Made by a program: the position numbers and the translations under genes
Part shown: positions 1-64,000 of the stretch, piece after piece
Position numbering within the stretch: position 1 is the first letter of the stretch
Layout of the letters: each line of letters opens with the position of its first letter
Assembly: GCF_009734445.1 (NCBI RefSeq)
Contig: NZ_CP046457.1
Coordinates: 186,001-250,000, forward strand
Direction: 5' to 3'
Length of the DNA stretch: 64,000 nt
From: Candidatus Syntrophocurvum alkaliphilum
Lineage (GTDB): Bacteria; Bacillota; Syntrophomonadia; Syntrophomonadales; Syntrophomonadaceae
The notes under the pieces: model-generated
Told to the model about the DNA's origin: nothing
The model's database searches: none
The model's input: the letters and a program-made list of their open reading frames with translations, nothing else

Positions 1-1
1 A

Positions 2-265
2 CCTGGATATAAGCTAGATGTAGAGTTTATTACCAAGGAAGAATCTGATGTATTAGCAGTTCCTAAAAATGCTTTATTCACGTACGAAGGAGAAGATGCC
101 TTGTTTATAGTGGATAATAACCGAGCTAAGGTGCAAGAAGTTATTACTGGTATCGAGAGTAGAAGAGATGTGGTAATTAAGGAAGGATTAAGTAAAAATG
201 ATTTAGTAATAACAAATCCCCAAGTAGATGGTCTTAGTGATGGTAGCAGAGTTTCTTATGAATAA
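2..265 (+). CDS. RND efflux membrane fusion protein, C-terminal part
   Basis: This is an open frame entering from the left edge and ending at a TAA; about 87 residues are visible. The pattern (a VPKNALF-like strand, VDNNRAKVQEV, TGI, then EGLSKNDLVI and DGSRV before the stop) is that of the C-terminal beta-barrel and membrane-proximal domain of HlyD/AcrA-type periplasmic adaptor subunits. These couple an inner-membrane transporter (RND or MacB-type) to export. The N-terminal coiled coil and lipoyl domains lie outside the window. The downstream gene begins 29 bases later, so the two may be cotranscribed. The family call is an inference from the short tail only. Confidence 0.72.
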   Translation, partial: PGYKLDVEFITKEESDVLAVPKNALFTYEGEDALFIVDNNRAKVQEVITGIESRRDVVIKEGLSKNDLVITNPQVDGLSDGSRVSYE

Positions 266-294
266 TTGGGGATAACTGAAATGGAGGTTTGATT

Positions 295-534
295 ATGGAT
301 ATCAATGAAGATAAAGAACAATATGCTTGGAAAGTATGTTTGCAAATAAAAGGGCATATTGACTCCTGGATGTTTGATTATTATGAGGGGTTAGATATAA
401 AATATAAAGACGAGGGTAATACCCTCATCGAAGGAAATTTATCAGATATTTCCGCTTTATATGGAATGATATTATACTTAAGGGATACTGGTTTGGAGCT
501 ATTATTCTTTAAAGCGGAAAAAGTAGTGGTATAA
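295..534 (+). CDS. Small conserved protein of unknown function
   Basis: A 79-residue soluble protein. The frame also has a TTG at 289, but GGAGG at 283-287 is correctly spaced from the ATG at 295, so that start is chosen. Motifs such as IKGHIDSW, the GLDIKY strand, a GNTLIEG turn and the ending LRDTGLELL resemble, from memory, a widespread uncharacterised family of about 60-80 residues with the pattern GHL-W-GL-I-G-T-L-G then RDLGL. No function is known to me. It lies directly behind the membrane fusion protein tail and converges on the minus-strand LuxR regulator, with a gap of only 8 bases and no visible terminator. Confidence 0.7.
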   Translation: MDINEDKEQYAWKVCLQIKGHIDSWMFDYYEGLDIKYKDEGNTLIEGNLSDISALYGMILYLRDTGLELLFFKAEKVVV

Positions 535-542
535 ACTATTAT

Positions 543-3266
543 TTATTCAGATGATATTAAGTTTAATTCTCGAGCTCGGGCTACTGCCTGAGTTCTGTTT
601 TTTACTCCTAATTTTCCATAGATATTGCTAGTATGCCACTTAACTGTCCCTAGCGAAAGGTGTAATTTATTAGATATATCCTGATTAGAAAGTCCTGAGT
701 TTAAAAGATTTAACACCTCTAATTCTCTCGAACTTAATTCTTCTATTAGCAAATTTTTATGCTTTGATTTTATATTATCTGAATCATTGCTGTTAGTATT
801 ACTTTGATTTTCGCGTTTTAAGTGGTTTAATATTTTTTGAGCATATATTAGCAATTCATAGTCATTATCTATCTTATCAACAACTCTATCTAAAACAGGT
901 ATTAGCAAAGCTCCTTCATCTATGAAAGTTTGAAAATAACCACATTCTATTCCTATTTGTAAAGCATTTTCTAGATAAGATTCTGCTTTTATTGTTTTTT
1001 TTAATAATTCTTCTAAACATGCTTTTAATAATATCGTTTCAAGTAATAATCCTTTTCTATTTCCAAAAGAAGCATGTTCTTTAATTTGGTTTAAAATTTC
1101 ATTAGCATTATCATAATTTTTTTCTTTTATTAAAATTCGCGATAATACTAAGTGTCCACATTCTTGTCCACCATAATTTACAGTGCTTTGCAAGATATTA
1201 TTATCATATATATTTTCTTTTGCTTTATCTATTTTATCCATATCAATTAAAATTCTGGATTTCCATGTAAAAGCAGTAGAAGTTATAAACACTGGTAAAT
1301 TTACCTCTTGATTGATAATTTCAATATGGTCAATAACCTCTAAAGCCTTTTGATATTCTTTATTTGAATAATAAAATTTGCATAAATGCATATAACTCCA
1401 GCCGAATGTAATTTTTTCTGCTTCAGCTAAGGAAATTGCCCAGTCTATATAATCCTTTGCATCATTTAATTGACCTTTTTCACGCAAAAGTTCCCCATAT
1501 AAAGTCCACGCATAAGCTACTTTAGGTATTTTTGAAAGACCACTATCTTTAGCTAGTCGTAATAGTTTTTCAGTTAGTTGTTCAGATTCCTTTAAATTTC
1601 CTTGAGTCCATAAATTAACTATAACCTTTACTCCATTAGATAAAGTAACATAGCTATTATTAAAACTTTGGCCATCTTCATAAGCTTTTTTATAGTATGG
1701 GTATGCATTTTTAGGATTGCCAGAAAACTGCTTGGAATCACCTAAAAAGATAGTTGCGCCAAGTCGCCAATAAGTATCAGACTCAGATAGTAACTGTAGT
1801 GCTTTTTCTGCATTTTCAAGAGCAGCAGGTATATTGTTAGAATAAGAGAAGTAATATGCTTTTACTACAGCTACAATTCCTAGAAAATATTCTTGTTGAA
1901 TAGGGTCTTCATAGCTTTTAGTTTCAACTAATTCTATACAAGCTCGTGCTTCATCAAGACCTTCTTTTACTAAAAAAATAAATGCTTTATATAATAATAA
2001 TCGTGGATAATCTTGTATTGATTCTACTGACAACTCTTCAATCCAGCTTATGCTTTGAATCCAATTTTCGGTCTGGGATAACTTAGATATTAACTGGTCA
2101 AATATTTCCATAGCTTTATGGGGACTTTTTCCTTTAAATAAATATCTAATTGCTTCACCGGCTGCCTCATTTTCTAAAAACCATTGACCAGCCCTCTCAT
2201 GCAACTCTGCTACCTTTTCTGGTTCTTTTTTTCTTAATTGATTAAAAAGTACTTCACCAAAAAGAGGGTGGTATCTATACCACTGTCCATTATTATCTAG
2301 TGCAATAATGAAAAGATTGTCTTTTTCTAATTTTTTAATTATATCTAAACTATTAGTCTTACTTGTAACTGCATCACATAGTGAACTACAGAATCTGTTT
2401 AGAATAGAAGTTTGCAACAAAAACTCTTGCACGTCTTGGGGTTGTTTAACAAAGACCTCTTCTATTAAAAAAAATAATGCATGACGTTGGCTACCGGCAA
2501 AGTTTTCAATAAACTCACTGCTACTTTGTTGACTTGATAGTGAAAGAGCAACTAACTGCAATCCGGTTACCCAACCATCAATTTTATAATAAAGAGTATT
2601 TAATTCTTCATTACTTAACTGATGCATCACTAATTTTTCTAGTAAAATATCTGACTCATTTTTTGTTAACATTAGTTCTTTTTGCCTTATTTCGACCAAT
2701 CTTTTTTTAGCTCTCCACTGTGGTAGTGGCATAGGAGGGTCAGAACGTGTTGTTATTACTACATGCAGTGTAGGGGGGAGGTTTTCGATAAAGTAAATTA
2801 AGCTTTTTTGTATTTTAACATCGGTGATTTCATGATAATCATCTAGTACTAAGTAAATGGGTGATGTTATGTCAAATAAATCATTTAAAAGAGGATTTAA
2901 TAACCCTTCAATGTCTAGTGAATCAACAAGTGTTGAAGATGAACGTAACATCTCTATGATACCTTTTCCTAAATCACTATTAACTGCTTGTAAGGCTGAA
3001 ATTAGGTGTAACCAAAAGCGTTCTAAATTATCGTCATTTTCATCTATCGAATACCATGCAACTTGCTCTGCGCGGTTACAAAGCCACTCTTGTACCAGAG
3101 TGGTTTTCCCATAGCCAGCGGGTGCGGATATAAGCGTCAACGGCCTAGAAAATCCTTGGGCTATGATTAAATGGTTATCTAATTGCTTAGTAATTCTTGG
3201 ACGAGAAATCAATGTTGGACTTAAGGGTGGCATACTTATTTTTATTTTTAAAATATTATTACTCAC
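543..3266 (-). CDS. MalT-like LuxR family ATP-dependent regulator (LAL type)
   Basis: A 907-residue cytoplasmic transcription activator. The N-terminal STAND-type NTPase has a Walker A at residues 47-56 (SAPAGYGKTT) and a Walker B ending LVLDDYHE near 138-145. A long helical TPR-like middle follows. The last about 65 residues form a LuxR-type helix-turn-helix with the LSSRELEVLNLL opening and the TVKWHTSNIYGKLGV recognition region. Length and architecture match MalT/LAL proteins, which oligomerise with ATP and an inducer before activating sigma-70 promoters. The start is GTG, preceded by an AGGGAG site about 9 bases upstream. The inducer and targets cannot be read. The converging efflux fragment and the truncated serine hydrolase to the right are only neighbours, not proven targets. 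Confidence 0.9.
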   Translation of the reverse strand: MSNNILKIKISMPPLSPTLISRPRITKQLDNHLIIAQGFSRPLTLISAPAGYGKTTLVQEWLCNRAEQVAWYSIDENDDNLERFWLHLISALQAVNSDLGKGIIEMLRSSSTLVDSLDIEGLLNPLLNDLFDITSPIYLVLDDYHEITDVKIQKSLIYFIENLPPTLHVVITTRSDPPMPLPQWRAKKRLVEIRQKELMLTKNESDILLEKLVMHQLSNEELNTLYYKIDGWVTGLQLVALSLSSQQSSSEFIENFAGSQRHALFFLIEEVFVKQPQDVQEFLLQTSILNRFCSSLCDAVTSKTNSLDIIKKLEKDNLFIIALDNNGQWYRYHPLFGEVLFNQLRKKEPEKVAELHERAGQWFLENEAAGEAIRYLFKGKSPHKAMEIFDQLISKLSQTENWIQSISWIEELSVESIQDYPRLLLYKAFIFLVKEGLDEARACIELVETKSYEDPIQQEYFLGIVAVVKAYYFSYSNNIPAALENAEKALQLLSESDTYWRLGATIFLGDSKQFSGNPKNAYPYYKKAYEDGQSFNNSYVTLSNGVKVIVNLWTQGNLKESEQLTEKLLRLAKDSGLSKIPKVAYAWTLYGELLREKGQLNDAKDYIDWAISLAEAEKITFGWSYMHLCKFYYSNKEYQKALEVIDHIEIINQEVNLPVFITSTAFTWKSRILIDMDKIDKAKENIYDNNILQSTVNYGGQECGHLVLSRILIKEKNYDNANEILNQIKEHASFGNRKGLLLETILLKACLEELLKKTIKAESYLENALQIGIECGYFQTFIDEGALLIPVLDRVVDKIDNDYELLIYAQKILNHLKRENQSNTNSNDSDNIKSKHKNLLIEELSSRELEVLNLLNSGLSNQDISNKLHLSLGTVKWHTSNIYGKLGVKNRTQAVARARELNLISSE

Positions 3267-3721
3267 CTATATTTCTCCCTTGTTTTTAAAAGCTAATTTT
3301 TCATCCCAAGGTTTGTACTGTTTTATATAACAGAATATAATTTAAAATCACACAATTTACAATACTTATAAAGTTTATAGAAAAAATAAATGATTAAATA
3401 AAAGATTGATTCTGCTGAAAAAGTAACTACAAAAAACTTAATGCTGAGCTAACTTGTTTATCTAAGTCCTTAAGTAGCAAGGCGTGGTAATGATCACGGC
3501 TAAGTATAAATAAATTTCACTTTAGATAACAAGTGATAAGCTAAAATGGTGATAAAGACTGATAAATATGTTTACTCAGCCGATTCCATAGTCTAAGTTT
3601 AGCTTTTTGCAGTTAAACCAAGATTTAATTCTATGTTTATATTAGTATATAATGGAGTTAATATTTAGATAATTAAGCACTTATTATATTTTTATTATTA
3701 AACTTAAAGGAGTTTGTTTTA
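3267..3721. other. Intergenic region holding MITE copy A
   Basis: This 455-base gap lies between the divergent LuxR regulator and the serine hydrolase fragment. It holds the regulator's ribosome site, an AT-rich stretch that probably contains promoters for both sides, and the whole MITE copy A (3408-3619). I see no coding frame with a credible start in it. Confidence 0.6.
3408..3619 (+). repeat. MITE copy A (212 bp, 6-bp target duplication)
   Basis: A non-coding element starting GATTCTGCTG and ending AGTTAAACC. Its subterminal arms TGAGCTAACTTGTTTATC (left) and GATAAATATGTTTACTCA (right) are near-complementary. The 6-mer AAGATT is found directly on both sides (3402-3407 and 3620-3625), which is what a target-site duplication looks like. 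Near-identical copies lie at 12453-12679 (inverted) and 63598-63829, with a fragment at 56721-56780. No transposase is present, so it is non-autonomous. Confidence 0.82.
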
Positions 3722-4078
3722 TTGAATAGATATAAGGAAAGCTTAAAATGGAAGTTATTAACAGGGTTAACATTATTTTGTTGTATTGTAATGATATTAA
3801 CAATTAATCCTGTTGCTGCTTCACAAACAGCAGCTGTTGATGATGTGGAAGGGCTAAAAGAATTTTTGAATAGTGCAATTACAACTCAGTTAGAAGAGAA
3901 TAATATTGCTGGAGCAGCTCTGTCTATAGTCAAAGATGGCGAGGTTATTTTATCTGAAGGGTATGGTTTTGCAGACCTTGAAAAACGTACTTCTGTAGAC
4001 CCTAAAACAACTCTTTTTAGGCCAGGCTCTGTATCTAAACTATTTACTTGGACTGCTGTAATGCAACTGGTTGAATGA
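3722..4078 (+). pseudogene. Truncated beta-lactamase-family serine hydrolase
   Basis: A 118-residue fragment of a class C beta-lactamase/penicillin-binding-protein-type serine hydrolase, families that normally run to 350-600 residues. It starts at TTG with AAAGGAG 9 bases upstream. A hydrophobic signal segment (about residues 12-32, GLTLFCCIVMILTINPVAA) is followed by the typical IAGAALSIVKDGEV strand and the catalytic SVSK (SxxK motif) near residues 104-107. The frame ends just after MQLVE, where full homologues continue with the second half of the catalytic domain, including the Tyr motif. The stop falls immediately before a REP palindrome (4078-4106), so the 3' part seems lost by an event at that repeat. 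It is unlikely to be active. Confidence 0.8.
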
Positions 4079-4106
4079 TAGAACAGGGGACGGTTCTTCG
4101 TTCTAT
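4078..4106 (+). repeat. REP-like palindrome, core GGGACGGTTC
   Basis: The arms ATAGAAC and GTTCTAT pair around AGGGGACGGTTCTTC. It abuts the premature stop of the serine hydrolase fragment. It is one of nine loci in the window sharing the GGGACGGTTC core (complement GAACCGTCCC). Confidence 0.8.
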
Positions 4107-4303
4107 GTTTTTGATTTTAAAAAACTTGTTCCTTAACGATGATTAATATAAAATATAGAAGAATTATTACACTTTTTTTGGTACCATATCACTCTGTTTA
4201 TAGCTAATAAAGATTAGCAAACTATGATTAGGACCTATTTATATTTCAGGTTAGAAGGTGTCCCTTGGATTATTTATATTATTAGATAAGGGAGATAAGG
4301 AAA

Positions 4304-5245
4304 ATGGATAATAAAATAGCTGTAGTCGCCTTTGGTGGAAATGCGCTTCATCCGGAGGATCAAGTAGGAACAATTGAAGAGCAAGAGACTAATGCCTCAG
4401 AAGCAAGTAAAGCTATTATTGAAATCGCGCGAAATGGTTACGAATTAGTGCTTGTACATGGCAATGGTCCTCAGGTAGGAAATATGCTTATTCAAGTAGA
4501 AAGAGCTGTTGATGAAGTACCACCCTTACCTTTATATACTTGTGTTGCTTCCACTCAAGGTTCGATTGGTTTTATGCTAACCAATTCTATGCGAAAGGAA
4601 TGTGAGAAGCTAGGGTTAAACAAGGAGATTGTCACATTGATGACGACGGTAGTAGTAGACGAAGACGACCCAGCATTTCAGACGCCAACCAAGCCTATTG
4701 GACCTTTTTTTAATGAAGAATATGCTCAGCGGATGACGCAAGAAAAGAACTGGCAAGTAGTTGAAGACAGCGGTCGCGGTTATCGGCGAGTAGTACCTTC
4801 CCCAGTACCCTCCGATATCTTAGAGAAGAAAGTTATTCAGCAAATGGTTAAGAATCATAATATAGTCATTGCCTGTGGTGGTGGGGGTATCCCGGTTATG
4901 TTTAAAGATAATGAAATAAAAGGAGTAGAGGCAGTTATTGATAAGGATTATGCCTCTAGCTTGTTAGCTAATGAAATAGGAGCAGATCTTTACATAATCC
5001 TGACTGGAGTTCCGCAGGTTGCGATTAATTTTGGCCAACCCAACATGCAGCACCTAGATACTATTACCGTTAGTGAGGCCAAAAAGCACATGGCCGAAGG
5101 GCAGTTCCCGCCCGGTAGTATGGGGCCGAAAATAGAAGCTGCCATAAGATACATTGAAGCAGGGGGTAAAGAGGTACTGGTAACTTCGGCTAGTGAACTG
5201 GATAAAGCTTTGAAGCGAGAAAGTGGAACCTATATTGTTCGCTAA
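4304..5245 (+). CDS. arcC: Carbamate kinase
   Basis: A 313-residue enzyme of the amino acid kinase family that interconverts carbamoyl phosphate plus ADP with ATP, CO2 and ammonia, usually the ATP-yielding last step of arginine deiminase or related catabolism. The sequence opens with VAFGGNALHPEDQ, followed by LVHGNGPQVGN, YTCVASTQGSIG, IACGGGGIPV, IDKDYASSLLA and PGSMGPKIEAA, all signature segments of carbamate kinases. Length is normal for the family. The ATG follows an AGGGAGATAAGG ribosome site. No arcA or arcB is adjacent, so the source of carbamoyl phosphate is not shown. A 197-base leader separates it from the upstream REP. Confidence 0.96.
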   Translation: MDNKIAVVAFGGNALHPEDQVGTIEEQETNASEASKAIIEIARNGYELVLVHGNGPQVGNMLIQVERAVDEVPPLPLYTCVASTQGSIGFMLTNSMRKECEKLGLNKEIVTLMTTVVVDEDDPAFQTPTKPIGPFFNEEYAQRMTQEKNWQVVEDSGRGYRRVVPSPVPSDILEKKVIQQMVKNHNIVIACGGGGIPVMFKDNEIKGVEAVIDKDYASSLLANEIGADLYIILTGVPQVAINFGQPNMQHLDTITVSEAKKHMAEGQFPPGSMGPKIEAAIRYIEAGGKEVLVTSASELDKALKRESGTYIVR

Positions 5246-5333
5246 GTAATCTTTTAGAATTAATTAGCCATTGTCTTTCATATGCTCATAGGGCACAATA
5301 CTATTGAGTTAAACTAAATCTTCAGAGTCTAGA

Positions 5334-5377
5334 ACAAAGAACCGTCCCCTGTTATACAAAGAACCGTCCCCTGTTAT
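5334..5377 (-). repeat. Two tandem 22-bp REP-like units
   Basis: ACAAAGAACCGTCCCCTGTT plus AT is repeated exactly twice, head to tail with a period of 22 bases. It has the GAACCGTCCC core and short AACA/TGTT arms. It lies 27 bases before the next gene's start codon, so it is within that gene's leader. Confidence 0.8.
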
Positions 5378-5404
5378 ATGAAGGGTGAATGGATGGTGGT
5401 ATAA

Positions 5405-6112
5405 ATGAAGCTAATTTGGAAACATCTAACCAGTGGACTTATTTATGCTAGTAGTTTTAAATTAATTCCTATGATGGTAGGAACTATAATCCCTTTTTTT
5501 TGGCAATTGGTTAATTTCTATGGTACTCTACCTGCATTATTATTAATATTTGGAGTTTTCCAAATTTTAATTGTAAGTATAGCTGCTATAATATATCCTC
5601 TTTTATTTTTAAAACTAACCTTTATTGAGGTATATTTCATAGCGGTTTTTTTTATGGTTATTGCAATTGTCAGTTGGCAGATTGTAAATATATTCATTAA
5701 CCGCAGAGCTAGTTTCAAATTAATAAAATTGCAACTATCATCACGGACAACATTTATATTGTTAGGATTAATGCTTTGCAATCGTTTAGTGTCTGTGCCA
5801 ATATCTTCTCGTACTATGTTTTATGATATACATTTAAAACCCAAATTAGCAGGACAACTTAAGTCTAAGAGCAAGGATCAAATTATAACTGCTATTAGTC
5901 ATGACTATCAACAGCTATTAAACCTAACAGATGATGCTGTATTTTTTGGTTGTTCTCCAGGTTCGTTTAAACAGTTATTAATTGATGCTGGACTTAAGGA
6001 GTCACAGTTTATAATTATGGAAACTATTATTCCGAAAAAACATGCACAAATTTTTGGGCTGAGGCGTCATTTCTACTTTTATGTTATATCGACCAAAGAC
6101 AAAGATAGCTAA
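5405..6112 (+). CDS. Membrane protein of unknown function
   Basis: A 235-residue protein. The first about 130 residues hold at least three to four hydrophobic stretches (VGTIIPFFWQLVNFYG, LLLIFGVFQILIVSIAAIIYPLLF, VYFIAVFFMVIAIVSW, FILLGLMLCNRLV). The remaining about 100 residues are soluble and contain the segment DDAVFFGCSPGSFKQLLIDAGL, which I do not recognise as any catalytic motif. The start is ATG with a weak GGATGGTGG region upstream. It follows two tandem REP units and is convergent with the stalk-domain lipoprotein, sharing the bidirectional terminator at 6203-6249. No function is assigned. Confidence 0.72.
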   Translation: MKLIWKHLTSGLIYASSFKLIPMMVGTIIPFFWQLVNFYGTLPALLLIFGVFQILIVSIAAIIYPLLFLKLTFIEVYFIAVFFMVIAIVSWQIVNIFINRRASFKLIKLQLSSRTTFILLGLMLCNRLVSVPISSRTMFYDIHLKPKLAGQLKSKSKDQIITAISHDYQQLLNLTDDAVFFGCSPGSFKQLLIDAGLKESQFIIMETIIPKKHAQIFGLRRHFYFYVISTKDKDS

Positions 6113-6202
6113 TTGCAAAGTACATATTAAAATCGATATCGTGTCTATTTAATCTCAACCATATGTGAGAAGTTATTATTTGTAAAATAATATGTAGATA
6201 AT

Positions 6203-6249
6203 AAAAAAGCAGCCCTAAAACTAGTCAAAAGCAAAAGGGCTGCTTTTTG
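6203..6249. terminator. Bidirectional intrinsic terminator
   Basis: The hairpin arms AAAAAGCAGCCCT and AGGGCTGCTTTTT have an 18-20 base loop, giving a T run on both strands. It serves the plus-strand membrane protein (ends 6112) and the minus-strand lipoprotein (ends 6263). Confidence 0.9.
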
Positions 6250-6262
6250 TTTTGTTATTAAT

Positions 6263-7828
6263 TTAATAAGATATAATAACTAATCCTTCTTCTACAGTAA
6301 AGTGTTGAGCAAAAAGTTCAATTAACTCTGCAGATACCATGGTCGTATCTTCTACGATAACTGCAGGTTGCTGTAATGTTATATACTCATCATTAACTAG
6401 AACCTTGTCGTTTCCTATTGTAACTAATACTTCATTTCCTTCGTGTATGCAGGAGACTTGGCGGTTTTTTGCATTCCAGATTACTTCTCCTTCAGCAAGC
6501 TCAACCATTTGTCTGAGAGGTAACATTATTACTCCATCTTTTGTATAAGGGTCTATTTGCATCTCTAGTGGTTCTCCATTTAACATGAACATCTCATTTT
6601 CTAGATCCATGAAAATATGTTTGCCAGCAGGTGGCATTGGCATTGCAAAGGAATCGAATAATTCACCTAAGAGTCCATCACCAAGCGCTTCGGATTGGTC
6701 TGGATCTTCCATAAGTGAAAAGAAGGAGACTGTTTCTTCAACAGCAGGGAAATCAACTGTTATAGGCTGATTAATATCCCAAGTGGTAGCTTTGGAATGA
6801 ATTACTAATTCAAGTACCGGAATACCAAATTCTTCTACAATTGCTTCATTTTCTATTTCAATATAGTACGTGCTGTCAGTTTTACGAATATAGCCTTCCG
6901 AATCAATATAATAATCCTCTATAATCGAAAAATCTATACCATATTCTTCTTTAAGGTATAATGGATTTTTCTCCATAATTTCGTTAACATCTAGTAAAAT
7001 ATCACGGAACATCTGGTAGGAAGTTTCGGCTATTTCCTCCACCTCTTGTATGGTAGGTGTATCTCCTTCGACAGCTTCATTGTCTTTTATTTGTTCATAG
7101 GGCAACATTATTGAATTAATAAGATAGTTTTTTAAGTGTTCACTTTCAGCTAGATATTTGCTACTGTATGCAAGTAGGGCCATAACTTCTTCAGAATCAA
7201 GTTGTAGCCTATAACCTGTTGTTTCAATAGTTCCATCTGGTAGCTCTAATTCAACGGTTCCTAGGTTTTCAACATTAGATAACTTGAAAGCAAATTCATC
7301 AATAAATGGAATCATGAAATCCAACATCATTTGAATCTGCTGTTCGTTATAATCTTGACCAAAAGCCTTTTCAAATTCAAGACTTTCTTCAGCTCCTAAC
7401 AAGGTAGCATCTGTTGGATCTAAAAGTAAATATACAGGGTCAGAAGAAGTCTTTAGAGCAATACTCTCGTCTTGTACTAAAAATTCTACATTTAAGCGTT
7501 CCTCATAAGGCCATAGTCCTATATCCCTGAGTTTATCTTCTCCATTTACGGTCACATCCATGGCCATAGTGGTAAAACTCTCCATTTCTATATCCATGGT
7601 TAAACCTTCTTCAAGTATGGATAGTATAAGTAGCAATTCTTCATCAACCTCTTCTGCTTTTATATTGCTACTAATCGTGAAATCTGCAGTACCTCTGCTA
7701 GACTCAATTTCCATGCTTTTTTTCATACCATCTTTTAAAACTGCTGCGTCTTCATTACAGCCCATTAGGGAAAATGACAACAATAAAACCAAAGCTAAAA
7801 CCACATAACGCAAATAATTTTTTTTCAT
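6263..7828 (-). CDS. Lipoprotein with C-terminal copper amine oxidase N-like (stalk) domain
   Basis: A 521-residue predicted surface lipoprotein. The signal peptide is KKNYLRYVVLALVLLLSFS with a lipobox LMGC (Cys at residue 24). The middle is a large acidic region of unknown fold. The last about 110 residues have the copper amine oxidase N-terminal (stalk) repeat pattern: a short strand with LNGEPLEMQIDPY, VIMLPLRQMVELAEGEVIWN, then DTTMVSAELIELF. These domains are common in clostridial envelope proteins and are probably structural rather than redox-active. The ATG is preceded by TTAGGGCG about 10 bases upstream and a stronger GGAGGG further away. The role is unknown; a cell-wall location is inferred. 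Confidence 0.8.
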   Translation of the reverse strand: MKKNYLRYVVLALVLLLSFSLMGCNEDAAVLKDGMKKSMEIESSRGTADFTISSNIKAEEVDEELLLILSILEEGLTMDIEMESFTTMAMDVTVNGEDKLRDIGLWPYEERLNVEFLVQDESIALKTSSDPVYLLLDPTDATLLGAEESLEFEKAFGQDYNEQQIQMMLDFMIPFIDEFAFKLSNVENLGTVELELPDGTIETTGYRLQLDSEEVMALLAYSSKYLAESEHLKNYLINSIMLPYEQIKDNEAVEGDTPTIQEVEEIAETSYQMFRDILLDVNEIMEKNPLYLKEEYGIDFSIIEDYYIDSEGYIRKTDSTYYIEIENEAIVEEFGIPVLELVIHSKATTWDINQPITVDFPAVEETVSFFSLMEDPDQSEALGDGLLGELFDSFAMPMPPAGKHIFMDLENEMFMLNGEPLEMQIDPYTKDGVIMLPLRQMVELAEGEVIWNAKNRQVSCIHEGNEVLVTIGNDKVLVNDEYITLQQPAVIVEDTTMVSAELIELFAQHFTVEEGLVIISY

Positions 7829-8024
7829 TAATTTTCGCCCTAAGGCTATCCCTCCTTTTTATTTTTATTTGTATTAGTACCTAAACTCCATAATAAGTAT
7901 ATTCCAATGATAAATCCGTGTAGTTATCTAGAGTTTAAGACTTATACTCTAATTTTACTCTATAATTCAAATTATTGCTTTACTATAATTCAGTTTTTTA
8001 ATAATATAGAAAAGCACTTAATGT

Positions 8025-8061
8025 AAAAAGCACACCCACATAACAGTAGGGTGTGCTTTTT
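8025..8061. terminator. Orphan bidirectional terminator-like hairpin
   Basis: The arms AAAAAGCACACCC and GGGTGTGCTTTTT pair perfectly over 13 bases around an 11-base loop. No annotated gene ends toward it from either side: the lipoprotein to the left is transcribed away, and the next gene to the right starts at 8429 and reads away. It may end a small RNA or be left over from a lost gene. Confidence 0.75.
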
Positions 8062-8176
8062 GAGTTATTTGTTTTTTAGTATAATATTATATTTCACCTT
8101 TCCCTATTGTACGGTTATTAAACATAATTCAAGAATAATTAAGTAACTCTTAAAGTAGTATTTTAAAGCATAAAAT

Positions 8177-8219
8177 GAGTCAAAAGGAACCGTCCCCTTT
8201 GACTCGTCCCCTTTGACTC
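8177..8219 (+). repeat. REP-like palindrome with partial tandem copy
   Basis: GAGTCAAAAGGAACCGTCCC followed by CTTTGACTC (8177-8205), then a second partial copy CGTCCCCTTTGACTC (8205-8219). The GAGTCAAA and TTTGACTC arms pair. The same arm version recurs at 15699, 37788, 39635 and 40867. Confidence 0.85.
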
Positions 8220-8265
8220 TTACTCCTTAACTTGAACTTCTACACTCCCCATAATGGCTCTTGTA

Positions 8266-8330
8266 AAAATCAACCGGATTTAGGATAAACTTTCCTTCGT
8301 ATTAACCATCAACTGCGAAGCAAAATTAAG
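8266..8330 (-). repeat. Degenerate copy of the TACGTAGTTGATAG repeat (inverted)
   Basis: Read on the minus strand it contains GCAGTTGATGGTTAATACGA, AGGAAAGTTTATCC and CGGTTGATTTTT, matching the stretch at 9009-9062 (AGTTGATAGTAACTGCGA, AGGAAAGTGTACCC, CAGTTGATTTTT). Confidence 0.6.
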
Positions 8331-8428
8331 TTATATGATTTTAGTGTAAAAAGAAAAGAAGGTTTTTATCAATATAGTATAATAGTTTCAAATAATGATA
8401 TTTATTATATAAGACTTAGGGGATAAAA

Positions 8429-8968
8429 ATGGCTTTTTCTATTTCTGTACAACCAGTTGTAATAGGGATTGCAGTTATAGTTGCAATTAACTTCTTTATA
8501 AGTTTAGGAAAAAGCAATGTGATGAAAAAAAGCTATATAATTATTTCAACAATTCTTTCTTTAGTTGGAATAATAGGAATTATTTTTACAAGAATTCATT
8601 TAATTTCTTCCTTAAATAAAAACATTGGCAACGTCCAATTACCAATAGATAGTGGTGAATTTATCACGTGGGCGATTAATAAATTTGACTTTTTTGCAGC
8701 CATTTCAATTAGTGCAACTTGTATAGTTATCATATTTTTGTGCTATCTGCTATTTACAAATAAAAAAGATAGCATTGTCTTGAGTAATATATCAAGTTTT
8801 GTAAATATTTTTAGGATAATCATTTTTCTATTTGCGGTATGGTATAGTATGGAGACAATAAATAAGTTCTTTGATTTAGGTTCTTATATATTAGCACTAG
8901 CTATTTTTGGAATATTTGTGTTATATATTCCATTAGTAGCTAAAAGGATAATGACTAATGAAAAGTGA
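8429..8968 (+). CDS. Four-helix membrane protein of unknown function
   Basis: A 179-residue protein with four to five clear hydrophobic segments: VVIGIAVIVAINFFISL, YIIISTILSLVGIIGIIFT, FFAAISISATCIVIIFLCYLLF, IFRIIIFLFAVWYSM and YILALAIFGIFVLYIPLV. The ATG at 8429 follows an AGGGGAT ribosome-site-like stretch (8418-8424). No family motif was recognised. It is separated from the next gene by 108 bases carrying a short repeat, so cotranscription is uncertain. Confidence 0.65.
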   Translation: MAFSISVQPVVIGIAVIVAINFFISLGKSNVMKKSYIIISTILSLVGIIGIIFTRIHLISSLNKNIGNVQLPIDSGEFITWAINKFDFFAAISISATCIVIIFLCYLLFTNKKDSIVLSNISSFVNIFRIIIFLFAVWYSMETINKFFDLGSYILALAIFGIFVLYIPLVAKRIMTNEK

Positions 8969-8998
8969 GATTTCTAGATTGCTCCTTTCTGCACATTT

Positions 8999-9062
8999 TC
9001 TACTAAGTACGTAGTTGATAGTAACTGCGAAGGAAAGTGTACCCTGAATTCAGTTGATTTTT
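8999..9062 (+). repeat. TACGTAGTTGATAG repeat, copy 1
   Basis: TCTACTAAGTACGTAGTTGA followed by TAGTAACTGCGAAGGAAAGT. It lies 15-78 bases before the start at 9077. Related copies are at 11884-11910 and 16036-16061, with an inverted degenerate copy at 8266-8330. Confidence 0.75.
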
Positions 9063-9076
9063 TATGGAGGTTGTTA

Positions 9077-10171
9077 ATGTCTAAAAGAAATAATAGTGTT
9101 TTACTAATAGTAATTTTATATTTATTACTGATGGGTATTTTTTCTGGCACTCGACCCGAGATACAAGAGTTTGTCTTTTTTGCGATGTTATCAGCACTGG
9201 TTATAGCCTCTTCTTTTCTTATCCACCGTCACTACCTAAAAGATAAGAATTCTCTTAAACATCGACTTATTTATATCGGTATTTGTTTTGTAAAAATAAT
9301 GATTTTTTCCGTAGCCGTAAAGGAGCTAACAGGAGTAGCACTTGATCACAGTATTTTAGCCCTGTTTTTTATTGCACTCTCCATTTTTACCTTGTGGGAA
9401 TTATTAGATTTTAGCTTGTGGGAAAAAGGTGTGCTAGTATTAGTCTTAATCACTATAATTGGAATAAGGGGTTATGAAAGTGCTGAACCCTCTACTGCAT
9501 ACCAACTTTACCGCTCCGAGTTAAGTAATGTCGCTAATCATGAAAAAATACTGGACCTACTTGTTAAAGATTACCGTAATGACTTTACCCCGGAAGACTT
9601 TCAGTGCTTAGAGCCCTACTTGGATCCTCTCCAGGAACAGCGTTTTCTGAGATTTTCCCAGCTAACTTTTTTAGAGTTTGAAGATGGTCAGATGGTCATG
9701 ATGGAAGTGTCTCGCGAAGATTCGGATAACAAACTTAGGTTTAACAATATAGAACTGCTGCCCGAGGAAGTCGGTTCATATTTTAGGTATTATCCTCTGG
9801 AAATTGAGCGCAAAGCAGATTATCCTCAAAATATAATAGAGGAAGATAAGGAATTTATTATTGAAACCAAGGGCGCCTTTATTAGTCATGCTAGCCTTTA
9901 TCAAAAAATGGAATGGTATGATAAATTGATTGAAGTTTTTGGAGAAAAAAAAGCTTGGGATGAGATGCAATATAAACTGGAAGGATTACATGCACCAGAA
10001 GGTCCTATGCAGGGAATGGGTATTAGTGATAAAGGATACCTACATTTTAGCTTTTGCACTGAATGGAAAGTAGATAAAGAAGTTTTGAATGAGATATACA
10101 TCGAGTTCAGGGACTACGCAGCAAAAAACGATATCCCAGAACTCCCTGTGCTATTTAAATTGGCAGATTAA
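9077..10171 (+). CDS. Membrane-anchored protein of unknown function
   Basis: A 364-residue protein. GGAGG at 9066-9070 favours the ATG at 9077 over a TTG six bases earlier. The N-terminal about 145 residues carry four or five hydrophobic helices (VLLIVILYLLLMGIFSG, FVFFAMLSALVIASSFLI, LIYIGICFVKIMIFSVAV, ILALFFIALSIFTLWELL, VLVLVLITIIGIRG). The last about 220 residues form a soluble acidic domain, presumably extracytoplasmic, with EPYLDPLQEQRFLRFSQLTF and a MEVSREDSDNK segment. No known motif was seen. It is followed by 400 bases with no gene. Confidence 0.68.
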   Translation: MSKRNNSVLLIVILYLLLMGIFSGTRPEIQEFVFFAMLSALVIASSFLIHRHYLKDKNSLKHRLIYIGICFVKIMIFSVAVKELTGVALDHSILALFFIALSIFTLWELLDFSLWEKGVLVLVLITIIGIRGYESAEPSTAYQLYRSELSNVANHEKILDLLVKDYRNDFTPEDFQCLEPYLDPLQEQRFLRFSQLTFLEFEDGQMVMMEVSREDSDNKLRFNNIELLPEEVGSYFRYYPLEIERKADYPQNIIEEDKEFIIETKGAFISHASLYQKMEWYDKLIEVFGEKKAWDEMQYKLEGLHAPEGPMQGMGISDKGYLHFSFCTEWKVDKEVLNEIYIEFRDYAAKNDIPELPVLFKLAD

Positions 10172-10570
10172 CTGAATAAATAATGAGAATTAGTAATAAT
10201 TACGCATCACCTATTTACTATGCACTAATGTTACTATACAACAGTTCTTTATACTTCTATATTTTCCTCTTATAAGGTTTCAAAAAGCCTAATTATGTGT
10301 TGGATTATCTGTGTGATTGATTTCCTCAATAATTAATAATCTAGATATTTTGCGACTTAATTTAATGGCTGTTAATGATTGATTTTGCTATTTCATTACC
10401 TTATATGGCCTTTTTACAAAATAGAAGGAAAAACATAAAGCTAATACGAATTGTTAAGTAAGCATATAAAAACAAAGTGGGCATTTATACATTTACATTG
10501 AATAATATAAATAAGCATTTGTCTCACTGTACTGTTAGGTAGCAAATCTTACTTGGAAAGGAAAATAAAA
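10172..10570. other. Intergenic region with half of an inverted repeat pair
   Basis: This 399-base gap has no credible gene. Bases 10345-10470 match 15131-15262 in inverse orientation at roughly 85 percent by eye. The remainder is AT-rich leader for the lipoprotein at 10571. Confidence 0.6.
10345..10470 (+). repeat. Inverted repeat pair, left copy
   Basis: It contains CTATTTCATTACC, ATATGGCCTTTTTACAAAAT and CTAATACGAATTG, then AAGTAAGCATATAA. The same order occurs on the minus strand at 15131-15262. The pair flanks 4.7 kb of accessory genes. No open frame runs through it. Confidence 0.75.
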
Positions 10571-11650
10571 ATGATTACGAGATATAAAAATCTTACTGTT
10601 ACGATGTTAATAATAGCTGCAGTAATGATTTTTGGGGGAGGTTGCACTTCCTTGGATGTATTCGAAGAGTCTGAAAAGGGTCTGCTGTCTTATGAGGAGG
10701 TAAGAAACATATTAGAAGAAGAAGGTTTAGAGTTAGAGGAAACAACCGCAGACTCACCGGTAAAAGAAAGTGTACAGGCAAATTATGTGGCTTATAAATT
10801 AAATAATTTAGAAACAGTATTTGTTTATAGATTTGATTCGACACTTTCAAGAAAACAGGTTTTCCCAAATGCAATTATTCGAGATGATAAAAAAGATCCC
10901 CCTTACCATGCGTTTAGTGCCAGAAATATAACTGTAATTTATCCAACAGAATACCTAGAAAAGGAAGTAATTCCTTCTGTTATCCGCGAAAACTATGATA
11001 AGGTACGTCAAGCAGTATTGCAGTCCATGGTGGTTTTTGGAGAAAAATTTGAGTTTGTCACAGCTGAACTAGGTGAACCTGTTAAAGGTAATTTTAAATT
11101 TGATATGGAGAAAATGGGAGAAGATGTAGTGCTTATGGATGATTTTTCAAAAATAGCTGAACTAGAAGTATATGGAGTTGATACCGATAGACAGCTTCTA
11201 GATGAAATAGATTCGGTTGAATATAAATACGCAGCTTTTACAAACCACAACGAAAGGCATGGGGGTGCCCCAAACTCTGAAAATAGAACCAAACCTTGTA
11301 CTTTAAACCATGTAAGGTTAAAAAATATACACGATGATATGTTCATAAGGTATAGCATAAAAAATCATCATGCATCCAGCTATGTCGCTAATCCAGAGAA
11401 AGCATCCTTTTGGGGTAGTTTTGGTGACGATACTCCTGAAGAAGCATTTTCTAGATTATATGATCCTTTAATTATGATGCATGCTGAATATTTCTTAAAA
11501 TGGATTAATCACTGGGAAAAAAACAGTGGCGAGATAATCATTTATAACCCGGGACAAAAAATCAGATACCATGTTTATGATATTAAACTTAACCCCGATT
11601 ACCCTGATGATATGTTTGAACCAGACGGGAATTATTATTTTGGCAATTAA
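10571..11650 (+). CDS. Lipoprotein of unknown function
   Basis: A 359-residue predicted lipoprotein. The frame opens at a TTG (10553), but AAAGG at about 10557-10561 is well placed for the ATG at 10571. The signal segment LTVTMLIIAAVMIFGGGC gives Cys at residue 25; the residues before it (FGGGC) are an acceptable lipobox. The mature part is mixed, with LLSYEEVRNILEEEGLELEE near the N terminus and no recognised domain. It contains an Asn/His-rich stretch (NHNERHGGAPNSENRTK) and ends with YHVYDIKLNPDYPDDMFEP. It sits alone, with 81 bases to a 41-residue membrane microprotein gene. Confidence 0.7.
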   Translation: MITRYKNLTVTMLIIAAVMIFGGGCTSLDVFEESEKGLLSYEEVRNILEEEGLELEETTADSPVKESVQANYVAYKLNNLETVFVYRFDSTLSRKQVFPNAIIRDDKKDPPYHAFSARNITVIYPTEYLEKEVIPSVIRENYDKVRQAVLQSMVVFGEKFEFVTAELGEPVKGNFKFDMEKMGEDVVLMDDFSKIAELEVYGVDTDRQLLDEIDSVEYKYAAFTNHNERHGGAPNSENRTKPCTLNHVRLKNIHDDMFIRYSIKNHHASSYVANPEKASFWGSFGDDTPEEAFSRLYDPLIMMHAEYFLKWINHWEKNSGEIIIYNPGQKIRYHVYDIKLNPDYPDDMFEPDGNYYFGN

Positions 11651-11731
11651 GATTATATTAGATAGTAAATGCCACATAGCAGGAAAAAGGTTATAATAAA
11701 CGTTTTTAATTAAAAGTGGAGGTGAGATAAG

Positions 11732-11857
11732 ATGGAGTATGCTGGTGCATTAGCCCCTATTGCTTTTGTTTTTGCTGTGGCAGCCTTGGTGAAAATAGAT
11801 TCACTTAAAAAAGAAGTACAACACTTGAAAAGTGAGTTGGACAAACTAAAACGGTAG
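11732..11857 (+). CDS. 41-residue membrane microprotein with coiled-coil tail
   Basis: A short gene with a strong GGAGGTGA ribosome site 7 bases before the ATG. The N-terminal half (AGALAPIAFVFAVAALV) is one transmembrane helix. The C-terminal half (LKKEVQHLKSELDKLK) is a heptad-patterned basic/acidic amphipathic helix. Reminiscent small proteins in Firmicutes often accompany transport or stress genes, but none is identified here. The perfect ribosome site, uninterrupted frame and sensible topology argue that it is expressed. Confidence 0.7.
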   Translation: MEYAGALAPIAFVFAVAALVKIDSLKKEVQHLKSELDKLKR

Positions 11858-11883
11858 TAGATTATTTAAGTTATAATTCATAT

Positions 11884-11910
11884 CATCTACTAAGTACGTA
11901 GTTGATAGTA
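11884..11910 (+). repeat. TACGTAGTTGATAG repeat, copy 2
   Basis: CATCTACTAAGTACGTAGTT continuing GATAGTA, 33 bases before the start at 11943. The core is identical to copy 1. Confidence 0.75.
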
Positions 11911-11942
11911 AATACGAAGTAGCGAGAAAGGAGATTGTAAAA

Positions 11943-12398
11943 ATGGTGCATTTGGTATATTGCGATGATAAGGAAAAGGAACTTGAGAAAATTCTTGATG
12001 GTACAAAAGTAATGGTTGTAAGGGGGGCTGCTGCAAGAAAAATTCCTCACAGTAGAGTTTTTGAAGGTGAAAAATTGTTTTTCATGGAAAAAGGGACAAA
12101 GAAAATCACTGCAATGGCTACGGTTGTGAGTGTTCAAAATCATGTCAAATTACCAGAAAATGAAATTGTAAAAGTATTAGAAGACAATCAAAGCAAACTT
12201 AATTTAACTGATAAACAAAAAAAGCGATGGCATAAAAAGTGTTTGTGCCTAGTCGAGTTTAAAGACGTTAGTGAAATTGAACCTTTAGAATTTGAGCACC
12301 AAAGGAATATGGATGATTGGCTAATACTTGAAAAGATTGAAGATGTAGTAGTGGGGACAAGCATTCCATACAATTATAACAATTCTAAGTTTAAATAA
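11943..12398 (+). CDS. ASCH/PUA-like small protein of unknown function
   Basis: A 151-residue soluble protein starting MVHLVYCDDKEKELEKILDG, then VMVVRGAAARKIPHSRV, GEKLFFME, a basic ATVVSVQNHVKL segment, LTDKQKKRWHKKC and a NMDDWLILEKIEDV ending. From memory this is a recurring family in anaerobes whose strand order (a short barrel with GE-LYF and a following ITAMATV strand) suggests a PUA/ASCH-type RNA- or nucleotide-binding fold. The fold is inferred, not demonstrated. The ATG has AAAGGAGATTG just upstream. The gene stands alone, with a MITE 54 bases after its stop. Confidence 0.65.
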   Translation: MVHLVYCDDKEKELEKILDGTKVMVVRGAAARKIPHSRVFEGEKLFFMEKGTKKITAMATVVSVQNHVKLPENEIVKVLEDNQSKLNLTDKQKKRWHKKCLCLVEFKDVSEIEPLEFEHQRNMDDWLILEKIEDVVVGTSIPYNYNNSKFK

Positions 12399-12452
12399 AT
12401 CATGTTGTATATCTTAATCATCTTCCGCGCATTTTGATACGATTTCAATAAT

Positions 12453-12679
12453 GATTCCACTGCAAAAAGCTAAACTTAGAGTATGGAATCGGCTGAGCAA
12501 ACATGTTTATCACGCCACTCATCGGTCTTTACCTTCATTTTAGCTTAGCACTTATTATCTAAAATAATTTTTTATTTATACTTAGCCGTGATCTATGCAC
12601 CACGCCTTGCTATTCGGGACTTAGATAAACATGTTTGCTCAGCCTTAAGTTTGTTGTAGTTACTTTTTGCAGCAGAATC
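12453..12679 (-). repeat. MITE copy B (227 bp, 6-bp target duplication)
   Basis: Inverted relative to copies A and D. The ends are GATTCCACTGCAAAAAG and CTTTTTGCAGCAGAATC, which are near-perfect terminal inverted repeats. The perfect 20-base arms GCTGAGCAAACATGTTTATC and its complement lie inside the ends. AATAAT is present directly on both sides (12447-12452 and 12680-12685). Confidence 0.88.
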
Positions 12680-12718
12680 AATAATAAGTTCTCTAAAGTA
12701 TTTTACTATTTCTAACAT
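12593..12718 (-). pseudogene. Possible small gene interrupted by MITE copy B
   Basis: A 41-codon frame starting ATG at 12718 with GGAGG five bases upstream. Residues 1-13 (MLEIVKYFRELII) are host sequence and the rest is MITE-encoded, ending at a TAG inside the element. It looks like the 5' end of a small gene into which the MITE inserted. Upstream in another frame is a leucine/lysine-rich stretch (LLLITKLKKVV), so the locus may already have been decayed. No function is assigned. Confidence 0.3.
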
Positions 12719-12895
12719 CTGCTCCTCCGTTTTTACACACTACTTTCTTTAGTTTTGTGATTAATAGAAGCATTTCTTCTTCTAAATGTTTTTTTCTTTA
12801 TAATGTATAATTTTACCTTAAAAAAATATAAATTAAAGGAAAATAAGTGAAAATATCCAAATAATATATAATAGAATCGAAAGAAGAGGATGTTT

Positions 12896-13123
12896 ATGGA
12901 TATAAATAGAAAAATAATTACTGGTATACGTCTAGGGGGAATTATTTTAATTTTTTATGCTTTAATAAAGTTTAGCAATGATTTATATGTACACTACTAC
13001 TGGACTAACCAATTAATTCTATTTGGGGGACAACAAGGATATTCACCTTTATACCATTTTCCATTTTCCCAATTCCAATTTCCCTGCCCGCACGGTTCAT
13101 CGTATTTAACTCCGCCTTCATAA
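12896..13123 (+). CDS. Doubtful short frame with one membrane segment
   Basis: A 75-residue frame starting at the ATG at 12896 behind AGAAGAGG. It has one hydrophobic helix (GIRLGGIILIFYALIKF), like the first helix of small multi-pass proteins. The C-terminal about 35 residues overlap the minus-strand lipoprotein gene at 12997-13209 and look like antisense sequence (proline- and phenylalanine-rich). It is most likely the 5' remnant of a truncated gene. The lipoprotein is the better supported of the two overlapping frames. Confidence 0.3.
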   Translation: MDINRKIITGIRLGGIILIFYALIKFSNDLYVHYYWTNQLILFGGQQGYSPLYHFPFSQFQFPCPHGSSYLTPPS

Positions 13124-13209
13124 TACCCGATTCCACTATTTCTACACCCTGCTACAATTATTAATAATAAGAACATAATAATTAGTAATTTAATTGCTCT
13201 TTTTTCCAC
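12997..13209 (-). CDS. Small cysteine-rich lipoprotein
   Basis: A 70-residue predicted lipoprotein. GTG at 13209 is preferred because GGAGG lies five bases before it; the upstream ATG (13221) overlaps that ribosome site itself. The signal peptide IKLLIIMFLLLIIVAGC has a canonical VAGC lipobox (Cys at about residue 17-18). The short mature part is Gly/Trp/Cys-rich (CGQGNWNWENGKWYKGEYPCC). No family is recognised. It overlaps the weak plus-strand frame at 12896-13123. Confidence 0.5.
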   Translation of the reverse strand: MEKRAIKLLIIMFLLLIIVAGCRNSGIGYYEGGVKYDEPCGQGNWNWENGKWYKGEYPCCPPNRINWLVQ

Positions 13210-13306
13210 TTTATCCTCCATTAATATTGGATTTGTTTAAATTTTATATTATTTTTTTACCGTATATTGCAGTTTGTATTTTTATATCTTCTTGTGTTGA
13301 TATATA

Positions 13307-13712
13307 TCACATTGCAAGTTTATGTTTTTTATTATTCATAAAAATATATAAAAATAAAATTATAAAAGAAACAGCTAAGCTAAAATAGAATTCTGGATAG
13401 GTTAATTGTAAACTTAATGATAAACTAACCTTTCCTGTCATGGTCATATAATGCCAAAAAATAAATTCATAAATTTTCACACCTATTATACCAAGTATAG
13501 CTACTAAAGATATCCAATTTCTATCTTTCTTGAAAGGATACCAAAGTCCTACTACAAATAGAATTATACATAATATAGTAATAGGATTTAATAATACTAT
13601 AGATCCAGATATTTCCTTTATTCCCCGTGCCCCACCAAACCAACTTAAAAAACATCGTTGAAATATCAATTAGAAGTAATACGGTTAATATAATTTTGTT
13701 TTTTACAGTCAT
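13307..13712 (-). pseudogene. Small membrane protein gene with a homopolymer frameshift
   Basis: Two overlapping minus-strand frames read as one protein broken by one base. The first starts ATG at 13712 with AGGGAG upstream and runs MTVKNKIILTVLLLIDISTMF. The second continues LSWFGGARGIKEISG and then three membrane helices (VLLNPITILCIILFVVGLWY, WISLVAILGIIGVKIYEFIF, FYFSLAVSFIILFLYIFM). The switch is at a run of six A on the plus strand (13647-13652; six T in the message). With five, the frames join. The restored protein would be about 138 residues. Real mutation, sequencing error and slippage cannot be told apart here. The function is unknown. Confidence 0.7.
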
Positions 13713-13795
13713 TTCACTATCTCCCTCTAAATAAAAATATATTTGTTAGTATTACGCTTTTAGTGAAACAAACTGTCAATTAAGTATAGTTTTAT

Positions 13796-14302
13796 TTAGT
13801 CATTGTTATTTATCTTTATTTCAATCATTTCCTCATGTCCATTCCATTTCAGGTTCAACCTAATATAATCAGCAAAGTTAGAGATATCTTGGTTTATAGT
13901 ACTTCGAGCGTAGAATACTTTACAGTTTTCTTCCCTATATATAATCCTTCCTTGACCTATAGATACTGTAACAGGAGTATGTATGCTAGGAGATGATAAT
14001 TTAATATTCAAATCTTCTTCACTTACAAACTCAAAATCTTGGTGTATCCAGCGATACTCATATTTAATATCATTAATACCTTTTATATCGGTATAGTCTC
14101 CCAAATATAATGTCTCTATATAAGTAATAAAACTATGATCATCTTTATCAAAGGTAGATATTGGCATTACTTCAAACTTAACTTGCCATTTTTCACTTTC
14201 CCCTATAAATAGCATATCAGTTTTATTTTCCGTTCCACATGATACTAAAAACAAACTGCAAAAGACACACAATAAGATAATAGAACCAACAATTTTTTTC
14301 AC
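13796..14302 (-). CDS. Lipoprotein of unknown function
   Basis: A 168-residue predicted lipoprotein with signal KKIVGSIILLCVFCSLFLVSC (lipobox LVSC, Cys at residue 22). The mature part has an Ig-like or beta-rich feel, with alternating strands (KWQVKFEVMPIS, ITYIETLYLGDY, IKYEYRWIHQDFEF, VTVSIGQGRIIY, YIRLNLKWNGHEEMIEIKI). Comparable short lipoproteins with an opening EKWQVK strand are common in Bacillus and Clostridia with no assigned role. The ATG is preceded by GGAGGGGA. It lies between two minus-strand membrane protein genes and may be transcribed with the frameshifted one downstream. Confidence 0.72.
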   Translation of the reverse strand: MKKIVGSIILLCVFCSLFLVSCGTENKTDMLFIGESEKWQVKFEVMPISTFDKDDHSFITYIETLYLGDYTDIKGINDIKYEYRWIHQDFEFVSEEDLNIKLSSPSIHTPVTVSIGQGRIIYREENCKVFYARSTINQDISNFADYIRLNLKWNGHEEMIEIKINNND

Positions 14303-14443
14303 TATTCTCCCCTCCGTATAACTGCTTAATCCATTAATCTCCTTTTCATAAATTTTTGATTTTACTATTTATTTAAATATATAGTAGCCTTTATTTGTTA
14401 TTTCTGATTATTTACCATACTTTTATGAAGAATTTTTCAATAC

Positions 14444-15007
14444 CTAATTGTTCTCGAATATGAGCTGGAATTCGCATTTGGCCATAAGAGACATGATTTT
14501 TATTGTTAAGACAATCTTAGCGATTAATATAAAAATTATAGCAAGGAAAGCTAATACAGGAATTACCATCAAAACAATTGAAAACAATGTAGCAATTGTT
14601 AAGAATAAGAACTGTTTCCAACGAAGTACTGCTTCATTGCTAATTTCAAGCTCTTCTTGTTGGTCAGCAAGCTCTTTAATCCCCATGAATATTTTGTAAA
14701 CTACAATCACACTTAAGAGTAAACTGATAATTCCTATCGCGGCACCAATAGGATTAACAGAAAAATCAACTCCAAATTCTTGGGGGGTGGGTGCTTCGTA
14801 AATAGTAAATATAGATAGAAAGATTAACACATAAGTAATAGGTTTAGCTGAATTAAAGTTTTCATTCCTAGAAGCTAATGTTCCTAAGGCTAACGCAAAC
14901 AATATATAACCAATAATATCTGGTAATATATTAAAGCCCTGGAGTCTAAAATCTAGTGAAACAAACAAAAACCCCCAATATAAATACCTGAACGCTTTCG
15001 TATCCAT
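14444..15007 (-). CDS. Multi-pass membrane protein of unknown function
   Basis: A 187-residue protein with about five hydrophobic helices. The opening WGFLFVSLDFRLQGFNILPD followed by IIGYILFALALGTLA is a recurring N-terminal signature of uncharacterised membrane proteins in Bacilli and Clostridia (LDFR-G-D-LPDIIGYILF), which places it in that family without a function. Other helices are YVLIFLSIFTIYE, GAAIGIISLLLSVIVVYKIF, FLFLTIATLFSIVLMVIPVLAFLAIIFILIAKI. A short acidic cytoplasmic loop (KELADQQEELEISNEAVLRW) lies between helices. It starts at ATG with AAGGAG upstream. Confidence 0.72.
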   Translation of the reverse strand: MDTKAFRYLYWGFLFVSLDFRLQGFNILPDIIGYILFALALGTLASRNENFNSAKPITYVLIFLSIFTIYEAPTPQEFGVDFSVNPIGAAIGIISLLLSVIVVYKIFMGIKELADQQEELEISNEAVLRWKQFLFLTIATLFSIVLMVIPVLAFLAIIFILIAKIVLTIKIMSLMAKCEFQLIFENN

Positions 15008-15130
15008 GTATAAATTACTCCTTTTATTATAAAAATCTATTATTACTAGACGGTTTTATTTGACTAAAAGTTATTCCAATTTAACTGTTTTTACAACTAA
15101 CCGACAATTATTATTTCTGACCCCTTTGCC

Positions 15131-15262
15131 TTATATGCTTACTTATAATTCGTATTATCTTTATATATTCCCTTCTATATTTTGTAAAAAGGCCATATTT
15201 GGTAATGAAATAGCCATATATGATCATTAATAGACAATAAAAATATTAGGGGCGCAAAAGAT
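15131..15262 (-). repeat. Inverted repeat pair, right copy
   Basis: The reverse complement shares, in order, CTATTTCATTACC, ATATGGCCTTTTTACAAAAT, ATACGAATT and AAGTAAGCATATAA with 10345-10470. Just beyond it (15313-15345), ATATGGCCTTTTCGCA and ATATGGTCTTTTCATA repeat the motif in the opposite sense. Confidence 0.75.
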
Positions 15263-15468
15263 TCATGTAGTAAATAAACTATAATCTATATCAAATTACA
15301 GTTAATGCTTAAATATGGCCTTTTCGCACCTCAATATGGTCTTTTCATATAATTAACAGGAAATCATGACATAATATTGTATTCTGTTTTATAGTAATGA
15401 TTATATATAAGTTTTGAATTATAAATCGCAGTTTAAATACTACAAAAGTAGGATATTGCAATAATAGA

Positions 15469-16016
15469 GGATAACACCCGTGGTAGTTGATGGTGGAGTA
15501 CTTGATATAGCCCTTGTTGCAGAAGAAGAAAGAAGAGGGCCGCCAGTTAATGCAATAACACACTACTAATTTGCGTAATTCATTATGGGAAAACCTGAAG
15601 AAAATGGAATAGAAGAAGTTGACTGGTTGCTAAATCTCCAAACTGGTGAGCTAGAAATTAAATTAGTTAAGGGAATATAGGCTTTAGTTGATAGAAGTGA
15701 GTCAAAAGGAACCGTCCCCTTTGACTCCTTAAAAGTTATTTTACGTCTTATAATTGGTCAAGATTACGAAAAAGCTATTGGATATTTTAAAAATGAAAAC
15801 GCAGACGACCATATACTCTATGAAGGAGAACAAATTGGAGATGAAAGGATCAGAGGGCGAGCATATTTAGATGAATCTAAAGAACACATTGAACAAGTTC
15901 TTTATGTTGATATATATGAAAACCAAAAAGCTAGCATAGTATTGAATTTTAACGAACAAGAAAAGGTAGATGAAATATTCTTATCTAAAGATTTGACTTG
16001 GAGTAGCATGAATTAA
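15469..16016 (+). pseudogene. Decayed gene with in-frame stops and an internal REP
   Basis: One reading frame (codons in phase with 15480) encodes protein-like segments separated by stops. It reads VVVDGGVLDIALVAEEERR up to a TAA at 15567; GKPEENGIEEVDWLLNLQTG, ending at a TAG at 15678; then after the REP at 15699-15727 about 90 codons beginning VILRLIIGQDYEKAIGYFKN and ending FLSKDLTWSSMN (TAA 16014-16016). The composition is normal and acidic, as for a secreted or lipoprotein-type gene of about 180 residues. There is no good start codon with a ribosome site. It is interpreted as a degraded gene whose middle was disrupted by, or next to, a REP insertion. The family is not recognised. Confidence 0.6.
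15699..15727 (+). repeat. REP-like palindrome inside a decayed gene
   Basis: GAGTCAAAAGGAACCGTCCC then CTTTGACTC, identical to the unit at 8177-8205. It is in frame with the gene remnants on either side. Confidence 0.88.
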
Positions 16017-16035
16017 AAGTTGTAATGTTTGCACT

Positions 16036-16061
16036 TCATCTATTAAGTACGTAGTTGATAG
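16036..16061 (+). repeat. TACGTAGTTGATAG repeat, copy 3
   Basis: TCATCTATTAAGTACGTAGT continuing TGATAG, about 80 bases before the antitoxin start, immediately upstream of a promoter-like region. Confidence 0.72.
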
Positions 16062-16072
16062 AAAATGTGACA

Positions 16073-16102
16073 TTGTTTACAATAACCACATAAGGTTATA
16101 AT
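16073..16102 (+). promoter_or_regulatory. Likely promoter of the toxin-antitoxin pair
   Basis: TTGTTT (16073-16078) and TATAAT (16097-16102) are 18 bases apart. The -10 is perfect and the -35 is weak. It lies 38 bases before the antitoxin ATG, with GGAGGTG between. Confidence 0.5.
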
Positions 16103-16139
16103 GATAATAGATAATCAAGTTAAGCTTGGAGGTGTTAAT

Positions 16140-16307
16140 ATGGCAATACACGAAAAACTAGTTGAGGAGCTTGCCCAACTGTCTCCAGAAGATCTAAAAA
16201 TTGTGCTAGCCTCTCTCGAAGAACGGCTGCAAAAAAATAACCAATTAAAAATAGCTGAAGAAATAATAAAAGAATATAAACCGGCCTTAGAGGAATTAGC
16301 GAAATGA
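16140..16307 (+). CDS. Putative antitoxin partner of Doc
   Basis: A 55-residue, mostly helical acidic protein (MAIHEKLVEELAQLSPEDLK, then a leucine-rich helix and KPALEELAK). GGAGGTG 6-12 bases upstream selects the ATG at 16140 over an earlier in-frame ATG at 16101. Its stop overlaps the toxin start (ATGA at 16304-16307), the translational coupling typical of toxin-antitoxin operons. It lacks the Phd/YefM N-terminal DNA-binding pattern, so it is a different antitoxin type or only the toxin-neutralising part. The assignment rests on position, size and coupling. Confidence 0.65.
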   Translation: MAIHEKLVEELAQLSPEDLKIVLASLEERLQKNNQLKIAEEIIKEYKPALEELAK

Positions 16308-16690
16308 TAAAATGGATAGATTTAGATACTGTATTAGAAATACATCAGAAAGTCATTAAATCTACAGGTGGAAGCAATGGTGTAAGAGATTTAAATGCTC
16401 TGGATAGTGCTATATATTCACCGTTAGCTACTTTTGATAAGCAGGAGTTATATCCTGATATAATTGAGAAAGTAGCTGTTTTATTATATTACATAGTCAA
16501 CAATCATCCTTTTATAGATGGAAATAAAAGGACTGCATTTGTAGTTGCGTTAACAGTTTTTGTTGCTAACGGCTACTCACTAAAATTTACTCAGGCAGAG
16601 GTTATTAAATTTATGTTGAATGTAGCCAGCGGAGGCTCAAACTATCAGCAGATTACCAAGTGGTTTACAGAACATTTAGAAACAAAGTAA
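16304..16690 (+). CDS. doc: Fic/Doc family toxin (death on curing)
   Basis: A 128-residue protein, the normal Doc length. The Fic-fold signature is complete: HPFIDGNKRTA at residues 68-78, matching HxFxxGNKRTA. Early segments IHQKVIKSTGGSNGVRDLNALDSAIYSP are typical of Doc rather than larger Fic AMPylators. Phage P1 Doc phosphorylates EF-Tu and halts translation. The same activity is inferred, since the catalytic His and the phosphate-binding loop are intact. It overlaps its antitoxin by 4 bases. After its stop the same frame continues openly into a gene remnant. Confidence 0.88.
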   Translation: MIKWIDLDTVLEIHQKVIKSTGGSNGVRDLNALDSAIYSPLATFDKQELYPDIIEKVAVLLYYIVNNHPFIDGNKRTAFVVALTVFVANGYSLKFTQAEVIKFMLNVASGGSNYQQITKWFTEHLETK

Positions 16691-16747
16691 ATTAATATTT
16701 TAAGTGAACATCATCAATATAATGAACCGCTTAGAGTTACTAATATC

Positions 16748-17089
16748 GTGGTAGAAGAAGCAAAAGAATGTCTCAATGACAGTCAGTATGTTATATCCAA
16801 AGAGGAATGGTCAAGTTGGAAAGAACACTCCGAATATTCTCATAATCTCAGAGAAAAATTTAATTGGGATACATTTAAAGATGTTATTAATCATCCAGAA
16901 GCAGATCGCATTGATTTAGTATCAGATTCGGCCACTTTTTTAGAAAGTATAAGGAATTTTAATAGAAATAAAGCGGATTACAGTATTTCAGTTGATATCT
17001 TTGATGAGTATAACAACCTTAAAAAAACAAACGTTGTTAATGTATACCTAGAACTTGTTGAGGGAGAATGGAAAGTTGTAGGGGGGTAG
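16748..17089 (+). pseudogene. C-terminal gene remnant of unknown family
   Basis: An about 113-codon frame (GTG at 16748) with no ribosome site. The open frame actually extends back to the Doc stop, with protein-like sequence HHQYNEPLRVTNIVVEEAKE across that boundary. It contains YVISKEEWSSWKEHSEYSH, DLVSDSATFLESIRNFN and an ending VYLELVEGEWKVVGG, which resembles the closing strand of NTF2-like or other small extracytoplasmic domains. It is read as the 3' part of a gene whose start was lost when the toxin-antitoxin pair moved in. No function is assigned. Confidence 0.5.
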
Positions 17090-17154
17090 TTTTAATTATT
17101 ATTAATAATTCCAGTAATTATTTTAATCTTTTCTAATCTAACGTATCTTACGAA

Positions 17155-17478
17155 TCACCAATTTTGCAAACTATTATAAAAATTATAGCCAATAATTGAA
17201 CTTATAATTAAACTAATAAGGCCAGCTAAAACAATAGACATAATCATGTATTGCTTATTATTGAAAAAATATATAGAGGCACTTAATAATATTAGCTTAT
17301 ATAAAACAGAAGTAAATCCATAATTAAAATAATATCCTTGAATGTGGCCTGATGGCCAATTATACATAAATTTAATTTGACCTATTAGTCCTAACATATT
17401 ACTAAGACTTATTATTACGATTAATAAGGTCAATACTTTTAAAGCAATCTTATTATTCGAGTTAATTTCACTTTCCAT
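17155..17478 (-). CDS. Three-helix membrane protein of unknown function
   Basis: A 107-residue protein. The hydrophobic segments are ALKVLTLLIVIISLSNMLGLIG, FTSVLYKLILLSASIYFF and YMIMSIVLAGLISLIISSIIG, with an aromatic loop (YNWPSGHIQGYYFNYG) between the first two. It starts at ATG (17478) but the upstream sequence gives only a poor ribosome site (GGAATTGGAAG). No family is recognised. It is convergent with the gene remnant and divergent from the lipoprotein gene at 17671, with a nested inverted repeat in between. Confidence 0.55.
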   Translation of the reverse strand: MESEINSNNKIALKVLTLLIVIISLSNMLGLIGQIKFMYNWPSGHIQGYYFNYGFTSVLYKLILLSASIYFFNNKQYMIMSIVLAGLISLIISSIIGYNFYNSLQNW

Positions 17479-17540
17479 TTAAACACTTCCAATTCCAATA
17501 AAACTACAATTAATACTTATTTTACAGGTTTGAAACAGAT

Positions 17541-17598
17541 AAGTCATTTGTTTTTGTGGTCTTTTATAACATAAAAGGTTTTTAATGACAAATGACTT
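17541..17598. repeat. Nested inverted repeat in a divergent promoter region
   Basis: The outer arms AAGTCATTTGT (17541-17551) and ACAAATGACTT (17588-17598) match perfectly over 11 bases. Between them is a second hairpin CTTTTAT-AAC-ATAAAAG (17561-17577). It lies between divergent genes, 73 bases before a start at 17671. It could be an operator pair or a small structured element. Confidence 0.6.
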
Positions 17599-17670
17599 GT
17601 ATGATCTAATGTTGTCATTTAAAATATACATACTTGTATATATAAGGGAGTTTCGAGGAGGATACTAATA

Positions 17671-18192
17671 ATGAAAAAGTTTTTAATGGTTTTGATAGTA
17701 ATGTTTTTGGCGTTTGGAGCTCTTGCATGTGATGATCCAACTACTCAAACTCTTAATGAAACAAATGGTAGTGAAGTTGTTGATACAGAAGAAACAAATG
17801 ATGAAACAAACTATGACAAAGTAAGTACATATATGAAAGAAGAATGTATAGAAGCTTTTTCTCCGTACTATGAGTTGTTAGATTTTAAAATAACCGATTA
17901 TCAAGAAGAAGTTGTGAATGGACATGTTGAAGCTGTTTTTTTCTACAAGCTAATAGTTAAAAATTATGATAAAGACCCAGATACAGTTGGATATATTAAA
18001 GAGGCGAAGGAAAGAGGCGATAAAAACTATCAACAATTGTATGATGAATATTTACAGCCAAGAGAAATGAACTTTCATTTAAAAGCTATTATTTGTGAAA
18101 ATGATTCAATAACTTTATATTCAAATATTGACCCCAAAGGGATCGAATGGGAAGAAACGAAAATGACTGATTTTATTCTTGAAGACAGGTAA
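17671..18192 (+). CDS. Probable lipoprotein of unknown function
   Basis: A 173-residue secreted protein. The signal peptide is KKFLMVLIVMFLAFGALAC; the residues before Cys (GALAC) are an imperfect lipobox. A linker rich in Thr/Asn/Glu (TQTLNETNGSEVVDTEETND) follows. The globular part (VSTYMKEECIEAFSPYYELLDF, EAVFFYKLIVKNYDKDPDTVGYIKEA, FHLKAIICENDSITLYSNID) has the alternation of a small NTF2-like or cystatin-like fold, but no family is certain. A strong GAGGAGG ribosome site precedes the ATG. The next gene starts 26 bases after the stop, so the two form a likely bicistron. Confidence 0.68.
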   Translation: MKKFLMVLIVMFLAFGALACDDPTTQTLNETNGSEVVDTEETNDETNYDKVSTYMKEECIEAFSPYYELLDFKITDYQEEVVNGHVEAVFFYKLIVKNYDKDPDTVGYIKEAKERGDKNYQQLYDEYLQPREMNFHLKAIICENDSITLYSNIDPKGIEWEETKMTDFILEDR

Positions 18193-18217
18193 GGTTATAA
18201 AAGGTAGGGAGGCCAAA

Positions 18218-18724
18218 ATGTCGAACAATACTAAAATTTATTTAATAATTATTTTATTATTTACAACTACTATAAGTGGTTTTATGCTTTATCAAGAAAA
18301 AAAGAATAATCAGTGGCAGTATGAAGGCTTTTTAAATCGTTTTTACTTTGAGTTGATGGATACAATATCACTTATAGATTCCACAGTATCTAAAGATTTA
18401 GATGAGGATAGGCTGACTAAAAATTTAATAAATATTAATAATAATTTAGAAAGATTACATTTATCATTAGACATAGCTAATCGGAGTATTCATACTGATA
18501 TTCGCCGACATACTAGGCTTTTTGCACATCATCCTGTAACGCAGTTCGCAGAAAATGGTCAATTAGATGAGGATGAAAAACGTTACTTGTTAGGTATAAA
18601 AGAATTTCTAGAATCAATTCACAAAGGTTTATATTCTGAAGAAACTAATCAAGAAAATCCTAATATCAGCATAGAAGAGTTTAACGAAATTATTGAAAAT
18701 AGTACAAATTCAATAGTTAAATAA
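18218..18724 (+). CDS. Single-pass membrane protein of unknown function
   Basis: A 168-residue protein. The ATG at 18218 is used because GGGAGG lies six to eleven bases upstream; an earlier in-frame ATG at 18179 overlaps the previous gene and has no such site. One N-terminal membrane helix (IYLIIILLFTTTISGFMLY) is followed by a helical, heptad-like region (NRFYFELMDTISLIDSTVSK, TKNLININNNLERLHLSLD). Comparable clostridial proteins are annotated only as hypothetical. It is transcribed with the lipoprotein gene before it and ends at the terminator hairpin at 18723-18754. Confidence 0.65.
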   Translation: MSNNTKIYLIIILLFTTTISGFMLYQEKKNNQWQYEGFLNRFYFELMDTISLIDSTVSKDLDEDRLTKNLININNNLERLHLSLDIANRSIHTDIRRHTRLFAHHPVTQFAENGQLDEDEKRYLLGIKEFLESIHKGLYSEETNQENPNISIEEFNEIIENSTNSIVK

Positions 18725-18754
18725 CCCAACCCCCGATTTACGGGGGCTGGGTTT
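18723..18754. terminator. Shared terminator of convergent genes
   Basis: AACCCAACCCCCG and CGGGGGCTGGGTTT pair around ATTTA with one mismatch. It is a very GC-rich stem for this AT-rich window. The T run is short on both strands. Confidence 0.65.
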
Positions 18755-18775
18755 GAGAAGGATTGTAAAAGATTG

Positions 18776-19327
18776 TTATTTAATTATGTCTTCACTTCTT
18801 GTTAATGGTTCAGTTAGATCACTATGTCCTAGAGTTTCTAGCACTTCGTCTTCTACTAATATCTGTACTTTTTCGATTTCACTTAATTCAGTTAGGGAGT
18901 TTATTATGGAATATAGTGTCATGGCCTCTCCTGCAGTGCCTCCCCAGTGGTTTGTAACAAATTCTTGTGAGAAGTTTACATAAGCTATGTTTTGTTCAAT
19001 TTCTACTCCAAGTAGTTTAGTTTCATCTGGAATAGTTTGAAATAAATCCTGCTGTTCTGGGCCGTTAATAAGTTCTTCAACTACTTTACTAGCTACTAAA
19101 GAAGTATCCTCTTTGTCTTCAACTTCTACATCTCTTTGTTCTGCAACTAAAAATTGTGCTTGATCATCGGAAAAGTAAAGTGTTAATTCTACAACTGCAT
19201 TTGTTTCACCATCTGGTTTTGGGTCTGGGTCTCCTACTTGAGTACTTTCTCCACATCCACTTAAAGTAATTATACTAGCTAGGAAAATTGTCAGTACAGC
19301 TACGGTTAAAATAGTTTTTTGTTTCAT
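18776..19327 (-). CDS. GerMN-domain lipoprotein
   Basis: A 183-residue lipoprotein. GGG of the site AAAGGGTG lies 8 bases before the third Met (19327), which is chosen over the ATG at 19333. The signal ILTVAVLTIFLASIITLSGC has lipobox LSGC. The mature part carries the GerMN pattern: ELTLYFSDDQAQFLVAEQRDV, VASKVVEELINGPEQ, TKLLGVEIEQNIAYVNFSQEF, EAMTLYSIINSLTELSEIEKVQILVEDE. In Bacillus, GerM acts on the SpoIIQ-SpoIIIAH engulfment complex. Single-domain lipoproteins like this one also occur in vegetative envelopes. An envelope role is inferred, possibly sporulation-linked. Confidence 0.88.
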   Translation of the reverse strand: MKQKTILTVAVLTIFLASIITLSGCGESTQVGDPDPKPDGETNAVVELTLYFSDDQAQFLVAEQRDVEVEDKEDTSLVASKVVEELINGPEQQDLFQTIPDETKLLGVEIEQNIAYVNFSQEFVTNHWGGTAGEAMTLYSIINSLTELSEIEKVQILVEDEVLETLGHSDLTEPLTRSEDIIK

Positions 19328-19525
19328 TTGCATCACCCTTTCTTTTATTTGTCTTAATTATAGAACCAGAATGTTACAGAAGTATGACATAAAATAGTGA
19401 AATTGTTACAGCATTATTAAAACATAGCCATTTTCTTTGCTTACCTACTACTTTAAGAATTTATTTTATTAAAGTTTAAAATCCCCTGGTTGTGGAAAAA
19501 ATAACCTTGTAAGAGAGGTGATATT

Positions 19526-19819
19526 TTGTTTATAGCTAAAAAAGTAGAAGGGATTAAAGATAAGGTGTTTAAATCTAATAGTAGAAGTAAAGCTAATAGT
19601 ATTGTAGTTAATGTACCTTACCACCGAAGAAAGGATGAAGATTCAGTGGATAATCTTATAAAACAACTTGCAGGTGATATAGTTTCTAGATTAGATAGTC
19701 TTGAAGAAGAAGCTGATTTAGACAGATATATTGATATACCTGATACAGAGTTACAAAATGAAGCTTTAAAGTTAAAGTATGAAATTAATAAGCTAAAATC
19801 TTATTTAAATAATCTGTAA
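19526..19819 (+). CDS. Small charged protein of unknown function
   Basis: A 97-residue soluble protein starting at TTG with GAGAGGTGAT 6-15 bases upstream. The N-terminal third is basic (KKVEGIKDKVFKSNSRSKAN), with a strand IVVNVPYHRRK. The C-terminal two thirds are acidic helices with a coiled-coil feel (LIKQLAGDIVSRLDSLEEEADL, ELQNEALKLKYEINKLKSYL). No family is recognised. It is 48 bases upstream of the lipase-like gene and could be cotranscribed with it. Confidence 0.6.
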   Translation: MFIAKKVEGIKDKVFKSNSRSKANSIVVNVPYHRRKDEDSVDNLIKQLAGDIVSRLDSLEEEADLDRYIDIPDTELQNEALKLKYEINKLKSYLNNL

Positions 19820-19867
19820 ATATAGATGCCGTGGGGTTAGGTTTATTTTTTTGGGGAGTTGGTTTTT

Positions 19868-21046
19868 GTGTTTAATCTTTTGTTGAGTAAAAATTTATTT
19901 AATATGGATCTTTTAGAAGTAACCCCAAATGTATATCCAACTATTGATGTAGGATTAGTTAATAGTAGTAGGTACTGGGATAAGGTCGAGTTATGTTCAG
20001 TACCTGCTCTAAGTGGTATTAAAGAACCATTTTGTACTGTAAATAAACACATCGATTCAGATATTGTTAAATGCTTTGGGACAGATGAACCTGAGGCAGA
20101 TAATTATATTCTTCATTATTCTTCTGGATGGAATACAAATCGCAATAAATATCCGCTTCTTTTAGTTCATGGAGCAGGTTTGGATGCAAATAGTTATACT
20201 AATCTATATGGTCTAGGGTTTGAAGGCTTACAGCAAAAATTAGTAAAACTAGGCTATCGGGTTTTTGCTATCACTTTTTCTCATTCACACGGTAATAATT
20301 TTTATCAAGCAGAGCAATTATGTGCTGCTATTAATAAAATTAAAAAAGAAACTAAGTGCGAGCAAGTAGATATTGTAGCTCATAGTAAAGGTGGCATACC
20401 GGTACAAATTTATTTATCTTCATTAGGTTATAACTCTTATCAAGGTGATGTTAGAAGTTATCTAATGTTAGGAACGCCAAATTACGGGATTGATTATCTT
20501 TTTCGTAATCCTTTACTTAATTATTTTATTTACACATTAGGAGCTAATGGTGTAATTGTGTGGGATAAAATTATGTCATTTGCAACTGTATTAGATGTTA
20601 CTGAAAGATCTATATATAAGGAAGGGTATTTTCCCGGCCAAGCGCAGATAGCTTATCGTTGGGATGAAACCTATCCTCTTGATACTTTACAGCAGGATTG
20701 GTGGACTACCTATTATGGTGGTAGTGGTTTGCTAGGCAATTCTCAAGGAATTGATAAAGCTATTCGTGATGGGGGATTTTTAATAAAAAGGTTAAATAAT
20801 AAAGGGTTAGAACCCGGTATAAATATTGCAACTTTAGCAGGAAATAATGTTTTTGAAGGAGTTGCTTTCAACGTTTCTGGTCCTAGTGATGGCTTAGTAT
20901 TTATTGATAGTGCTTTATATACTGATGGTATGACTAAACGAGGAGCAAAGCTGTTAGACAAAACAATTCTTCCTTTGAATCATATGGAATTACTTTATGA
21001 TAATCGAGTTGCTAGATGGATTGATATGCAACTTTCTAATAAATAA
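19868..21046 (+). CDS. Lipase/esterase-like alpha/beta hydrolase
   Basis: A 392-residue enzyme. GGGGAG 9 bases before the GTG at 19868 fixes the start; a TTG at 19859 overlaps that site. The fold markers are YPLLLVHGAGLDANSYTNL (oxyanion strand HGAG), GYRVFAITFSHSHG, CEQVDIVAHSKGGIPVQIYL with nucleophile Ser in AHSKG (the first Gly of GxSxG replaced by Ala, as in lipase class 2/LipA-like enzymes), then MLGTPNYG and a late LNHMELLYD supplying the His. An N-terminal extension of about 80 residues precedes the hydrolase domain and no signal peptide is visible. Substrate unknown, likely acyl esters. Confidence 0.85.
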   Translation: MFNLLLSKNLFNMDLLEVTPNVYPTIDVGLVNSSRYWDKVELCSVPALSGIKEPFCTVNKHIDSDIVKCFGTDEPEADNYILHYSSGWNTNRNKYPLLLVHGAGLDANSYTNLYGLGFEGLQQKLVKLGYRVFAITFSHSHGNNFYQAEQLCAAINKIKKETKCEQVDIVAHSKGGIPVQIYLSSLGYNSYQGDVRSYLMLGTPNYGIDYLFRNPLLNYFIYTLGANGVIVWDKIMSFATVLDVTERSIYKEGYFPGQAQIAYRWDETYPLDTLQQDWWTTYYGGSGLLGNSQGIDKAIRDGGFLIKRLNNKGLEPGINIATLAGNNVFEGVAFNVSGPSDGLVFIDSALYTDGMTKRGAKLLDKTILPLNHMELLYDNRVARWIDMQLSNK

Positions 21047-21078
21047 TTAAGTGAGATTAGAAATATTTATATACTGCT

Positions 21079-21096
21079 AATAATGTATACATTATT
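21079..21096. promoter_or_regulatory. Perfect 18-bp palindrome upstream of gdhA
   Basis: AATAATGTA followed by TACATTATT, with no loop and no T run, 147 bases before the glutamate dehydrogenase start. It looks like a dimeric regulator operator rather than a terminator. Confidence 0.5.
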
Positions 21097-21242
21097 AAAC
21101 CCGCCTTAGTTATTGTCACATGCAAAACGAATTTATATAATAAGATGTAGTTTTATGTAAAACGTAATGTAATAGTTAGAGAAAACGGTCTAACGCATTC
21201 ATTTTCGTTGTATTAATAAAAGATGACAAGGAGGAAGGAAAT

Positions 21243-22529
21243 ATGGGAGCTGGGGAATATAACCCTTTAGAAAATGCACAAGAGCAATTTGATGGAGTGG
21301 CAGAGATAATAGGTTTAGATGAAGCAACTAGGCAGTTGCTACGTGAACCTATGCGGGAATACCATTTTTTAATTCCTGTAAAAATGGATGACGGTAGTAC
21401 TCAGGTTTTTAAGGGTTTTAGAGTACAGCATAATGATGCCAAGGGTCCTGCTAAAGGTGGTATCCGATTTCACCCGGAAGAAACAGCTGATACAGTAAGA
21501 GCTTTAGCTATGTGGATGACATGGAAATGTGCTGTTGTAGATATACCTTTAGGTGGTGGTAAAGGTGGAATTATATGTGACCCTCGTAATTTAAGTGAAA
21601 ATGAACAGGAAAGATTGTGTAGAGGCTGGGTAAGAGCAGTAGCAAAGGATGTAGGTCCTTTTGTTGATGTTCCAGCTCCTGATGTTATGTCTAGTGCTAA
21701 ACATATGCTATGGATGCTTGATGAGTACGAGACTATTCATGGTGGAAGATACCCAGGGTTTATTACTGGAAAACCTGTAGGTATGGGCGGTTCTTTAGGT
21801 AGAACTGAGGCGACAGGATATGGTGCAATTTATACTTTAAGAGAAGCATTAAAGGAAGAAAATGTAGACCCAGCAACTACAAGTGCTAGTTTTCAAGGTT
21901 TTGGTAATGTCGCTCAATATGCAGCTAGATTATACCTTGAGCTTGGAGGAAAAGTTATTGCTGTTTCAAGTTGGGATCATGCAGATAAAAAAGCATATAC
22001 ATTCCGTAATGCAAATGGAATTGATATTGAAAAGTTAATAGAAGCTACAGATACCTTTGGAAGTGTGGATAAGGATAAGGCTCGTGAACTAGGCTGTGAG
22101 ATTTTAGATGAAAATGCTTGGCTAGAGCAAGATGTAGACATTTTAATTCCATCAGCTTTAGAAAATCAGATTACTGCTAAAAATGTAGATAAAATTAGTT
22201 CCCAAGTAAAATTTATAGTAGAAGGTGCTAATGGACCGACTACACCTGATGCTGATGTAGCAATAAAAGAACGCGGTATATTTATGATTCCTGATTTTCT
22301 AGCTAATGCTGGAGGCGTTACCTGTAGTTATTTTGAACAGGTTCAGTCTAATACTAATTATTTCTGGGAAAAAGACGAAGTGTTAGAAAAGCTAGATACA
22401 AAGATGACTGCGGCGTTTAAAGCTGTATATGAGCTTTCTAAGAGAAATAATCTATATATGAGGGATGCAGCATATGTGATTTCTATCAATCGTGTAGCTC
22501 AAGCTGTAAAGATGCGTGGTTGGGCTTAA
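21243..22529 (+). CDS. gdhA: Glutamate dehydrogenase
   Basis: A 428-residue Glu/Leu/Phe/Val dehydrogenase family enzyme, interconverting glutamate with 2-oxoglutarate and ammonia. The active-site loop VVDIPLGGGKGGIICDPR carries the catalytic Lys. Upstream are REYHFLIPVKMDDGSTQVFKGFRVQHN and KGPAKGGIRFHP. The nucleotide fold is at SFQGFGNVAQYAARLYLELGGKVIAVS. Length and motifs match the NAD-type RocG/GudB/hexameric group. Coenzyme use cannot be decided by eye. The ATG follows AAGGAGGAAGG. It could use 2-oxoglutarate made by the citrate-synthase/aconitase/icd genes later in the window, which is a metabolic inference and not an operon. Confidence 0.95.
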   Translation: MGAGEYNPLENAQEQFDGVAEIIGLDEATRQLLREPMREYHFLIPVKMDDGSTQVFKGFRVQHNDAKGPAKGGIRFHPEETADTVRALAMWMTWKCAVVDIPLGGGKGGIICDPRNLSENEQERLCRGWVRAVAKDVGPFVDVPAPDVMSSAKHMLWMLDEYETIHGGRYPGFITGKPVGMGGSLGRTEATGYGAIYTLREALKEENVDPATTSASFQGFGNVAQYAARLYLELGGKVIAVSSWDHADKKAYTFRNANGIDIEKLIEATDTFGSVDKDKARELGCEILDENAWLEQDVDILIPSALENQITAKNVDKISSQVKFIVEGANGPTTPDADVAIKERGIFMIPDFLANAGGVTCSYFEQVQSNTNYFWEKDEVLEKLDTKMTAAFKAVYELSKRNNLYMRDAAYVISINRVAQAVKMRGWA

Positions 22530-22570
22530 TAAAAAACTTATGCCTAAATCTTTTTTAATGCTTTAACGCG

Positions 22571-22599
22571 TTGACACAATTAAAATGCTTTGCTAATAT
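22571..22599 (+). promoter_or_regulatory. Promoter of the purine operon
   Basis: A perfect -35 TTGACA (22571-22576), a 17-base spacer, and -10 TAATAT (22594-22599) preceded by TGC (extended -10). It is one of the best sigma-A promoters in the window, placed about 20 bases before the riboswitch aptamer. Confidence 0.85.
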
Positions 22600-22624
22600 C
22601 AAACATATAATAAAATAATTGTGA

Positions 22625-22730
22625 AACTCGAAAGTGTGTCTAGGGTTCCGCATATTTATGGACTGGTCCAAGTGACACAGATGCGAAAGCATTACACCGT
22701 ATAGGGATAAAAGCCCAGGCGGATAGGTTT
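22625..22730 (+). ncRNA. ykkC-family riboswitch, probably PRPP class
   Basis: It carries the conserved ykkC aptamer blocks GTGTCTAGGGTTCCG (22636-22650) and ACTGGTCCAAG (22662-22672), with GTGTC pairing to GACAC (22674-22678), then a late GGGATAAAAGCCCAGG (22704-22719). These blocks are shared by guanidine-I, ppGpp and PRPP riboswitches. The gene controlled here is purE, and PRPP-class members are known to precede purine biosynthesis genes and to switch expression on when PRPP is high. The 3' end of the aptamer overlaps the left arm of the following terminator, giving a plausible mutually exclusive switch. Family membership is read from sequence; the PRPP subclass is assigned by context. Confidence 0.85.
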
Positions 22731-22767
22731 CGAAATGAAACTATCCATCTGGGCTTATAGTTTTTTT
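22711..22767 (+). terminator. Riboswitch-controlled terminator before purE
   Basis: The arms AAGCCCAG-GC-GGATAG and CTATCC-AT-CTGGGCTT, with an extended inner TTTC/GAAA pairing, are followed by ATAG and seven T. It overlaps the aptamer's 3' strand, so ligand binding should prevent its formation. Confidence 0.88.
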
Positions 22768-22814
22768 GACTATTTTGGTTAAAACTAAACAAAAGAATAA
22801 GGAGTGTGTTTTTA

Positions 22815-23336
22815 ATGGCAAAAGTAGGAATAATTATGGGTAGTGATTCAGATTTAGGAATTATGAAGGGTGCATGTGATATTTTAGATCAATTTGGTGT
22901 AGAGTATGAAATTAATGTTTCCTCGGCCCATAGGGTGCCTGATAGAACTGCTGAAATTGCATCAACAGCTGTTGATCGTGGAATTGATGTAATAATTGCA
23001 GCCGCTGGCGTGGCAGCGCATCTTCCAGGCGTTGTAGCAGCACATACACCAGTTCCTGTAATTGGAGTACCTATTAAATCAGGTGCATTATCAGGAGTAG
23101 ATGCACTTTACGCAATTGTTCAAATGCCTAAAGGTATACCTGTAGCTACAGTTGCTATAGATGGTAGTGCTAATGCTGCGCTTTTAGCTTTACAGATGAT
23201 TGGCATTAAAGATAAAGGTATAAAGGAAAAAATGATAGCTTACAAAGAAAAGATGGCTAGTGATGTATTAGCAAAAGATAAGAAACTACAAGAACTTGGA
23301 GTGGAAGGTTACTTAAAAGATAAGGAGAAGAAGTAA
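22815..23336 (+). CDS. purE: 5-(carboxyamino)imidazole ribonucleotide mutase
   Basis: A 173-residue enzyme of the AIR carboxylation step of IMP synthesis. AAGGAG at 22799-22804 fits the ATG at 22815; a GTG at 22806 abuts the site and is rejected. Signature segments are [45 protein letters not shown] and [18 protein letters not shown]. The AAHLPG block is class I-like (a CAIR mutase that normally works with PurK), but purK is not in this operon. The stop overlaps the purB start by a few bases (TAATG). It is the first gene behind the riboswitch. Confidence 0.96.
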
Positions 23337-24640
23337 TGATTGCACGGTATACTCTGCCTGAAATGGGTGCAATGTGGTCAGAAGAAACTAAACTTAATAA
23401 TTGGCTTAAAATTGAAATAGCTGCTTGTGAGGGTTGGGCAAAACTAGGCAAAATACCAAAAGAATCAGTTGAAAATATAAAACAAAAAGCAAATTTTGAG
23501 GTTAAAAGAGTAAAAGAAATTGAAGCAGAAGTACATCACGATGTAATAGCATTTTTAACTAATGTTGCAGAATATGTAGGTGAAGATTCGAAGTATATTC
23601 ATTTAGGAATGACATCTTCTGATATTTTAGATACCGGAATTGCTATGCAAATGAGAGATTCAGCTGATTTAATATTGGATAAGCTTGAAAAGCTAAAAAG
23701 CAAACTAGAACAGCAGGCTATTAAACATAAATATACCATGATAATTGGTAGAACCCATGGAGTTCATGGTGAACCTACTACTTTTGGACTTAAAATGGCA
23801 TTGTGGTATACCGAAATAGAGAGAAGTATTGAGAGATTAAATAATGCAAAGCAAGTAATATCTTATGGAGCCATATCAGGAGCAGTAGGTAATTTTGCTC
23901 ATTTAGATCCAAGAGTAGAAGAATATGTTTGTGAAAACCTAGGCTTAACTCCATGTAAGGTCTCTACGCAAATAATTCAACGAGATCGTCATGCAGAATA
24001 TGTATCTACTTTAGCTATAGTAGCTAGCACATTAGAAAAAATGGCTACTGAAATCCGCAATTTGCAAAGAACGGATATTTTAGAGGTAGAAGAACCATTT
24101 GCGAAAAAACAAAAAGGGTCTTCTGCTATGCCTCATAAGAGGAATCCAATGATTAGTGAAAGAGTAGCAGGTTTGGCTAGAGTTATTAGAGGAAATGCAA
24201 TAGCAGCTATGGAAAATGTAGCCCTTTGGCATGAAAGAGATTTAACTCATTCATCTGTTGAGAGAATTATCATTCCAGATAGCTGTATATTGCTTGATTA
24301 TATGCTAGATAAATTTATAAATGTTGTTGCAGGTCTAGTAGTTTATGAAGACAATATGCTTGATAATATAAATAATACTAGAGGATTAGTATTTTCCCAA
24401 CAGCTAATGCTTGCACTAGTAGATAAAGGACTTTTAAGAGAAGAAGCGTATGAATTAGTACAAAGAAATGCTATGAAGAGCTGGACAGGAAAACTAGATT
24501 TCAAAGCATTAGTACAAAATGATGAAGATATAGCAAAACTTATTTCAAAAGATGAATTAGAAAAAGTATTTGACTTTAATATATATACCGAAAAGGTAGA
24601 TTTTATTTTGGATAGATGTGATCTTAAAACAGACAATTAA
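23336..24640 (+). CDS. purB: Adenylosuccinate lyase
   Basis: A 434-residue member of the fumarase/aspartase superfamily. It catalyses fumarate release from SAICAR and from adenylosuccinate, so it works in both the IMP and the AMP branch. Seen motifs are HHDVIAFLTNVAEYVG, YIHLGMTSSDILDT (conserved TSSD), IGRTHGVHGEPTTFGLK and the superfamily signature GSSAMPHKRNPM. Length is normal. The start codon shares bases with the purE stop, so translation is probably coupled. A short weak hairpin with five T lies between purB and purF. Confidence 0.96.
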   Translation: MIARYTLPEMGAMWSEETKLNNWLKIEIAACEGWAKLGKIPKESVENIKQKANFEVKRVKEIEAEVHHDVIAFLTNVAEYVGEDSKYIHLGMTSSDILDTGIAMQMRDSADLILDKLEKLKSKLEQQAIKHKYTMIIGRTHGVHGEPTTFGLKMALWYTEIERSIERLNNAKQVISYGAISGAVGNFAHLDPRVEEYVCENLGLTPCKVSTQIIQRDRHAEYVSTLAIVASTLEKMATEIRNLQRTDILEVEEPFAKKQKGSSAMPHKRNPMISERVAGLARVIRGNAIAAMENVALWHERDLTHSSVERIIIPDSCILLDYMLDKFINVVAGLVVYEDNMLDNINNTRGLVFSQQLMLALVDKGLLREEAYELVQRNAMKSWTGKLDFKALVQNDEDIAKLISKDELEKVFDFNIYTEKVDFILDRCDLKTDN

Positions 24641-24654
24641 TGGTTTCTTAGTAA

Positions 24655-24680
24655 AGTAGGTGGTAAAATACTACCTTTTT
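24655..24680 (+). terminator. Weak hairpin with T run between purB and purF
   Basis: AGTAGGTGGTA and TACTACCT pair around AAA with one GU, followed by four further T. It is too short to be a strong terminator and could trim operon transcription partially. purF begins at 24699. Confidence 0.35.
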
Positions 24681-24698
24681 ATATAGGAGGAAAACTTA

Positions 24699-26102
24699 AT
24701 GTTTAATGAATTAGAAGAAAAATTTAAAGATGAGTGTGGTGTATTTGGCATATACCTCAATGAGCCTGATAGTAGAACAGATGCGGCAAGAAGTACTTTC
24801 TATGGAGTTTATGCATTACAACATAGAGGACAAGAAAGTGCAGGAATTGCTGTTTCTAATGGGCACAAAATAATACTTCATAAAAATATGGGATTAGTTT
24901 CGGAAGTAATTAATTCTGAGGTTGTAGACGAACTCGAAGGAAATATAGCAATTGGACATGTTCGTTATTCTACAACAGGTGAAAGTGGTCCCTTAAATGC
25001 ACAGCCTTTGGTTTTTCATTATCTAAAAGGAATGATTGCCTTAGCACATAATGGAAACTTAACTAATACTGTGGAACTTAGAAAAAGGTTAGCGACATAT
25101 GGTTCGGTATTTCAAACTACTACTGATACAGAAATAGTAGCAAATCTACTTGCTAGATACCCACAGGATGAGATAGAAGATGCGTTAGCAAAATGCTTAG
25201 TAGATATGAAAGGGGCATTTGCGCTTGTTATTCTAACAGAAGACAGTTTAGTTGGAGTAAGAGATCAGATGGGTATACGTCCATTATGTATTGGGATTTT
25301 AGATGGTAACTATGTGTTATCTTCAGAATCTGCTGCATTTGACACAATAGGAGCTGAATTCATTAGAGATGTTGAACCGGGTGAAATAATAGTTATAAAT
25401 AAAGATGGCATGAAAAGTATAAAGACAATTGATGCCCCAAAAACTGCCCATTGTGTATTTGAGTATATATATTTCGCTAGGCCTGATAGTGTAATTGATA
25501 AGTTAAATGTTTATAAAGCACGTAGAGAAGTAGGTAAACAGCTAGCCCGACAAAATAATATAGATGCAGATTTAGTTATATCAGTACCAGATTCAGGTAC
25601 TGCAGCAGCTTTAGGATATGCCGAAGGATCCGGGCTACCATTCCAAGAAGGCTTAATGAAAAATCGTTATATTGGTAGAACATTTATACAGCCAACTCAA
25701 CAAATGCGTGAATTAGGAGTAAGACTTAAACTAAACCCTGTTTATGATGTAGTTGAAGGAAAACGAATTATCATGGTAGATGACTCTATAGTTAGAGGAA
25801 CTACTAGTAAAAATCTAGTTAACCTATTAAGAAAGGCTGGCGCCAAAGAAGTTCATATGATGGTAGCATCTCCACCAACTAAATACCCATGCTACTATGG
25901 AGTAGACACATCTCGCAGAGAAGAGCTAATAGCTAACCTAATGACAAATGAAGAAATAGCAGCTCATATAGGAGCTGACAGCCTAAACTATATTGACCTT
26001 AATGGACTATTTGCTGCTTTAGGAAATGATGAAAACTACTTCTGTGCAGCATGCTTCAGCGGCAACTACCCAATCGGTACAGAATCAATAGAAGAAGAAT
26101 AA
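24699..26102 (+). CDS. purF: Amidophosphoribosyltransferase
   Basis: A 467-residue first committed enzyme of purine synthesis: PRPP plus glutamine gives phosphoribosylamine. A short propeptide (MFNELEEKFKDE) precedes the Ntn catalytic CGVFGIY. RGQESAGIAV and GHVRYSTTG line the glutaminase site. The PRPP loop is IIMVDDSIVRGTTS. Four cysteines in the Bacillus-type Fe-S pattern are present (AHCVFEY, YPCYYG and the pair in NYFCAACFSG), so this is the oxygen-sensitive Fe-S form. The stop codon is part of a REP palindrome arm. A GGAGG site precedes the ATG. Confidence 0.97.
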   Translation: MFNELEEKFKDECGVFGIYLNEPDSRTDAARSTFYGVYALQHRGQESAGIAVSNGHKIILHKNMGLVSEVINSEVVDELEGNIAIGHVRYSTTGESGPLNAQPLVFHYLKGMIALAHNGNLTNTVELRKRLATYGSVFQTTTDTEIVANLLARYPQDEIEDALAKCLVDMKGAFALVILTEDSLVGVRDQMGIRPLCIGILDGNYVLSSESAAFDTIGAEFIRDVEPGEIIVINKDGMKSIKTIDAPKTAHCVFEYIYFARPDSVIDKLNVYKARREVGKQLARQNNIDADLVISVPDSGTAAALGYAEGSGLPFQEGLMKNRYIGRTFIQPTQQMRELGVRLKLNPVYDVVEGKRIIMVDDSIVRGTTSKNLVNLLRKAGAKEVHMMVASPPTKYPCYYGVDTSRREELIANLMTNEEIAAHIGADSLNYIDLNGLFAALGNDENYFCAACFSGNYPIGTESIEEE

Positions 26103-26126
26103 AACAGGGGACGGTTCTCTGTTTTA
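26100..26126 (+). repeat. REP-like palindrome overlapping the purF stop
   Basis: TAAAACAG and CTGTTTTA arms around GGGACGGTTCT. The purF stop TAA is the first three bases of the left arm. Confidence 0.85.
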
Positions 26127-26131
26127 CAAAG

Positions 26132-26166
26132 TATATAATCACGGGGGCGGTTCTTTTGATTATATA
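26132..26166 (+). repeat. Second REP-like palindrome with different arms
   Basis: TATATAATCA and TGATTATATA arms around CGGGGGCGGTTCTTT. It sits only 5 bases from the previous unit, has the same core with one substitution (C for A), and has completely different but again self-complementary arms. Confidence 0.85.
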
Positions 26167-26204
26167 TTCATATTTTTACTAATTATACTTATGGAGGTTT
26201 TTTT

Positions 26205-27242
26205 ATGAATGATGAAGGCTTAAGTTATAAGCAAGCTGGTGTGGATATTGATGCCGCTACTGAATCAGTTGACATGATAAAAAAGTGGGTTAATAAGACT
26301 AAACGACCAGAAGTTTTAGCGGAAATAGGTTCTTTTGGTGGACTATTTGAATTAAGCACAAAATATAAACAACCAGTTTTAGTTTCAGGAACTGATGGAG
26401 TTGGAACTAAGCTTAAAATAGCTCAAATGATGGGTGTTCATGATACGGTTGGTATTGACCTAGTAGCTATGTGTGTAAATGATATTTTAGTTCACGGGGC
26501 TGAACCTCTTTTCTTCCTAGATTATATATCATTAGGAAAACTAAAACCTGAACTAGTAGAATCCTTAGTTAAGGGTATTAGTGAAGGTTGTATTCAAGCT
26601 GGATGTTCTCTTATAGGAGGAGAAACAGCGGAAATGCCTGGTTTTTATAATGATGATGAATATGATTTGGCTGGATTTGCCGTTGGTGCTGTAGAAAAAT
26701 CTAGACTTATAACTGGCAACACTATTGAAGATGGAGATGTGATTATAGGTTTACCTTCATCAGGAATTCACTCAAATGGATACTCTTTAGCTAGGAAAGT
26801 CCTTCTAGAAAAAGCAGGCCTTAAATTAGACCAACATATTGAGAGTTTAGGTAAAACATTAGGTGAAGAACTTTTAACTCCAACTAATATTTATGTTAAA
26901 TCAATTCTTCCCTTACTAGAAAATGATATAGATATTAAAGGAATGGCTCACATAACTGGTGGAGGTATTCCTGAAAATTTTGAAAGGGTGTTACCTGAAG
27001 GTTTAGGAGCAGAGATAGACAGTACCGCTATTCCTGTTTTACCAATTTTTGAATTGATTCAACAACAAGGACAGGTGAAAAAAGAAGAAATGTTTAGAAC
27101 TTTTAACATGGGAGTAGGATTTTTAATTACAATCCCCGCGCTTCACCGTGATAAAGCTTTAAAGCACTTGCGTGATAAAGCGGAAAAGCCTATAGTATTA
27201 GGTAGGATTAATTCGCAGATAGAGGGAGTAGTAATAGAATGA
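26205..27242 (+). CDS. purM: Phosphoribosylformylglycinamidine cyclo-ligase (AIR synthetase)
   Basis: A 345-residue enzyme that closes the imidazole ring using ATP. Seen are [21 protein letters not shown] at the start, [57 protein letters not shown] and [16 protein letters not shown], all characteristic PurM blocks. ATG has GGAGG upstream. The stop overlaps purN (ATGA at 27239-27242). purL, purQ and purS, which make its substrate, are not in this operon. Confidence 0.97.
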
Positions 27243-27868
27243 AAAAATTAATGGAGCCTAAATGCCTGCGGATTGCTGTTTTAGCTTCTGGAAGAGGGAG
27301 TAATTTTGATGCTTTATCTCAGGCTATTAATAAAAATGACTTAAATGCAAATATACATATTTTAATTAGTGATAAAGAAAATGCACCTGCTTTACAGAAA
27401 GCAACCCAACAAGATATAAAAGCTGTTTATATAAATCCAAAAGATTACCCCGATAAAATTGAATACGAGAAAAAATTACTTTCACATTTGCAAGAATATA
27501 ATATTGATTTAATTGTACTTGCAGGTTATATGAGATTAGTAGGAGCGACATTGTTAAATTCTTATAAATTAAGGATTTTAAACATTCATCCAGCATTATT
27601 ACCTGCTTTTCCCGGGCTAGATGCACAAAAACAAGCTTTAGACTATGGGGTGCGTTATAGTGGGTGTACTGTTCACTTTGTTGATGAAGGAGTAGATACA
27701 GGACCAATAATTATGCAAGCAGTTGTACCCGTGAAAGATGATGATACGGAGGAAAGCCTATCTCAAAGAATTTTAGCTGAAGAGCATAAGGTTTATTGGC
27801 AGGCTGTACAAGCTATTGCTGAGGGAACAGTATATATAGATGGAAGAAAAGTATATATAAAAGATTAG
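27239..27868 (+). CDS. purN: Phosphoribosylglycinamide formyltransferase
   Basis: A 209-residue enzyme that transfers a formyl group from 10-formyl-THF to GAR. Key blocks are [16 protein letters not shown] at the N terminus (phosphate-binding), LAGYMRLVG, the catalytic region [14 protein letters not shown] with Asn-His, and [21 protein letters not shown] with the catalytic Asp. Length is usual. It overlaps the purM stop by 4 bases, so it is translationally coupled. Confidence 0.96.
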
Positions 27869-27884
27869 TGGAGGAGTGTATAAA

Positions 27885-29402
27885 ATGAAGAGGGCATTAA
27901 TTAGTGTTTCAAACAAAACTGGAGTTGTAGAGTTTGCTCAAGGTTTAGAAAAATTAGGCTTTGAGATTATTTCTACTGGTGGTACTTATAATACCTTAAA
28001 GGATGCAGGTATAAGTGTAGTGAAAGTAGCTGATATTACTGGATTTCCTGAAATTTTAGGTGGCAGGGTAAAAACTCTTCATCCTAAAATACATGGTGGA
28101 ATTTTAGCAATGAGAACAGATGATCATTTAGCAGAATTAAATAATAACAACATTACTCCAATAGATATTGTGGCAGTCAATCTTTATCCATTTAGAGAAA
28201 CTATAAGTAAATCAGATGTAACCTTAGAAGATGCTATAGAAAACATTGATATTGGTGGCCCGACAATGGTTAGAGCGGCTGCTAAGAATTTTAAAGATGT
28301 TGTGATAGTAGTAAAGCCAGAATATTATAACAAAGTATTAGAAGAATTAGAGAAAAATGGTGATGTTAGGCAGGACTTAAGGTTAAAACTAGCATTAGAA
28401 GCTTTTAGTCACACAGCAAGTTATGATTCAATGATTTCAAGTTATTTAGCTAGAATTAATGAAGAAGTGTTTCCCGAAAACTATATATTAGCCGGAGAGA
28501 AAGTATATGACTTACGTTATGGAGAAAACCCTCATCAAAAAGCATCTTTTTATAAAAACATGAATCCAGGAAGTGGATTGCCAGATGCTAAGCAGCTTAA
28601 TGGCAAGGAACTTTCCTATAATAATATAATTGATACCGAGGCAGCATGGGAATTAGTTAAAGAGTTTGAAGACACTGCATGTGTAATTATTAAACATACA
28701 AATCCTTGTGGAACTGCAATAGCAGAAACATTAAATGAAGCATTTGATAGAGCTTTTTCCGCTGACCCAGTATCAGCTTTTGGGGGAATAATTGCTTTTA
28801 ACCGTAAAGTTGATAAAACAACTGCACAAAAGGTTGCCGAACCTTTTATGGAGGTAGTTATTGCACCTGACTATGATGATGATGCTTTAGATATTTTGAA
28901 AACAAAGCAAAATTTAAGAGTACTAAAACTGCCAATTTTAGAATCTGAGGTTCTTCAGGTGAGAACTGTTGAAGGTGGATTTGTAATTCAAGAAACAGAT
29001 GAGGCTGTAACTGAAGCTAAAGATTTAGATATAGTAACAGAAACCAAGCCAACTGATGATGAAATAAAGCAGATGTTATTTGCTTACAAAGTTGTAAAGC
29101 ATGTTAAATCAAACGCTATAGTTTTAGCTAAAGATGGTATGACTATTGGCGTTGGTGCAGGGCAAATGAATAGAGTGGGTTCTGCGGATATAGCTTTTAA
29201 AGCAGCGGGAGACTGCGAAGGAGCTGTTTTAGCATCAGATGCATTTTTCCCATTTAAAGATACTGTTGAATTAGCAATCAAAATGGGAGTAAAAGCTATT
29301 ATCCAACCAGGCGGTTCAGTTCGTGACCAAGAAAGCATTGATGCATGTAATGAACATGGTATTGCCATGGTGTTCACTGGAAAAAGACATTTTAAACATT
29401 AA
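27885..29402 (+). CDS. purH: Bifunctional AICAR transformylase/IMP cyclohydrolase
   Basis: A 505-residue enzyme for the last two steps to IMP. GTGGAGGAGTG places the start at ATG 27885; a GTG at 27876 lies inside the ribosome site. The N-terminal IMP cyclohydrolase (MGS-like) domain shows [22 protein letters not shown] and [16 protein letters not shown]. The C-terminal transformylase has [36 protein letters not shown] and a closing [20 protein letters not shown]. It is followed by a very stable REP hairpin before purD. Confidence 0.97.
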
Positions 29403-29410
29403 ATACTAAG

Positions 29411-29478
29411 CACGAAGGAAGCGCGGGGACGGTTCTCTTGCTTCCTTCGGGAAGCAAGAGAACCGTCCCCGCGTTTCC
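29411..29478. repeat. Inverted REP pair forming a 24-bp hairpin with TTCG loop
   Basis: The two head-to-head cores GGGGACGGTTCTC and GAGAACCGTCCCC are perfectly paired from CGCGGGG (29422) to CCCCGCG (29473), closed by TTCG (29446-29449) with a C-G pair, the most stable tetraloop. The outer GGAAG/TTTCC pairing is imperfect. There is no T run. It lies 46 bases before the purD ATG. Confidence 0.9.
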
Positions 29479-29518
29479 CCGATTAAGAATAATAATGACA
29501 AAGGCGATGGAGGTATTT

Positions 29519-30796
29519 ATGAGTAAAAAGATACTAATAGTAGGCTCCGGAGGAAGGGAACATGCCTTAGCATGGAAGCTAGCTCAAAGCTCTCAAATAG
29601 AAAAACTGTATGTTGCACCTGGTAATGCTGGTATAGCAGAAGTAGCAGAGTGTGTTGATATAGCTGTAACAGACATTGATCAAATGGTGAGTTTTGCAAA
29701 AAACAAGCAAATTGACCTTGCCATCGTAGGACCGGAAATACCTTTGATGGAAGGTATTGTTGATAGATTTAATAATGAAGGATTAAAAATATTTGGACCA
29801 ACTGCTGCAGCGGCAAGGCTTGAAGGTAGTAAGGTTTTTTCTAAAAACCTTTTTAATAAATACAATATTCCAACTGCTAGTTATGAAGTATTTGATGATA
29901 TTGATAAAGCAAGAGAGTTTGCTAGAAGTTTTGTAACTAGTGATAAATCTGTTGTTATAAAAGCAGATGGTTTAGCAGCAGGTAAAGGTGTAATAATTGC
30001 AAATACTGTGAATGAAGCAGATGAAGCTATAGATATTATTATGAAAGATAAAAGCTTTGGTGAAGCAGGCAATGAAGTTGTAATAGAAGAGTTTTTAACT
30101 GGTGAAGAAGTTAGTGTGTTCGTAGTTACTGATGGAAAAGACTTTGTTTACTTAACATCAGCACAAGACCACAAACGTGTTTTCGATAATGATGAAGGTC
30201 CAAATACTGGAGGTATGGGGGCATATACTTCTCCACCTATATATACCGAGGAAATACATAAAAGAACTATTAATGAAGTAATTATACCAACTATAGATGC
30301 TATGGAAAAAGAAGGTAATCCCTACATGGGGGTATTATATGCAGGATTAATTATAACTTCAGAAGGCCCTAAAGTTTTAGAATTTAATGCTCGTTTTGGA
30401 GATCCTGAAGCACAAGTTATAATGCCAATGATAAAAGGAGATATACTTCCACTATTTGAAGTAGCAGTAGATGGTAAGCTAAAGGATTACCAGATTGATT
30501 CTGAAAATGGTGTATGTATATGTGTTGTATTAGCATCTGGAGGTTATCCAGGTGAATATGAAAAAGGGAAAATAATTAAGGGGATAGATAATATTAAGCC
30601 TGATAATATTGTATTCCATGCTGGTACTGCAGTTGAAAATGGTGATTTTATCACCAATGGAGGTAGAGTTTTAGCTGTTGTAAGCAAAGGGAACACTACA
30701 TTAGAAGCCATAGAAAATGTATATGAAGAAGTTGAAAAGATTTATTTTGAAGGAATGCATTATAGAAAAGATATTGGTAAAAAGGCAGTACGTTAA
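29519..30796 (+). CDS. purD: Phosphoribosylamine-glycine ligase
   Basis: A 425-residue ATP-grasp enzyme making GAR. GGAGG at 29508-29512 selects the ATG at 29519; the longer open frame would run through the REP hairpin and is rejected. Motifs are KILIVGSGGREHALAWKL, PGNAGIAEVAE, IVGPEIPLMEGIVD, VVIKADGLAAGKGVIIA, PNTGGMGAYTSPP and VLEFNARFGDPEAQVIMP. It is the last pur gene here. No terminator separates it from the HD-domain gene 49 bases downstream. Confidence 0.97.
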   Translation: MSKKILIVGSGGREHALAWKLAQSSQIEKLYVAPGNAGIAEVAECVDIAVTDIDQMVSFAKNKQIDLAIVGPEIPLMEGIVDRFNNEGLKIFGPTAAAARLEGSKVFSKNLFNKYNIPTASYEVFDDIDKAREFARSFVTSDKSVVIKADGLAAGKGVIIANTVNEADEAIDIIMKDKSFGEAGNEVVIEEFLTGEEVSVFVVTDGKDFVYLTSAQDHKRVFDNDEGPNTGGMGAYTSPPIYTEEIHKRTINEVIIPTIDAMEKEGNPYMGVLYAGLIITSEGPKVLEFNARFGDPEAQVIMPMIKGDILPLFEVAVDGKLKDYQIDSENGVCICVVLASGGYPGEYEKGKIIKGIDNIKPDNIVFHAGTAVENGDFITNGGRVLAVVSKGNTTLEAIENVYEEVEKIYFEGMHYRKDIGKKAVR

Positions 30797-30845
30797 GAAA
30801 TTCAAGTAATCGGCAAACTTAATTTAGTGCAAAGGGGGGTTTTTA

Positions 30846-31508
30846 TTGGTTACACTTGATGAAGTTAAACAAAGTCCCATAGTCCAGCAATACATGGATA
30901 TAGGCAACAAATATATAGGTACTATAGGAGCTATAGAACATAATGTTAAGCATGCAGAATTAGTTGCCTTTTTATGTTATGACATATTAAAAACTCTTGG
31001 GTATTCACAAAGAGTAGCAGAATTAGGTGCAATAGCTGGATATTTGCATGACATAGGTAACCTTATCAATAGATATGGTCATGGTTTATCAGGCTCAATT
31101 ATTGCTTTTAAAATTTTATTTAATATGAAAATGAAGCCCGATGAAATTTCAACTATTATTGGTGCGATAGGAAATCATGAAGAACATGCTAATGGTAATC
31201 CAGTAAATCCTGTAGCAGCAGCACTTATATTAGCTGATAAGTCCCATGTACACAACTCAAGAGTTAGAAAAAGGGAAACATCTTTATTCACTCCTCGAGA
31301 TAGGGTTAATTATGCGGTTTCTAGCTCAAAAATTTTAATAGATCCTATAGAGAGAGTAATTAGCTTGAAAATGGATATTGATACAGATGTTTGTTCTGTT
31401 ATGGAATACTTTGAAATTTTCTTGACTAAAATGCTGATGAGTCGTCGAGCTGCAGAACATTTAGAATGTGAATTTGAGTTAATTATTAATGACTCAAGAC
31501 TTTTATAA
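30846..31508 (+). CDS. HD-domain phosphohydrolase
   Basis: A 220-residue HD-superfamily protein. Metal ligands are in order EHNVKHAEL, YLHDIGNLINRYGHG (HD motif), GNHEEHANGNP and ALILADKSHVHNSR (the conserved Asp-Lys). This arrangement is typical of small HD proteins in Clostridia, with nucleotide or nucleotide-second-messenger phosphohydrolase activity inferred for the superfamily. The substrate is not known. It starts at TTG after AAAGGGGG. It sits between purD and the YerC-like gene on the same strand, overlapping nothing but with no terminator in the 49-base gap, so it is probably part of the pur-his transcript. Confidence 0.85.
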   Translation: MVTLDEVKQSPIVQQYMDIGNKYIGTIGAIEHNVKHAELVAFLCYDILKTLGYSQRVAELGAIAGYLHDIGNLINRYGHGLSGSIIAFKILFNMKMKPDEISTIIGAIGNHEEHANGNPVNPVAAALILADKSHVHNSRVRKRETSLFTPRDRVNYAVSSSKILIDPIERVISLKMDIDTDVCSVMEYFEIFLTKMLMSRRAAEHLECEFELIINDSRLL

Positions 31509-31524
31509 GGAAGGACAAAATAAT

Positions 31525-31836
31525 ATGACATTTGTACCAAAATGGAAGGATAGTAATAGTAAGCTTTTAGCAAAAGCAATTTTAAGCTTAGAAAATGAAG
31601 ATGAAGTCTATAGATTCTTAGATGATCTTTGTACTATTAATGAGGTTAAAGCTTTATCTCAAAGAATAGAGGTAGCCCGACTTTTGTCTGAAGATATTAC
31701 TTATAATTCCATTGCTTCAGATACAGGTGCTAGTACAGCAACAATAAGTAGAGTAAGACGTTGTCTTCATCATGGTTCAGATGGATATAAAATTGTACTT
31801 AATAAAATAACAAAGGAGTCAAAAGATGAAAAATAA
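31525..31836 (+). CDS. YerC/TrpR-like DNA-binding protein
   Basis: A 103-residue TrpR-superfamily regulator. AAGGAAGGA 10-18 bases upstream supports the ATG at 31525; an earlier in-frame codon overlaps the HD gene. The sequence FLDDLCTINEVKALSQRIEVARLL and DITYNSIASDTGASTATISRVRRCL is the YerC/YecD (TIGR02531-type) helix-turn-helix. In Firmicutes this gene often stands next to his or pcrA genes. No ligand is established. It overlaps the hisZ start by 11 bases and so is translationally linked to histidine synthesis. Confidence 0.9.
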   Translation: MTFVPKWKDSNSKLLAKAILSLENEDEVYRFLDDLCTINEVKALSQRIEVARLLSEDITYNSIASDTGASTATISRVRRCLHHGSDGYKIVLNKITKESKDEK

Positions 31837-32986
31837 AGAGATTCCTAAAGGAGTAAGAGATTTACTACCTGATGAGGTTAAAGTAAAGAGAAATATTGAA
31901 CAAAAGGCAGCAGAAGTGTTTTCTAGCTATGGCTATCAAGAAGTCATAACTCCTACCTTTGAGTTTTTGGAGGTTATGGAACAAGGAAGAGGCAAAGATA
32001 ATCGTGAAGAATTATTTTTATTTATGGATCGTGAAGGCGGCATCCTCTCTTTAAGACCTGAAATGACTGTTTCTATAGCTCGTCTAGCAGCAACTCACCT
32101 CAAAGATGTAGAGTATCCTCAGCGACTTTTTTATATAGGAAATGTTTTTCGTCATGTTCAACCACACTTAGCTCAATATAGGGAATTTTGGGAACTAGGA
32201 GTAGAACTGTTAGGTGCCGCTACTCCGTTAGCTGATGCTGAAGTAATTAATATTGCTGTAAAAGTCCTAAAAGAATTTGGGTTAAAAGATTTTAAAGTAA
32301 GTTTAAATCATGTTGAAATTTTTAATAGTTTACTTGAAGAAAGTGGTTTGAGCGCAGATGAAAAACAACTAATTAGACATCTTGTAGTTATCAAGGATTT
32401 AGTTGAACTATCAAATGTTTTAGAAAAATTATCAATTAATGAAGAACTAAAAGAGACTATTGGTATGTTGCCAATTTTGCATGGGGGCTTAGAAATATTA
32501 GAAAAGGTTCCCTATATACAAAAAAACCAAAAAGCCAGTAAAGCTGTACAAGAATTAATAAATGTTTATGAAGCTCTAAAAGCTTTCGGAGTAGAAGACA
32601 ATATTGTTTTAGATATGGGTGTATTAAGAGGTTTAGATTATTATACTGGTATTGTTTTTGAAGGTTATTCACCTGAACTTGGATATGGTCTTTTAGGTGG
32701 AGGCAGATATGATAATCTACTTGAACAATTTGGATTTAGTTGTCCAGCAACAGGTTTTGCTTTAGGAATAGATAGGTTAGCTTTAATATTAGACAAAAAT
32801 GGTTCAGAACCTAAATATTATCTTGTAGCAGGACAAGATATTAATTTAGTAGTTACTAAAGCCGAAGAATTACGCCAAAAAGGGTACAATGTACAAATAG
32901 ATGTTGAAGGTAGAAGTGTTGAAGAACTTGAAAAAATTGCAACTGCTAAAAACAATTGCACTTTAGTTTATGTAGATAAGGATTAG
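31826..32986 (+). CDS. hisZ: ATP phosphoribosyltransferase regulatory subunit
   Basis: A 386-residue class II tRNA-synthetase-like protein (HisRS paralogue) without aminoacylation function. It binds histidine and activates the short HisG. Seen are PKGVRDLLPDEVKVK, the motif 2-like region FYIGNVFRHVQPHLAQYREFWELGVELLG, and GLDYYTGIVFEGYSPELGYGLLGGGRYDNLL near the C-terminal part of the catalytic fold. Length is within the HisZ range and the short HisG follows 10 bases later. ATG has a CAAAGGAG site inside the upstream gene. Confidence 0.95.
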   Translation: MKNKEIPKGVRDLLPDEVKVKRNIEQKAAEVFSSYGYQEVITPTFEFLEVMEQGRGKDNREELFLFMDREGGILSLRPEMTVSIARLAATHLKDVEYPQRLFYIGNVFRHVQPHLAQYREFWELGVELLGAATPLADAEVINIAVKVLKEFGLKDFKVSLNHVEIFNSLLEESGLSADEKQLIRHLVVIKDLVELSNVLEKLSINEELKETIGMLPILHGGLEILEKVPYIQKNQKASKAVQELINVYEALKAFGVEDNIVLDMGVLRGLDYYTGIVFEGYSPELGYGLLGGGRYDNLLEQFGFSCPATGFALGIDRLALILDKNGSEPKYYLVAGQDINLVVTKAEELRQKGYNVQIDVEGRSVEELEKIATAKNNCTLVYVDKD

Positions 32987-32996
32987 GAGGATACAT

Positions 32997-33662
32997 ATGA
33001 CACAAGATTATATAACTATAGCTCTTTCTAAAGGAAATCTACTAAAGCCTACTATAAAATTACTTAAGGAACTTAATCTACCTGTTGAAGGTTTAGCAGA
33101 AGATAGCAGAGCCATGATTTTTGATTTTAAAGGTAGTCCTAATATTAAATACATAATGTGTAGACCTACAGATGTACCGGCATATGTAGAGCACGGAGCA
33201 GCTGATATAGGAATAGTGGGAAAAGATGTTATCATGGAGCAAGCCAAGGATGTTTTTGAGATGGTTGACCTAAAGTATGGCTACTGTCGTGTAGTAGTAG
33301 CAGTACCAAACGAATTGCAAGGCATTAATTTAAAAGATATAAATTATAAACGGGTTGCAACTAAGTTTCCTACTATTGCAGAGAAATACTTTAGAAATGA
33401 AGGTTTACAAGTAGAAGTGATAAAACTACATGGTAATATAGAACTTGCACCGCTTATGGGTTTATCAGATGTAATCGTAGATTTGGTTTCAACCGGTAGA
33501 ACCTTAAGAGAGAATAATCTTGGTGAACTGGTTAAAATAATGGATTCAACCACTAGAGTAATTGCAAATAGAGTGAGTTATAGAACTAAACATAAACACA
33601 TCCAACCAATGATAGAAGAAATGCAAAATGTTGTGAAAGGTGGCTTGTTTGATGAAAATTAG
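32997..33662 (+). CDS. hisG: ATP phosphoribosyltransferase, short form
   Basis: A 221-residue catalytic subunit of the first histidine step: ATP plus PRPP gives phosphoribosyl-ATP. It is the short HisG_S class, which lacks the C-terminal regulatory ACT-like domain and depends on HisZ. Blocks seen are ITIALSKGNLLKPT, MCRPTDVPAYVEHGAADIGIVGKDV and the PRPP loop LSDVIVDLVSTGRTLRENNL. The end overlaps hisD by 11 bases. A second PRPP-consuming enzyme in the transcript besides PurF. Confidence 0.96.
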   Translation: MTQDYITIALSKGNLLKPTIKLLKELNLPVEGLAEDSRAMIFDFKGSPNIKYIMCRPTDVPAYVEHGAADIGIVGKDVIMEQAKDVFEMVDLKYGYCRVVVAVPNELQGINLKDINYKRVATKFPTIAEKYFRNEGLQVEVIKLHGNIELAPLMGLSDVIVDLVSTGRTLRENNLGELVKIMDSTTRVIANRVSYRTKHKHIQPMIEEMQNVVKGGLFDEN

Positions 33663-34938
33663 AAAGTTTAATGGAAAGAGCGAAGAGTTTATGGCATTTT
33701 TAGAGGCTAATTATGCTGACATGAAAGAATACGAAGCTGGTGTAGCTGAAATTGGTAAACAGGTTAAAGAAAGAGGAAACCAAGCTATTTTTGATTATAA
33801 TTTAAAATTTGATGGTGCCCAAACTAACAATGAAAACTTTATGGTTTCAGAAGCTGATATTGATGAAGCTTATGAAAAAATTGATGATGAGTATTTAATA
33901 GCTATACGTAGAGCTATAGATAATATAACAGAATTTCACTTGAAACAAAAAAGGAATTCTTGGTTAGAACCAGATGAATCAGGAACTATATTAGGACAAG
34001 TTTATCGTCCGCTACAAAGAGTAGGAATTTATGTACCAGGTGGCACGGCAGCTTATCCTTCTTCAGTACTAATGAATGCTATTCCAGCGCAAGTAGCTGG
34101 AGTAGAAGAAATTGTAATGGTAACTCCACCGGGTAAAGATGGAAAATTAAACCCTTATACACTAGTTGCGGCTGCAGAATTAGGAATTAGCGAAATATAT
34201 AAAATGGGTGGAGCCCACTCAGTATTTGCCTTAGCTTGGGGGACCGAGACAGTTGAAAAGGTTGACTTAATTAGTGGGCCGGGAAATATTTATGTAACGA
34301 TAGCCAAGAAGATGGTTTATGGTGACATTGATATTGATATGTTAGCAGGTCCTAGTGAAATTTTAATTATTGCAGATAGCTCTGCTGACCCTGCATATTT
34401 AGCAGCAGATTTAATGTCTCAGGCTGAACATGATGTACTAGCAAGAAGCTTATTAGTTACAGATGATGCTTCTTTAGTAGAAAAAGTAGAAGAGGAACTT
34501 CAAAAGCAAATACAAACATTATCAAGAAAAGATATTATAGAAAAATCACTAGAATCATATGGAGCCTTCGTTGTAACAACAGATATGGAAGAAGCGTGTG
34601 AGGTTTCAAACATAGTTGCTCCTGAACACTTAGAAGTAATGGTGGAGCACCCCTTTGAGCTTTTAAGTAAAATCCACAACGCAGGAGCTATATTCTTAGG
34701 TGAAAACACTCCAGAACCTGTTGGAGATTACTATGCTGGGCCAAACCACATATTACCTACTGGAGGTACAGCAAGATTCTATTCTCCGGTTACTGTAGAT
34801 ACATTTACAAAAGCATCCAGTATTATTTTCTACTCTAAGCAAGGACTTATGAATGATGCAGACCAAATAATCAAACTTGCTGAAGTAGAAGGACTGACTG
34901 CACATGCTAATTCAGTAAGGATTAGAAAGGAGAAGTAG
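33652..34938 (+). CDS. hisD: Histidinol dehydrogenase
   Basis: A 428-residue zinc enzyme that oxidises histidinol to histidine in two NAD-dependent steps. AAAGGTGG inside hisG fits the ATG at 33652. Conserved blocks are GIYVPGGTAAYPSSVLMNAIPAQVAGV, KMGGAHSVFALAWGTETV, ISGPGNIYV, MLAGPSEILIIADSSADP, QAEHDVLARS, and the late APEHLEVM and VGDYYAGPNHILPTGG holding zinc and substrate ligands. Length is typical. Confidence 0.97.
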   Translation: MKIRKFNGKSEEFMAFLEANYADMKEYEAGVAEIGKQVKERGNQAIFDYNLKFDGAQTNNENFMVSEADIDEAYEKIDDEYLIAIRRAIDNITEFHLKQKRNSWLEPDESGTILGQVYRPLQRVGIYVPGGTAAYPSSVLMNAIPAQVAGVEEIVMVTPPGKDGKLNPYTLVAAAELGISEIYKMGGAHSVFALAWGTETVEKVDLISGPGNIYVTIAKKMVYGDIDIDMLAGPSEILIIADSSADPAYLAADLMSQAEHDVLARSLLVTDDASLVEKVEEELQKQIQTLSRKDIIEKSLESYGAFVVTTDMEEACEVSNIVAPEHLEVMVEHPFELLSKIHNAGAIFLGENTPEPVGDYYAGPNHILPTGGTARFYSPVTVDTFTKASSIIFYSKQGLMNDADQIIKLAEVEGLTAHANSVRIRKEK

Positions 34939-35526
34939 ATGTCTAGAAAAGTGGAAGTGCAAAGAAAGACTGGTGAAACAGAAATTTTATTAGAGCTTGA
35001 ACTAGATGGAACGGGAAATCATCAAATAGATACCGAGATACCATTTTTTGGTCATATGCTAACTCTTTTAGCTGTTCACAGTCTTTGCAATTTAAAGGTT
35101 ATAGCTAGAGGAGATATAGAGGTAGATGATCACCATACAGTTGAAGACATAGGTATTTGTTTTGGTAAAGCACTACAAGAAAGTTTAGGTGATAAAAAAG
35201 GTATAAAACGCTATGGTGAAGCTACTGTGCCTATGGATGAAGCTTTAGCATCAGTTGTAGTAGATTTATCTGGGCGTTCTTACTTATCATATACAGTAGA
35301 TATACCAATGCAGACAATAGGAAACTTTTCTACTGAAAATGTTAGAGAGTTTTTCCAAGCTGTTGCGAATAATGCAGGTATGAATATTCATATTGACCTT
35401 AGAAAAGGTGAAAATTCACACCATATTATAGAAGCTATTTTTAAAGCATTTGCAAGAGCTATAAAAGAAGCTGTAGAGATTGACCCTAGAATTGGAGGGG
35501 TACTATCCTCGAAAGGGAAGCTTTAA
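34939..35526 (+). CDS. hisB: Imidazoleglycerol-phosphate dehydratase
   Basis: A 195-residue monofunctional IGPD (no HisN phosphatase domain). Metal-binding motifs are FFGHMLTLLAVHS, DDHHTVEDIGIC (DHHxxED) and later NSHHIIEAIFKAFARA (HHxxEAxFKA). Length is normal. It starts directly after the hisD stop with AAGGAG within hisD. Note that hisC and hisH, often found around this gene, are not in the operon. The 69 bases to hisA hold no gene. Confidence 0.96.
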   Translation: MSRKVEVQRKTGETEILLELELDGTGNHQIDTEIPFFGHMLTLLAVHSLCNLKVIARGDIEVDDHHTVEDIGICFGKALQESLGDKKGIKRYGEATVPMDEALASVVVDLSGRSYLSYTVDIPMQTIGNFSTENVREFFQAVANNAGMNIHIDLRKGENSHHIIEAIFKAFARAIKEAVEIDPRIGGVLSSKGKL

Positions 35527-35595
35527 ATTTTTTTATCTTGAAAAATCAAAACCATTAGGGGTTAAAATTTTTTATAATTTTGGAGAGATGTAATA

Positions 35596-36324
35596 ATGAT
35601 AATATTTCCGGCTATAGATTTAAAAGAAGGACAATGTGTACGCCTTGTACAGGGGAACAAGGATAATAAAACAGTATACTCTGATTCTCCAGCAGATGTT
35701 GCTTTATCATTTCAAAATCAAGGTGCCGAATGGCTTCATGTAGTTGATTTAGATGGAGCATTTTCCGGAAATCCTACTAATCGCAATGCAATAATAAGAA
35801 TAGCAGAAACAATTAATATTCCCTTCCAGGTTGGAGGAGGTTTAAGGACTTCAGAGGATGTAGAAAAAACCTTAAGTATTGGAGCTAGTAGAGTTATTAT
35901 TGGAACTAAAGCTGTTTCTAGTCCTGAATTTGTTAAAGAGTTATTAGATAAATTTGGGCCTGAAAAAATAGTGCTAGGTTTAGATGCTAAAGATGGTATG
36001 GTTGCTATTGAGGGCTGGGTTGAAACATCTAAGCTATCAGCTTTTGAATTTGGCTTGCAAATGAAAGAGCTAGGAATCCAAACAGCAGTTTATACAGATG
36101 TTAGCAGGGATGGACTATTAAAAGGTCCAAATATAGAATCCATAGAAAAAATGGCTTTAGAAACTAGACTTCATATAATAGCATCAGGTGGTGTAACTAG
36201 TACTGAAAACATAAAAGATTTAAAACATATCGAATCCTTAGGTGTTAGTGGTGCTATTATTGGTAAAGCACTATATGATGGTAAAATAAGTTTGGCTGAT
36301 GCACTTAAAGCAGCTAAACAATGA
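35596..36324 (+). CDS. hisA: ProFAR isomerase
   Basis: A 242-residue TIM-barrel enzyme that opens the ribose of ProFAR to PRFAR. It shows the HisA pattern: IIFPAIDLKEGQCVRLVQG with catalytic Asp, LHVVDLDGAFSG, IPFQVGGGLRTSEDV, IIGTKAVSSPEFV, TAVYTDVSRDGLLKGPN (second catalytic Asp) and IIASGGVTSTENI. GGAGAG 10 bases before the ATG. A neighbouring hisH would be expected upstream in most related operons and is absent. Confidence 0.96.
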   Translation: MIIFPAIDLKEGQCVRLVQGNKDNKTVYSDSPADVALSFQNQGAEWLHVVDLDGAFSGNPTNRNAIIRIAETINIPFQVGGGLRTSEDVEKTLSIGASRVIIGTKAVSSPEFVKELLDKFGPEKIVLGLDAKDGMVAIEGWVETSKLSAFEFGLQMKELGIQTAVYTDVSRDGLLKGPNIESIEKMALETRLHIIASGGVTSTENIKDLKHIESLGVSGAIIGKALYDGKISLADALKAAKQ

Positions 36325-36342
36325 ATAAGGGGTGAAGCTGTA

Positions 36343-37098
36343 TTGGCTAAAAGAATAATTCCATGTTTAGATGTACATAATGGACGAGTAGTAAAAGGTA
36401 TAAACTTTGAAAACTTAAGGGATGCTGGTGATCCAGTAGAATTAGCAGCATTTTACGATAAAGAAGGCGCAGATGAATTAGTATTTTTAGATATTAGTGC
36501 ATCATTAGAAGAAAGAAAAACCATGGTGGATGTAGTAAGAAAAACAGCTAAAGAAGTATCTATTCCTTTTGCAGTAGGTGGGGGAATAAGTAGTATAGAA
36601 GACATCAAAAAGATTTTGGATGCAGGAGCAGATAAGATTTCTATAAATTCAGCTGCAGTTAAAAATCCGGAGCTAATTACAGAGGCTTCTAATAAATTTG
36701 GCAGTCAATGTATAGTAGTAGCTATTGATGCTTGCCTTGCTGATGATAATAAATGGGAAGTTTATATTAATGGCGGTAAAAAATCCACTGGTTTAGATGC
36801 AATAGAGTGGGCTAAGAAAGTTGAAAAATTAGGTGCCGGAGAAATTCTATTAACTAGTAAGGACAAAGATGGGACTAAAGATGGTTATGATGTAGAATTA
36901 ACTGCTTTAATAAGTGAATCAGTTAGTATTCCAGTAGTAGCATCTGGAGGTGCAGGAAATTTAGAACATTTATATGATGCAGTAGACAAGGGGAAAGCAG
37001 ATGCTGTTTTATGTGCATCGATATTCCATTATCGTGAGTACACGGTTAAAGAAGCTAAAGAGTATTTATCAAGCAAAGGAGTACCAGTTAGATTATGA
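36343..37098 (+). CDS. hisF: Imidazole glycerol phosphate synthase cyclase subunit
   Basis: A 251-residue TIM-barrel synthase converting PRFAR plus ammonia to IGP and AICAR. Motifs are [20 protein letters not shown] (catalytic Asp), [55 protein letters not shown] (catalytic Asp) and [13 protein letters not shown]. It starts at TTG with AGGGGTG upstream. HisF normally receives ammonia from HisH; no hisH is adjacent, so that gene must be elsewhere or free ammonia is used. Its product AICAR feeds PurH in the same gene set. Confidence 0.96.
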
Positions 37099-37739
37099 TA
37101 GGTAAAGTGAAATTTGATGAAAAAGGTTTAATGCCAGCCATAATTCAAGATATTAATTCAGGTCAGGTCTTGATGATGGCTTATATGAATGAAGAATCAC
37201 TAAACAAAACAATAGAAACCAATAAAACATGGTTTTACTCTCGAAGCAGACAAGAACTGTGGATGAAAGGCGAAAGCTCAGGACATATTCAAGATGTGAA
37301 AAAAATAATGTATGACTGTGATGCTGATACCCTTTTAATTCAAGTAGAACAAACTGGAGTAGCCTGTCACACAGGACACTATTCGTGTTTTTATAATGAT
37401 ATTGAAGGTAATGAAATAGAAGAAACCGTTTTTGATGCTGATAACATTTATAGCAAAGAAAGTGCTGCTATACTCTATGAGTTGCAAGAAATAATACAAC
37501 AACGCAAAGAAGAAATGCCCGAAGGCTCCTACACAACATATCTGTTTGAAAAGGGTATTGATAAAATACTTAAAAAAGTAGGGGAAGAAAATGCAGAGGT
37601 AATTATAGCAGCAAAAAATAAAGGCAAAAACGAGCTTATATACGAAACATCAGATCTAATCTATCACTTACTAGTATTATTAGCTGAAAAAGACATAGAA
37701 CTCTCTCAAATACTAACTGAGCTAAGAAAAAGAAGATAA
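37095..37739 (+). CDS. hisI: Bifunctional PRA-CH/PRA-PH
   Basis: A 214-residue fusion (HisIE). The N-terminal cyclohydrolase shows [40 protein letters not shown] and the zinc/magnesium ligands in [28 protein letters not shown]. The C-terminal pyrophosphohydrolase is the MazG-like domain with [20 protein letters not shown] and [29 protein letters not shown] overlaps the hisF stop by 4 bases. It is the last gene of the pur-his unit; a REP locus follows. Confidence 0.96.
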
Positions 37740-37747
37740 AACGCGAT

Positions 37748-37816
37748 GAGCAAGTCAAAAGAAAAGGAACCGTCATGAGTCAAAAGTGAGTCAAAAGGGA
37801 CGGTTCCTTTTGACTC
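37748..37816 (-). repeat. REP-like locus after hisI, one full and one partial unit
   Basis: A full unit GAGTCAAAAGGGACGGTTCC plus TTTTGACTC at 37788-37816. A degenerate copy GTCAAAAGAAAAGGAACCGTC precedes it at 37754-37774 in the opposite sense. It may stabilise or end the pur-his transcript; there is no clear T run. Confidence 0.8.
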
Positions 37817-37895
37817 ACTAAAGTTAATTGTAAGAATATTTTCCAGATGTCGTAGTTATATATAAAGGGGATAAAAACATAAGGGGAGGGCGAAT

Positions 37896-39638
37896 ATGGA
37901 TTTTAAACCATTAAAACCGATAGCACTTATATGTCTAATAATTTTTTGTGTTAGTGTTGTTATTTTAATTGGATGCAATAGTGACTATGAAGTAAAATTA
38001 AAGGCTAACCCAGCAGGCGCAGGGCAGGTAACAGGTGAAGGTAGTTATAAGGCAGGCGAAACAGTTGAAGTTATAGCAGAAGCAAAGGAAGGATATGTAT
38101 TTAAAAAGTGGACTGAGAATGGTGAGAAGATAAGTGATGATGAAAAATATCAATTTACTATTGATGATAATGTGAACTTAATTGCTGAATTTTCTGCAGT
38201 AGAGACAGGAGTGAAGACAAGAACTAAAATTGTGGATAATTGGACTATCTCTGAAACTATTATAGATGAAAACAAGTTGAATCCTGTTGTTAAAAAAGAG
38301 GGATGGTATAGTAATGAAGGCAATTATAGTATTGCTGATATAGGAGATAATTACTTAGCTAAATATTCTTATAGTACAGAAACAGTAAAGTTTATGAAAA
38401 AAGATAGCTTAGAAGTAGTAGATAAAATGGAACAAGTACTTGTTAGAGGACTTCGCAGCATAGAATTTTTAGGGGAAGACCATTTTTTATTTAAAAGTAG
38501 GAATAATGAAAAATCTTATATTTATAAAATAAACGATGAAGGTATAAGTATAGTTAAAGAGTTAGATTTATGGAAATCTGGCTTAACTAAAATTGATGAA
38601 GATGAAAGATTGTCGCAAATGTTATCTCAAGAGTTTATTTATATCACCCCTAAGCATAGTAATGTAGGTGAATACCTATTTATTTATGCTGATTATTATG
38701 GAATGTTTCAGGTTGAAGAACCTCCACGCTTAAATGAACCCTTTCTTAAGGTTTTTAAGTTTGAAAATGGTGAACTTATAAAGCTGGCAAATGATTTACT
38801 AGAAGAATCTTTACTAACAACAGATATTATTAAATATAATGATAAAAAAGCAATACTAGCAACTGGCTGTGAAGGTTTTATACAAATCAACTTAGATGAT
38901 TTTTCTCTGGAAAAGTTAAATATTGGTGGTAAATATAATCTAGCTAAAGAAAATAGACCCTTTTCAGGTTCAGAACAATACGAAAATCATTATATAGCTC
39001 ATTCATTCAGAGGAGTATCATCAGAAGGTGCTATATTGGTGCGTACACAGATACCATTACCTAAATGTCATGGATGGGTAAAACAACTGTGGGCTCCTAC
39101 TAACGATGGTAGTTTTACTATAGTGGCACAAAGTGATGTCTACTCAAAAGGACAGATTGGTTCGAATGATGATTTACTAGGGGAATTTTTTCCTCATACA
39201 TTACATGACGATAGGTGGGTGTCAATGTACAGAAGTCAAACTGATGTAGAAGGATTTGAAGGTGGGGGTGTTTTTGCCCTCTTAAAATTAGATAATGAAA
39301 AGGTTTTACAAGATGCTCAAACTAGTCTTGATAACGAACTTCCAGAAATAAGCCAATACTTAGATATGGAAGTAGACTTAAAACACCTATTGAAAAATGC
39401 AGGAATTACAAACTTACCTTACTTTATATCTTGGGAAGCAAATGATGGACAAAAATTTTCTAGTAATGAAAACCCTATAACACTTTCAGGTGAAGAAAAG
39501 TTCATTTTTGGTCGTATTACAGAAAATCAAATTGATATAACACAAGTAAACGGGGATATAAACTTAATAGGAGTTGACGAGGCTAAAGAGCAAGTTTACC
39601 TCCAGGTAAAACAAGACCTTTATATAGTAAGACTATGA
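37896..39638 (+). CDS. Lipoprotein with InlB-type bacterial repeat domain
   Basis: A 580-residue predicted lipoprotein. The signal is LIPICLIIFCVSVVILIGC-like, with Cys at about residue 28 (lipobox LIGC). Residues about 32-95 match the bacterial repeat (InlB B-repeat/Flg_new-like) pattern: VKLKANPAGAGQVTGEGSY, AGETVEVIAEAKEGYVFKKW, ENVNLIAEFSA-like. The remaining about 480 residues are beta-rich with irregular repeats (YLFIYADYYGMF, KVFKFENGELIKLAND, KAILATGCEGFIQINLDD), suggestive of a beta-propeller, which is an inference. Its TGA stop lies inside a REP arm (39635-39682). A GGGGAGG site precedes the ATG. Confidence 0.75.
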   Translation: MDFKPLKPIALICLIIFCVSVVILIGCNSDYEVKLKANPAGAGQVTGEGSYKAGETVEVIAEAKEGYVFKKWTENGEKISDDEKYQFTIDDNVNLIAEFSAVETGVKTRTKIVDNWTISETIIDENKLNPVVKKEGWYSNEGNYSIADIGDNYLAKYSYSTETVKFMKKDSLEVVDKMEQVLVRGLRSIEFLGEDHFLFKSRNNEKSYIYKINDEGISIVKELDLWKSGLTKIDEDERLSQMLSQEFIYITPKHSNVGEYLFIYADYYGMFQVEEPPRLNEPFLKVFKFENGELIKLANDLLEESLLTTDIIKYNDKKAILATGCEGFIQINLDDFSLEKLNIGGKYNLAKENRPFSGSEQYENHYIAHSFRGVSSEGAILVRTQIPLPKCHGWVKQLWAPTNDGSFTIVAQSDVYSKGQIGSNDDLLGEFFPHTLHDDRWVSMYRSQTDVEGFEGGGVFALLKLDNEKVLQDAQTSLDNELPEISQYLDMEVDLKHLLKNAGITNLPYFISWEANDGQKFSSNENPITLSGEEKFIFGRITENQIDITQVNGDINLIGVDEAKEQVYLQVKQDLYIVRL

Positions 39639-39682
39639 GTCAAAGGGGACTGAGTCAAAGGGGACGGTTCTTTTTGACTCAT
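39635..39682 (-). repeat. REP-like locus containing the stop codon of the lipoprotein gene
   Basis: ATGAGTCAAAGGGGAC, then TGAGTCAAAGGGGACGGTTC followed by TTTTTGACTCAT. The TGA stop of the upstream gene is bases 2-4 of the repeat. The left arm is duplicated. Confidence 0.85.
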
Positions 39683-39727
39683 AGGACAATAAAAATATAG
39701 AGAAAAATAGGTTAAAGGATAGAAGTT

Positions 39728-40444
39728 ATGGGATTAGCGATATTTAAAGGAATACTTTTTGTTTTGCTTGTTATTTTAGCTTTGCTGATATTATTAATAG
39801 TAGTACCAATAGAGTATAAAATAGCAGGCGGATATAAGAATGCGGGTTTCATTACATTAAGCTCTAAAATAGCAGGAATATTAAAAATACACTTTAGGTA
39901 TCAACCAAGCGAGTCTAAGCTTTATTTTAGTATTTTGGGCTTAAATAAAGAATTATCTTTAGAGGAAGAACATGAAAAACCAACAATAAAAAAAGAGGAA
40001 AAGAATAATAATAAGAAAGTAAAAAAAACCTCTCAAAACTCAAAAGCATCACCACCTAGCGAAATTATAAAATCATTATTAAGAAAGGATTTTATAAAAG
40101 AGGGATTTGGTCTTGTGATAAGTATTATCAATATAGTTAGACCTGAGAAACTAAAAATTAACGGCAATATAGGCTTTGATGAACCTCACTATACTGCATG
40201 GTTATTAGCCTTTTCATCTGCTTTTAATTCAACTTTTAACAATTTTGATGTAAATATAGTACCTGTTTGGGGTGAAGAATACTTTGAAGCGGAAATAGAA
40301 GTTGAAGGAAAAATTACAATTATATTAATAGTTTTTAGGGCTTTAAAATTTGTTATTGCAAAACCTTCGCGCAGAGTTTGGAAAAAAATATATCAACATA
40401 AAAAGAAAAGTAAACGTAACAATTTGAACACTAGTGGGGTATAA
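39728..40444 (+). CDS. DUF2953 domain protein
   Basis: A 238-residue protein with one N-terminal membrane helix (GILFVLLVILALLILLIVV) followed by PIEYKIAGGYKN, typical of DUF2953 proteins (Bacillus YtfI-like). A Lys/Glu-rich linker (KPTIKKEEKNNNKKVKK) separates it from the second half with FGLVISIINIVRPEKLKINGNIGFDEPHYTAW and a basic tail. Its gene is 26 bases upstream of a GerW/YtfJ-like gene, the same pairing as ytfI-ytfJ, which supports both calls. A sporulation link is inferred from that pairing; the biochemical role is unknown. Confidence 0.85.
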   Translation: MGLAIFKGILFVLLVILALLILLIVVPIEYKIAGGYKNAGFITLSSKIAGILKIHFRYQPSESKLYFSILGLNKELSLEEEHEKPTIKKEEKNNNKKVKKTSQNSKASPPSEIIKSLLRKDFIKEGFGLVISIINIVRPEKLKINGNIGFDEPHYTAWLLAFSSAFNSTFNNFDVNIVPVWGEEYFEAEIEVEGKITIILIVFRALKFVIAKPSRRVWKKIYQHKKKSKRNNLNTSGV

Positions 40445-40469
40445 GATAATAAATAAAGGAGGAATTAAA

Positions 40470-40832
40470 ATGGATTTTAATGAAAACATGAATACTTTGT
40501 TAGAAAGGCTGGAGAAATTTTTTAGAACGGAGACAGTAGTAGGAGAACCAATACAGTTAGGAAACATAACCCTAGTGCCAATAATAGGAGTTTCTTTTGG
40601 GTTAGGTGGAGGCGGAGGATCTGGTAAGGATTCTAGTGGAAACGATGGCTCAGGTGGAGGAGCTGGAGTAGGTGGAAAAATAACTCCAAATGCAATTTTG
40701 GTAATAAAAAATGAGGAAGTCAGTGTAATACCTTTAAATGAAAAGACTTCAATAGACAAAATAGTTAGTATGGTTCCAGAGATAATTTCTAAAATAACAC
40801 CAGATAAGCAAACACAAGAAACTAATAGTTAA
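40470..40832 (+). CDS. GerW/YtfJ family sporulation protein
   Basis: A 120-residue protein. AAAGGAGG upstream selects the ATG at 40470 over an earlier in-frame codon inside the previous gene. The family blocks are clear: NTLLERLEKFFRTETVVGEPI, TLVPIIGVSFGLGGGGGSG, a glycine-rich loop GNDGSGGGAGVGGKITPNA and VIKNEEVSVIPLN. In Bacillus YtfJ (GerW) is a spore protein needed for normal germination with L-alanine. It is followed by a perfect 31-bp hairpin that acts as terminator and carries a REP in its loop. Confidence 0.92.
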   Translation: MDFNENMNTLLERLEKFFRTETVVGEPIQLGNITLVPIIGVSFGLGGGGGSGKDSSGNDGSGGGAGVGGKITPNAILVIKNEEVSVIPLNEKTSIDKIVSMVPEIISKITPDKQTQETNS

Positions 40833-40848
40833 ACTTAGATAGCTTAAA

Positions 40849-40935
40849 CAAGGGCAAAGGGAGTTTTGAGTCAAAGGGGCGAGTCAAAAGGAACCGTCCC
40901 CTTTGACTCAAAACTCCCTTTGCCCTTGAATTTTT
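40849..40935. terminator. 31-bp perfect hairpin terminator with REP in the loop
   Basis: Left arm CAAGGGCAAAGGGAGTTTTG continuing AGTCAAAGGGG (40849-40879). The right arm 40898-40928 is its exact complement, followed by AATTTTT. The loop and inner stem are a REP unit (GAGTCAAAAGGAACCGTCCC and its CTTTGACTC). Confidence 0.85.
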
Positions 40936-40959
40936 ATAATTAAATTGGCACGGGGTTTA

Positions 40960-40968
40960 TGCTATGAT
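40960..40968 (+). promoter_or_regulatory. Extended -10 promoter candidate for pcrA-ligA
   Basis: TGCTATGAT, an extended -10, lies 43 bases before the pcrA ATG. No good -35 is found at 16-18 bases, so the call depends on the TGN extension. Confidence 0.4.
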
Positions 40969-41010
40969 TAGGTAGGAATAATTATAGTAAGAATATAAAG
41001 GTGGTAAATA

Positions 41011-43095
41011 ATGAATATACTTGATAATTTGAACGAGCAACAGCAACAAGCTGTTTTACATATTAATGGGCCTTGTATGGTGTTAGCCGGAGCCGGGAGT
41101 GGGAAAACTCGTGTGCTAACTAGGAGGATAGCCAACCTTATTGATAATGGTGTTTTACCTAATTCGATATTAGCTATAACATTTACTAATAAAGCAGCAC
41201 AGGAAATGAGGAGTAGGGTGGCTGCTATGATTCCAGATTATGCTGGTCAATGGATTCAAACCTTTCATGCGGCATGTTATAAGATATTAAGAATGGATAT
41301 TGAGAAAATTGGCTACAACAAAAACTTTTCTATTATTGATGATACTGAAGGAAAGACTCTTATAAAAGGCATTTTAAAAGAGGAAAATGACTATGAAACT
41401 AAACCAGAGGATATTCTTTATTCAATTAAGTTTGTAAAAAACGGCTTAATTAATGCTGAGAACTATTATAAGAATATAAATGCTCCCCAACATGTTAAGG
41501 AGAAATATTATAGGCTTTATAGAATTTATAATGCTAGGTTAAAAGAATTAAACGCTTTAGATTTTGAAGACTTAATTGGACTATGTATTCGCTTATTTAA
41601 AGAACACCCTGATGTTTTAGAAAAATATCAGCAATGGTTTAAATATATAATGATAGATGAGTACCAAGATACAAACTATGCACAATATCTATGGGCTAAT
41701 TTATTAGCAGATAAAAATAAAAATATATGTATTGTAGGTGATCCTGACCAGTCTATATATAGCTGGAGGGGAGCTGAACCATATAATATTAAAAGGTTCT
41801 TAAAGGATTATCCTGAAACTAAAGTTATAAAGTTAGAGGTAAATTATCGCTCAACTAGACTGATTTTAGAGGCTGCAAATTCAGTAATTAAGAATAATCA
41901 AGATAGAGAAGAAAAAAATTTATATACTGCAAATGGACAAGGTGATAAAATAGTTCATTTTTGTGCAGGTGATAGTTATCAAGAAGCAAAGTTTATTGCA
42001 GATGCAATTAGTGAATTAATAGAACGTGAAGGCAAAAAATACAGTGATTGTGCTATATTCTATAGAACACATGCACAGTCACGTCTTTTAGAGGATTCCT
42101 TGTTGTACAAGTATATTCCTTACCGGATTATTGGGGCTAGGAAGTTTTATGAAAGAAAAGAAGTAAAGGATATAATTGCCTACCTTAAGGTGATATGTAA
42201 CTATAGTGATTTAATTAGCTTTAGAAGAATAATTAATGTACCACGTAGAGGTGTAGGGGATAAAACCCTAGAAAAAATAGAAGAATATGCTGCTGTAAAC
42301 GAAATAAATTTATTGGATTCACTTGCATATTCAACTTCAATACCTGGAATAAGCAAAAAAATGGGGGATAAACTAGAAGATTTTCATGGAATGATAAAAT
42401 ATTTTTCTACACTAGCAGATGCTAATATGCCATTAAAAGAACTAATAGATCAAGTTTTAGATATGACTGGTTATATAGAAGATTTGAAGAAAAGTAAATT
42501 AACTGATATTGAATCGAGAATTGAAAATATACAAGAGATAAAATCCCTTGCAGTTGAATTTGAAGCAGAGGGTGGAGAAGGCTTAGAAGATTTTCTAGCC
42601 CAGATTGCATTAGTGCAAGATACAGATGATCTAGACCATTCAGATGCAGTATCTTTAATGACTTATCATGGAGCGAAAGGTCTAGAGTTTCCAGTAGTGT
42701 TTATGACAGGAATGGAGGAAGGAGTTTTTCCATCTTATCGTACAGAAACTGCAGAGGAGATGGAGGAAGAGAGAAGGTTGTGTTATGTTGGTATTACTCG
42801 TGCTCAAGAACGTCTTTATTTAACGAATACTATATCTAGATTGCTTTATGGTTTCGAAAGAAATAATCCTCCTTCAAGATTTTTAAAAGAAATCCCAGAC
42901 GAACTACTTCGCTTACCTAGTGAAAGGGTAATTAAGAAAGAGATTTTAAGTGAAGGGGACAAGGTTGCGCATCGAAAATTTGGAATTGGATTTATTACTA
43001 AAATAACTGATGATGAAATCGCTATTATTGATTTTGACCGTGCTGGTGTGAAAATGCTTCGGTTAGATATTGCTCCTTTGGAGAAAATAAGCTAA
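41011..43095 (+). CDS. pcrA: ATP-dependent DNA helicase PcrA
   Basis: A 694-residue superfamily 1A 3'-5' helicase acting in repair and displacing RecA or polymerase. The helicase motifs are in order: Q-motif LNEQQQQAVLH, Walker A AGAGSGKT at residues 26-33, motif Ia ITFTNKAAQEM, motif II IDEYQDTN, motif III VGDPDQSIYSWRGA, motif IV VNYRSTR, motif V LMTYHGAKGLEFPVVF and motif VI ERRLCYVGITRAQERLYL. A C-terminal Tudor-like tail (GDKVAHRKFGIGFITKI) matches PcrA rather than Rep. Somewhat short of the Bacillus 739 residues. It is followed by ligA 28 bases later, the usual Firmicutes order. Confidence 0.97.
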   Translation: MNILDNLNEQQQQAVLHINGPCMVLAGAGSGKTRVLTRRIANLIDNGVLPNSILAITFTNKAAQEMRSRVAAMIPDYAGQWIQTFHAACYKILRMDIEKIGYNKNFSIIDDTEGKTLIKGILKEENDYETKPEDILYSIKFVKNGLINAENYYKNINAPQHVKEKYYRLYRIYNARLKELNALDFEDLIGLCIRLFKEHPDVLEKYQQWFKYIMIDEYQDTNYAQYLWANLLADKNKNICIVGDPDQSIYSWRGAEPYNIKRFLKDYPETKVIKLEVNYRSTRLILEAANSVIKNNQDREEKNLYTANGQGDKIVHFCAGDSYQEAKFIADAISELIEREGKKYSDCAIFYRTHAQSRLLEDSLLYKYIPYRIIGARKFYERKEVKDIIAYLKVICNYSDLISFRRIINVPRRGVGDKTLEKIEEYAAVNEINLLDSLAYSTSIPGISKKMGDKLEDFHGMIKYFSTLADANMPLKELIDQVLDMTGYIEDLKKSKLTDIESRIENIQEIKSLAVEFEAEGGEGLEDFLAQIALVQDTDDLDHSDAVSLMTYHGAKGLEFPVVFMTGMEEGVFPSYRTETAEEMEEERRLCYVGITRAQERLYLTNTISRLLYGFERNNPPSRFLKEIPDELLRLPSERVIKKEILSEGDKVAHRKFGIGFITKITDDEIAIIDFDRAGVKMLRLDIAPLEKIS

Positions 43096-43099
43096 ATAA

Positions 43100-45106
<2,007 letters not shown>

Positions 45107-45239
45107 GAATATTGTATTACACTTATCTTGACATTATTATTTAATGATGAGTACAATGCTAAGAGTAAAGATTCAGTTTAAGGAAAATTCAAAACACCTG
45201 TGGGGAAGGTTTCAGGGGTTAGCTTTAGGGGAGGTTTTT

Positions 45240-46154
45240 ATGAGAGAAAATGACCTTTATGTAGAAAAGAATGAAGTATCATTAGACAAGATATCAGTTA
45301 TAAAAAGTTATATTGAAATAACAAAACCAGGTTCAGTTTTTTTGTTGGTGTTTACAGCTTTAGTTACAATGCATATGGCTTCGGTATATTATGATTTTAC
45401 TTTTGGTCAGTTTACCATTGCATTTTTAGCAGTAACATTAGCTTGTGCAGGTGTTAATACAGTTAGTTGTTATGTAGATAGAGATATAGATGCGATTATG
45501 GATAGAACAAAGCATAGACCTATACCATCAGGAAGAATTTCTCCTGAAAATGCACTAGCATGGGGGTTATTCCAGTTTATTATTGGGATTATTCTTGCTT
45601 TAACTTTACACTGGATAGCGTTTGTTTGTTTAGTATTAGGCATGGTAGGTTATGTTGGAATTTATAATATGTGGTCTAAGCGTAGAACTTCTTTAAACAT
45701 TATACTAGGTGGTTTTACAGGAGGATTACCGGCATTATTTGGTTGGACGGCCATATCTGGAAAAGTTGAGCTTTTACCGGTATTAATTGCTGCTTTAGTA
45801 GTTTTATGGATTCCTAATCATATATGGAATTTAGCCATATTTTTCAAAGATGATTATGCTAAGGCAGGAGTTCCAATGTTACCAGTGGTTTCAGATGTTA
45901 GTAAAACCATTTTGTATAGTTTAATAAGTACTGTACTAATGTTTGCAATATCTATAGGTATTTATTTTGCTGGTAATATGGGAGCTATTTATTTATATAC
46001 TGCATTAGTTTCAGGAATAATAGTTGTAGTTGGCAATTTATATTTATATTTTAGACATTCTGATACTAAAGCATGGTTTTTGTACAAGCTTTCTAGCCCG
46101 TATTTGTTTGTTATATGTTTGGCTATGATTTTAGATACTATGTATATAATCTAA
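45240..46154 (+). CDS. UbiA prenyltransferase, protoheme IX farnesyltransferase-like
   Basis: A 304-residue integral membrane prenyltransferase with eight to nine helices. GGGGAGG at 45229-45235 fixes the ATG at 45240; the longer frame upstream has no site. The two Asp-rich motifs are CYVDRDIDAIMDRTKHRPIP and HIWNLAIFFKDDYAKAGVPM. This combination (DRDIDAxMxRTxxRPxP, then H-W-LA-DDY-AGVPMLPVV) is characteristic of CtaB/CyoE, which makes heme O from heme B. Heme O synthase would be unusual if the host is strictly anaerobic, so another aromatic acceptor is possible. It sits alone between ligA and gatC, with a terminator after it. Confidence 0.82.
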   Translation: MRENDLYVEKNEVSLDKISVIKSYIEITKPGSVFLLVFTALVTMHMASVYYDFTFGQFTIAFLAVTLACAGVNTVSCYVDRDIDAIMDRTKHRPIPSGRISPENALAWGLFQFIIGIILALTLHWIAFVCLVLGMVGYVGIYNMWSKRRTSLNIILGGFTGGLPALFGWTAISGKVELLPVLIAALVVLWIPNHIWNLAIFFKDDYAKAGVPMLPVVSDVSKTILYSLISTVLMFAISIGIYFAGNMGAIYLYTALVSGIIVVVGNLYLYFRHSDTKAWFLYKLSSPYLFVICLAMILDTMYII

Positions 46155-46177
46155 TAATAGTTATTAATTTAATTAAG

Positions 46178-46209
46178 AAAGGAAAGCATAGCAAAGCTTT
46201 CCTTTTTTG
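46178..46209 (+). terminator. Intrinsic terminator after the prenyltransferase
   Basis: AAAGGAAAGC and GCTTTCCTTT pair around ATAGCAAA, followed by a T run. Confidence 0.9.
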
Positions 46210-46411
46210 TGTATTTCTTTAATTTTGTAGCTAACTTATAAAATCTAATTATGTGCAGGCTATATTAAAAAGGGAAACATTAGTTTAATATTAACGTTTA
46301 GATGGTATTTATTTTAGAATTATGATTGAATATGATGCGTATAATTTAGATAGCATATATAGGTTTAATTTGAGGTAAAATTGAAAAACATTAGTTAATT
46401 GTGTATCTTTT

Positions 46412-46420
46412 TGGTATAAT
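46412..46420 (+). promoter_or_regulatory. Extended -10 promoter of the gatCAB unit
   Basis: TGGTATAAT has a consensus -10 with TG extension, 45 bases before the gatC ATG. The -35 (TTAGTT at 18 bases) is weak. Confidence 0.55.
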
Positions 46421-46464
46421 ATTGTGCGTAAATGTTTGGTGGATAAGTGAAGGAGGTAACAAAG

Positions 46465-46749
46465 ATGGCACTTACTATAGAACAGATTGAACATTTAGCT
46501 TTACTTGTTAGATTAAATCTTACAGAAAATGAAAAACAAGATTTTGCTAATCAACTAAGCTCAATATTAAATTATGTTGAAAAACTTAATGAAATTTCAA
46601 CTGATGATGTTGAGCCACTTACTCATATATTACCAGTTTCAAATATTTTTCGTGAGGATGAAGTTAGACCAGGCACCCCTAGGGAAGAGTTATTAGCAAA
46701 CGCTCCTCTAGTAGAAGAAGGATGTTTTAAAGTCCCCAAAATTTTATAA
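46465..46749 (+). CDS. gatC: Glutamyl-tRNA amidotransferase subunit C
   Basis: A 94-residue subunit stabilising GatAB. AAGGAGGT upstream selects the ATG at 46465. The family pattern is complete: [49 protein letters not shown] and a C-terminal LREDEV-like [20 protein letters not shown] segment ending in FKVPKIL. First gene of gatC-A-B, followed immediately by the citrate-route genes on the same strand. Confidence 0.95.
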
Positions 46750-46766
46750 ACAAGGAGGAGTACTTT

Positions 46767-48224
46767 ATGGAGCTATTTGAATTAACTGTTTATGAACTGC
46801 AAGAAAAAATTAAAAAAAGAGAAATAAGCTCTGAAGAAATTGTGAAATCAATATATAAGAGAATAAATGAAGTTGAAAATACCATAAAATCATTTATAAC
46901 ATTAGCTGATGAGAAAAATATATTAGAGAATGCAAAAAAAATAGATGCCAAGAATGAATATAATGGTTTAGCAGGTATTCCATATGCTTTAAAGGATATT
47001 TTTTGTACATCTGATTTTAGAACTACTTGTTCTTCTAAAATGTTGGAAAATTTTGTTCCTACCTATAATGCATCAGCTACTGTTAAATTAAGAGAGCAGG
47101 ATGCTATACTTATGGGGAAATTAAACATGGATGAATTTGCTATGGGCTCTTCAACTGAACGGTCAGCTTTTCATCTTACATGTAATCCTTGGGATTTAGA
47201 AAGGGTGCCAGGAGGTTCTTCAGGAGGCTCTGCTGCAGCTGTTGCTGCGGGAGAAATACCGTTTGCATTAGGAACTGATACAGGGGGCTCCCTAAGACAG
47301 CCAGCAGCATTTTGTGGTGTTGTTGGTTTGAAGCCAACTTATGGTAGAGTATCTAGGTGGGGAGTAATTGCATTTGCATCATCTTTAGATCAAGCAGGTC
47401 CAATAACTAAAGATGTTAGAGATACTGCAATAATAATGAATGAAATAGCGGGGTATGATTCATTAGATTCAAACAGTTTAGATGTAGAAGTTCCAGATTA
47501 TACACAATTTCTTAACCAAGATATTAAGGGCTTAAAAATAGGATACCCCAAAGAGTATTTCCAAGAATATGTTACCCAAGAAGTTAAGGATGCTGTAATA
47601 AATGCACTTAAAAAATATGAAGAGTTAGGGGCAGTGGTTGAGGAAGTTTCATTACCTTATACCGAATATGCTTTGCCTGCATATTATCTTATAGCTCCAG
47701 CAGAAGCTAGTGCTAATTTAGCTCGTTTTGATGGAGTAAGGTTTGGTTATCGAGATACAAATGCAGAAAATGTACTTGATATGTTTAAGCAATCAAGGTC
47801 GGCTGCATTTAACAATGAGGTGAAAAGAAGAATATTGTTTGGCACAAATAGTTTAAGATCGAATAATTATGAAGACTATTATTTAAAAGCTCAAAAAGTT
47901 AGGCGTCTAGTAAGAGATGATTTTACAAGAGTTTTTAAGGATTATGATGTAATTGTTGCACCTACTACACCAACAACAGCCTTTAAGATAGGTGAACAAA
48001 TAAATCATCCTATAATATTATATTTAAATGATATTATTACTGTACCAGTGAATTTAGCAGGGTTACCTGGTATGTCTATACCTTGTGGATTTTCTGATGG
48101 ATTGCCCATAGGAATGCAGCTAATTGGCAAACCATTTGATGAGGGTACCCTCATTAAAGCTGGGCATGCTTTTGAGCAAAGCACAGATTATCATAAAGCT
48201 AAACCAGCAGTGGGGGTGAAGTAA
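46767..48224 (+). CDS. gatA: Glutamyl-tRNA amidotransferase subunit A
   Basis: A 485-residue amidase-signature enzyme that releases ammonia from glutamine to amidate Glu-tRNA(Gln) (and Asp-tRNA(Asn)). The catalytic Lys is in [10 protein letters not shown]. The Ser-cisSer-Lys site is completed by [38 protein letters not shown] and the [14 protein letters not shown] block. Length is normal. ATG lies 17 bases after gatC, with AGGAGG. The stop is directly followed by gatB. Confidence 0.97.
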
Positions 48225-49667
48225 ATGGCTTATGAGACAGTAATAGGGCTTGAAGTTCATGTTGAACTAAAAACTAAGACTAAAATATTTTGTGGATGTT
48301 CTACAGATTTTGGAGCTGAGCCAAATACTCAAGTTTGCCCTAGTTGTGCGGGGTTTCCCGGCACAGTTCCAGTACTTAATAAAAAAGCTGTTGAGTTAGC
48401 TGTAAAAGCAGGACTTTCTCTAAACTGTGAAATAGCGAATTATTCTAAGTTTGATAGAAAGAACTATTTTTATCCTGATTTACCCAAAGCTTATCAAATA
48501 TCACAATATGATTATCCTATTTGTGGTAAAGGGTATATTGATATAGATATAAGTGGAGAAAGTAAGAGAATAGGTATAACTCGTGCACATTTAGAAGAAG
48601 ACGCAGGAAAACTTGTTCATCAAGGTAGTATTACAACAACTACATCATCACTTGTTGACTTAAACAGATCGAGTGTTCCCTTGTTGGAAATAGTTTCAGA
48701 GCCAGAAATGAGAAGTGGTATTGAAGCTCGTTTATATCTAGAAAAACTGAGATCGATATTACTATTCGCTGGGGTATCAGATTGCAAAATGCAAGAGGGG
48801 TCACTGCGTTGTGATGCTAATGTGTCAGTTAGACCTTATGGTCAAGCAGAGTTTGGAACAAGAGTAGAAATTAAGAACTTAAACTCTTTTAAAGCATTAG
48901 AAAAGGCAATTGAGTTTGAAGCAAAAAGACATGTAGATGCTATAGAAGATGGTGAAGAACTTATTCAGGAAACACGAACGTGGGATGATGAAAAACAGGT
49001 TACTAAATCCATGAGAACAAAAGAAGATGCTGAAGATTATAGGTATTTCCCTGACCCAGATTTACCACCTATAAAGCTTAACGAGGCGTTTATCAATGAT
49101 ATAAAAGAAAATTTGCCAGAACTTCCTGATGAGGCTCAAAAAAGGCTAGTAGAAAAATATAATCTACCTAATTATGATGCTTCACTATTAACTATGACAC
49201 CAGATGTATTGACATTTTTTGATGAATGTATGAAAGAATACGAAGATGCAAAAGTTGTTTCTAATTGGATGATGGGAGAATTGACTCGTCTATTAAACCA
49301 AAATAATATAGAACTAAGTGAATCAAAAATAAATCCAGAACATCTTATAAATATGCTTCAGCTTATAAACAAAGGAACTATAAGTGGTAAAATGGCTAAG
49401 ACTGTATTTGAAGAGATGTTTAACTCAGGTAAAGATCCAGAAGCCATTATAAAGGAAAAGGGTTTAGTTCAAATTTCTGATGAGGAAACCCTTTTAGCTA
49501 CTATAGAAGAAGTAATAAACAATAACCCTAAAGTATTAGAGGATTATAAAGCAGGGAAGGAGAAAGCATTCGGATTTTTCGTTGGACAGGTAATGAAGGC
49601 AACAAAAGGCCAAGCTAATCCAGCGATAGTAAATAAACTGCTTAAAGAAAAACTAAACGGGGAGTGA
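48225..49667 (+). CDS. gatB: Glutamyl-tRNA amidotransferase subunit B
   Basis: A 480-residue kinase-like subunit that phosphorylates Glu-tRNA and receives ammonia from GatA. Motifs are [21 protein letters not shown], the zinc-ligand cysteines CGCSTDF and [12 protein letters not shown], the kinase core [16 protein letters not shown] and [24 protein letters not shown] and [18 protein letters not shown]. The C-terminal YqeY-like tail has [20 protein letters not shown]. The next gene starts 4 bases later. Confidence 0.97.
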
Positions 49668-49671
49668 TAAA

Positions 49672-50880
49672 ATGACATGGAACACTATGAACAGGGATTG
49701 GTTCCTTGAACAAGGATCAAAGGTATATATGGTTGATACAACTCTTCGCGATGGTGAACAAACTGCCGGAGTAGTTTTTGCCAATGAAGAAAAGCTCCGA
49801 ATAGCAAGATATTTAGATAGTATAGGCATAGATCAGATCGAAGCAGGAATACCCGTTATGGGTGGTGGCGAAAAGGAATGTATAAAGCAAATAGTTCAAA
49901 TGGGATTAAAATCAAGCATTATGGCATGGAACAGAGCAGCTATCGGTGATGTAAAGGAGTCTATAGATTGTGGAGTTGATGCTGTAGCAATTTCTATATC
50001 TACATCCGATATTCACATTGAACATAAACTAAAGACATCTCGAAATGATGTCTTAAATAGAATGTCTGATACTGTTAAGTTTGCTAAAGATAAAGGTCTT
50101 TATGTATCGGTAAATGCAGAGGATGCATCCAGATCTGATGTAGAGTTTTTAACAGAATTTGCACTTGTAGCCAAGCATGCAGGAGCAAATAGGTTAAGAT
50201 TTTGCGATACAGTAGGCACACTAAATCCTTTAACAACTTATCGTTATATAAAGACATTAATAGATGCAGTAGGAATAAACATAGAGATGCATACTCACAA
50301 TGATTTTGGTATGGCTACAGCTAATTCTTTAGCAGGAGTATATGCAGGAGCAAATTATGTAGGAGTTACTATAAATGGTCTTGGTGAAAGGGCTGGCAAT
50401 TCTTGCTTGCAGGAAGTTATTATGGGCATGAAATATTTAATGAATTTAGATTTACATTATGATACCAGTCTATTTAGAGAGGTTGCTGAATATGTTGCTC
50501 GGGCTTCTGGTAGAAAGCTTCCAGCAAGTAAACCTATTGTTGGTTCAAACATATTTGCTCATGAATCTGGTGTCCATGGTGATGGTGTACTAAAAAACCC
50601 GCTTACTTACGAAGTTTTTACACCTGAAGAAGTAGGGCTAGAAAGGCAAATAGTAATAGGCAAACATTCGGGGACTGCAGCTGTACGCTCTAAATTTCTT
50701 AATGAATACCAAATAGAGCTTGATGATGAAGAAGCACAAGATATTCTTGCTAGAATTAGGGCTGCCTCAATTAATTTAAAAAGGTCGTTATTTGATAAAG
50801 AACTAATATATATATATGAGGAATTTTTGAGAGAGAGGGGAAAAAATGGGCAAAACAATAGCGGAAAAAATATTATCTAA
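49672..50880 (+). CDS. Re-citrate synthase-like (homocitrate/isopropylmalate synthase family)
   Basis: A 402-residue DRE-TIM metallolyase. The opening VYMVDTTLRDGEQTAGVVF carries the metal-binding Asp and RDGEQ. HTHNDFGMATANSLAGVYAG holds the His ligands; NGLGERAGNSCLQEVIMGMK and SNIFAHESGVHGDGVLKN continue the family pattern. The sequence suits homocitrate synthase (NifV) or Re-citrate synthase. The latter is favoured because the next three genes are a two-subunit aconitase and NADP isocitrate dehydrogenase, so acetyl-CoA plus oxaloacetate to 2-oxoglutarate is the natural route. Nif and lysine-aminoadipate genes are not seen here. It overlaps the next gene by 35 bases. Confidence 0.82.
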   Translation: MTWNTMNRDWFLEQGSKVYMVDTTLRDGEQTAGVVFANEEKLRIARYLDSIGIDQIEAGIPVMGGGEKECIKQIVQMGLKSSIMAWNRAAIGDVKESIDCGVDAVAISISTSDIHIEHKLKTSRNDVLNRMSDTVKFAKDKGLYVSVNAEDASRSDVEFLTEFALVAKHAGANRLRFCDTVGTLNPLTTYRYIKTLIDAVGINIEMHTHNDFGMATANSLAGVYAGANYVGVTINGLGERAGNSCLQEVIMGMKYLMNLDLHYDTSLFREVAEYVARASGRKLPASKPIVGSNIFAHESGVHGDGVLKNPLTYEVFTPEEVGLERQIVIGKHSGTAAVRSKFLNEYQIELDDEEAQDILARIRAASINLKRSLFDKELIYIYEEFLRERGKNGQNNSGKNII

Positions 50881-52102
50881 AAAAAGTGGTCAAAATGTTA
50901 AAGCAAATGATATAGTCATTGCTGATCTAGACTTTGTAATGGGGCAGGATGGAACTTCACCTTTAGCAATAAGAGCATTTGATGAGATGAAAGCATCTAA
51001 AGTATTTGATCCAAATCGAGTAGCGATGGTTATTGACCATAGTTCTCCTAGTCCATTAGAAGGTGTATCTGAATTACATCAGCAAATGAGGACTTTTGCT
51101 AATGACAAAAATATTATTTTATATGATATTGGTGATGGTGTATGTCATCAGTTAGTTCCTGAGCAGGGACATGTAGTCCCTGGGGATTTAGTGATTGGAG
51201 CAGATTCACATACTTGTACTTATGGTGCGATAAATGTATTTTCTACAGGAGTTGGGTCAACAGATCTGGCTGCTGGGATAATATCAGGTAAAATATGGTT
51301 TAAGGTGCCTGAAACATTTAAGTTTGTACTAAATGGTAAACTACCTAAAGGAGTTTATTCTAAGGACTTAATTTTATACTTAATTGGAGATGTTACGGCA
51401 GATGGTGCCACTTACATGGCAGCTGAATATGTTGGAGAAGCAATAAAAGAGCTATCAATTGATGATAGGTTTACTATTAGTAATATGGCTATTGAAATGG
51501 GTGCAAAATGTGGCTTAATGGAAGCTGATGGTAAGACTATAGAATGGGTTAAGAAACATAGTGATAAAGACTTTGAAACAGTAAGTGCCGATACAGATGC
51601 TGTATATGCACAAGTTAAGGAATACGATGTTTCTAATTTAGAGCCTCAGATTGCAAAACCCCATACAGTTGACAATGTTTCACCTATTAGTGAAGTTGCT
51701 GGTTTACCAGTGCAACAAGGTGTTATAGGCACTTGTACTAATGGCAGATTGGAAGATTTGCGTATTGCAGCAGAAATTTTAAAAGGCCAAAAAATAAATA
51801 AGGATAGTCGTTTAATTGTTGCTCCTGCCTCACGTAATATAATGCTTCAAGCAATGAGAGAAGGGACTTTGGAGGTTCTAATAGAAGCAGGTGCAGCAGT
51901 TGTTACTCCTGGTTGTGGACCATGTGTTGGAACTCATAATGGAGTACCATCAGATGGAGAAAATGTTATATCTACTGCTAATCGCAATTTTAAAGGAAGA
52001 ATGGGCAATAATAAGGCATTTGTATATTTAGGGTCACCAGCTACAGTTGCAGCATCAATGATAACTGGCAAGCTAACAGATCCTAGGGAATTTATTAAGT
52101 AG
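50846..52102 (+). CDS. Aconitase/homoaconitase-type hydratase large subunit
   Basis: A 418-residue Fe-S hydro-lyase large subunit. The [4Fe-4S] ligands are in GVIGTCTNGRLEDL and in VTPGCGPCVGTHNG. DGTSPLAIRAFDEM and VIGADSHTCTYGAINVFSTGVGSTDLAA belong to the LeuC/aconitase-like two-subunit group. By length and two-gene arrangement it looks like isopropylmalate isomerase, but lying between a citrate-synthase-like gene and isocitrate dehydrogenase it is best called citrate aconitase; homoaconitase remains possible. It starts inside the previous gene with AGAGGGG upstream. Confidence 0.88.
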   Translation: MGKTIAEKILSKKSGQNVKANDIVIADLDFVMGQDGTSPLAIRAFDEMKASKVFDPNRVAMVIDHSSPSPLEGVSELHQQMRTFANDKNIILYDIGDGVCHQLVPEQGHVVPGDLVIGADSHTCTYGAINVFSTGVGSTDLAAGIISGKIWFKVPETFKFVLNGKLPKGVYSKDLILYLIGDVTADGATYMAAEYVGEAIKELSIDDRFTISNMAIEMGAKCGLMEADGKTIEWVKKHSDKDFETVSADTDAVYAQVKEYDVSNLEPQIAKPHTVDNVSPISEVAGLPVQQGVIGTCTNGRLEDLRIAAEILKGQKINKDSRLIVAPASRNIMLQAMREGTLEVLIEAGAAVVTPGCGPCVGTHNGVPSDGENVISTANRNFKGRMGNNKAFVYLGSPATVAASMITGKLTDPREFIK

Positions 52103-52117
52103 GTTAGGAGGAGAAGA

Positions 52118-52618
52118 ATGGAGTTAAAAGGGAAAGTTCACAAATTTGGTGATGATGTAAATACCGATTATATAATATCGGGAAGATATAAATTTAAAAC
52201 TCTTGATATGAGGGAATTGGCCAAACATGTAATGGAAGATTTAGATCCAGACTTTTACTCAAAAGTTAGCAAAGGCGACTTTATAGTAGCGGGTACCAAT
52301 TTTGGTTGTGGTTCTTCTAGGGAGCAAGCACCATTAGCTATTATAAATGCGGATGTTAGTGCTGTTATAGCAAAATCATTTGCTAGAATTTTTTATAGAA
52401 ATTGTATAAATACAGGTCTGCCTCTTATAGAATGTGATACTGACCAAATAGATCCAGGAGATGAATTAGAAGTGGATTTACATGGAGGTATATTACACAA
52501 TAAAACTAAAGGGATTGAAATACCTATAACACCACTCCCTGAGGTTATGCTGAAAATACTTTCTGATGGTGGTTTAGTGGAACACTTTAAAAAATATGGT
52601 ACCTTTAAATTTGATTAA
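52118..52618 (+). CDS. Aconitase/homoaconitase-type hydratase small subunit
   Basis: A 166-residue swivelling small subunit of the LeuD family. Seen are [39 protein letters not shown] (the GxGSSREQA substrate-recognition block), and [19 protein letters not shown]. In two-subunit enzymes the loop between the first strands sets substrate preference; here it reads YKFKTLDM. It pairs with the large subunit 16 bases upstream, with AGGAGG. Confidence 0.9.
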
Positions 52619-52655
52619 ATAAGTTAATATGCAATGTTATGTAAGGAGGTAAATG

Positions 52656-53927
52656 AAATTGGCAACCGGAGAAAAAATAACTGTTAATAATGGAGTTATA
52701 AATGTTCCAAATCATCCTATTATACCTTTTATTATAGGAGATGGCACTGGACCAGATATATGGAATGCAGCTTCAAGGGTGATAGATGCAGCTGTAGCTA
52801 AAGCTTATAATGGTGAAAAAACAATTGAGTGGAAAGAAATATTAGCTGGTGAAAAGGCATATAATGAGACTGGTGAGTGGCTTCCTAATGAAACATTAGA
52901 AGCAATTCGTGAATACATAGTAGCTATAAAGGGGCCTTTAACAACTCCAATAGGTGGTGGAATTAGGTCATTAAATGTAGCTTTAAGACAAGAACTTGAT
53001 TTATATGTTTGTCTTAGACCAGTACGCTATTTTCAAGGAGTACCATCACCATTGAAAAAACCTGAAGATACTGATATGGTTATTTTCCGTGAAAACACAG
53101 AAGATATATATGCTGGAATTGAGTATGCAAATGGTAGTAAAGAAGTAGATAAGCTTATAAAGTTTTTACAAGATGAGTTTGGTGTTAATAAAATAAGATT
53201 TCCAGAAACCTCAGGTCTTGGAATTAAACCTATCTCTGTAGATGGAACCAAGCGTTTAGTAAGAGCAGCCATTGAATATGCAATTAACGAAGGTCGTAAG
53301 AGTGTAACCTTAGTACATAAAGGCAATATAATGAAATTTACTGAAGGTGCATTTAAGCAATGGGGTTATGATGTTGCTGAAGAGGAATATGGAGACAAGG
53401 TGTTTACTTGGCAACAATATGATAAAATTGTTGAAGATAAAGGCAAAGAGGCAGCAAACAAAGCTGAAGATGAAGCTAAAGCAGCTGGTAAAATAATAAT
53501 TAAAGATTTAATAGCAGATAACTTTTTACAACAAATATTACTTAGACCTCAAGACTACGATGTAGTTGCTACTATGAACCTCAATGGTGACTATATTTCA
53601 GATGCATTAGCAGCTCAAGTTGGTGGAATTGGTATAGCACCTGGTGCTAACATAAACTATATAACTGGACATGCTATATTTGAAGCTACCCATGGTACAG
53701 CTCCTAAATATGCTGGACAGGATAAGGTTAACCCATCATCAGTTTTACTATCTGGTGAAATGATGCTACGTCACTTAAATTGGCATGAGGCTGCTGACTT
53801 AATAATAAAATCAATGGAAAAGACAATATCCAGTAAAGTTGTTACTTATGATTTTGCACGTGGTATAGAAGGGTCAAAAGAAGTAAAAACATCTGAATTT
53901 GCAGATGCCTTAATTAAAAATCTTTAA
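52656..53927 (+). CDS. icd: Isocitrate dehydrogenase, NADP-dependent
   Basis: A 423-424-residue enzyme oxidising isocitrate to 2-oxoglutarate and CO2. It is of the E. coli Icd type: [35 protein letters not shown] (substrate Ser in IRSLN, residue 106), [34 protein letters not shown] and [15 protein letters not shown] with the Lys-Tyr pair that marks NADP use. AAGGAGG precedes the start; ATG at 52653 and TTG at 52662 are the possible codons. The terminator at 53946-53985 ends the unit. Confidence 0.95.
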
Positions 53928-53945
53928 GTTATTTTAATAAAATTA

Positions 53946-53985
53946 AAAACTCTGGATAATTGAGTTGTTATCCGGAGTTTTTTTT
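53946..53985 (+). terminator. Intrinsic terminator after icd
   Basis: AAAACTCTGGATAA and TTATCCGGAGTTTT pair (one GU) around TTGAGTTG, followed by a T run. It ends the gatCAB-citrate-icd series. Confidence 0.92.
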
Positions 53986-54036
53986 AATATATTAGTAAAT
54001 ATATGTTTATGTAATAAAGTTTTTGGAGTGGATTAT

Positions 54037-54918
54037 ATGAAAATAGTAGAGATGTATGAGAGTAAGAAACCGGTATTATCATTAGAAATTTTTCCTCCTA
54101 AAATGGATTATCCATTAGAAACAGTATTTAAGACATTAGATGAACTAAAAAAATTAAATCCAAAGTACATTAGTGTAACCTATGGAGCTGGAGGAAGTAA
54201 TAGGGGAAGAACAGTTGAAATTGCTTCAAGGATAAAAAATGAATATAAAATTGAGTCATTAGCACATTTAACATCTATTGGACATAGCAAAGAAGAAGTT
54301 TATTCGATTTTAAATGAACTGTTAAATGAGAACATAAATAATATTATGGCATTAAGAGGTGATATTCCAGGAGGTGTGCAAGAATTTGATATTAAAAATC
54401 AAGAATATATGTATGCTTCAGATTTAATAAAAGATATTAATAAACATAGTGGTGACTTTGGTATTGCTGCTGCTGCTCATCCTGATGGACATCCAGAATG
54501 TTCACGATTAAGTTATGATCTAAATAATTTAAAGCAAAAGGTTGATAGTGGTGTAGATTTTTTGACTACGCAATTATTCTTCGATAATCGTATTTACTAT
54601 GACTTTATTGAAAAATGTACTCAAATAGGCATTAATTGCCCAATTGTCCCTGGAATTATGCCAGTTTTGAATGCAAAGCAAATTAGAAGAATAATTTATC
54701 TATGTGGAGCATCAATGCCAGCAAAATTACTAATATTAGTTGATAAATATGAAAATAACCCAGAAGATATGCAAAAAGCTGGTATAGAATATGCTAGTCG
54801 ACAAGTAGAAGATTTAATTAAAAACGGTGTACCAGGTGTACATTTATACACAATGAACAAATCTCAACAAATTGCTGAAATAGTCCAAAATGTAGGGTTA
54901 GAGATAACAACTAAGTAA
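54037..54918 (+). CDS. metF: Methylenetetrahydrofolate reductase-like
   Basis: A 293-residue MTHFR-family flavoprotein. GGAGTG upstream favours ATG 54037 over an earlier in-frame codon that would run through the terminator T run. The TIM-barrel blocks are PVLSLEIFPPKMDYPLETVF, KYISVTYGAGGSNRGRTVEIA, LAHLTSIGHSKEEV, NIMALRGDIPGG, AAAHPDGHPEC and FLTTQLFFDN. Length is that of bacterial single-domain MetF. It reduces methylene-THF to methyl-THF for methionine or, in acetogens, the Wood-Ljungdahl methyl branch. No metV or other pathway genes are adjacent, so which role applies is open. Confidence 0.93.
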   Translation: MKIVEMYESKKPVLSLEIFPPKMDYPLETVFKTLDELKKLNPKYISVTYGAGGSNRGRTVEIASRIKNEYKIESLAHLTSIGHSKEEVYSILNELLNENINNIMALRGDIPGGVQEFDIKNQEYMYASDLIKDINKHSGDFGIAAAAHPDGHPECSRLSYDLNNLKQKVDSGVDFLTTQLFFDNRIYYDFIEKCTQIGINCPIVPGIMPVLNAKQIRRIIYLCGASMPAKLLILVDKYENNPEDMQKAGIEYASRQVEDLIKNGVPGVHLYTMNKSQQIAEIVQNVGLEITTK

Positions 54919-55009
54919 AAAAATTCTAATAACGCTAAAAAGATATTCACTGTGTTAAGTTGTCAAGCATATGCCGTTAAATGATGTTTCCTCTAGGTAA
55001 AAGAAATTA

Positions 55010-55038
55010 TTATCATTATTGGTGGCGTTTGTTATAAT
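55010..55038 (+). promoter_or_regulatory. Promoter of the cardiolipin synthase gene
   Basis: TTATCA (55010-55015) and TATAAT (55033-55038) are 17 bases apart, with a TG extension before the -10. It is 59 bases before the ATG. Confidence 0.6.
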
Positions 55039-55097
55039 TAAATTGCAAATTATATTAGATTGTTATTGGTTATGTAAATTTAGGAAAGAGGCTACGC

Positions 55098-56645
55098 ATG
55101 AATAAAAAAATAATTTTAAATATAATTATTTTTTCTTTCTTAGTAATGTTAGCCGGTATTATTTTATATTTTCATATTCCAGATATGACTATAAATTTAA
55201 AAGATATAAATTTAGCTACTAGTATTGTTTCAGCATTTTTTTCATTAACAATTATTTTTATTGCTATTACAATATTTTTAGAAAAACATGATTCGAATAA
55301 AACGGTAGCATGGTTATTAATATTAGCTGTTTTTCCAGTTGTAGGATTTATATTATATTTATTTTCAGGGCGCAATATTACTAGGCGACACTTTTTTAAC
55401 AAAAGAAATAGTTATGATTTAGAGGTTCCAGATGAAATACTAGAATATCAATTAAAACATTTGCAGGAAGGTAGTTTGTTTAACCAAATTGAACTTGACA
55501 AATATAAAAATTTGCTTACTCTTTTACTAAACAATGGCAGATCACCTTTTACAACTAACAATGCGACAAAAGTACTTAATAATGGTGATGAAGCATTTCC
55601 GGAAATATTTAGATGTATAGAGCAAGCAACTCATCACATACATGTTGAATCATTTGTTATAAAAGATGATGAATTAGGTAGACAGTTTAGAGATGCTTTA
55701 ATTAAAAAAGCAAAACAAGGTGTCAAAGTTAGAGTATTATATGATGGTGCAGGTAGCTGGAAGTTAGGTCGAAAATACATCAAACCACTTGAAGATGCGG
55801 GTGCTGAAGCTGTTTGTTTTGCACCGATTTTTATACCGTATCCTGGTTATAGGGTGGATTACAGAAACCATAGAAAAATAATAATAATTGATGGTAATGT
55901 TGGATTCGTAGGTGGGCTAAACATTTCTGATGATTATGTTCATAAAGGCCGTTTGGGTTTTTGGCGTGATACCCATTTGAAAATAGAAGGCGAAGCAGTA
56001 ATGTTTTTGCAAAGAGTATTTGTGAAAGATTGGCTATTTGCAACTGGTGAAAATATACAAAACCTTTGTTATTTTAACACTTATAAATATTATGGTTATG
56101 AACTTATACAGATAGCAGACAGTGGACCTGACTCACATTGGGAATCAATCAGTCAGGTTTATTTTGTTGCCATGGCAGCTGCAACTGAAAAAATATATTT
56201 TTATACTCCTTATTTAGTTCCAAATGAGTCAATATTAACAGCTTTAAAAACAGCCGCTCTAGGAGGAGTAGATGTAAAACTAATTGTTCCAGGAACACCA
56301 GATAAATTTATAGTTTATTGGGCTACAAAGTCATATTTTGAAGAATTACTTGAAGCTGGAGTTAAAATATATCAGTACCAGAAGGGGTTTGTTCATTCAA
56401 AGGTATTAATTGTAGATGGGGTAGTAGCTTCAGTAGGAAGTGCTAATATGGATATACGAAGTTTTCAGCTTGATTTTGAACTTAATGCAATAATATATAA
56501 AAGCCTACGAATTGAAGAACTAGAAAACGACTTTATTGAAGATATAAAAGATAGTAAAGAAGTTAGTTTATCTGATTATAAAAATAGAAACCTATCAGAT
56601 AAATTTAAAGAATCAGTAGGCAGATTACTTTCCCCATTATTATAG
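55098..56645 (+). CDS. cls: Cardiolipin synthase
   Basis: A 515-residue phospholipase D superfamily membrane enzyme that condenses two phosphatidylglycerols. Two N-terminal helices (IILNIIIFSFLVMLAGIILYF and LATSIVSAFFSLTIIFIAITIFL) and a third hydrophobic stretch precede the soluble domains. The two HKD motifs are NHRKIIIIDG and HSKVLIVDG, each followed by GGLN or GSAN segments. HIHVESFVIKDDELG and the closing RSFQLDFELNAIIY are typical of Firmicutes Cls. ATG follows AGGAAAGAGG. Confidence 0.96.
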   Translation: MNKKIILNIIIFSFLVMLAGIILYFHIPDMTINLKDINLATSIVSAFFSLTIIFIAITIFLEKHDSNKTVAWLLILAVFPVVGFILYLFSGRNITRRHFFNKRNSYDLEVPDEILEYQLKHLQEGSLFNQIELDKYKNLLTLLLNNGRSPFTTNNATKVLNNGDEAFPEIFRCIEQATHHIHVESFVIKDDELGRQFRDALIKKAKQGVKVRVLYDGAGSWKLGRKYIKPLEDAGAEAVCFAPIFIPYPGYRVDYRNHRKIIIIDGNVGFVGGLNISDDYVHKGRLGFWRDTHLKIEGEAVMFLQRVFVKDWLFATGENIQNLCYFNTYKYYGYELIQIADSGPDSHWESISQVYFVAMAAATEKIYFYTPYLVPNESILTALKTAALGGVDVKLIVPGTPDKFIVYWATKSYFEELLEAGVKIYQYQKGFVHSKVLIVDGVVASVGSANMDIRSFQLDFELNAIIYKSLRIEELENDFIEDIKDSKEVSLSDYKNRNLSDKFKESVGRLLSPLL

Positions 56646-56683
56646 TAAATAAAGATGAATATGAATATATACGTTAAAAAACA

Positions 56684-56712
56684 AATGAGGGAAAGCCTAT
56701 CTTTCCCTCATT
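56684..56712. terminator. Hairpin terminator between cls and degV
   Basis: AATGAGGGAAAG and CTTTCCCTCATT around CCTAT. The T run (TTTGTTTTTT) exists only in the minus direction, so it best serves degV. In the plus direction a MITE fragment begins 8 bases later. Confidence 0.8.
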
Positions 56713-56720
56713 AATTGCAT

Positions 56721-56780
56721 GATAAACATGTTTGCTCGGCCGATTCCATAGCCTTAGCTTAGCTTTTTGCAGTTAAACCA
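56721..56780 (+). repeat. MITE copy C (60-bp 3' fragment)
   Basis: GATAAACATGTTTGCTCGGC through TTTTGCAGTTAAACC matches the last 60 bases of copies A and D. The left 150 or more bases are missing. It lies between the degV stop and its terminator. Confidence 0.8.
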
Positions 56781-56802
56781 AAATTAAATTATTATTAATT
56801 AT

Positions 56803-57630
56803 CTAATAATACGCTATACCAACAGTACCTGGACCTACATGTGAACCGATTACTGGACCTGGTTCGGTTACCACTATAGGTCCTGTATAGTGTGCCCTTA
56901 AAATTTCTTCTAATATTTTAAGTTCTTCTAAAGCATCTACATGTAATAATGAAATTTTTTCAATTTTATCAATATCAGTAATAAGATAATCCATCATTTT
57001 ATGATAAGCTTTTTGGCTAGTTCTAACTTTTTCATGTAAACTAATTTTACCATCCTCTAAAGTTAAAATAGGCTTCATTTGTAGTATATTACCTAAAAAA
57101 CCGCTTAGATGACTAACTCTGCCGCCACGCACTAGGTATTCTAGATTTCCCACAGCAAAAAACAGCTTACCATTCTGCTGAATTTTGTATATTTCATTAA
57201 TAATATTTTCAGTAGTTTCATTTGAGTCTAACATTTCTTGAACTTTATAAATTTGAAAACCTAAGCCAATAGCTGCTGACTTAGAATCTACAAGATGTAT
57301 TTTAATATTATCAGTCTTTAATAAATCCTTTGCCATTTCTGCAGATTGATACGTACCAGATAAAGCAGCAGACAAAACAATAACAAAAGCCTCATCACCT
57401 GGCTTTAGCTGTTCATATATTTCTAGAAATTCACCTACTGCTGGCTGAGATGTAGAAGGGAATATTTTTTCATTTCTTAATCTATTATAATAAGTTTTGT
57501 TATCATAATAACCTTCTTTAAATACTTCATTTCCAAGATGTACATTTAAAGGTACAACTTTAATGTTATTTTCTTTTATATAGTCATCTGGCAAATATGC
57601 TGTACTATCTGTAATTACAACCCTCATCAT
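56803..57630 (-). CDS. DegV family fatty-acid-binding protein
   Basis: A 275-residue DegV protein. AAGGAGGT upstream of the ATG at 57630 fixes the start and excludes a longer open frame. The family pattern is MRVVITDSTAYLPDD, FPSTSQPAVGEFLEIYE (TSQP loop), EAFVIVLSAALSGTYQSAEM, HLVDSKSAAIGLGFQ, FFAVGNLEYLVRGGRVS and a closing TEPGPVIGSHVGPGTVGIAYY. Members bind a fatty acid and serve as FakB partners of the FakA kinase; no fakA is present here. A Spo0A-box-like sequence lies about 15 bases upstream of the start. Confidence 0.94.
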   Translation of the reverse strand: MMRVVITDSTAYLPDDYIKENNIKVVPLNVHLGNEVFKEGYYDNKTYYNRLRNEKIFPSTSQPAVGEFLEIYEQLKPGDEAFVIVLSAALSGTYQSAEMAKDLLKTDNIKIHLVDSKSAAIGLGFQIYKVQEMLDSNETTENIINEIYKIQQNGKLFFAVGNLEYLVRGGRVSHLSGFLGNILQMKPILTLEDGKISLHEKVRTSQKAYHKMMDYLITDIDKIEKISLLHVDALEELKILEEILRAHYTGPIVVTEPGPVIGSHVGPGTVGIAYY

Positions 57631-57644
57631 TGCTAACCTCCTTG

Positions 57645-57652
57645 TTGTCGAA
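57645..57652. promoter_or_regulatory. Spo0A-box-like site upstream of degV
   Basis: TTGTCGAA, the core of the 0A box consensus, followed by AAAA. The site lies 15 bases before the degV start, i.e. in its leader or promoter. It is short, so chance occurrence is possible. Confidence 0.35.
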
Positions 57653-57762
57653 AAATTCTGAATAATAACTAGCTTATAATACATATTTTTATAAACACTG
57701 TCAATAAATAATATTATTATAAAATATTTTATATGCTAGAGCTTGTTTAGAAAAGTGTAAAA

Positions 57763-57796
57763 AATAGAAAAGGAAACTATTGTTCCCTTTTCTATT
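57763..57796 (-). terminator. Intrinsic terminator of the hybrid kinase gene
   Basis: AATAGAAAAGGAA and TTCCCTTTTCTATT pair with one bulge; on the minus strand a run of T follows. It is 44 bases beyond the kinase stop codon. Confidence 0.85.
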
Positions 57797-57839
57797 ATAT
57801 AGTATTTTTACCTTTCTTTTTTCTTTTATAAAATCAGTA

Positions 57840-60800
57840 TTAAGACACTTCTGAATTGATGTTTTCAAAATTGTTTTGTAATCTATTTGCTAATATTGGT
57901 AGTTTTGAATAATTGCCTTCAGTTGCTGCATTTTCAATAAATTCTGCGGTTTTTGATAGACTTGTATATCCATACATACCTGCTGTTCCTTTAATATCAT
58001 GACTTATACTTTTTATTAAGTTTTTATCTTTTGTTTTAACTGCATGATCTAATTCATTTATCATTTCCCTCATTATTTCTATAAACTCAGGTATTAAGCT
58101 ATCTATTAACTGGTTTGAATCATGATGTGTAGCTTTTTTTCTTAAATATTCGTGATTAGTAAATTTTTTAATTTCTTTAATAAGTTGTTCAGTTTTAAAA
58201 GGTTTTGCTACATATGAATCACATCCATAGGATAAACATTTTTCTTTATCTCCTGTCATTGCATTTGCAGTCATAGCTATGATAGGTATATGCTTTAAAT
58301 TTTTATTTTGTTTAATAATTTGGGTTGCTTCATATCCATCCATTAGAGGCATTTGCATATCCATAAGTATAATATCAAATGAATATCTTTTTAGAATACT
58401 GATACATTCTAATCCATTATTTACTGCTTGTACTTCAAATCCATAATTACTTAAAGCCTGTCCTACAATACTTTGATTAAGCTCATTATCTTCTACTATT
58501 AAAACTGATATGGGAATGAAACCATTAAACAAATCATTGTCATCATATAAATTAATCTGCTCAGGTAAACACTCATGCATAGTCTCGTTAACTGTATCTA
58601 CTGGTATTTGGAATGTAAATACAGACCCCTTATTTACTTGGCTTCTAACTTCTATTGTTCCGCCCATTAATTCTATTAATTTATTACAGATATATAAACC
58701 AAGACCAGTGCCTCCATATTCTCGTACTGTAGAACTATCGCCCTGAGTGAATGGGTCAAATATGAAAGGCATCTTATTTTCTGGTATTCCAATACCAGTA
58801 TCGGTTATTGAAATGTATAACCAATTTTTATCGTCTGTAGTAGTTTGCCAATCAGTTTCTATATTTATATATCCTTTATGAGTAAATTTAACTGCATTAT
58901 ATAAAAGATTAGTTATTATTTGGCGCAATTTTATTTGATCTGTATAAATTTGTTTAGGGTCATAATCTATATTTATCTTTAAGTCTAAGCCTTTATCTCT
59001 AAGTGATGGCTCAATGACACTAATACATTTTTTTAGTAAATCAGTTATATCAGTTGGTTCAGGGTTTAACTCTATTAGTCCAACTTCAATTTTAGATACA
59101 TCTAATATTTCATTAAGTAGCTGTAGAAGTTGTCCACCACATTCGCGAATTATTTTTACGTTTTCTACTTGTTCTTCACTTAAGGCATTTTGTTCTAATA
59201 AATCAGCACACCCTAAAATACCTATCATAGGAGTACGTATTTCATGACTCATATTTGCTAAAAATTGACTTTTTGCCACATTCGCACTTTCAGCTTTTCT
59301 GCGTGTTTCAACAAGTTCTGTGATATCTGTTGAAATAATAGTTATACCAGTAATAATATCATCTTGTCTAAGTGCATCTATTCGATGCATAAATGTTCTA
59401 TCTTTATTATTTACTAAAAATGATGTTTCCTCTTGCCAACTTTCACCTGAGAGAACTAAGTTTTTTATCATTTCTAGTTTTTCAAGTGGAAGATTAACAA
59501 TATCCAAAATATTTTGTTTGTATAGGAATTCTGATGATAGACCAAATAATTTTTCAGCTTGTCTATTAATATAAGAAAAATTTCCATCAGTATCCAATAC
59601 AATTATACTTTCTTGTATATTAGCTAATAAATGAGCTTGATATTTAATTTTATCTTCAGCTAACTTTCGATCATTGATATCTATTATGTTAGTTTCAATT
59701 ACTTGCATATTAGGATTATAACGTGCATAAAGCTCAAAATACTTTATTGTTCCATCTTTACAAAGTCCTTTCATTTCAAACTGACTTACAAAATGGTTAT
59801 CTTTTAATAGAGACATTAGATGATCTCGATCTGATTTATTAGCCCAAAAATTTAGCGATGGTTTTTCTATTAGTTCATCTTTTCTACTATAGCCAAACAT
59901 TTCAACTAGTTTTTGATTTACCATATATGTTATTGAGCCATCAATAGAGGTTGTAATTAATCCTACTTGAGCATTGTCATAGAGTGAACGATATTTTTTT
60001 TCAGAATCTTGTAAGAGCTTTTGGGTTATGTACTGCTCTGTAATGTTGTTTGCTATGAATAGCCACCCATTTATCCTATTGTTTTTGTCAAAAATTGGCT
60101 GGGCAATTTCACTAATATAAATATATTGATCAGGAAGCTGCATTTTATAATTAAATTTAAATTGAGTATTTTTAAAATTTGCTTGCTTTATTTTTTCTTG
60201 ACGTTCTTGTTCATCTTTCCAATCTACCCAATCAGATGTATGTGTGCCGATGAATATTTCAGGATCCATTCCTAATTGGTTTTTAACTGCCTGATTAATA
60301 TAGGTAATACACATGTTCTTGTCGGTTTTATAAATAATGTTATATGAGTTTTCTACTATGTATCTATATCTTTCTTCTGAATGCTTTAATTTTTCTTCCA
60401 TTTCTATGCGCTCACTTATATTACGGGCAGTTGTAATAATTTTAACTTTTGAGTTTTTGGCAATAGGTGTAGAAGACATTTCTAGGTGGATATAATTGTC
60501 GTTTTTACATAGGCACCTTATTGTAATAACTGGTATAGAAAAAAACTTATTTTCTTTTTGCTTTTCAATAAGAGCATGTAGTTCTTTTATTTTTTCTCTA
60601 TCTTCTGGATGTATAAGCTCAATGAGGTTTTTATGTTTTATTAATTCATCTGTTGTATAACCTAGAATATTTTCAACTGTATTACTAATGAAGGTAATTC
60701 TTTTTTTATTGATATCAAATATAAAAATTATTTCAGTTAACATGTTAATTAATGATTGATAATCGTTATTATTAAATCTTAGAGAGCTTGGTTTTACAAT

Positions 60801-61019
60801 ATTATAAATGGCTTTTTCATGGAGTGAATTAGTAAGCTCCATATAAATTAAAACTATGGTACTTAAAGTGATTAAAACAAGAGGTATGATAATTATGTCA
60901 AAAAATGAACTACTAAGGCCTTGAATTGCCATAATACGTTCAGCTAATACAATGATTACGATTATACTTAGTAATAAAAGTGCTATACTTAATCTATTTC
61001 GATTTATAATGTGCATCAT
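57840..61019 (-). CDS. Hybrid sensor histidine kinase with PAS, REC and HPt domains
   Basis: A 1059-residue membrane kinase. Two helices lie at about 10-28 and 38-60 with a very short outside loop. PAS-type sensor domains lie at about 85-203, 211-330, 338-452 and 460-570. HisKA has the phospho-acceptor His592 in ANMSHEIRTPM. HATPase_c follows, with NLLYNAVKFT (N box), DTGIGIP (G1), FDPFTQ (F) and GGTGLGLYI (G2). The receiver is at about 838-950 with IVEDNELN and phospho-Asp887 in LMDMQMP, and K939 in VAKPF. The HPt at about 985-1059 has His1007 in SHDIKGTAGMYG. This is a full phosphorelay in one chain, with no response regulator beside it, so its target is unlinked. Confidence 0.95.
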   Translation of the reverse strand: MMHIINRNRLSIALLLLSIIVIIVLAERIMAIQGLSSSFFDIIIIPLVLITLSTIVLIYMELTNSLHEKAIYNIVKPSSLRFNNNDYQSLINMLTEIIFIFDINKKRITFISNTVENILGYTTDELIKHKNLIELIHPEDREKIKELHALIEKQKENKFFSIPVITIRCLCKNDNYIHLEMSSTPIAKNSKVKIITTARNISERIEMEEKLKHSEERYRYIVENSYNIIYKTDKNMCITYINQAVKNQLGMDPEIFIGTHTSDWVDWKDEQERQEKIKQANFKNTQFKFNYKMQLPDQYIYISEIAQPIFDKNNRINGWLFIANNITEQYITQKLLQDSEKKYRSLYDNAQVGLITTSIDGSITYMVNQKLVEMFGYSRKDELIEKPSLNFWANKSDRDHLMSLLKDNHFVSQFEMKGLCKDGTIKYFELYARYNPNMQVIETNIIDINDRKLAEDKIKYQAHLLANIQESIIVLDTDGNFSYINRQAEKLFGLSSEFLYKQNILDIVNLPLEKLEMIKNLVLSGESWQEETSFLVNNKDRTFMHRIDALRQDDIITGITIISTDITELVETRRKAESANVAKSQFLANMSHEIRTPMIGILGCADLLEQNALSEEQVENVKIIRECGGQLLQLLNEILDVSKIEVGLIELNPEPTDITDLLKKCISVIEPSLRDKGLDLKINIDYDPKQIYTDQIKLRQIITNLLYNAVKFTHKGYINIETDWQTTTDDKNWLYISITDTGIGIPENKMPFIFDPFTQGDSSTVREYGGTGLGLYICNKLIELMGGTIEVRSQVNKGSVFTFQIPVDTVNETMHECLPEQINLYDDNDLFNGFIPISVLIVEDNELNQSIVGQALSNYGFEVQAVNNGLECISILKRYSFDIILMDMQMPLMDGYEATQIIKQNKNLKHIPIIAMTANAMTGDKEKCLSYGCDSYVAKPFKTEQLIKEIKKFTNHEYLRKKATHHDSNQLIDSLIPEFIEIMREMINELDHAVKTKDKNLIKSISHDIKGTAGMYGYTSLSKTAEFIENAATEGNYSKLPILANRLQNNFENINSEVS

Positions 61020-61394
61020 TTTCTTGTCCCCCCATTAATCTCCCCATACTGACATCCAAATTAAGCGTAAATATACGATACACTATAAATGGCAAAAATC
61101 TTGTCTCCTTATGACTCCATTACAGCGAAATTTTTTAGATTTAATGACGAACACGGTCTAAACTAGTAAAAATTAATAATATTAGTCTATAAATATTTTT
61201 AAACACGGTTATAGAGTGTTTGATTTTCAACAGCTGTAAGTTTGTAACCATAATTTTGTAGTATATATAAGGTAATTTTTTCAACAATTCTTGTCGAAAA
61301 AAAAGGATTAAGCCATGTTGATAGGGAATATGTTCAATATCTGTAAAAACACTTCATTTAAGGTAAGCTTTTATTATTTGCGGGAGGGATAGAA
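61020..61394. other. Divergent intergenic region between kinase and glucosaminidase
   Basis: A 375-base AT-rich gap holding the promoters of two divergent genes. A Spo0A-box-like TTGTCGAAAAA lies at 61291-61301. I see no open frame with a ribosome site and no riboswitch consensus. Confidence 0.55.
61291..61301. promoter_or_regulatory. Spo0A-box-like site upstream of the glucosaminidase gene
   Basis: TTGTCGAAAAA, 94 bases before the start at 61395. A similar ATTGTCGAAAAAA occurs at 62648-62660 and another upstream of degV, three within 5 kb. Confidence 0.4.
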
Positions 61395-62597
61395 TTGAGT
61401 CGTTTTAAGTATTTTAAGGTAATAGCCCTAGTAACATTTTTTGCTTTTATGTTTCCGTTATTAATGTTTTCAAAAAATGTAGATGCTAATTTACCAGTTA
61501 AAGTTTTTGTTGATGGTGTAGAATTAGAAACCGATGTTCCACCAACTATAATTAATGATAGGACAATGGTTCCACTAAGAGCAATTAGTGAAGGACTAGG
61601 TATGAAGGTGGATTGGTTAGAAGAAGATAGATATGTAATTATTGAAACCAAAAAGGAAGAGACACCTAAAGAGATACTTACAAGTGAAGAAATTTTTGAG
61701 CAAACTATTTTTGGAGAATCATTTGCTACTTCAAAACAGATAACGAAGGTAGCTTTAAAAGAAGGTGTGGTCAGAATATATCCTAATATTTCTGATAATG
61801 AATTAGATTACTATGTAACTAGGGCTCAAATTAATGTAACTGCTGATAAGAATGAGCTTACTACAGAAGAAGTTAAGCTTTTAAATAAGATAATTACTAA
61901 GAATTCAAGTGAATTTAAAAATTTAACATCAGCTAAAAAAGATGAATACCTTAGCTCTATTGCAACTACTTATTATAAACTAGCACAACTTTATTTAGAT
62001 GTCGGTGAGGACTATGGTATTAGAGGAGATATAGCATTTTTCCAAGCAGCACATGAAACAGGTTGGTGGAGGTTCGGAGGAGATGCCATTGTAGATCAAA
62101 ATAATTATTGTGGTTTAGGGACCACTGGTAGTGTAAAAACTGAAGAAGATATTGACATTAGGGGAGCGGATCCAAATCGAGTATGGTATAAACCTGATAC
62201 TAAACATGGAGCATTTTTTGATAAACCTGTTACTGGTGTAGAGGCTCAAATGCAACATTTATTTGCGTATGCTTCAACCAAATCTTTACCCTCAGATAAA
62301 GAGCTTGTAAGCCCGCGTTTTAGATTAGTTAATCGAGGAAGTGCTCCTAATTGGATAGATTTAGGAGGTAAATGGGCATTCCCGGGTTATTCAAGAACTA
62401 GTTATTCTAGTTTAGAAGAAGCTATGAGTGCTAATGATACATATGGTCATACTATATTGAAGCATTATATGAAAATACCGGATCTTACTAAAGCTGTAAA
62501 AGAATTAACACTGGAACAGAGGATTGAACAGTTAGAAAAAGAAAACCAAGAGCTTAAATTGGAAAATGAAAGATTAAGAGGCCTACTCTATAAATAA
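61395..62597 (+). CDS. Stalk-domain glucosaminidase (GH73-like)
   Basis: A 400-residue exported cell-wall hydrolase. The signal is FKYFKVIALVTFFAFMFPLLMF followed by about 55 residues of copper amine oxidase N-like stalk (VKVFVDGVELETDVPPTIIN, RTMVPLRAISEGLGMKVDWLE). The catalytic part has GIRGDIAFFQAAHETGWWRF with the likely catalytic Glu, QNNYCGLGTTG, and GVEAQMQHLFAYAST, as in GH73 endo-beta-N-acetylglucosaminidases. A C-terminal coiled coil (LEQRIEQLEKENQELKLENE) ends the protein. It starts at TTG with GGGAGG upstream. It likely cleaves peptidoglycan glycan strands; a sporulation role is only suggested by the 0A-like box. Confidence 0.88.
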   Translation: MSRFKYFKVIALVTFFAFMFPLLMFSKNVDANLPVKVFVDGVELETDVPPTIINDRTMVPLRAISEGLGMKVDWLEEDRYVIIETKKEETPKEILTSEEIFEQTIFGESFATSKQITKVALKEGVVRIYPNISDNELDYYVTRAQINVTADKNELTTEEVKLLNKIITKNSSEFKNLTSAKKDEYLSSIATTYYKLAQLYLDVGEDYGIRGDIAFFQAAHETGWWRFGGDAIVDQNNYCGLGTTGSVKTEEDIDIRGADPNRVWYKPDTKHGAFFDKPVTGVEAQMQHLFAYASTKSLPSDKELVSPRFRLVNRGSAPNWIDLGGKWAFPGYSRTSYSSLEEAMSANDTYGHTILKHYMKIPDLTKAVKELTLEQRIEQLEKENQELKLENERLRGLLYK

Positions 62598-62603
62598 ACC
62601 AAT

Positions 62604-62646
62604 AAAAAAGCAGTCTAGAAGAAAACTATATCTAGACTGCTTTTTA
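62604..62646. terminator. Bidirectional terminator
   Basis: AAAAAAGCAGTCTAG and CTAGACTGCTTTTT pair with a 13-base loop. It serves the glucosaminidase gene (plus). The convergent LiaF-like gene ends 34 bases to the right and could use the minus-strand T run. Confidence 0.9.
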
Positions 62647-62679
62647 TATTGTCGAAAAAAGAGATGACAGACACCATAC

Positions 62680-63564
62680 TTAGTGGATAATATTTATTCT
62701 TGATATTCCCGAACTTAATTCAATATAAATTTTCGATTCGGCTTTTTCATAATTACTTGATACCACATAATCTTCTTTTTCAAACCACTCTCCAGCCCAG
62801 TTTTTTGTGGCAAGGGGGGCATTTACCTTTGCTTTAACACCTGCACTAGAAGGTACCTTGATATCAATATTGGATGCACCTGTATCTATAAATACGTTTG
62901 ATTCGGTATTTTTTGCAGATAGCTTAATATCTAAATTAGTTGCTCCCGAATTAATATCTAGCTTATTTATAATAAGGTTACTTAGATCTAAATTTGCGTT
63001 TGAAGCTCCATTATTTAAAGTGATATCCCATGGGATGTTATCATAAAGGTTTAAGTTAAAAACATTCTTAACGTTATTAGCATATTTAAGCTTCATATAA
63101 ATTTTGGCTGTATCATTAATATAATCCTCATCTAATATGAAAGAACCTTGATGAGATATAATTCCAGATAATAGTTTACCCTCTGAAGAAGAAGCCATAT
63201 TTATAGTTCCTTGATCAAAATCAATAACTAATGATGATGTTTCAGCTTTTTTATCATGAGAAACAGCAAAACTTTCACTTTTAGTTGCTGGGTTTGTATA
63301 AAAATACCCTATAAATGATGAATTTGGATATGGAAAAAAATTAGCTGTTAGTGGTAATAAAATAACAACCATCCAAAGTATTATCTTGAGAACTATTTTT
63401 CTACTAAGTAAAATATTTAGGCCAATAATTATAAATAAAAGGGGCCAGTAGCTTATATAAAATGCAAGTATTGGCCAGTTTATAATATTAAATGTATTTA
63501 ATAAAAGCATGGTACCTATTACAACGAGAAGAATGCCTGCAAATAAACGATTATTGTTTTCCAT
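62680..63564 (-). CDS. LiaF-like membrane protein with DUF4097/toast-rack-type beta domain
   Basis: A 294-residue protein. The N-terminal four helices (LFAGILLVVIGTMLLLNTF, WPILAFYISYWPLLFIIIGLNILL, VLKIILWMVVILLPLTANFF) match the LiaI/LiaF-TM region. The outer part is a beta-solenoid-like repeat with Asn/Ser turns: NLDLSNLIINKLDINSGATNLDI, SNVFIDTGASNIDIKVPSS, matching DUF4097/toast-rack domains found on LiaF-like and PspC-type envelope stress proteins. ATG is preceded by AGAAAGGAAC. No lia kinase is adjacent. Envelope stress sensing is inferred from family. Confidence 0.82.
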   Translation of the reverse strand: MENNNRLFAGILLVVIGTMLLLNTFNIINWPILAFYISYWPLLFIIIGLNILLSRKIVLKIILWMVVILLPLTANFFPYPNSSFIGYFYTNPATKSESFAVSHDKKAETSSLVIDFDQGTINMASSSEGKLLSGIISHQGSFILDEDYINDTAKIYMKLKYANNVKNVFNLNLYDNIPWDITLNNGASNANLDLSNLIINKLDINSGATNLDIKLSAKNTESNVFIDTGASNIDIKVPSSAGVKAKVNAPLATKNWAGEWFEKEDYVVSSNYEKAESKIYIELSSGISRINIIH

Positions 63565-63597
63565 AAAAAATGTTCCTTTCTAGAAGAATAAGTAGTT

Positions 63598-63829
63598 GAT
63601 TCTGCTGCAAAAAGTAACTACAAAAAACATAAGACTGAGCAAACATGTTTATCTAAGTTCTTAAGTAGCAAGGTGTGGTGAAATGATCACGTCTAAGTGT
63701 AAATAAAATAAAAATCATTTTAGATAATAAGTGCTAAGCTAAAATGGAGGTAAAGACCGATGAGTGGCGTGATAAACAAGTTAGCTCAGCCGATTCCATA
63801 GTCTAAATTTAGCTTTTCACAGTAAAACC
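63598..63829 (+). repeat. MITE copy D (232 bp, 7-bp target duplication)
   Basis: GATTCTGCTGCAAAAAGTAA through to AGTAAAACC, same orientation as copy A. AGTAGTT lies on both sides (63591-63597 and 63830-63836). The right duplication touches the stop codon of the next minus-strand gene. Confidence 0.86.
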
Positions 63830-63834
63830 AGTAG

Positions 63835-64000
63835 TTACTTTCGTGCATTAACTATAATATAAATACCAAGTACAACGATTATAATAGGCCATAACTTAGC
63901 TAAAGATATATAATAAAAACTGTTTAAAAGAAAAAGAACACCAATAAGAATTAAAGCTATGCCCATAAATTTTGTTGCATTATTATTGGTATCGACATTA
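63835..64000 (-). CDS. Small LiaF-TM/DUF5668-like membrane protein, C-terminal part
   Basis: Reads leftward from beyond the right edge to a TAA at 63835-63837. About 54 residues are visible: FMGIALILIGVLFLLNSFYY and LAKLWPIIIVVLGIYIIVNARK. This two-helix pattern (GxxLILIGxxFLLxN, then LWPxIIIxLGxYLI) is the recurring LiaF-TM/DUF5668 unit, the same kind as the N terminus of the LiaF-like gene to its left. Its stop codon lies in the target duplication of MITE copy D, which therefore inserted at the very end of the gene. Confidence 0.78.
   Translation of the reverse strand, partial: NVDTNNNATKFMGIALILIGVLFLLNSFYYISLAKLWPIIIVVLGIYIIVNARK

Follow-up and report, generated by a model that had tools for sequence, protein, structure and literature searches.

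Three copies of a short, gene-free sequence lie in a 64-kb window (positions 186,001 to 250,000 of the single contig of this 2.36-Mb genome), and they raise the question of what kind of element they are and which enzyme moved them. We conclude, with a probability of roughly 0.9, that they belong to a MITE of ~227 bp (short form ~99 bp) with the ends of a divergent IS1182 subgroup, and that a transposase of this kind moved it in trans.

A repeat family with defined ends and target duplications

The window contains three complete copies and one truncated copy (target duplications are read from the sequence and have no strand):

3402..3407, no strand: left target duplication of copy 1, AAGATT
3408..3619, + strand: MITE copy 1, 212 bp, older subfamily
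3620..3625, no strand: right target duplication of copy 1, AAGATT
12447..12452, no strand: target duplication of copy 2, AATAAT
12453..12679, - strand: MITE copy 2, 227 bp, young subfamily, ends GATTCTGCTGCAAAAAG / GATTCCACTGCAAAAAG
12680..12685, no strand: target duplication of copy 2 on the other side, AATAAT
56720..56779, + strand: truncated fourth copy, right arm only, left half gone
63591..63597, no strand: left target duplication of copy 3, AGTAGTT
63598..63829, + strand: MITE copy 3, 232 bp
63830..63836, no strand: right target duplication of copy 3, AGTAGTT

A preliminary description of this DNA had placed the three complete copies, the second of them inverted, at exactly these coordinates and between these duplicates, and both were confirmed on re-reading. 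It had also given the copies common ends, which are similar but not identical: the right end is GGTTTAACTGCAAAAAG in copy 1 and GGTTTTACTGTGAAAAG in copy 3, and copy 1 has a 1-nt deletion within its left end in addition to an internal deletion. Three other copies in the genome are listed at 100% (a rounded figure) to copy 2.

The preliminary description had proposed counting copies in the genome, where we find about 100. A whole-genome search with the left-end 18-mer (up to 3 mismatches) returned 109 matches, compared to 3 for a reversed control, and the right-arm 23-mer returned 96 compared to 0. From the stretches around these end matches only, 78 two-ended copies were recovered, 57 of them 223-238 bp long and 21 between 64 and 196 bp with a cluster at 98-100 bp. 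The family thus has two size classes, one of ~227 bp and one of ~99 bp in which the arms meet as a palindrome. Full-length copies share a mean pairwise identity of 91%, and 26 of the 57 have a neighbour at 98% or above. No recovered copy contains a transposase, nor was one found in 20 stretches around orphan left ends, which hold short or truncated copies and ordinary genes. Small size (212-238 bp or ~99 bp), terminal inverted repeats that pair, a high copy number with separate target duplications and the lack of a transposase gene identify the element as a MITE, as first described.

Perfect duplications of 6-7 bp flank 44 of the 78 copies (35 of 6 bp, nine of 7 bp), while 1000 re-pairings of flanks among copies gave 3.9 on average and at most 10; 23 copies have no duplication even when one mismatch is allowed. 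The 6-bp duplications read A....T: 33 of the 35 start with A, and all 35 finish with T. These results support the earlier view that the duplications are marks of transposition that define both ends. For three copies (L007, L020 and L087) the two flanks, once joined, can be aligned through the junction with unoccupied copies of another repeat, at 85-92% across 67-71 bp but with just 10-19 bp of this on one side; L007 against L075, for example, gives 91.5% across 71 bp, of which ~10 bp lie to the right. Such unoccupied copies may be taken as approximate empty sites, being a different repeat rather than orthologous loci. Two observations that could have spoken against transposition, flanks belonging to a longer repeat and identical sequences lacking flanking duplicates, were judged not to apply; most flanks are unique, and where a copy lies inside another repeat, the unoccupied members of that repeat may serve as an approximate empty site. 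Six copies (L002, L007, L020, L023, L087 and L103) are embedded in a second repeat, short and AT-rich (AATTAAGAATTCAAAATT...), where they often follow a GGGAAAC hairpin.

The left end of the MITE is GATTCTGCTGCAAAAAGTAACTACA, and the right end, read inward, is GATTCCACTGCAAAAAGCTAAACTTAG in young copies and GGTTTCACTGCGAAAAG in others. Internal inverted arms, GGCTGAGCAAACATGTTTATC / GATAAACATGTTTGCTCAGCC, enclose a middle that is flanked by AAACATGTTT as a direct repeat; most short forms have the arms joined as GGCTGAGCAAACATGTTTGCTCAGCC. The ~99-bp forms may have arisen by a deletion from one AAACATGTTT repeat to the other; the alternative is that the middle was inserted into a palindrome. 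Deletion is favoured because the arms of long copies that look older (for example L058) are non-repeating, TAACTTG/CAAGTTA. By inspection, both arms have clearly changed together in L058 only, and we make no claim of covariation.

Insertion sequences with matching ends in relatives

A degenerate form of the end, GRTTYNNCTGCRAAAAG, was searched with a control in 54 genomes of the same bacterial family. Matches were far above control in several (G034, 167; G073, 152; G020, 91; G017, 67; G005, 55). Within the family and across the phylum there is an insertion sequence of ~1.9 kb with ends GATTCCACTGCAAAAA(C/G), duplications of 6-7 bp and a DDE transposase of 550-570 aa in which the D, D and E residues align. 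Genome G024 has three such elements of 1904 bp, with inverted ends identical at 17 of 17 positions (GATTCCACTGCAAAAAC); two have perfect 6-bp duplications (aagaat and aacctc) and the third one of 5 bp. Their 570-aa transposase matches Pfam DDE_Tnp_1_6 and DUF772 over the cut-off, and its top NCBIfam match is IS1182 (NF033551) at 139.8 bits, below the equivalog cut-off of 270. Six near-identical copies of 1920 bp with ends GATGTCACTGC are present in G020, five with 6-7 bp duplications and one with an imperfect duplication, and their protein is 51% identical to the G024 relative. No recoding is involved in the G020 transposase, since the in-frame TAG codons that were flagged there are upstream of an open frame of 562 aa.

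Among 398 genomes of the phylum, 28 encode a relative of the transposase at E<=1e-40. Within the loci examined, GATTC-type ends occur together with duplications of 6-7 bp at L306, L308-L313 and L319 and without a duplication at L307, L318 and L320; the others have no clear ends or a shorter one. An element in G179, of the same length as the other partner elements and with duplication acctat, has GATTCCACTGCAAAAAG at both ends. The right end of the MITE, GATTCCACTGCAAAAAG, is therefore identical to both ends of the G179 element, and it agrees with the G024 element at 16 of 17 positions. Homology between MITE and insertion sequence is limited to the terminal ~17 bp. G024 and G020 also contain three other groups of IS1182-type elements, all with different ends. 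One of these groups, in G024 (483 aa, L296-L299), sits within GGGACGG/CCGTCCC palindromes.

The preliminary description had left the element without a family and suggested comparing its ends with those of known ones. Because both the ends and the 6-7 bp duplications match those of these insertion sequences, we assign the MITE to a divergent IS1182 subgroup. In the model that we favour, a transposase of this subgroup would have acted in trans, binding the MITE ends and placing the element in A/T-rich targets, where a 6-7 bp staggered cut would leave the A....T duplications. The assignment ties a previously unplaced repeat to an IS1182 subgroup that differs from the palindrome-targeting members and is marked by an end sequence of its own and by target duplications of 6-7 bp.

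The sister genus has these ends on solo MITEs as well: in G020 and G034 they bound solo elements of 120-420 bp, many of which are flanked by duplications of 6-7 bp, and G020 carries such elements together with the insertion sequence. The interiors of those inspected (L222-L251) are unrelated, mostly GC-rich and of variable length. No match to the G024 protein was found in G034, a draft assembly with 167 end matches. The inspected solo elements of both genomes hold many small palindromes (GCATAAATAT arms) in these interiors.

MITEs partnered with IS1182 elements have already been described in Methanosarcina (PMC3852290), and the present family is therefore a known kind of element. In Methanosarcina acetivorans, MITEs of 160 and 169 bp, in 14 and 7 copies, are paired with ISMac2 of the IS1182 family, and their table entries for two repeat lengths are 26/4 and 25/0 (PMC3852290). 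Like these, the present MITE is short and gene-free and has an IS1182-family partner; unlike the archaeal elements, which have far fewer copies, it has ~17-bp ends, 6-7 bp duplications and a partner not found in the host. Among IS1182-family insertion sequences, IS1272 of staphylococci (1.93 kb, 16-bp inverted ends) replaces stem-loops and makes no target duplications (PMC5678879), whereas the partner subgroup inserts into A/T-rich DNA with canonical duplications of 6-7 bp. ISPse1 of Paracoccus shares inverted ends and a duplication with the partner subgroup and differs in its length of 1653 bp and its 4 bp duplication; its inverted ends agree at 16 of 16 positions (PMC3281130).

The mobiliser and the host genome

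The expectation in the preliminary description of a transposase partner elsewhere was borne out in G024, G020 and other genomes of the phylum; in the host, as searched, no such partner was found. Neither NF033551 nor the G024 protein had a match there (0 in each case), and the IS240 (PF13610) and DDE_Tnp_1 models likewise had none. The MITE itself was not detected by DNA similarity in 60 relatives, and the literature on IS1202-type elements gave no lead to the family. An exact 18-mer search in the contigs of 84,980 genomes, from which records of the host or near relatives may be missing, gave 4 matches (~7 are expected by chance in 257 Gb), and viral contigs gave 1. The MITE thus looks stranded in a genome with no IS1182-family match. 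The missing transposase and a 44:16 orientation bias, described below, are the odd features of an otherwise ordinary element. The transposase may have been lost later, or may have acted from a transient plasmid or phage. The family is a clean example of a MITE burst for which no mobiliser was found in the genome, and it allows one to ask whether such bursts follow transient exposure to a transposase.

Could another transposase resident in the host have moved the MITE? There are five rve-type transposase matches there, a mobiliser from IS256, IS110, ISL3, IS200/605, IS66, IS1595 or IS1 would lie outside the types searched in the host (IS1182, IS240, DDE_Tnp_1 and rve), and many copies are recent, as the close neighbours of 26 of the 57 full-length copies indicate. 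However, the five rve loci lack GATTC-type inverted ends, with one imperfect single match near one of them, and we rejected these elements as partners. Since, in addition, IS240 and DDE_Tnp_1 are absent and the ends and duplications fit the IS1182 subgroup, a resident mobiliser seems very unlikely. Ends of the IS6 family read like G-TCTG-TGCAAA, and to the eye GATTCTGCTGCAAAAAG resembles IS6/IS257 ends. We nevertheless give an IS6 origin almost no credence, as this family makes 8-bp duplications (PMC5678879) instead of 6-7 bp, the host has no IS240-type transposase (PF13610), and the MITE ends match IS1182-subgroup elements directly.

Genomic position, orientation and folding

Only 3 of the 78 copies overlap an ORF of at least 80 aa by more than 30 bp. 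Between tandem genes, called by a simple longest-ORF heuristic, the element, read left end first, is oriented with transcription in 44 cases and against it in 16 (binomial p 4e-4; post hoc test). In convergent or divergent gaps it follows replication in 6 of 17, with no direction bias. A full copy folds as a hairpin, with -80.3 kcal/mol for the sense RNA (z -8.25) and -64.3 for the antisense (z -6.08).

The rarity of ORF overlaps, the 44:16 bias along transcription but not replication and the strong folding of both strands could indicate that the MITE is now mainly a functional intergenic element, such as an RNA hairpin or processing site, whose copies are kept by selection. We consider this unlikely. 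Any MITE would be expected to lie between genes and to fold strongly, and the bias, which depends on heuristic gene calls and a post hoc test, is most simply read as the purging of harmful antisense insertions. Moreover, copy 2 contains no promoter-like or terminator-like site, and the window has no Rfam match. A functional role does not compete with the MITE origin. It is rather improbable, in our judgement, that the whole scenario holds, in which selection keeps a family of ~100 copies, its transposase since lost or always borrowed, and orients it as a transcribed hairpin between cistrons.

Two other repeats recur in the window. A short-palindrome family of the GAGTCAAAAGGAACCGTCCCCTTTGACTC type is found at 8173-8221, 15695-15743, 37784-37832, 39643-39682, 40849-40928 and other positions, and a 41-nt repeat of the CTACTAAGTACGTAGTTGATAGTAA type, unrelated to the MITE, has three copies at 8992-9032, 11879-11919 and 16032-16072.

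Follow-up and report, generated by a model that had tools for sequence, protein, structure and literature searches.

The perfect hairpin between gerW and pcrA in the stretch of 64,000 nucleotides analyzed here (the window), which comes from Candidatus Syntrophocurvum alkaliphilum, is best interpreted as a repeat pair common in bacteria, here present in a damaged copy, and is an element of a known kind. We tentatively favor a REPIN (inverted REP doublet) with arms of the GAGTCAAA family, which would have been internally deleted, carries a symmetric flank, and probably serves as a terminator. The preliminary description of this locus had placed a REP unit within paired arms at the position of the gerW terminator. 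The arms were indeed perfectly paired and are not obviously REP sequence, but the insertion of one REP was not sustained, and the hairpin does not show that REPs seek out hairpins.

Anatomy and Position of the Hairpin

A perfect 31-bp inverted repeat with arms at 40849–40879 and 40898–40928, separated by 18 nt, was located between a gerW-family gene (Spore_YtfJ, PF09579; 40470–40832, + strand) and pcrA (41011–43095, + strand), whose best NCBIfam match was TIGR01073 with 817 bits, below the cut-off of 911. This confirmed the 31-bp stem reported earlier, which exceeds every other perfect stem of the 64-kb window in length; the runner-up of 24 bp is a REP pair. Folding as RNA gave −64.4 kcal/mol with a z-score of −10.9, and none of 200 dinucleotide shuffles folded equally well, while folding as DNA gave a z-score of −11.5. 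The stem is real and lies far above chance expectation.

From left to right on the + strand, the structure consists of the 19-nt outer left arm CAAGGGCAAAGGGAGTTTT (40849–40867), GAGTCAAAGGGG (40868–40879), a single C, the complete REP unit GAGTCAAAAGGAACCGTCCCCTTTGACTC (40881–40909), and the 19-nt outer right arm (40910–40928), which is the perfect partner of the left one. Exact genome copies of the outer left arm are confined to this hairpin, as a search with 18 of its 19 nt found no copy besides the opposite arm. The REP unit belongs to the GAGTCAAA arm family and holds the core GGAACCGTCCCC at 40890–40901, and GAGTCAAAGGGG is an inverted outer half of the unit, which may represent the left-partner remnant of a doublet. 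The long stem is composed of 19 bp of non-repeat sequence and 12 bp that pair this inverted half with CCCCTTTGACTC, the unit's 3′ half (40898–40909, + strand), with zero unpaired bases between the outer arm and the REP arm. The unit's own left arm is located in the 18-nt loop (40880–40897, + strand), which is made of the C, this arm, and the initial portion of the core. A non-repeat outer part had been recognized properly in the preliminary description, though its length is 19 bp and not 18 bp; likewise, the inner part does contain the REP core, but the extra inverted half had been missed.

The stem ends 5′ of AATTTTT (40929–40935, + strand), a possible U tract of a putative intrinsic terminator, in which a T5 tract (40931–40935) follows AA. 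An extended −10 element, TGCTATGAT, was found before pcrA (40960–40968, + strand), and a similar element of the pattern TGnTAnnAT occurs upstream of pcrA in 30 of 37 family loci, compared with 8% in shuffles. Because of this element, gerW and pcrA seem to be transcribed separately, the hairpin lying between the two units. As no other strong stem separates gerW from the −10 element, the hairpin probably acts as the gerW intrinsic terminator today, whatever its origin. It combines a G+C-containing stem with a U tract 3′ of a gene, 16 nt past gerW, and resembles rho-independent terminators in being a stable hairpin past the stop codon with a T-rich tail ahead of the next −10 element. Unlike the usual terminator, it has a 31-bp stem, an 18-nt repeat-derived loop, and a tail starting with AA, and a simple terminator scan that allows loops of 3–8 only did not list it. 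The earlier name of GerW terminator hence suits the position and the T5 tract, while the function itself is an interpretation of sequence, on which the hairpin is a plausible terminator.

The REP Family and Its RAYT Genes

The core GGAACCGTCCCC gave 13 matches in the window at up to 2 mismatches, compared with 0.45 expected, and 132 matches in the 2.36-Mb genome at up to 1 mismatch, compared with 1 for a control. It is a short palindromic repeat in many copies, as expected of a RAYT-associated REP. The arms GAGTCAAA..TTTGACTC occur at 40 places by exact pattern, some of which overlap. For a survey of the copies, stretches around the listed core matches were fetched and 195,208 bases were scanned, and the counts obtained apply to the matches listed. 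Among these, 157 core matches were found at up to 2 mismatches, some surely by chance. Sorting of arm families and tails, which was done partly by eye, assigned the right arms of the listed matches to the GAGTCAAA family (42), TAGAACA-like (57), GGAAGCA-like (37), or none (21). The neighbor layout among the same matches comprised 47 inverted pairs with the A side inward, which supports the doublet reading of the gerW copy, versus 1 in the opposite arrangement, with 2 tandem pairs and 63 single places.

No constant GTAG or CGTC tag, as known for two super-families, was seen by eye beside the arms of aligned units, and the units were therefore not filed under these classes. Unlike their tetranucleotide-tagged stem, a constant 12-nt core lies here between variable arms; ACGG/CCGT does occur within the core. 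Exact matches to the 12-mer GGGGACGGTTCT were found in 48 of 54 family genomes. Within one related genus (three genomes, L207–L239), the core GGGGACGGTTCT/AGAACCGTCCCC was observed between more than 10 arm sequences, again a constant core with variable stems. A literature search by 10-mers of the REP core found no paper on it, as judged by title among the matches listed.

Several copies showed features of their own. At 39633–39684 of the window, an ORF (37896–39638) runs into a GAGTCAAA unit that has a repeated half; the TGA stop codon of the ORF also forms the first bases of the TGAGTC arm, and the stem is extended outward by CTAT/ATAG pairs. A doublet at 29422–29473 whose REPs have GCTTCC-type arms forms a 24-bp perfect stem with a loop of 4. 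Within G000:C1:1903372–1914661 of the genome, several doublets have inner spacers that are completely symmetric but divergent in sequence (ATTTC..GAAAT, AACTG..CAGTT, and ACCGC..GCGGT), as if both arms changed together.

Matches to PF01797 (Y1_Tnp) were obtained for three genes of this genome (L141, L142, and L143), whose NF047646 scores were 79.2, 79.5, and 82.2 bits, one of them exceeding the cut-off of 80. The RAYT gene at G000:C1:1438846–1439643 is flanked by GAGTCAAA units at 1438763 and 1439684, so that the genome has a RAYT flanked by the hairpin's own repeat; the gene at G000:C1:1913229–1913990 is flanked by TAGAACA-like units, and that at G000:C1:2286246–2287019 by GGAAGCA-like units. 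A distinct arm family with an identical 12-nt core is present beside each gene, and the loci are apparently three REPtrons with one arm type each. Since it is flanked by the hairpin's own arm family, the RAYT at C1:1438846–1439643 is likely the enzyme cognate to the hairpin's REP. As in the REPINs and BIMEs described in PMC3116915, the REPs of this family are inverted around a short spacer, fold into one hairpin, and are intergenic, and RAYT genes are flanked by the same repeats.

Origin of the Long Palindrome

Entry of one REP into a hairpin loop had been taken as the simplest reading, but it leaves the inverted half unexplained, and if a REP had entered an ordinary hairpin loop, some unpaired bases would normally remain, whereas there are none here. 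Internal deletion of a doublet is preferred to a single REP in a loop because the inverted half also needs explaining. As judged by its sequence, the anatomy fits a REP doublet minus the inner half of one partner, that is, one whole unit plus one inverted half where two inverted REPs are expected of a REPIN or BIME. An inverted doublet of the GAGTCAAA arm family would have stood after gerW, and approximately 24 bp between its partners, namely the inner half of the left REP and the spacer, would have been lost, leaving one REP and an inverted outer half inside a long palindrome. Decay of a REPIN to a long palindrome with one REP was stated by Bertels and Rainey in their account of P. fluorescens SBW25 (PMC3116915). 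The present copy differs from REPINs and BIMEs in that one partner is an outer half alone and perfect pairing continues through the outer arms for another 19 bp. Among the 63 single-core places of the matches listed, an exact GAGTCAAAGGGG to the left of the core is unique to the gerW copy, and a spanning perfect stem longer than 14 bp is present in 2, the other of which (1378218) is a doublet with a damaged partner core. The location between gerW and the pcrA −10 element also supports the doublet reading.

The 19-bp outer arms would be a symmetric flank of the doublet and not a prior independent hairpin, and their symmetry probably arose or persisted because one arm was copied by fold-back when the DNA replicated. 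This origin was chosen because no unpaired base remains, similar tails occur on other doublets, and a 7-mer is shared with the REP. The 7-mer CAAAGGG is present in the outer arm and the REP half in the correct orientation (P = 0.003 against window 19-mers and 0.012 against shuffles), while the fuller likeness is weak (8 of 12, P = 0.085). Derivation of the outer arm from a REP by motif score is suggestive for the 7-mer but not at 8 of 12. Among the matches listed, 10 of 47 inverted doublets have at least 15 outer perfect pairs, with a maximum of 28, and a 31-bp arm with a 19-bp flank is therefore in range. A repeated REP half was seen by eye in the tails of 7 of these 10; a weak one is present in doublet 1910957, one solely beyond the paired part in 1913139, and none in 1242758 (TTTATCTT). 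The doublet at G000:C1:1242743–1242819, which lies between AAGATAAA and TTTATCTT with an 8-bp paired flank unlike the REP half, is the closest parallel to the gerW hairpin. No other doublet among the matches listed has an equally long symmetric flank without visible REP likeness, which speaks against the doublet-flank reading, as does the weak fuller likeness of the outer arm.

The preliminary description had also supposed that palindromes are targets of this repeat, which would place many copies inside unrelated palindromes. However, fewer than 15 outer perfect pairs were counted in 37 of the 47 doublets among the matches listed, where the arm alone gives 7–8, and most of the longer-paired doublets carry repeated REP halves. 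The related genus, which has 41 inverted pairs in three genomes, gave the same picture: 27 of the 28 doublets examined are below 15, and the one with at least 15 has a repeated half. Targeting of palindromes is hence not supported by these doublets. The scanned stretches contain 96 perfect stems of at least 12 bp (among the matches listed), 72 of them with a core within or near, though such proximity is no test of association in stretches chosen around REPs. The longest core-less stems, 20 and 17 bp at G000:C1:1567360–1567402 and 1355975–1356012, are each approximately 25 bp or less from a REP unit. One doublet locus of genus g22 was traced into four relatives, where the intergenic sequence is too divergent to show the prior state, and two doublets are orthologous between genomes G035 and G021. 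A literature search on REPs with terminators, loops, or palindromes found nothing on point.

We give a real, if clearly minor, chance to an adjusted form of the insertion reading, in which a pre-existing gerW terminator, whose stem measured 19 bp, gained a REP doublet at its hairpin tip, and the doublet later lost its inner left half. The distance of 16 nt from the gerW stop and the T5 tract would suit such a terminator, and hairpins after gerW are usual in relatives. The AAAGGGAG..CTCCCTTT stem type, which 18 of 54 family genomes have in hairpins, two of these hairpins being in this genome, fits an ordinary terminator and counts against the doublet-flank reading. REP dimers within palindromes have been described in other bacteria (PMC3733652), with complementary arms on both sides of the REP material as in the gerW hairpin. 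Their outer palindrome is common to many family copies, whereas the outer arm here is unique in the genome, and in two of the three published cases the palindrome was not found without the REP. The older terminator would require the doublet to have entered a 38-bp palindrome precisely at its midpoint with zero loop bases remaining, other doublets lie mostly outside unrelated palindromes, and an exact-pattern search of the 54 family genomes found no REP-free copy of the complete outer stem closed by a short loop.

Comparison of the gerW–pcrA region was made with family genomes of other genera. gerW was found upstream of pcrA in none of the best 37 of 80 Syntrophomonadaceae-type pcrA loci, although several of these 37 contigs have just 164–1000 bases before pcrA, and no PcrA match was present in the 29 gerW loci of relatives (L032–L060). 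As this adjacency is absent, the relatives have no orthologous sites for the comparison proposed earlier, and no relative has an intact doublet at this place, which counts against the doublet reading. Hairpins after gerW exist in many relatives, yet they differ, even between genomes whose GerW proteins are 71–74% identical. Genome G002 (L051) has a REP-free look-alike after gerW, AAAGGGAGGTTTTG compared with AAAGGGAGTTTTG of the outer arm, which is the best match to the outer arm among 130 hairpins in 739 kb and keeps the older-terminator model alive; it also outscored 6000 random windows, though these seldom contain hairpins. The two GerW proteins nearest to that of G002 (71 and 74% identical) have quite different hairpins downstream. 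Inheritance of the G002 hairpin is therefore unlikely, and it was treated as a chance likeness to a common stem type.

Protection of mRNA 3′ ends and attenuation of read-through have been proposed for REPs elsewhere. It is unlikely, in our estimate, that the hairpin shields the gerW mRNA 3′ end from exonucleases or attenuates read-through and is no true terminator, a proposal that concerns use and not origin and is compatible with the other explanations. The very stable stem just past the gerW stop would serve this use, and the ends of REP pairs are merely slightly T-rich (23 of 94 compared with a 17% background, among the matches listed), while the T5 tract immediately downstream and the separate pcrA −10 element argue against it. 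The same excess of T-rich tails was judged unpersuasive for the REP family acting as terminators. PMC3733652 mentions the proposed mRNA-protection or attenuation role of REPs.

Template switching, by which a single REP after gerW would have had 31 nt of its right side copied backwards onto the left without ever being a doublet, is distinctly improbable. A single event would account for the inverted half together with the left outer arm, the two arms match exactly over all 31 nt, and mutations by template switching at quasipalindromes are known from E. coli (PMC7202029). However, the inverted half needs no special event, as doublets are common here and always in the same orientation (among the matches listed), and no clear microhomology was seen by eye at the junction. 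It is more doubtful still that constant-core REP doublets can enter the single-stranded tip of a terminator hairpin exactly at its centre, and that terminators, or arms taken from them, seed the varied arms across Syntrophomonadaceae.

Implications for REP Doublets and RAYTs

The internally deleted doublet would illustrate, on a concrete case, the decay of a REP doublet to a long palindrome that retains a single REP, and it cautions against taking nested hairpins of this sort for terminators that received an insertion. The spread of REPs would be tied to terminators if the insertion model held. The wider family has one core, several arm types, and, within this genome, a RAYT for each main arm type, which makes it a good system for the study of RAYT recognition.
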